Part shown: piece by piece, positions 1-14,559 of the stretch
Layout of the letters: each line of letters starts with the position of its first letter
How positions within the stretch are numbered: the stretch's first letter is position 1
Made by a program: the position numbers and the translations under genes
Notes under the pieces: generated by a model
Told to the model about the DNA's origin: nothing
Seen by the model: only the letters and a program-made list of their open reading frames with translations
Databases searched by the model: none
Assembly (NCBI GenBank): GCA_016932295.1
Contig: JAFGDC010000059.1
Location: 1-14,559, forward strand
DNA length: 14,559 bases
Direction of reading: 5' to 3'
DNA from: a candidate division CSSED10-310 bacterium
GTDB lineage: Bacteria; CSSED10-310; JAFGDC01

Positions 1-458
1 AGACCGGCGGTCTCCGCCTCCTGGAGCCGGGCGATCTCATTGTTCAGGCCCGTCAATTCGGTCTGCCTGGATTCCAGCAGGGCGACTCGGTCGGTCAGAT
101 CGGCACTTTCGTTGTCCAATTGCAGGCGCAACCTCTGTAGTTCCAGCGTATAACGCGATCTACCCGCTTCTTCCAGCGCCTTTGTTTCGTCCAGTTCGTG
201 ATGCAGAAGCATCAGACGGGCATCGATATCGGAGGTGTCCAGCACGGCCAGAATCTGCCCCGCCTGCACTTCGTCTTCTATGGTCACCAGCAGATCTCTG
301 ATGAGCCCTGCTTCCCGGGCGCCGACCTCATGGGTGACCGCTTCGACTATTCCCACACAGTTCTTCCCGGTATGCCAGCCGAAGTAGTACCAACCCGCCA
401 GTATGGCGCAGATCACCCAGCTCGCCAGGAACCATCGTTGCTTATTGTGCCTCATCAT
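1..458 (-). CDS. HlyD-family membrane fusion / periplasmic adaptor protein, N-terminal part (runs off left edge)
   Basis: About 152 residues are visible before the window ends; the C-terminus is missing. The N-terminus is a short basic stretch (MMRHNKQR) followed by a membrane anchor at about residues 10-28. Residues 43-80 form half of a biotinyl-lipoyl-like fold (VGAREAGLIRDLLV, then GDEV-like EDEVQAGQILAVLD), the classic HlyD/MFP signature. From about residue 83 to the edge the protein is Leu/Glu/Arg-rich with heptad spacing, as expected for the adaptor's coiled-coil hairpin. Two ATGs are possible (458 or 455); AGGA lies just upstream and the gene begins 5 bases after the DUF4956 stop, so it is the next gene of the operon. 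Adaptors of this family bridge inner-membrane pumps to the outer membrane or act in secretion. Its transporter partner is not in the window. Family call is secure; substrate unknown. Confidence 0.85.
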   Translation of the reverse strand, partial: MMRHNKQRWFLASWVICAILAGWYYFGWHTGKNCVGIVEAVTHEVGAREAGLIRDLLVTIEDEVQAGQILAVLDTSDIDARLMLLHHELDETKALEEAGRSRYTLELQRLRLQLDNESADLTDRVALLESRQTELTGLNNEIARLQEAETAG

Positions 459-463
459 CAGTC

Positions 464-1144
464 CTATACCTCCACGGTCGTTTCCTGGCTGATGTAGGTC
501 AAGCCCCGGATCCCATCCACCTTTTTCAATTCCTGAACAAGCAGGTTCGAGCCGTCCGGATCGGCCAGTTTGACTTGGTAGGAATAATCAACCGCGTTGT
601 GTTGAGCCACATCCCGCATCGTGACGAGGGCGAAGTGCCTGGTGCACTTTTTCAATATTCGCGCGATCTGGTCGGCTGCGCCCTGTTCGGTGGGCACCTG
701 GAAGCGTACCATGCCGTCATGAGCCCGCCTCGTGCCGAAATCCAGCAGGTGCAACAGCACGGCGACGATGCTGAAGAATACGCCACCCAGGAGCGCGGTG
801 GGATAACTCTGCACGCCAGCGGCCACGCCGACACCGAAGGCAGCGAAGAGGAAGACCAGGTCGCGCGGGTCCCGAAGGTTGGTCCTGAAGCGGATGACCG
901 CCAGTGAGCCGACGATGCCGATGCCCCTGGCAACGTTGTCGCCGATGGCGATCATGAGCAGGCAAGAGATCAAACTTCCCAGGATCATGGCCTGAACAAG
1001 GCCTCGCGAGTAGGACAGGCCGCGGAAGGTGCGGGTATACACCACCGCCACCAGGGTGGACATCAGGAACGCAACCAGGAACGAGAGCAGCGCAACATGC
1101 CACTCGAGCTGCATCACTCCATAATTGGACAATAGCATTTCCAT
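464..1144 (-). CDS. DUF4956 family integral membrane protein
   Basis: 226 residues. Four hydrophobic helices are visible at about 17-36, 49-68, 95-111 and 116-134, followed by a soluble C-terminal domain (about 145-226) with an alternating alpha/beta look similar to small ACT/MgtC-C-type domains. The strongest family mark is the polar stretch between helices 2 and 3, containing IRFRTNLRDPRDLVF, typical of DUF4956. Members are often found beside CotH kinases and VTC-type polyphosphate polymerases in other bacteria (recalled family knowledge). A CotH kinase heads this same operon, but no VTC gene is visible. Start ATG 1144 has AAGGA eight bases upstream and lies 19 bases after the preceding stop. 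The biochemical role is not established; a membrane partner for nucleotide, phosphate or polyphosphate handling is an inference. Confidence 0.85.
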   Translation of the reverse strand: MEMLLSNYGVMQLEWHVALLSFLVAFLMSTLVAVVYTRTFRGLSYSRGLVQAMILGSLISCLLMIAIGDNVARGIGIVGSLAVIRFRTNLRDPRDLVFLFAAFGVGVAAGVQSYPTALLGGVFFSIVAVLLHLLDFGTRRAHDGMVRFQVPTEQGAADQIARILKKCTRHFALVTMRDVAQHNAVDYSYQVKLADPDGSNLLVQELKKVDGIRGLTYISQETTVEV

Positions 1145-1163
1145 GGGTGTTTCCTTGTTTCAG

Positions 1164-2951
1164 CTACTCGTAGCTGAATTCGGCTGATTGAAGATCGCCG
1201 ATCAGGTTGTAGGTTCCCGATACCATGGCGGCGCCGTAGAATACCAGCCCGGTCCCCGCGCCAGTTCCCTGGGGCCACGTGAAATCGAGTGCCGGTTCGA
1301 GTATGCCGTTGCCTGGATAAACGATGAAGTTTTCGAATCCGAGGCCCTGGTCCAGCGGCGTCCATTGGGGCCAAGAGAAATACGCGCCGCCCACATCGAG
1401 CAGCAGATACACATCGGTCGAATAGGCGGCGTTGGCTGGCCAGAGGTAGAAGTACACGTGGCACCGGTCTCCCGCCGACAGCATCCTGTCATCCATGAAC
1501 AGGGTCATCCCGGTTGAGCTGTTCGGAACGTTGCCCGAACCCGGGGTCGGCAGCGATTGTACACACCAGTTATCGGTTCCATCCGGGAACCGCCCGCAGG
1601 AACTGTCCGTCTCCTGCTCTTCGAACGCCACGTAATCAATGCAGGTAATGCCATCGGGATGATACACCTGGAGCACCTCGCCGCTTTTGACCAGTTTGAA
1701 ATTGGTGTGCAACGGCCCCTGCTCGCTCTCGTCGTCCGCCCAGAACAGCAGGTACCCGTGAGCCGGGATGGAGATGCCCTGGGGGATGGGATATTTCGTG
1801 GGATCGGCGGGATCATCCGAGAGGTACATGCCGCTGAGATCGACGGATACCGATTCAGCATTATAGAGTTCGAGCCAGTCCGGATACTGGCCGGGATCGT
1901 CCGGGTCCTCTATCGTTGTCGCGTTGTCCGCCATGAATTCGTTGATGTAGAGCGCAACCGCCGGATAATCGGGATCCTGGTTGGCGCCGCCGGGAGTGGC
2001 TTCGCTGAGATGCCGCCATTCGCCATTTCCATCCGGCAGCCGTCCCCAGCTCAGGTCCCGGCCGAGAGTGCCGAACGTCGTCTCGTCGATCGTATAACCG
2101 TTGCAGATCAAGTAAATGCTTTCGCCCGTGGAACTCAGTTTGAACGTGGTGTGCAACGGTCCCTGGTCGCTTTCGTCATCCGCCAGAAACACCAGAAAAC
2201 CATGGGCGGCTATCGTCACGCCGGCCGGGATCTCGTACTTGTTCGGTTCCGCCGGGTCGTCGGATAAGTACATGCCCGACAGATCGATCTCAAAGGATTC
2301 GCCGTTGTATAATTCGATCCAATCGGGGTATTCGCCCGGTTCCTGGGGATCCTCCAGGCAACTGAAATTATCCGCCATGACCTCGTTCAGGAACAACCCG
2401 AAAACCGGCGGTTCCGGATCCTGGTTGGGTAAGCCGGGAGTGGCCGCCCCCATGATTTTCCAATCACCCGAAAGATCAGGCCATCGGCCCCAACTGACGT
2501 CCGTGCCCAGGGCGGGAAACCTTGTGGAATCGAGTATGGTGGCGCCATCAAGAAGATACACCGCCTCACCATCGGAGGTGAGCTTGAAGGGTGCGTGCAG
2601 CGCCCCCTGCTCAGGTTCGTCGTCCGCCCAGACGATGAGATAGTCTCCTGGAGTGAGCGATATGGCCGGGAAAAGAAAGGCCTGGGGATTCTCGAGGTTG
2701 TCGGTGAGGGCCAATCCAGTGAGGTCGATGGTCACTGAACCGGCATTTCCTATCTCGATCCAGTCGTCATATTCACCTGCGTCGTCGGCGATTGTCGAAT
2801 CGTTTGCCGCCATCAGCTCATTGAGAACCAGGCCGTTGCACCTGGCGGTTCCGGGCAGCCCGGCGGCCAGCAGGCAGCCCGTGAGGAAAATCACGGCGCC
2901 GGATCGCAGCAGGCCCTGGTGACCCTTCAGTGCGAGCAGCTTAGTAACCAT
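1164..2951 (-). CDS. Secreted protein with three lamin-tail domains and the shared C-terminal domain
   Basis: 595 residues from ATG 2951. I prefer this start because GAGGGA lies about 10 bases upstream and it leads straight into a signal peptide (hydrophobic at about 18-36). An ATG at 2993 would overlap the upstream stop and has no clear ribosome site. Three lamin-tail (LTD) repeats follow at about 40-178, 185-326 and 333-475. Each has LNE(L/V/F)MA(A/D)N, a DW(I/L)E(I/L) core, WADDE or ADDES, and a WGR/CGR-P-D plus TPG...N ending. Repeats 2 and 3 are very similar (both with DLSGMYLSDDPA), pointing to a recent internal duplication. Residues about 480-595 are the tail shared with three other operon proteins (GDRC, DVYLLLDV, ALDFTWP, IGDLQSAEFSYE). 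No catalytic motif is seen; a structural, adhesive or ligand-binding surface role is inferred. Confidence 0.85.
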   Translation of the reverse strand: MVTKLLALKGHQGLLRSGAVIFLTGCLLAAGLPGTARCNGLVLNELMAANDSTIADDAGEYDDWIEIGNAGSVTIDLTGLALTDNLENPQAFLFPAISLTPGDYLIVWADDEPEQGALHAPFKLTSDGEAVYLLDGATILDSTRFPALGTDVSWGRWPDLSGDWKIMGAATPGLPNQDPEPPVFGLFLNEVMADNFSCLEDPQEPGEYPDWIELYNGESFEIDLSGMYLSDDPAEPNKYEIPAGVTIAAHGFLVFLADDESDQGPLHTTFKLSSTGESIYLICNGYTIDETTFGTLGRDLSWGRLPDGNGEWRHLSEATPGGANQDPDYPAVALYINEFMADNATTIEDPDDPGQYPDWLELYNAESVSVDLSGMYLSDDPADPTKYPIPQGISIPAHGYLLFWADDESEQGPLHTNFKLVKSGEVLQVYHPDGITCIDYVAFEEQETDSSCGRFPDGTDNWCVQSLPTPGSGNVPNSSTGMTLFMDDRMLSAGDRCHVYFYLWPANAAYSTDVYLLLDVGGAYFSWPQWTPLDQGLGFENFIVYPGNGILEPALDFTWPQGTGAGTGLVFYGAAMVSGTYNLIGDLQSAEFSYE

Positions 2952-2985
2952 TCCCACGGTATCCCTCGCGCTGTAACAGCCGGTG

Positions 2986-5034
2986 CTATTCATAGCCGAA
3001 CTCGATGCTCTGGAGGTCGCCGATCAGGGTGAATGTACCCGCCTGGAACGCGGCACCTACGAAATAGAGGCCATAGACAGGCTGCGGCGTTTCCGGCCAG
3101 GTGAAGTCCAGCACGTCTTCGGCATAGTGATCGCCGGCCTCGAGCGTGTAGTTCACATATGCCAGATCGTCGCCCGATGGTTCCCAGGCCGGCCAGAACC
3201 AGTAAGCGCCGAACACATCCAGGACGATGTAGACATCGTACGAGGTGAGTATGGGTTGCGGTCCGAGGGTGAAGTGCAGGTAGCACCTGTCGCCGGCAGT
3301 CAGCAGGGTGTCCTCCATGGTGAGGATGAGCCCTGCTTCGGGGGCCGGAGAGGCGGTCGCCACCGGAGATGCGGTCGGCGGCGGGGGAGAGGGAGTGTCG
3401 GGGATGGTGGTTGGGGGCGGGCTCGGCGTTGAGGTAGGGGATGGGGAAGGTGACGGAGATGACGATGGGGTCCGGGTCGACGTGCGTGTGGCAGTCCGGG
3501 TGGGGGTGTAGGTGGAGGTGCTCACCGGTGTGTTGGTGGCTGTCCCGGTCGGGTTCGCGGTGCCGGTGAAGGTCGGCGTGCGCGTCGGCGTCATGGTGGC
3601 GGTGCCGGGGATGGGAGTCGGCGTTGCCGTGACCGTGTAGTAAGGGGTGGCGGTGAATGTCGGTGTCCGGGTGGGGGTCCTGGTGGGGGTTCTTGTCGGT
3701 GTCGGTGAAGGGGAGAGCGTACGGGTGGGCGTCCGGGTCGGGGTGGACGTGAACACGGAACCAGGGGTCGGAGTCGGTGTCACCGCATCCCAGTACCGTT
3801 CGGCGCGAGCCAGTTCCGAGGTTGAATAGGACCACTCCACTGTCCCCGAAGAACTGACTTCGAAAATGTATCCGGTGGTGCCTTCTGTGATCAGCGTGTT
3901 GCCGTTCGGCAGGCGGTAACACCCGCCCAGGTGCTGGCTGTAGAAAGTGCCCGGATCGGAGTAGCTCCATGCTGGTCCATCGGGTCCGAAGGGTTCCCCA
4001 TCCTCAATGTCATAATTGCCGTCTCCACGCAGCGGCGGTGCAATTTCCTCCGCGCTCGAGTAGTCATTGGCCGACCCAGATCGATCGCCGTTGTTGAGGA
4101 TGAGTATGTTGCCGGCGCCCGGCAGGCCGTCATCGATCCAGTTCACTCCATGGCACACGTAGAAGTGCTTGTTGGCGGAACCTCCGCGGTCGTAGTTCTG
4201 GGGGTTGCCCCAGCGATACAGGAGGTCCCCACCCTTGCCGCAGTTGCCGCCGGAATGGCCCGCCGCTTCCGCGGTCGTGGTGCTGTGATCAATAATATAA
4301 AGCTCGTGAAGATTGTGAGACGAGATCACTATCTGATCCAGATTGGGATTGTAATCGATGGAATTGATATGCTCCCAGTCGCCGCCGCCGGCGCCGATGC
4401 TTCCTGCGTTGATGTCCAGCAACTCCGGATGATCGGCGACCACGCCGTAATTGGGCTTGTTCGAGTCGGCATCCTGGATCAGGTGATCCCACATGTGCCA
4501 TGTCCATACCACCGTTCCACCACTGGTGCCGGAGGGCTGAACCTCCTCGATCATGGTGGGCCACATTTCACCGTAAATGCTCGTGCGCCCCATGGCCTGC
4601 GCTTCCGAACGTGTCTTCAATTCCCAGCAGACCATCAGCACATTGCCGTTCGGCATGGGCTGGATGTCATGATGCTGCTGGTGCGTCGAGTCTGAGCAGT
4701 AGTAGTCCCAGACCACCATGTCGCTTGAATTTATCCGCTGGATGCGGCCCCCGACGCCACCGCCGAAAAAATGCCCCCCGGAATCGGCGCAGGGCCTCAA
4801 AATCGAATCGTCTGAAAGCAGGTAGGCAAGCATCCCGGGTGCTGACGATCCATGATACGTTCGTATGGTGGCGCCGCTCATGTCGATCAGAATGGAACTG
4901 CTCGAATTGTTGCGGGATACTAGTGTGCGCCCTTCATAGGCGTCCCTGCCTCCCCCTGCGGCAGCGACGGCTGCCGTTAGGAACAAACAGAGAACCGTCA
5001 ACAGCATGCTCATAGATGTCGATTTCCGTTTCAA
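2986..5034 (-). CDS. Arylsulfotransferase-family (ASST-like) secreted beta-propeller, second copy, long TP-rich linker
   Basis: 682 residues from a TTG start at 5034. That start is chosen because AAGGAG sits nine bases upstream and gives a clean signal peptide (MKRKSTSMSMLL..., hydrophobic to about 26). Alternatives are ATG 5094, overlapping the upstream stop as TGATG, and ATG 5013. Residues about 30-415 match arylsulfotransferase propellers: THQQHHDIQPMPNGN (His 118, 121, 122), GDWEHINSIDYNPNLDQI (His 222), YVCHGVNW (His 295) and SQHLGGCYRLPNGN (His 368). Periplasmic ASST enzymes move sulfate from a phenolic donor to a phenolic acceptor through a sulfo-histidine. Which His is catalytic here cannot be fixed by eye. 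A Thr/Pro/Arg/Ser linker of about 148 residues (419-566) follows, then the shared C-terminal domain (568-682). It is a clear paralogue of the gene just upstream. Substrate unknown. Confidence 0.85.
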   Translation of the reverse strand: MKRKSTSMSMLLTVLCLFLTAAVAAAGGGRDAYEGRTLVSRNNSSSSILIDMSGATIRTYHGSSAPGMLAYLLSDDSILRPCADSGGHFFGGGVGGRIQRINSSDMVVWDYYCSDSTHQQHHDIQPMPNGNVLMVCWELKTRSEAQAMGRTSIYGEMWPTMIEEVQPSGTSGGTVVWTWHMWDHLIQDADSNKPNYGVVADHPELLDINAGSIGAGGGDWEHINSIDYNPNLDQIVISSHNLHELYIIDHSTTTAEAAGHSGGNCGKGGDLLYRWGNPQNYDRGGSANKHFYVCHGVNWIDDGLPGAGNILILNNGDRSGSANDYSSAEEIAPPLRGDGNYDIEDGEPFGPDGPAWSYSDPGTFYSQHLGGCYRLPNGNTLITEGTTGYIFEVSSSGTVEWSYSTSELARAERYWDAVTPTPTPGSVFTSTPTRTPTRTLSPSPTPTRTPTRTPTRTPTFTATPYYTVTATPTPIPGTATMTPTRTPTFTGTANPTGTATNTPVSTSTYTPTRTATRTSTRTPSSSPSPSPSPTSTPSPPPTTIPDTPSPPPPTASPVATASPAPEAGLILTMEDTLLTAGDRCYLHFTLGPQPILTSYDVYIVLDVFGAYWFWPAWEPSGDDLAYVNYTLEAGDHYAEDVLDFTWPETPQPVYGLYFVGAAFQAGTFTLIGDLQSIEFGYE
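3337..3780 (-). repeat. Low-complexity Thr/Pro-rich linker-coding repeats (long version)
   Basis: This stretch encodes TPTRTPTRT-type and SPSPSP-type repeats joining the propeller to the C-terminal domain in the second arylsulfotransferase. On the plus strand it reads as G-rich GGTGT/CGGGT runs, a strong strand asymmetry. The equivalent linker in the upstream paralogue is only about 41 residues, so the array has expanded or contracted since duplication, probably by slippage. Ser/Thr density makes it a possible glycosylation or wall-spanning spacer (inference). Confidence 0.85.
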
Positions 5035-5093
5035 GATTCTTTGCTCCTTCTTTCTGTCACTGTCGCACCGGGGTTGCACCACAATCGTTGTCA

Positions 5094-6818
5094 TCAGGAA
5101 TATGAGAATTCGATAACCTGCAGTTCTCCCAGCAGATCGAACGTGTCCCTGGCAAACGCCGCGCCATAGAACAAGAGCCCGGCGCCGGTCCCTTCCACCA
5201 TGGGCCACGTGAAATCGAGGACATCCTCAGCCACTGTCTCCCATGCATCGAGGGAATATGTCCCGTAATCGATGCCTTCATCCAGCGGTCGCCATTCGGG
5301 CCAGCACCAATACTCGCCGAACACGTCGAGCAGCAGGTAGACATCCATCTCCGTCGCATTGAGGCGCGGCCCGATCGTAAAATGCAGGTAGCACCTATCG
5401 CCGTAATCCAGATGATCATCCTCCAGCATCAGTCTCATGCCGTCTTCCATCGTAGCGGTGGGAGACATGGTGGGGAACGGCGTGTGGGTCGGTTCACCAT
5501 GCGGAACCGTTGACGTGAAGGTCGGCGTGGGTGTCGCTGTCCGCGTCGGCGTCGCCGACGGGGTCGTGGTCAGGGAATACTTGACGACCCGCGCCAGCTC
5601 GCCGGATACATCATGGTCCCACACCACCTGGCCGTTCGCGCTGACCTCGAACATGTATCCCGAGGTGCCTTCGGTGATGATGGTGTTGCCGTTGGGCAGC
5701 CGGTACGCGCCGCCGAGGTGGGATGAATAGAAGGTGCCCGGATCGGAGTAGGTCCAGACTGGCGCCGCCGGTCCGTAGGGTTGGCCGGACGTGATACTGT
5801 AGTTGCCGTCGGGCAGCAGCGGCGACACGATCTCTTCGGCGCTGGAGTAGTCGTTCGAGGAACCGGACCGGTCGCCGTTGTTGAGAATGAGGATGTGGCC
5901 GGCGCCCGGCAGGTCTTCATCGATCCAGTTGACGCCATGGCATACGTAGAAATGGCGGTTTGCCGAAGTGCCGCGGTCGTAGTTCTGGGGATTGCCCCAG
6001 CGGTACAGGAGATCGCCGCCCTTGCCGCAGTTGCCGCCTGCATGACTCGCCGCTTCCGCCGTCGTGGTGCCGTGATCGATGATGTAGAATTCATCGAGGG
6101 TATGGGAAGAGATGACTATCTGATCGAGGACCGGGTTGTAATCGATGGCGTTGATATGCTCCCAGTCGCCGCTGCCGCCGCTGAGGGACCCGACGTTGAT
6201 GTCCAGCAGCTCCGGATGGTCGGCGATGACACCGTAGTTCGGTTTGCCTGAGTCCGCGTCCTGGATGAGATGATCCCACATGTGCCACTCCCAGATCACG
6301 GTGCCGCCGCTGGTTCCTGAGGGCTGGACTTCGGCGATTTTCGTGGGCCACATGTCGCCCATGACGGAGGTCCGGCCCATGGCCTGGGCCTCCGTCCGCG
6401 TCTTGCGCTCCCAGCAGACCAGCAGGATGTTGCCGTTCGGCATGACCGCTATGTCGTGATGTTGCTGATGTTCGGTAGTGGAGAAGGTGAAGTCCCAGAC
6501 GACCATGTCGGAGGCGTTGATCAGTTGCAGCCTGCCGCCCGATCCTCCGCCACCGAAAGTCGAATTGAAGGTCTGACTGGTCCGCAGGATGGAATCGTCG
6601 GAAAACCAATAGGCCACCTGTCCGGGCTGGCTCGCTCCATGCCACGTCTTTATGGTGCTGCCGTTCATGTCGATCATGATGGTGCTGCTGGAATTCAGCC
6701 TGGATATCAGGGTCTTGCCCTCGAACGGATCGTCGGCGTAGACGCCTGACGCCAACCGGCAAACGACGATCGCCGCAACCAGGAAACTCCATGTCCTAGC
6801 GGCAGAGATTCCGATCAT
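5094..6818 (-). CDS. Arylsulfotransferase-family (ASST-like) secreted beta-propeller, first copy
   Basis: 574 residues. ATG 6818 is well supported: AAGGAGG is seven bases upstream and a signal peptide follows (hydrophobic about 10-27, VYADD near the cleavage site). The open frame extends much further upstream, but that part overlaps the CotH gene and is not protein-like. Propeller residues about 30-415 carry EHQQHHDIAVMPNGN (His 117, 120, 121), GDWEHINAIDYNPVLDQI (His 221), GGDLLYRWGNP, YVCHGVNW (His 294) and SSHLGGAYRLPNGN (His 367), the recurring His-containing blade motifs of the Arylsulfotrans families. A short TP-rich linker (417-457) leads to the shared C-terminal domain (459-574). It lies 58 bases after cotH and its stop overlaps an ATG of the next frame. 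The predicted reaction is sulfate transfer between phenolic compounds outside the inner membrane; a non-enzymatic propeller is the main alternative. Confidence 0.87.
   Translation of the reverse strand: MIGISAARTWSFLVAAIVVCRLASGVYADDPFEGKTLISRLNSSSTIMIDMNGSTIKTWHGASQPGQVAYWFSDDSILRTSQTFNSTFGGGGSGGRLQLINASDMVVWDFTFSTTEHQQHHDIAVMPNGNILLVCWERKTRTEAQAMGRTSVMGDMWPTKIAEVQPSGTSGGTVIWEWHMWDHLIQDADSGKPNYGVIADHPELLDINVGSLSGGSGDWEHINAIDYNPVLDQIVISSHTLDEFYIIDHGTTTAEAASHAGGNCGKGGDLLYRWGNPQNYDRGTSANRHFYVCHGVNWIDEDLPGAGHILILNNGDRSGSSNDYSSAEEIVSPLLPDGNYSITSGQPYGPAAPVWTYSDPGTFYSSHLGGAYRLPNGNTIITEGTSGYMFEVSANGQVVWDHDVSGELARVVKYSLTTTPSATPTRTATPTPTFTSTVPHGEPTHTPFPTMSPTATMEDGMRLMLEDDHLDYGDRCYLHFTIGPRLNATEMDVYLLLDVFGEYWCWPEWRPLDEGIDYGTYSLDAWETVAEDVLDFTWPMVEGTGAGLLFYGAAFARDTFDLLGELQVIEFSYS
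5448..5570 (-). repeat. Low-complexity Thr/Pro-rich linker-coding stretch (short version)
   Basis: Encodes about 41 residues (TTTPSATPTRTATPTPTF and further TP repeats) between the propeller and the C-terminal domain of the first arylsulfotransferase-like protein. Same composition as the long linker of the downstream paralogue. Confidence 0.8.
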
Positions 6819-6876
6819 ACTCCAACCTCCTTGGTCGCAATCACCGTTAGAGGCAGCCGTTGCTGATCCGTATGAG

Positions 6877-9474
6877 TCACCGGTACCCGAATTCCATGAC
6901 TTGGTATGCGCCGACGAGGTCGAAGGTGCCTGCCTGGAACGCCGCTCCATAGAAATACAATCCGGTGAATGATCCATCGACGTACGGCCATTCAAACACA
7001 AGCGCATCGACTGCCGGCATCGTCCATGCCGGCATGTCGTAGCGTTGAAAATCCAGTCCTTCCTCCAGCGGCTGCCACGATGGCCAGCACCAGTAGGAAT
7101 CACCGACTCCCAGCAGGATGTAGGCATCCAGGACGGCGTCCCCTGAATGCGGACCGAGGGTGAAATGCAGATCGAACAGGTCACCCTGAACGAGATCCCT
7201 GTCCTCCAGGAACAGGGTCATGCCATCCGAGGTGGGGCAGGCGGAGTTGTTGGTCGCGCCGGGAGTGCCTTCACCGAGCATCGCCCAGTCCGTGCCGCCG
7301 TCTGGACAGCGCCCGCAGGATATGTTGGTGCTTTGCGCGGCATAGGTCAGGCTGTCGATCGCGGTGACACCGTCAGCGCCGTAGAGTCCGATGGCGCCCC
7401 CTTCCTTCGACAATTTGAAGTTGGTGTGCAGATCGCCCTGCTCCTCGTCATCGTCACAGAAAAAGACCAGGAACCCGCCGGCCGTGACGACGAGATCGGG
7501 GATCATCCATTTCGTCGTGTGATAGAGTGAATCCGTCAGATACATACCCGCCAGGTTGACCGGTTCGGTTCCCGCGTTATGAAGCTCCAGCCAGTCTTCG
7601 TGTTCACCCGCTTCATCCGGATACACACTGGTGTTGGCTGCCATGAATTCGTTGATGAACAGGTTCAGGCCGGCGGTGGGGGAGACGTTCGCAGCCCCGG
7701 CCGTGCCATATGGCAGGCGCATCCAGCCGCCACTCCCGTCGGGCCATCTCCCCCAGACCGAATCCGCGGGGAGCGGCGGGTACTCGACGGTGTCGATGAG
7801 CGCATACTCGTCGGTAACAATATGTAAGAACAGTTCGCCTCCCTGCGGATCCAGGGAGAATGGCGCGTGATCGACGCCTTCAATCGTTTCACTGTCCATC
7901 CACAGGACTTCGAAACCACCATCCTGGATGTCAAGGGAAGGAAGTCGCCATTTGTCCGGAACCGAGATCTCATCGGTGAGATACATACCGGTGGTGGTTA
8001 CCAGGCCAGGTCCCAGGTTGTACAGTTCCAGCCATGGATCATGATCGCCGGCGCTGTCGGTGATCGAATGAGCGTTGACGGCCATCAGTTCATTCAGCCT
8101 GATATCGCTCGTCATGGCCAGTTCATCCAGCTCCGTTTTGACGAAGTCATGCCGATCGGCGACAAAACGCTTCAATCCGATTGCCCGGCCGACATCATTC
8201 GCCAGTCCCTGTTCGAATTCCTCGTTGGTGTAGTCCTTCCTGGTGTCCGCGTACACATCCTCCCGGATGATATCCGCCAGTTCATCTATACGAGAATCCA
8301 TGACCTCGGAGCTGAAACCCTCACGGAGCATCCGGGCCAGGGCGCGGTAATGATTCCGCACCAGCAGGGGCGAGTTCCACGATCTATCCGCCAGCGGCCT
8401 GCCGTATCCAGTCGTGTCCCGCCAGACCAGCGGCACCCCGGTCATGTCGAATGTGTCGGGGAAATACGAGGTGTACGTGGCGAATGCCATGTTGCAATCC
8501 CACAGCAGGTGTACAAAGCGGCCGTCGAAATCGCGGTGATACAGGTAATAGTTGTGGGCGGGTCCGATATAGGCATCCAGGTTGACGAACAGGATCGTGG
8601 CAGCGAACTGCCACACCATGGCATCGGTGTCCATGATGATGGGCAGCAGCGCGTCGAAATCCCCGTCGGGGGTGTTGTTCAATGCATCGATGACAGCAAT
8701 GAGATCCGTCCAGTCATCCAGGCTCTCGTTGGTCTTCTTCTCATAATACTCGGCATAGGTGGCGGGATCGTCCCCCCAGTAGTTCAGGTCGGCCATGTAC
8801 TCGCCTTTGTACAGGTTGCCATCTTCGCTTTCACCGTAGAGCCGGTCGCAGAATGTTCCATCGATCTGTTCAGCGGCGGTGAAGATCCCCCATGGTTCGC
8901 CGTTGATGATGACGCGGACGAATACCGCCCTGTGCGCGGGGGTGAACGCGGTGACGAAGTCAAGGAAAAGCTTCTCCCGAAGCATTGTCGGATCGCGGAA
9001 ATTGTTGTTCAGATTCAACTTCTTCAGACCAAGAAAGGTGCCTTCCGGATCCAGTTCATTGAAATCGATCTTGAATGATTTTTTCTCACCCGAATCCCAG
9101 AACGACGAGTGCCCCTTGAACCTGGCCCCGATCGGATCGACCGTGATGACCTCGGCCCCGTCCATGTAGTCCCACCGACAGGGCAGGTAGAAATCATCAT
9201 CGCCGATTACATAAGCGGTGTACAACGTGTTGTACCAATCACTGTCCTCGAAAGTGAGATGAATTTCATGGACATACGATTCATCGAAAAACGCGTCCGC
9301 ATCGTCCGCCATGGCAGTGGCGAGACAGGAGAACAGGCTGAGCACGGCGAGCGCTGGAATGACAAAACCACGGCGCCAGCAGTTACGGGCGACACGAATC
9401 CCGCTGCGCCCGGTGGCAGGGAAGCGCCGGTAGTTCGACCCGTCAATGGAGTTGCCTGTTGAAATAAACTGCAT
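6877..9474 (-). CDS. CotH-family secretory kinase with two lamin-tail domains and the shared C-terminal domain
   Basis: 865 residues from ATG 9474, chosen for GGAG eight bases upstream. The frame stays open to an ATG at 9633, but the extra 53 residues look non-coding. A basic N-region is followed by a hydrophobic segment at about 38-56 ending ATAMADD, a probable signal peptide. The CotH kinase domain covers about 66-450: ARFKGHSSF, KKSFKIDF (Lys 131-135), LKKLNLNNNFRDPTMLREKL, INGEPWGIFTAAEQID, and LLWDCNMAF at about 323-331, the expected metal/catalytic Asp motif. CotH proteins are atypical kinases that phosphorylate exported proteins. Two LTD repeats follow (about 457-595, LNELMAVN; and 602-742, INEFMAAN), then the shared tail (750-865). 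It is the first gene of the operon. Fusions of CotH to LTD domains are common in bacteria; the tail is what I do not recognise. The target protein is unknown; the tail-bearing neighbours are candidates. Confidence 0.88.
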   Translation of the reverse strand: MQFISTGNSIDGSNYRRFPATGRSGIRVARNCWRRGFVIPALAVLSLFSCLATAMADDADAFFDESYVHEIHLTFEDSDWYNTLYTAYVIGDDDFYLPCRWDYMDGAEVITVDPIGARFKGHSSFWDSGEKKSFKIDFNELDPEGTFLGLKKLNLNNNFRDPTMLREKLFLDFVTAFTPAHRAVFVRVIINGEPWGIFTAAEQIDGTFCDRLYGESEDGNLYKGEYMADLNYWGDDPATYAEYYEKKTNESLDDWTDLIAVIDALNNTPDGDFDALLPIIMDTDAMVWQFAATILFVNLDAYIGPAHNYYLYHRDFDGRFVHLLWDCNMAFATYTSYFPDTFDMTGVPLVWRDTTGYGRPLADRSWNSPLLVRNHYRALARMLREGFSSEVMDSRIDELADIIREDVYADTRKDYTNEEFEQGLANDVGRAIGLKRFVADRHDFVKTELDELAMTSDIRLNELMAVNAHSITDSAGDHDPWLELYNLGPGLVTTTGMYLTDEISVPDKWRLPSLDIQDGGFEVLWMDSETIEGVDHAPFSLDPQGGELFLHIVTDEYALIDTVEYPPLPADSVWGRWPDGSGGWMRLPYGTAGAANVSPTAGLNLFINEFMAANTSVYPDEAGEHEDWLELHNAGTEPVNLAGMYLTDSLYHTTKWMIPDLVVTAGGFLVFFCDDDEEQGDLHTNFKLSKEGGAIGLYGADGVTAIDSLTYAAQSTNISCGRCPDGGTDWAMLGEGTPGATNNSACPTSDGMTLFLEDRDLVQGDLFDLHFTLGPHSGDAVLDAYILLGVGDSYWCWPSWQPLEEGLDFQRYDMPAWTMPAVDALVFEWPYVDGSFTGLYFYGAAFQAGTFDLVGAYQVMEFGYR

Positions 9475-9843
9475 CGTCTGTCTCCGGTTCCAGTCGTGGG
9501 TTTCCGCAGGACTCGTAGAGGTCACGCTCCTTGCTTGGCCTCCCGCCGGGTGGATTGAAAAAATCATGCCGTATCCGGCAGGAATCAGCCGAAGTGTGGG
9601 TTCGAACTTGTCCTGTTCATGGTCGCCGTGCATTCCGTCACAAGTGTTGGCGTCGTTTTATGTGGTTCCGCGAATTCTTCTTGAGCAGGTCGCTGTTCAA
9701 CCTGTGTGAGCCCTGTGTGGGTCCACCTGGTCAATGGGCGCAATCGATTGCCGCGCCAAGGCGCGATCAGGCGGTCACAGCCCTCTTCGCGCATGATGGC
9801 GACGGCCTTGCCCTCATGGCTGTCGATGGAATGAAATCAGCCG

Positions 9844-9872
9844 ATTATAGAGATATATCAATGTATAAAATT
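9844..9872 (-). promoter_or_regulatory. Candidate promoter for the cotH operon
   Basis: On the minus strand a perfect TATAAT lies at 9849-9844 inside the most AT-rich stretch of the window, with a weak AATTTT 17 bases upstream and a TTGAAA further away. It would give a leader of roughly 360 bases before the start at 9474. The -35 match is poor, so this rests mainly on the -10 box, AT content and position. Confidence 0.3.
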
Positions 9873-10011
9873 TTCAAAATACACAACATCAGGCACGCTC
9901 ATTGCATTGTGCGCTTGGCGATGTGAGCGAAACAAGATGATGATGAACGCAAGAAATGGTCACACCGCCATCGTTCACTTGCCATGTGAGTCCCGCCTGC
10001 GACCGGAGTGC

Positions 10012-10029
10012 TCCGAACGCTTGTTCGGA
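10012..10029. other. Short perfect hairpin, TCCGAAC/GTTCGGA
   Basis: Seven-base-pair stem with a GCTT loop; a further GAG (10006-10008) can pair with CTC (10030-10032) across a three-base bulge. No T-run follows on either side, and the nearest gene end is about 500 bases away, so it is not an obvious terminator. Confidence 0.5.
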
Positions 10030-10260
10030 CTCTCCCGGTGCATTGGCGCAGTGCCGTTTCGTCGTCCTGCTCATGCCTGTTGTGACGATCCGCATCGGGA
10101 ATCCTTTGTTCACCCCGATGCATTGTGAGGAATGCGTTACGAAATAGTTCGGAGTTGGTGTGAATGAACGAGAAGTAAACACTTCGGCCTGCGTGATCGT
10201 GCCTGGGATTTGGTGATTGCGGATTGCGGATTAAAGGAGGGGGATGTGGGGGGGGATTGC

Positions 10261-10348
10261 AGAGGGAGTGCGTGGCGCCGGCAGAGGGAGCGCGTGGCGC
10301 CGGCAGAGGGAGTGCGTGGCGCCGGCAGAGGGAGCGCGTGGCGCCAGC
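10261..10348 (+). repeat. Four tandem 22-base units
   Basis: Units at 10261-10282, 10283-10304, 10305-10326 and 10327-10348 are near identical. Each begins AGAGGGAG, has a central (T/C)GCGTGGCGCC containing the palindrome GGCGCC, and ends GGC or AGC. Units alternate T and C at the ninth base (T, C, T, C), suggesting that a two-unit block was duplicated. There are no unique spacers, so it is not a CRISPR array. The last unit is joined to the dispersed hairpin repeat. Confidence 0.9.
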
Positions 10349-10381
10349 CGCGCCCTGGTTTCGCGAGTCGCCAGACTCGCG
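10327..10381 (+). repeat. Dispersed hairpin repeat (REP-like), copy A
   Basis: The last 22-base unit is followed by CGCGCCCTGGTTTCGCGAGT and a hairpin with stem GCGAGTC/GACTCGC around a GCCA loop (10363-10380). In this copy the stem extends to 8 bp through C10362-G10381. The same arrangement and orientation recurs at about 13.1 and 13.2 kb. Confidence 0.88.
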
Positions 10382-10526
10382 TCTTGGCCAATTTCCCGCG
10401 TACCCCTGCATGGCAGCGCGGCTGAAGGTCGCAACCATGGCATGCCCGGAGATGTCGGGTAAACCCGGCATCGCTGCGACCGGCAGGTTGGGTGGACAGT
10501 CCGGGCAGTGCTCTATCCCGTGCCGG

Positions 10527-11957
10527 TTACATGCCGTCGGGTGCTTCCTGGTCCTCGTCGAGATCCCAGTTGACTTTCAACCAGAATTTCTTCCGCATTT
10601 GCTGGATTTCTTCTTTACTGATTCCGTTCACTTCCATGTTGCTGAGTCCGAACTGTAGTTTTTCCCAGTCGAAATCAGGTGATGCCAGTTCGGGATTGGA
10701 TTCCAGCGACATATCCCACAGTTCGGTGCCGGGCAGGGGCGTGGCGATATAGAACACGACATAATCCAGGTCCAGTTCACGGGCGAACCGGAAGGTGTTC
10801 TCGATATGTTCTCTGGTTTCCCACGGGAAGCCGTACAGGAAGGTTCCCTTGACCGGTATGCCCAGTTCCTTGAAGATCGGGATGTAATCCCTGAAGGCCT
10901 GCATGGGGGTGGGTTTCCCCATCCGTTTCAAGGATTCCTCGTCGCCGGTCTCCACGGATGCCCACACCGAGTAACAGCCGGACTCCACCATTTTTTCTAT
11001 CACTTCCCTGTCCAGGGTATAGAAGGCGATGCCGTTCGGGGTCGCCCATGACAGGTTGAGGCGCCGTTCGATCATGCCGTTGAAGATGGCCAGCGCGCGT
11101 TCGCGGTCGGCGGTCAGGTTGTCGTCTTCCCAGTGGACCTCCCGCAGTCCATAGCGTTCAACGAGAAACTCCAGTTCATCCAGCACGTCCTTGGGATTCC
11201 TGGGACGGTACTTGCGTCCGTGCACGTTATAGGCGGCACAGAAATTGCACTTGAAGGGGCAGCCGCGGCTGGAGATGAACGTGGTGTAGGGGGTGTGCTT
11301 GAGATCGTCGCCGTGGGGTTTGGCAATGCGCGAGTAATCCATGATGTTGAACATGTTGCGATTCGGCCAGGGCAGGATGTCCACGTTTTGGATGGGCTCC
11401 AGCGGGCGATTGATGACTGCGTCGCCGGCCTCGTCCAGGAACGCGATGCCGTTGATCCGCCTGAGATCATAACCGTTCGCAATGCCTCTTAGTAAAAGGC
11501 CGGTGGTGAATTCGCCTTCGCCGATGACAACGAAATCAAGGGTGCCGTCCGACCGCCTCAGGCACTGTTCCGGCAGGGTCGAGGCGTGGTTGCCCCCCAG
11601 CACCGTGATGATTTCGGGATTCACTTCCCTGGCCAGCCTGCACATGTGCACCGCCAGGTTGAAGCTTTTGCTGAACATGCTGGAGACACCGACGACGTCG
11701 GGATTGAAGTCCCGAATGCGGGTCTTGATCTGTGCATCGGACAACCCGAACCTCACGCGGCCGTCCTTGGCTTCGTGTTCCTCTTCGAAGCCCTCCAGCA
11801 GGGTATCGACGCCGAGTACATCAAATTTTTCCATCTGCAGAACGGATGCGAGGTAAGCCAATCCTATGGGCAGGTCGACCCGCTTGCGGTCCTGGCCCTT
11901 CCAGACGATATTGGGTGGGTTGATGAGCATCACCCTCTTGATTCGGCGTCGTTTCAT
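10527..11957 (-). CDS. B12-binding-domain radical SAM enzyme (BchE/P-methylase-like class), function unassigned
   Basis: 476 residues; ATG 11957 with AAGGAG about six bases upstream. Residues about 8-150 form a Rossmann-like cobalamin-binding domain (INPPN near 12, VLGGNHAS at 119-126, VIGEGE at 144-149). It lacks a DxHxxG motif, as is usual for this class, in which cobalamin binds base-off without a His ligand. The radical SAM core carries CPFKCNFC: Cys 233, 237 and 240, the CxxxCxxC iron-sulfur motif. Further SAM-domain features are HWEDDNLTADRERA, ASVETGDEESL and GTFLYGFPWET. Length is normal and nothing is broken. Family members do methylations, cyclisations and ring rearrangements; the substrate cannot be told from sequence. 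It lies on the same strand as the cotH operon but about 1 kb upstream with repeats between, so it is probably a separate unit. Confidence 0.9.
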   Translation of the reverse strand: MKRRRIKRVMLINPPNIVWKGQDRKRVDLPIGLAYLASVLQMEKFDVLGVDTLLEGFEEEHEAKDGRVRFGLSDAQIKTRIRDFNPDVVGVSSMFSKSFNLAVHMCRLAREVNPEIITVLGGNHASTLPEQCLRRSDGTLDFVVIGEGEFTTGLLLRGIANGYDLRRINGIAFLDEAGDAVINRPLEPIQNVDILPWPNRNMFNIMDYSRIAKPHGDDLKHTPYTTFISSRGCPFKCNFCAAYNVHGRKYRPRNPKDVLDELEFLVERYGLREVHWEDDNLTADRERALAIFNGMIERRLNLSWATPNGIAFYTLDREVIEKMVESGCYSVWASVETGDEESLKRMGKPTPMQAFRDYIPIFKELGIPVKGTFLYGFPWETREHIENTFRFARELDLDYVVFYIATPLPGTELWDMSLESNPELASPDFDWEKLQFGLSNMEVNGISKEEIQQMRKKFWLKVNWDLDEDQEAPDGM

Positions 11958-12305
11958 TCCATTCTCCTTTCAGGCGGGATCAGGCACCTTATCCGCCGCA
12001 GCATGTTACGTGTTATCATCTGATTCATCAACTCTGAAGAAAAACGATGCGTTCCCGCCTGGCGCTGTCATGGCTGCCGCCGCTCCCGCCCGTTGAGTTC
12101 TCCTCAACTGGCTTGCGGGTCGGACATGATCTGAGTCTGGCGCTGCTGCTGTCGGGGATTACCCGCTCACTGCACTTGATCAATCATTGCAGGAAGCGCA
12201 TGCTGATACTATTCTGAACATCCACCAGAAGGGCTGGTACCATTTTTCTGCTTCGCATCGTGAAGGAAGCGCCCAATAGACGAGGGGGGCTGGTATTGTT
12301 GCGGT
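11958..12305. other. Intergenic region upstream of the radical SAM gene
   Basis: About 350 bases. It must hold the minus-strand promoter of the radical SAM gene; TTGATG followed 17 bases later by TAACAT near 12000-12030 is a weak candidate. A nested inverted repeat lies at 12085-12119: CCCGC/GCGGG outside and GTTGAG/CTCAAC (12092-12097/12103-12108) inside. Two short plus-strand open frames (12047-12217 and one ending at 12279) have no recognisable similarity; the second may be a remnant of whatever preceded the decayed gene. Confidence 0.4.
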
Positions 12306-12917
12306 TTGCTGGCGCTGCTTCTCACCGCTGTCGTTGCCGCGGCTCCGGGTCCCTTGCCCGGCCGAATTGTCGATCCGCTTGATCCGCTGGACCGCCACCT
12401 GATCGCGCCGGAGGAATACCGGAGGAATACCGGAGGAATCATCCCGTGCAGCATGATGCAAGCTACTATCGTCTCGACTCGCCCCTTTTCCAAATGGGCA
12501 ACTGGTACATCTTCCGCAAAAGCAAGGCGCTGTTCACATTCGGCAGCACCAAGCTGGCCTATGCCTTCGGTCTGCTGTCAGCCTACCAGCGCATCGGTGA
12601 CGGCGAACGCGTCGGGGAGGGGCTGAGATACTGGTGGGCATCCGGTTACAATTCCGAACAATATCCGGGCATGGTCAAGCTGGGTGATCCTTCCCTGCGG
12701 GTCATCGAACCGGAAAACCGGGGTCGCAGTGATGCGCCCCCGGCTGATTCGACCTTCACCGAGAGGCTGGTGTGGAGCAGCCGGAGGTCATCCTGGATTT
12801 CGACTGGCCGCCCGGCGCCGGCAGCTTGAAGGGGTATGGTTCCATGCCGCGTTCCTCCGGCCTGGCACGATGGAATTGATTGGCGAGGCCGCCGGCGTGG
12901 AGTTCGACTATTACTAG
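12306..12917 (+). pseudogene. Frameshifted remnant: signal peptide, gingipain-like (C25) peptidase end, shared C-terminal domain end
   Basis: Pieces in three frames read as one eroded gene. Frame A (from TTG 12306) gives a signal-peptide-like LLALLLTAVVAAAPG and then DRHLIAPEEY. Frame B (about 12440-12770) gives ALFTFGSTKLAYAFGLLSAY, VGEGLRYWW and YPGMVKLGDPSLRV, which resembles the end of gingipain-like C25 peptidases (GST..., then YGM...LGDPTLR). Frame C (from about 12770) gives QPEVILDFDWPPGAG. Frame A again (from about 12832) gives VWFHAAFLRPGTMELIGEA and VEFDYY, then stop TAG. The last two pieces match the end of the shared tail (VLDFTWP, YGAAFQAGTF, EFGY). The A-to-B break lies at an 11-base tandem repeat. 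The catalytic part of a C25 peptidase and most of the tail domain are absent, so there were deletions as well as frameshifts. The C25 assignment is moderate; the tail-domain match is firmer. Confidence 0.6.
12408..12440 (+). repeat. Three tandem copies of CCGGAGGAATA inside the remnant gene
   Basis: Copies at 12408-12418, 12419-12429 and 12430-12440 (last base differs). Because 11 is not a multiple of 3, each gain or loss changes frame. Removing one copy joins the signal-peptide frame exactly to the downstream peptidase-like frame (IAPEEYRRN, then HPVQHDASYY). Each copy also carries GGAGGA, a Shine-Dalgarno-like motif; the last is nine bases before a GTG at 12446. Confidence 0.9.
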
Positions 12918-13066
12918 CCGGCATCCACCATCCACCACCCACCGACTATAGGCACGACCGACCTGCGGGTGCTCTCGGATGGCCGATTTCAGTCGGCATC
13001 TTCACGCGACGGCTGTACTGAAGGAACCACAACAACCCAAAATCACGTTCTACCCAACCGCCGATC

Positions 13067-13142
13067 CTATGGACCGCGTGGTGCCACCAGAGGGAGCGCG
13101 TGGCGCCAGCCGCGCCCTGGTTATGCGAGTCGCCAGACTCGC
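13067..13142 (+). repeat. Dispersed hairpin repeat (REP-like), copy B, with one degenerate extra head unit
   Basis: A degenerate 22-base unit (13067-13088), then a good unit (13089-13110), then the CGCGCCCTGG segment and hairpin GCGAGTC-GCCA-GACTCGC at 13125-13142. Same orientation as copy A and nearly identical over the shared length; the TCCTGGCC that follows also resembles the TCTTGGCC after copy A. Confidence 0.88.
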
Positions 13143-13189
13143 GTCCTGGCCTTCTCGTCTTTGCATGCGCACACGAAGCGCCGGCCGCC

Positions 13190-13243
13190 CAATGGAGCGC
13201 GTGGCGCCAGCCGCGCCCTGGTTGCGCGAGTCGCCAGACTCGC
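13190..13243 (+). repeat. Dispersed hairpin repeat (REP-like), copy C
   Basis: One 22-base head unit (13190-13211) followed by the CGCGCCCTGG segment and the hairpin GCGAGTC-GCCA-GACTCGC (13226-13243). It lies 47 bases after copy B in the same orientation, with an unrelated spacer. Stem and loop are unchanged across all three copies, while the bases just before the stem differ (TTC, TTAT, TTGC). Confidence 0.88.
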
Positions 13244-13386
13244 CTCTGAGCCTTCTTTTCGTGCATGGCCGTACTGACCGCCTGCCCGCTGGCCGGCATC
13301 CGGGCATCATTGTCATGCGCCCCTTGATGCGTTGCCAGGCCTTGTACTCCGAGATACCCAAGCGACGAAGGTGTTTTTTGGGGTAG

Positions 13387-13405
13387 CCAGACCATCCTGG
13401 TCTGG
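13387..13405. other. Strong hairpin CCAGACCA/TGGTCTGG
   Basis: Eight-base-pair perfect stem with a TCC loop. A T-run lies just upstream on the plus strand rather than after the stem, and the minus-strand reading is followed by A-rich sequence, so it does not fit a rho-independent terminator. It shares GCCAGAC with the loop and stem of the dispersed repeat. Confidence 0.5.
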
Positions 13406-13839
13406 TTCTGGTCCATCCTGGTCCGGTTCCCGGTCCACAGTGGTTCAAGCCATTGCGCACGGAGCCCGAACCGACGCTTCCGACCAGGGCGGGCCACCCT
13501 GGCTACTCTCTGGGACAATAAGAACGAACCTGAATCGTGACAACCTGCCACTACTACCATAGCGGTAAATCTCCGGCGTGCGCCTGACAGCAAAGCCCTG
13601 CGCGCCGCCGGGGATCGAAAAACCCAGAGAGGCGATGGAGAATCGCAACAAACTGTTGAATAAGGATAACGCTGACTAAGCGGATCTGAAAATTCGAGGC
13701 TTTGAAATTGTTACTCGAGGTGTTACGAAATCGTTTTCATTGCGTCTTTCCTCTATGTGTAGTCTTGGTGGAATGCCGATTGAATAGACCTGTTCGAAGT
13801 GAATCGCCTGTTCATGTGAAGACTCGAAAGGGGAACGCC

Positions 13840-14559
13840 ATGAGGATTGTTGGTGCACTGTTGGTGCGCATATCCTTGATGGTCTCGATTACCGGCGCCG
13901 GAACCATTACCGTCGGTCCCGGCGGCGAAGACTATGCAACCATCCAGGAAGCGTTACCAGCCGCGCATGGAGGTGATCTGGTGCTGGTTTCTCCAGGCAC
14001 CTGCAATGGGCCGATCACCATGGCCCGTGACGTACACCTCATGAGTGCGGGCTGCACCAGCGAAGTCTTCCTTTACAACCCTTGGTACAACGCCAGCCTC
14101 GAGACCGTGCTGGACGGCGGGGCGGTGGCACCGGTGTGCGCCTGGCCGAAGGAAGCACCCTCGAGGGCTTCACCATCACGTCCGGCGGCGATGGGTACGC
14201 CGTCTATGGGCTGTATGTCTCCGCCGCCGTGATCGGAAACAGAATCGTCGATAATCGGGTGGCGGCATCTACCATCTGGGCGGCGGCCTGATCCATAAGA
14301 ACCTGGTGGCGGACAATGAGGGGACAGGAATCGAGATCGCCTACTCCAATGCCTCGATCCACTTCAACACCGTGGCTGGTAATGCAGGTTCCGGGATCAC
14401 CGCCACCAACCTGCTCGAGCAGGTCAGCGTGGATCTCGGCGGCGGTCCGGTGATCCTGGCACAGAACCTGCGACACAATCCCGCCGGCGGCCTGAGCGCC
14501 TGCACGTACGGCAACGGCGTGACGCTGGCCATCACGCCGGATGTGCGGAACCGTCCGGA
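13840..14559 (+). pseudogene. Secreted right-handed beta-helix (pectin-lyase-fold) protein, frameshifted twice, runs off right edge
   Basis: ATG 13840 has AAAGGGG six bases upstream, then a signal peptide (MRIVGALLVRISLMVSITGAG) and the typical opening of DUF1565/beta-helix proteins: TITVGPGGEDYATIQEAL, DLVLVSPGTCNGPI. The frame then breaks near 14115-14128 in a G-rich run and continues in a second frame (GTGVRLAEGSTLEGFTITSG, VIGNRIVDNR). It breaks again near 14258 and continues in the third frame to the edge (GGIYHLGGGLIHKNLVADN, GTGIEIAYSNASIHFNTVAG). Both breaks fit one missing base each, so they are either real mutations or homopolymer-type sequencing errors. Restored, it is a normal N-terminal half of a beta-helix protein. 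These bind or cleave polysaccharides, or act as surface proteins; no catalytic site can be judged here. Whether it also ends in the shared C-terminal domain lies outside the window. Confidence 0.7.

What the first reader, a model, noticed from the sequence alone, without database searches (positions are those of the whole stretch)
1167..9474. An unrecognised C-terminal domain of about 115 residues shared by four different exported proteins in one operon
The last 115-116 residues of the LTD protein (coded at 1167-1514), both arylsulfotransferase-like proteins (2989-3333 and 5097-5444) and the CotH kinase (6880-7227) align end to end. The common pattern is GD(R/L), (L/Y)xFxLxP, D(V/A)Y(I/L)(V/L)L(D/G)V, YWxWPxWxP in most, a VLDFTWP-like block, GLYFYGAAFxxGTF, (L/I)(I/L/V)G, and a terminal (M/I)EFxY. 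It always sits at the extreme C-terminus, after unlike catalytic or binding modules and often after a TP-rich spacer. That is how sorting, anchoring or surface-binding domains behave. The aromatic-rich core would also fit carbohydrate binding. I do not know a named family for it.
Basis: partly seen in the sequence, partly recalled or inferred. Interest (0 to 1): 0.8.

Follow-up and report, generated by a model that had tools for sequence, protein, structure and literature searches.

The report
Unnamed C-terminal tag on exported proteins
Four different exported proteins in this bacterial gene cluster end in the same small folded module, which related uncultured bacteria carry at the ends of dozens to about a hundred exported proteins per genome, so it looks like a still unnamed address label or surface tether, possibly read by a known secretion machine.

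Summary
Confirmed. The four tails (minus strand) are one domain: 44-54% identical over 114-115 residues, scores 250-335 against at most 61 for shuffles. It matches no Pfam or NCBIfam model. AlphaFold2 gives a confident Ig-like beta sandwich (pLDDT 96.7).

It is hyperexpanded: 5 of 8 genomes in the phylum of a CSSED10-310 MAG (G001) hold 61-110 copies. In G001, 96 of 104 distinct copies end within 4 residues of the stop, behind peptidases, propellers, beta helices and others, usually with a signal peptide and often a Thr/Pro linker. Coatesbacteria carry a remote sister version, 32-126 copies in 4 of 4 genomes.

It is not a type IX tail by sequence, and SprA is undetected in the five genomes. 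All five have a type II secretin over the cut-off, and in 4 of 4 type II loci with a visible flank an adjoining gene encodes this domain. Ig folds are known type II export signals (PMC12369372, PMC7949064).

Best reading, inferred: a lineage-specific C-terminal sorting/display domain, probably read by type II secretion. Export was not tested.

The parts
1167..1514 (-). C-terminal Ig-like domain of the LTD protein (gene 1164-2993)
2989..3333 (-). C-terminal Ig-like domain of arylsulfotransferase-like protein 1 (gene stop at 2986)
5097..5444 (-). C-terminal Ig-like domain of arylsulfotransferase-like protein 2; AlphaFold2 model of this copy, pLDDT 96.7
6880..7227 (-). C-terminal Ig-like domain of the CotH kinase/LTD protein
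5187..5207 (-). loop between strands E and F of the AST2 copy (domain residues 80-86), holding the Trp-Pro invariant in 74 of 74 rows
   Evidence: coordinates computed by hand from the domain start
3334..3795 (-). Thr/Pro/Ser-rich linker before the AST1 domain
5451..5588 (-). Thr/Pro/Ser-rich linker before the AST2 domain
9307..9474 (-). likely signal peptide of the CotH protein (start at 9474)
   Evidence: judged by eye
6735..6818 (-). likely signal peptide of AST2 (start at 6818)
   Evidence: judged by eye
4954..5013 (-). likely signal peptide of AST1 (start at 5013)
   Evidence: judged by eye
2838..2951 (-). likely signal peptide of the LTD protein (start at 2951; 2993 also possible)
   Evidence: judged by eye
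464..1144 (-). DUF4956 membrane protein, next gene downstream, probably the same operon

Best explanation
The tail is one member of an unnamed family of C-terminal Ig-like domains that serves as the common address label and surface tether of the exported proteome in a lineage of candidate phylum CSSED10-310, to which the window probably belongs. SHOWN by computation: one domain of about 110 residues; confident Ig-like sandwich; 61-110 copies per genome in 5 of 8 genomes of the phylum; in G001 nearly always the last thing in the protein, behind unrelated modules, mostly with a signal-peptide-like start and often a Thr/Pro linker. INFERRED: the proteins cross the inner membrane by Sec and fold in the periplasm; the domain, above all its invariant Trp-Pro loop, is recognised by the type II secretion system (GspC/GspD side), which carries the protein through the outer membrane; the domain stays on as a soluble tail and, with its linker, may hold the catalytic part at the surface, possibly on the invasin-type lipoprotein encoded after gspD in these genomes.
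For: C-terminal position 96 of 104; diverse partners; signal-peptide-like starts 78/88 against 77/191, Thr/Pro linker 57/85 against 0/191; Ig-like fold; most conserved segment is a loop, not the strands, Trp-Pro in 74 of 74; type II secretin over the cut-off in all five genomes with the domain; no SprA_N in those five while it rings in 78 of 290 sampled relatives; an adjoining gene encodes the domain in 4 of 4 type II loci with a visible flank; precedents for Ig/Fn3 folds as type II signals (PMC12369372 passages; PMC7949064 passages) and for an invasin-like lipoprotein displayed by type II secretion (PMC12802150 passages).
Against: Type II secretins are also in the three phylum members without the domain, so the two do not track each other. 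The flank count is post hoc, rests on related genomes, and such genes are common (about 4%); the naive chance of 2e-4 is therefore too kind. The two Coatesbacteria type II loci fetched show no such neighbour. A few copies are N-terminal or followed by another domain. G003 has 9 Por_Secre_tail matches and G006 one, so some type IX-type tails exist there. All genomes are MAGs; absence of SprA could be incompleteness, though it is absent from five. No export data exist, and the window's own genome is not held.
Confidence: 0.42

Rival explanations
1. Surface retention only: the domain plays no part in export. After secretion by any route it docks the protein on a cell-surface or matrix receptor, as a dockerin or an adhesive Fn3/CARDB-like module would.
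Against: Fold matches are generic. A pure binding module would be expected to vary its place in the protein more than 96 of 104 at the very end. The type II gene neighbourhood is not explained.
Confidence: 0.3
2. A diverged type IX tail: the domain is read by a type IX-like translocon too remote for the models used.
For: Same behaviour: extreme C-terminal, Ig-like, dozens of copies, C25 peptidases and a peptidylarginine-deiminase-like protein among the cargo.
Against: No match to the tail models in Pfam or NCBIfam; SprA_N in 0 of the 5 genomes though it rings in 78 of 290 relatives; PorV 0 of 8, but with a silent control.
Confidence: 0.1
3. Carbohydrate-binding module, as the first reader also proposed.
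For: Many conserved aromatics; one fold match is a porphyran-binding module (Foldseek E 7.8e-4).
Against: No carbohydrate-binding family matches; the domain also ends propellers, FG-GAP proteins and many peptidases.
Confidence: 0.08
4. Inert structural cap or spacer spread by gene-end recombination, with no partner.
For: Ig-like modules are often spacers (general knowledge); identity among copies is low (18-54% to the first row of A4).
Against: The most conserved segment is a loop; the end position is kept in two phyla.
Confidence: 0.07

Closest known systems
Ig/Fn3 secretion signals of type II substrates (VesB Ig fold, PelI/Pel3 Fn3, PulA N-domain; PMC12369372, PMC7949064, passages)
   Same: Ig-superfamily fold on Sec-exported proteins; in these cases loops or the fold carry export information
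   Different: There each is a single substrate with its own domain; here one sequence family ends dozens of unrelated proteins. Export of ours is untested.
Type IX secretion C-terminal domain (PF18962 and relatives)
   Same: Extreme C-terminus, Ig-like (the type IX fold is recalled), many copies per genome, diverse cargo including C25 peptidases
   Different: No sequence match; SprA_N not found in the five genomes
GlyGly-CTERM and PEP-CTERM (PMC3237569, PMC1569441, search listing only)
   Same: Lineage-specific C-terminal homology regions that mark an exported set
   Different: Those are short and built on a membrane helix (recalled; the helix also in PMC12369372 passages); ours is a folded 110-residue beta domain with a soluble end
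CARDB / Fn3 / RbmA-type Ig-like modules
   Same: Predicted fold
   Different: No Pfam match at E up to 0.5 for CARDB or Fn3
Coatesbacteria version of the domain (A7, found here)
   Same: Profile-profile probability 99.6, E 8.9e-24; 32-126 copies per genome; mostly C-terminal
   Different: 15% identity, no Trp-Pro loop, some copies N-terminal or in tandem

Membership tests
Type IX secretion CTD | Match to a curated tail model | tested here: not met
   No Por_Secre_tail hit among 74 members in Pfam or NCBIfam at E up to 0.5
Type IX secretion CTD | SprA translocon in the genome | tested here: not met
   SprA_N 0 of the 5 genomes with the domain; 78 of 290 sampled relatives ring. MAGs, so absence is not proven; window genome not held
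Type IX secretion CTD | Extreme C-terminal position | tested here: met
   96 of 104 in G001 within 4 residues of the stop
Type IX secretion CTD | Fold of the type IX tail | tested here: inconclusive
   Ig-like sandwich; no direct comparison with a type IX tail structure was made
Type II substrate with Ig-fold signal | Sec signal peptide | tested here: met
   Crude test 78 of 88; all four window proteins by eye
Type II substrate with Ig-fold signal | Ig-like fold | tested here: met
   Predicted model pLDDT 96.7, Ig-like matches
Type II substrate with Ig-fold signal | Type II secretion genes in the genome | tested here: met
   GspD over the cut-off in 5 of 5 genomes with the domain; near-complete operons read. 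Not testable for the window's own genome
Type II substrate with Ig-fold signal | Export depends on gspD and on the domain | not testable with these tools
   needs an experiment
GlyGly-CTERM / PEP-CTERM | C-terminal membrane helix with basic end | tested here: not met
   Last residues are soluble, such as EFGWGE; whole tail is beta
CARDB / Fn3 | Match to the curated model | tested here: not met
   None among 74 members at E up to 0.5
Carbohydrate-binding module | Match to a known module family | tested here: not met
   None for the domain in Pfam or NCBIfam
Carbohydrate-binding module | Binding of a glycan | not testable with these tools
   needs an experiment

The most novel reading that the evidence does not exclude
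Some candidate phyla turned the type II secretion system into a general surface-display pathway with a dedicated, transferable C-terminal address domain: a protein fused to this Ig-like module is picked up through its Trp-Pro loop, exported, and docked on an operon-encoded invasin-type lipoprotein. That would be a common, profile-recognisable signal for type II secretion, the counterpart of the type IX tail.
Probability: 0.3. Interest if true: 0.87.

Novelty: new variant of a known kind. Interest (0 to 1): 0.66.

Why it matters
A C-terminal domain carried by about 4% of a genome's genes (104 distinct copies read in G001, some of them fragments; 2,515 genes in the table of PMC8248873) that has no Pfam or NCBIfam model would mark a large share of the exported proteome of two poorly known phyla. 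If type II secretion reads it, it offers many natural substrates sharing one signal, which makes the open question of how that machine chooses its cargo directly testable. If it is only a tether, it still names the surface-attached proteins of these bacteria.

Tried and rejected
Phage and solved-structure sequence searches gave nothing useful (none; best E 0.24; profile search best E 0.67). The AST2 tail found only its own protein in the 5.8-billion set, 1 of 112 candidates; a query from G001 opened the family, 80 of 142 candidates. The genome-contig scan with the four tails found 2 loci. PorV and the first SprA search were silent with silent controls; SprA was repeated on a larger sample, where it rang; PorV was not repeated. 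Searching the window's CotH protein in 11 genomes returned matches that all start at residue 733 or later, except one in G007 (506-802), so the CotH kinase itself was not found there. No paper on this domain appeared in the listings (CSSED10-310; sorting domain with type IX; type II with CTERM and Ig-like; Coatesbacteria or secretion terms; C-terminal homology domain with sorting); the library holds open-licence papers only. led to PMC7112168. Fold search in viral structures gave weak matches, three with E <= 0.001. No type IX tail structure was noticed in the rows shown, which excludes nothing. The Verrucomicrobiota MAG copy (G002, 1 of 288 genomes searched in its phylum) sits on a 15 kb contig; misbinning and transfer were not told apart. 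and the other paper finds show passages only.

Full report
OBSERVATION. The four tails lie at the stated coordinates on the minus strand, each ending at the last codon before the stop. They align end to end at 44-54% identity over 114-115 residues; scores of 250-335 compare with at most 61 in 300 shuffles per pair. 34 columns are invariant. Pfam names only the parts in front: lamin-tail domains, arylsulfotransferase (twice), and CotH kinase with a lamin-tail domain. NCBIfam names nothing. The tails themselves match no model. Likely starts at 9474, 6818, 5013 and 2951 each lead into a signal peptide, judged by eye. A Thr/Pro/Ser-rich spacer precedes the tail in two of the four. The genes are close together and codirectional, followed 19 bases on by DUF4956. 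Promoter- and terminator-like sites were no more frequent than in shuffles (3 against 4.1; 8 against 6.1, sd 2.8).

WHERE ELSE IT OCCURS. A scan of GTDB species genomes with the four tails found two loci: a candidate division CSSED10-310 MAG (JAFGLW, here G001) and a Verrucomicrobiota MAG (G002). In the whole G001 genome the four-tail profile gives 105 matches at E <= 1; G002 has 1. With a broader profile (A4: the 4 window tails plus 70 of the 96 G001 copies that scored at least 75 bits), 5 of 8 genomes in G001's phylum have 110, 92, 61, 77 and 86 matches and 3 have none. Among 386 sampled relatives 8 match: these five and three others with remote copies (12 candidates scored per genome). In the phylum of G002 only G002 itself matches, 1 of 288. 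The announcement of the Zodletone CSSED10-310 MAGs (PMC8248873; part 1 of 2 of the text, that is, everything but the last references) lists JAFGLW with 2,515 genes and 82.85% completeness.

POSITION AND PARTNERS. 71 regions of G001 were fetched. Of 108 ORFs with a copy, 4 are duplicates from overlapping regions; of the other 104 (some are fragments), 96 have the copy ending within 4 residues of the stop, 6 within 8-28, and 2 near the N-terminus. Of 81 proteins in hand after the second protein search (the window's own included), 75 end within 4 residues; the rest are four in which an FGE-sulfatase domain is annotated and the copy lies well before the end, one with 6 residues left, and one partial match. 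A crude signal-peptide test is passed by 78 of 88 domain proteins and by 77 of 191 other long ORFs in the same regions. A stretch at least half Thr/Pro over 20 residues lies just before the domain in 57 of 85, against 0 of 191 at the matching place in the others. Pfam on 98 of 100 G001 proteins finds C25 peptidases (9), subtilases (9), papain-like peptidases (6), FG-GAP, kelch and beta-helix repeats, M1, M6 and M14 peptidases, a peptidylarginine-deiminase-like and a GH18 domain and others; each listing shows only its first 25 families.

WHICH MACHINE. The behaviour resembles type IX tails, so that was tested first. PF18962 rings in 53 of 145 sampled genomes but not in G001, G004 or G005; G003 has 9 matches and G006 has 1. 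SprA_N rings in 78 of 290, in none of the five genomes with the domain and none of G007-G009. Type II secretins pass the curated cut-off in all five, and also in the three phylum members without the domain. I then read the type II loci. In G001 (contig C19) genes E, F and G (over cut-off), pseudopilin-, K- and L-like genes, M and D (over cut-off) are followed by a 380-residue protein with three Big_1/Invasin_D3 stretches and a Thr/Pro-rich end, whose start looks like a lipoprotein signal (by eye), and then, 15 bases on, by a protein with PMP repeats and our domain. G004 has the same order, with a 30% identical protein in that place. In G006 the gene next to the lipoprotein is a convergent M6 peptidase with our domain, 63% identical to one beside the G004 locus. 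In G003 and G005 the contig ends in the lipoprotein gene. A second type II locus in G001 (C11) has a gene with our domain 72 bases upstream of a gspC-like gene on the same strand. So the lipoprotein follows gspD in 5 of 5 such loci, and an adjoining gene encodes the domain in 4 of 4 loci with a visible flank. The naive chance is about 2e-4 for 4 of 8 flanks, but the flanks are related and the test is post hoc. The two Coatesbacteria loci fetched show no such neighbour with either profile.

MECHANISM. Ig folds are established type II signals elsewhere. The VesB Ig fold carries a periplasmic reporter out of the cell in a GspC-PDZ-dependent way and is pulled down by that PDZ domain (PMC12369372, passages). 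Two loops of the PelI/Pel3 Fn3 domain are secretion determinants (PMC7949064, passages). The invasin-like lipoprotein InvL reaches the cell surface by type II secretion (PMC12802150, passages), which makes the operon's own invasin-type lipoprotein a plausible co-substrate or dock. My best reading is therefore a C-terminal address and tether domain read by type II secretion (0.42). Retention without a role in export is the main rival (0.30). Shown: domain, position, copy number, predicted fold, genome content, gene order. Inferred: recognition, export, docking.

LIMITS. The window's own genome is not held; placing it in CSSED10-310 rests on the tails (best match 48% identity, in G003) and is an inference. 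The genomes are MAGs or draft assemblies of unstated completeness apart from G001. The signal-peptide test is crude. Complete genomes could overturn the type IX absence.

Noticed in passing
L147:11770-12909, L149:11884-13014, L151:7274-8458, L148:1-903, L150:1-576: A conserved Big_1/Invasin_D3 lipoprotein-like gene follows gspD in all five CSSED10-310 genomes with the domain (the last two truncated by contig ends); its complete copies end in a Thr/Pro-rich stretch.
   Followed up: partly
L066:152-4111 and L001:6215-7453: Two G001 proteins end in a membrane helix with a basic end, in L066 behind a Thr/Pro linker, like PEP/IPTL-CTERM tails (resemblance recalled): a second C-terminal type in the same genome.
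   Followed up: no
P0005, P0035, P0066, P0068; L128:236-1969: When the domain is not last it is repeatedly followed by an FGE-sulfatase domain, in CSSED10-310-type proteins and in Coatesbacteria.
   Followed up: partly
L073:4763-7415: Three overlapping ORFs in different frames carry pieces of the domain: perhaps frameshifted or decaying genes.
   Followed up: no
L002:4387-6291: A single copy in a Verrucomicrobiota MAG, behind a PQQ propeller, on a 15 kb contig: misbinned or transferred.
   Followed up: partly
window 464-9474: CotH and DUF4956 in one gene array; PMC7112168 (passages) describes CotH, a polyphosphate polymerase, DUF4956 and DUF4832 next to pel genes in streptococci and clostridia.
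   Followed up: partly
window 13702-14232: Start of an exported protein that by eye resembles the beta-helix cargo of G001; its end lies outside the window and Pfam finds nothing.
   Followed up: partly
G003: Nine Por_Secre_tail (type IX tail) matches in a genome without detectable SprA_N: contamination, incompleteness or reuse of the tail.
   Followed up: no
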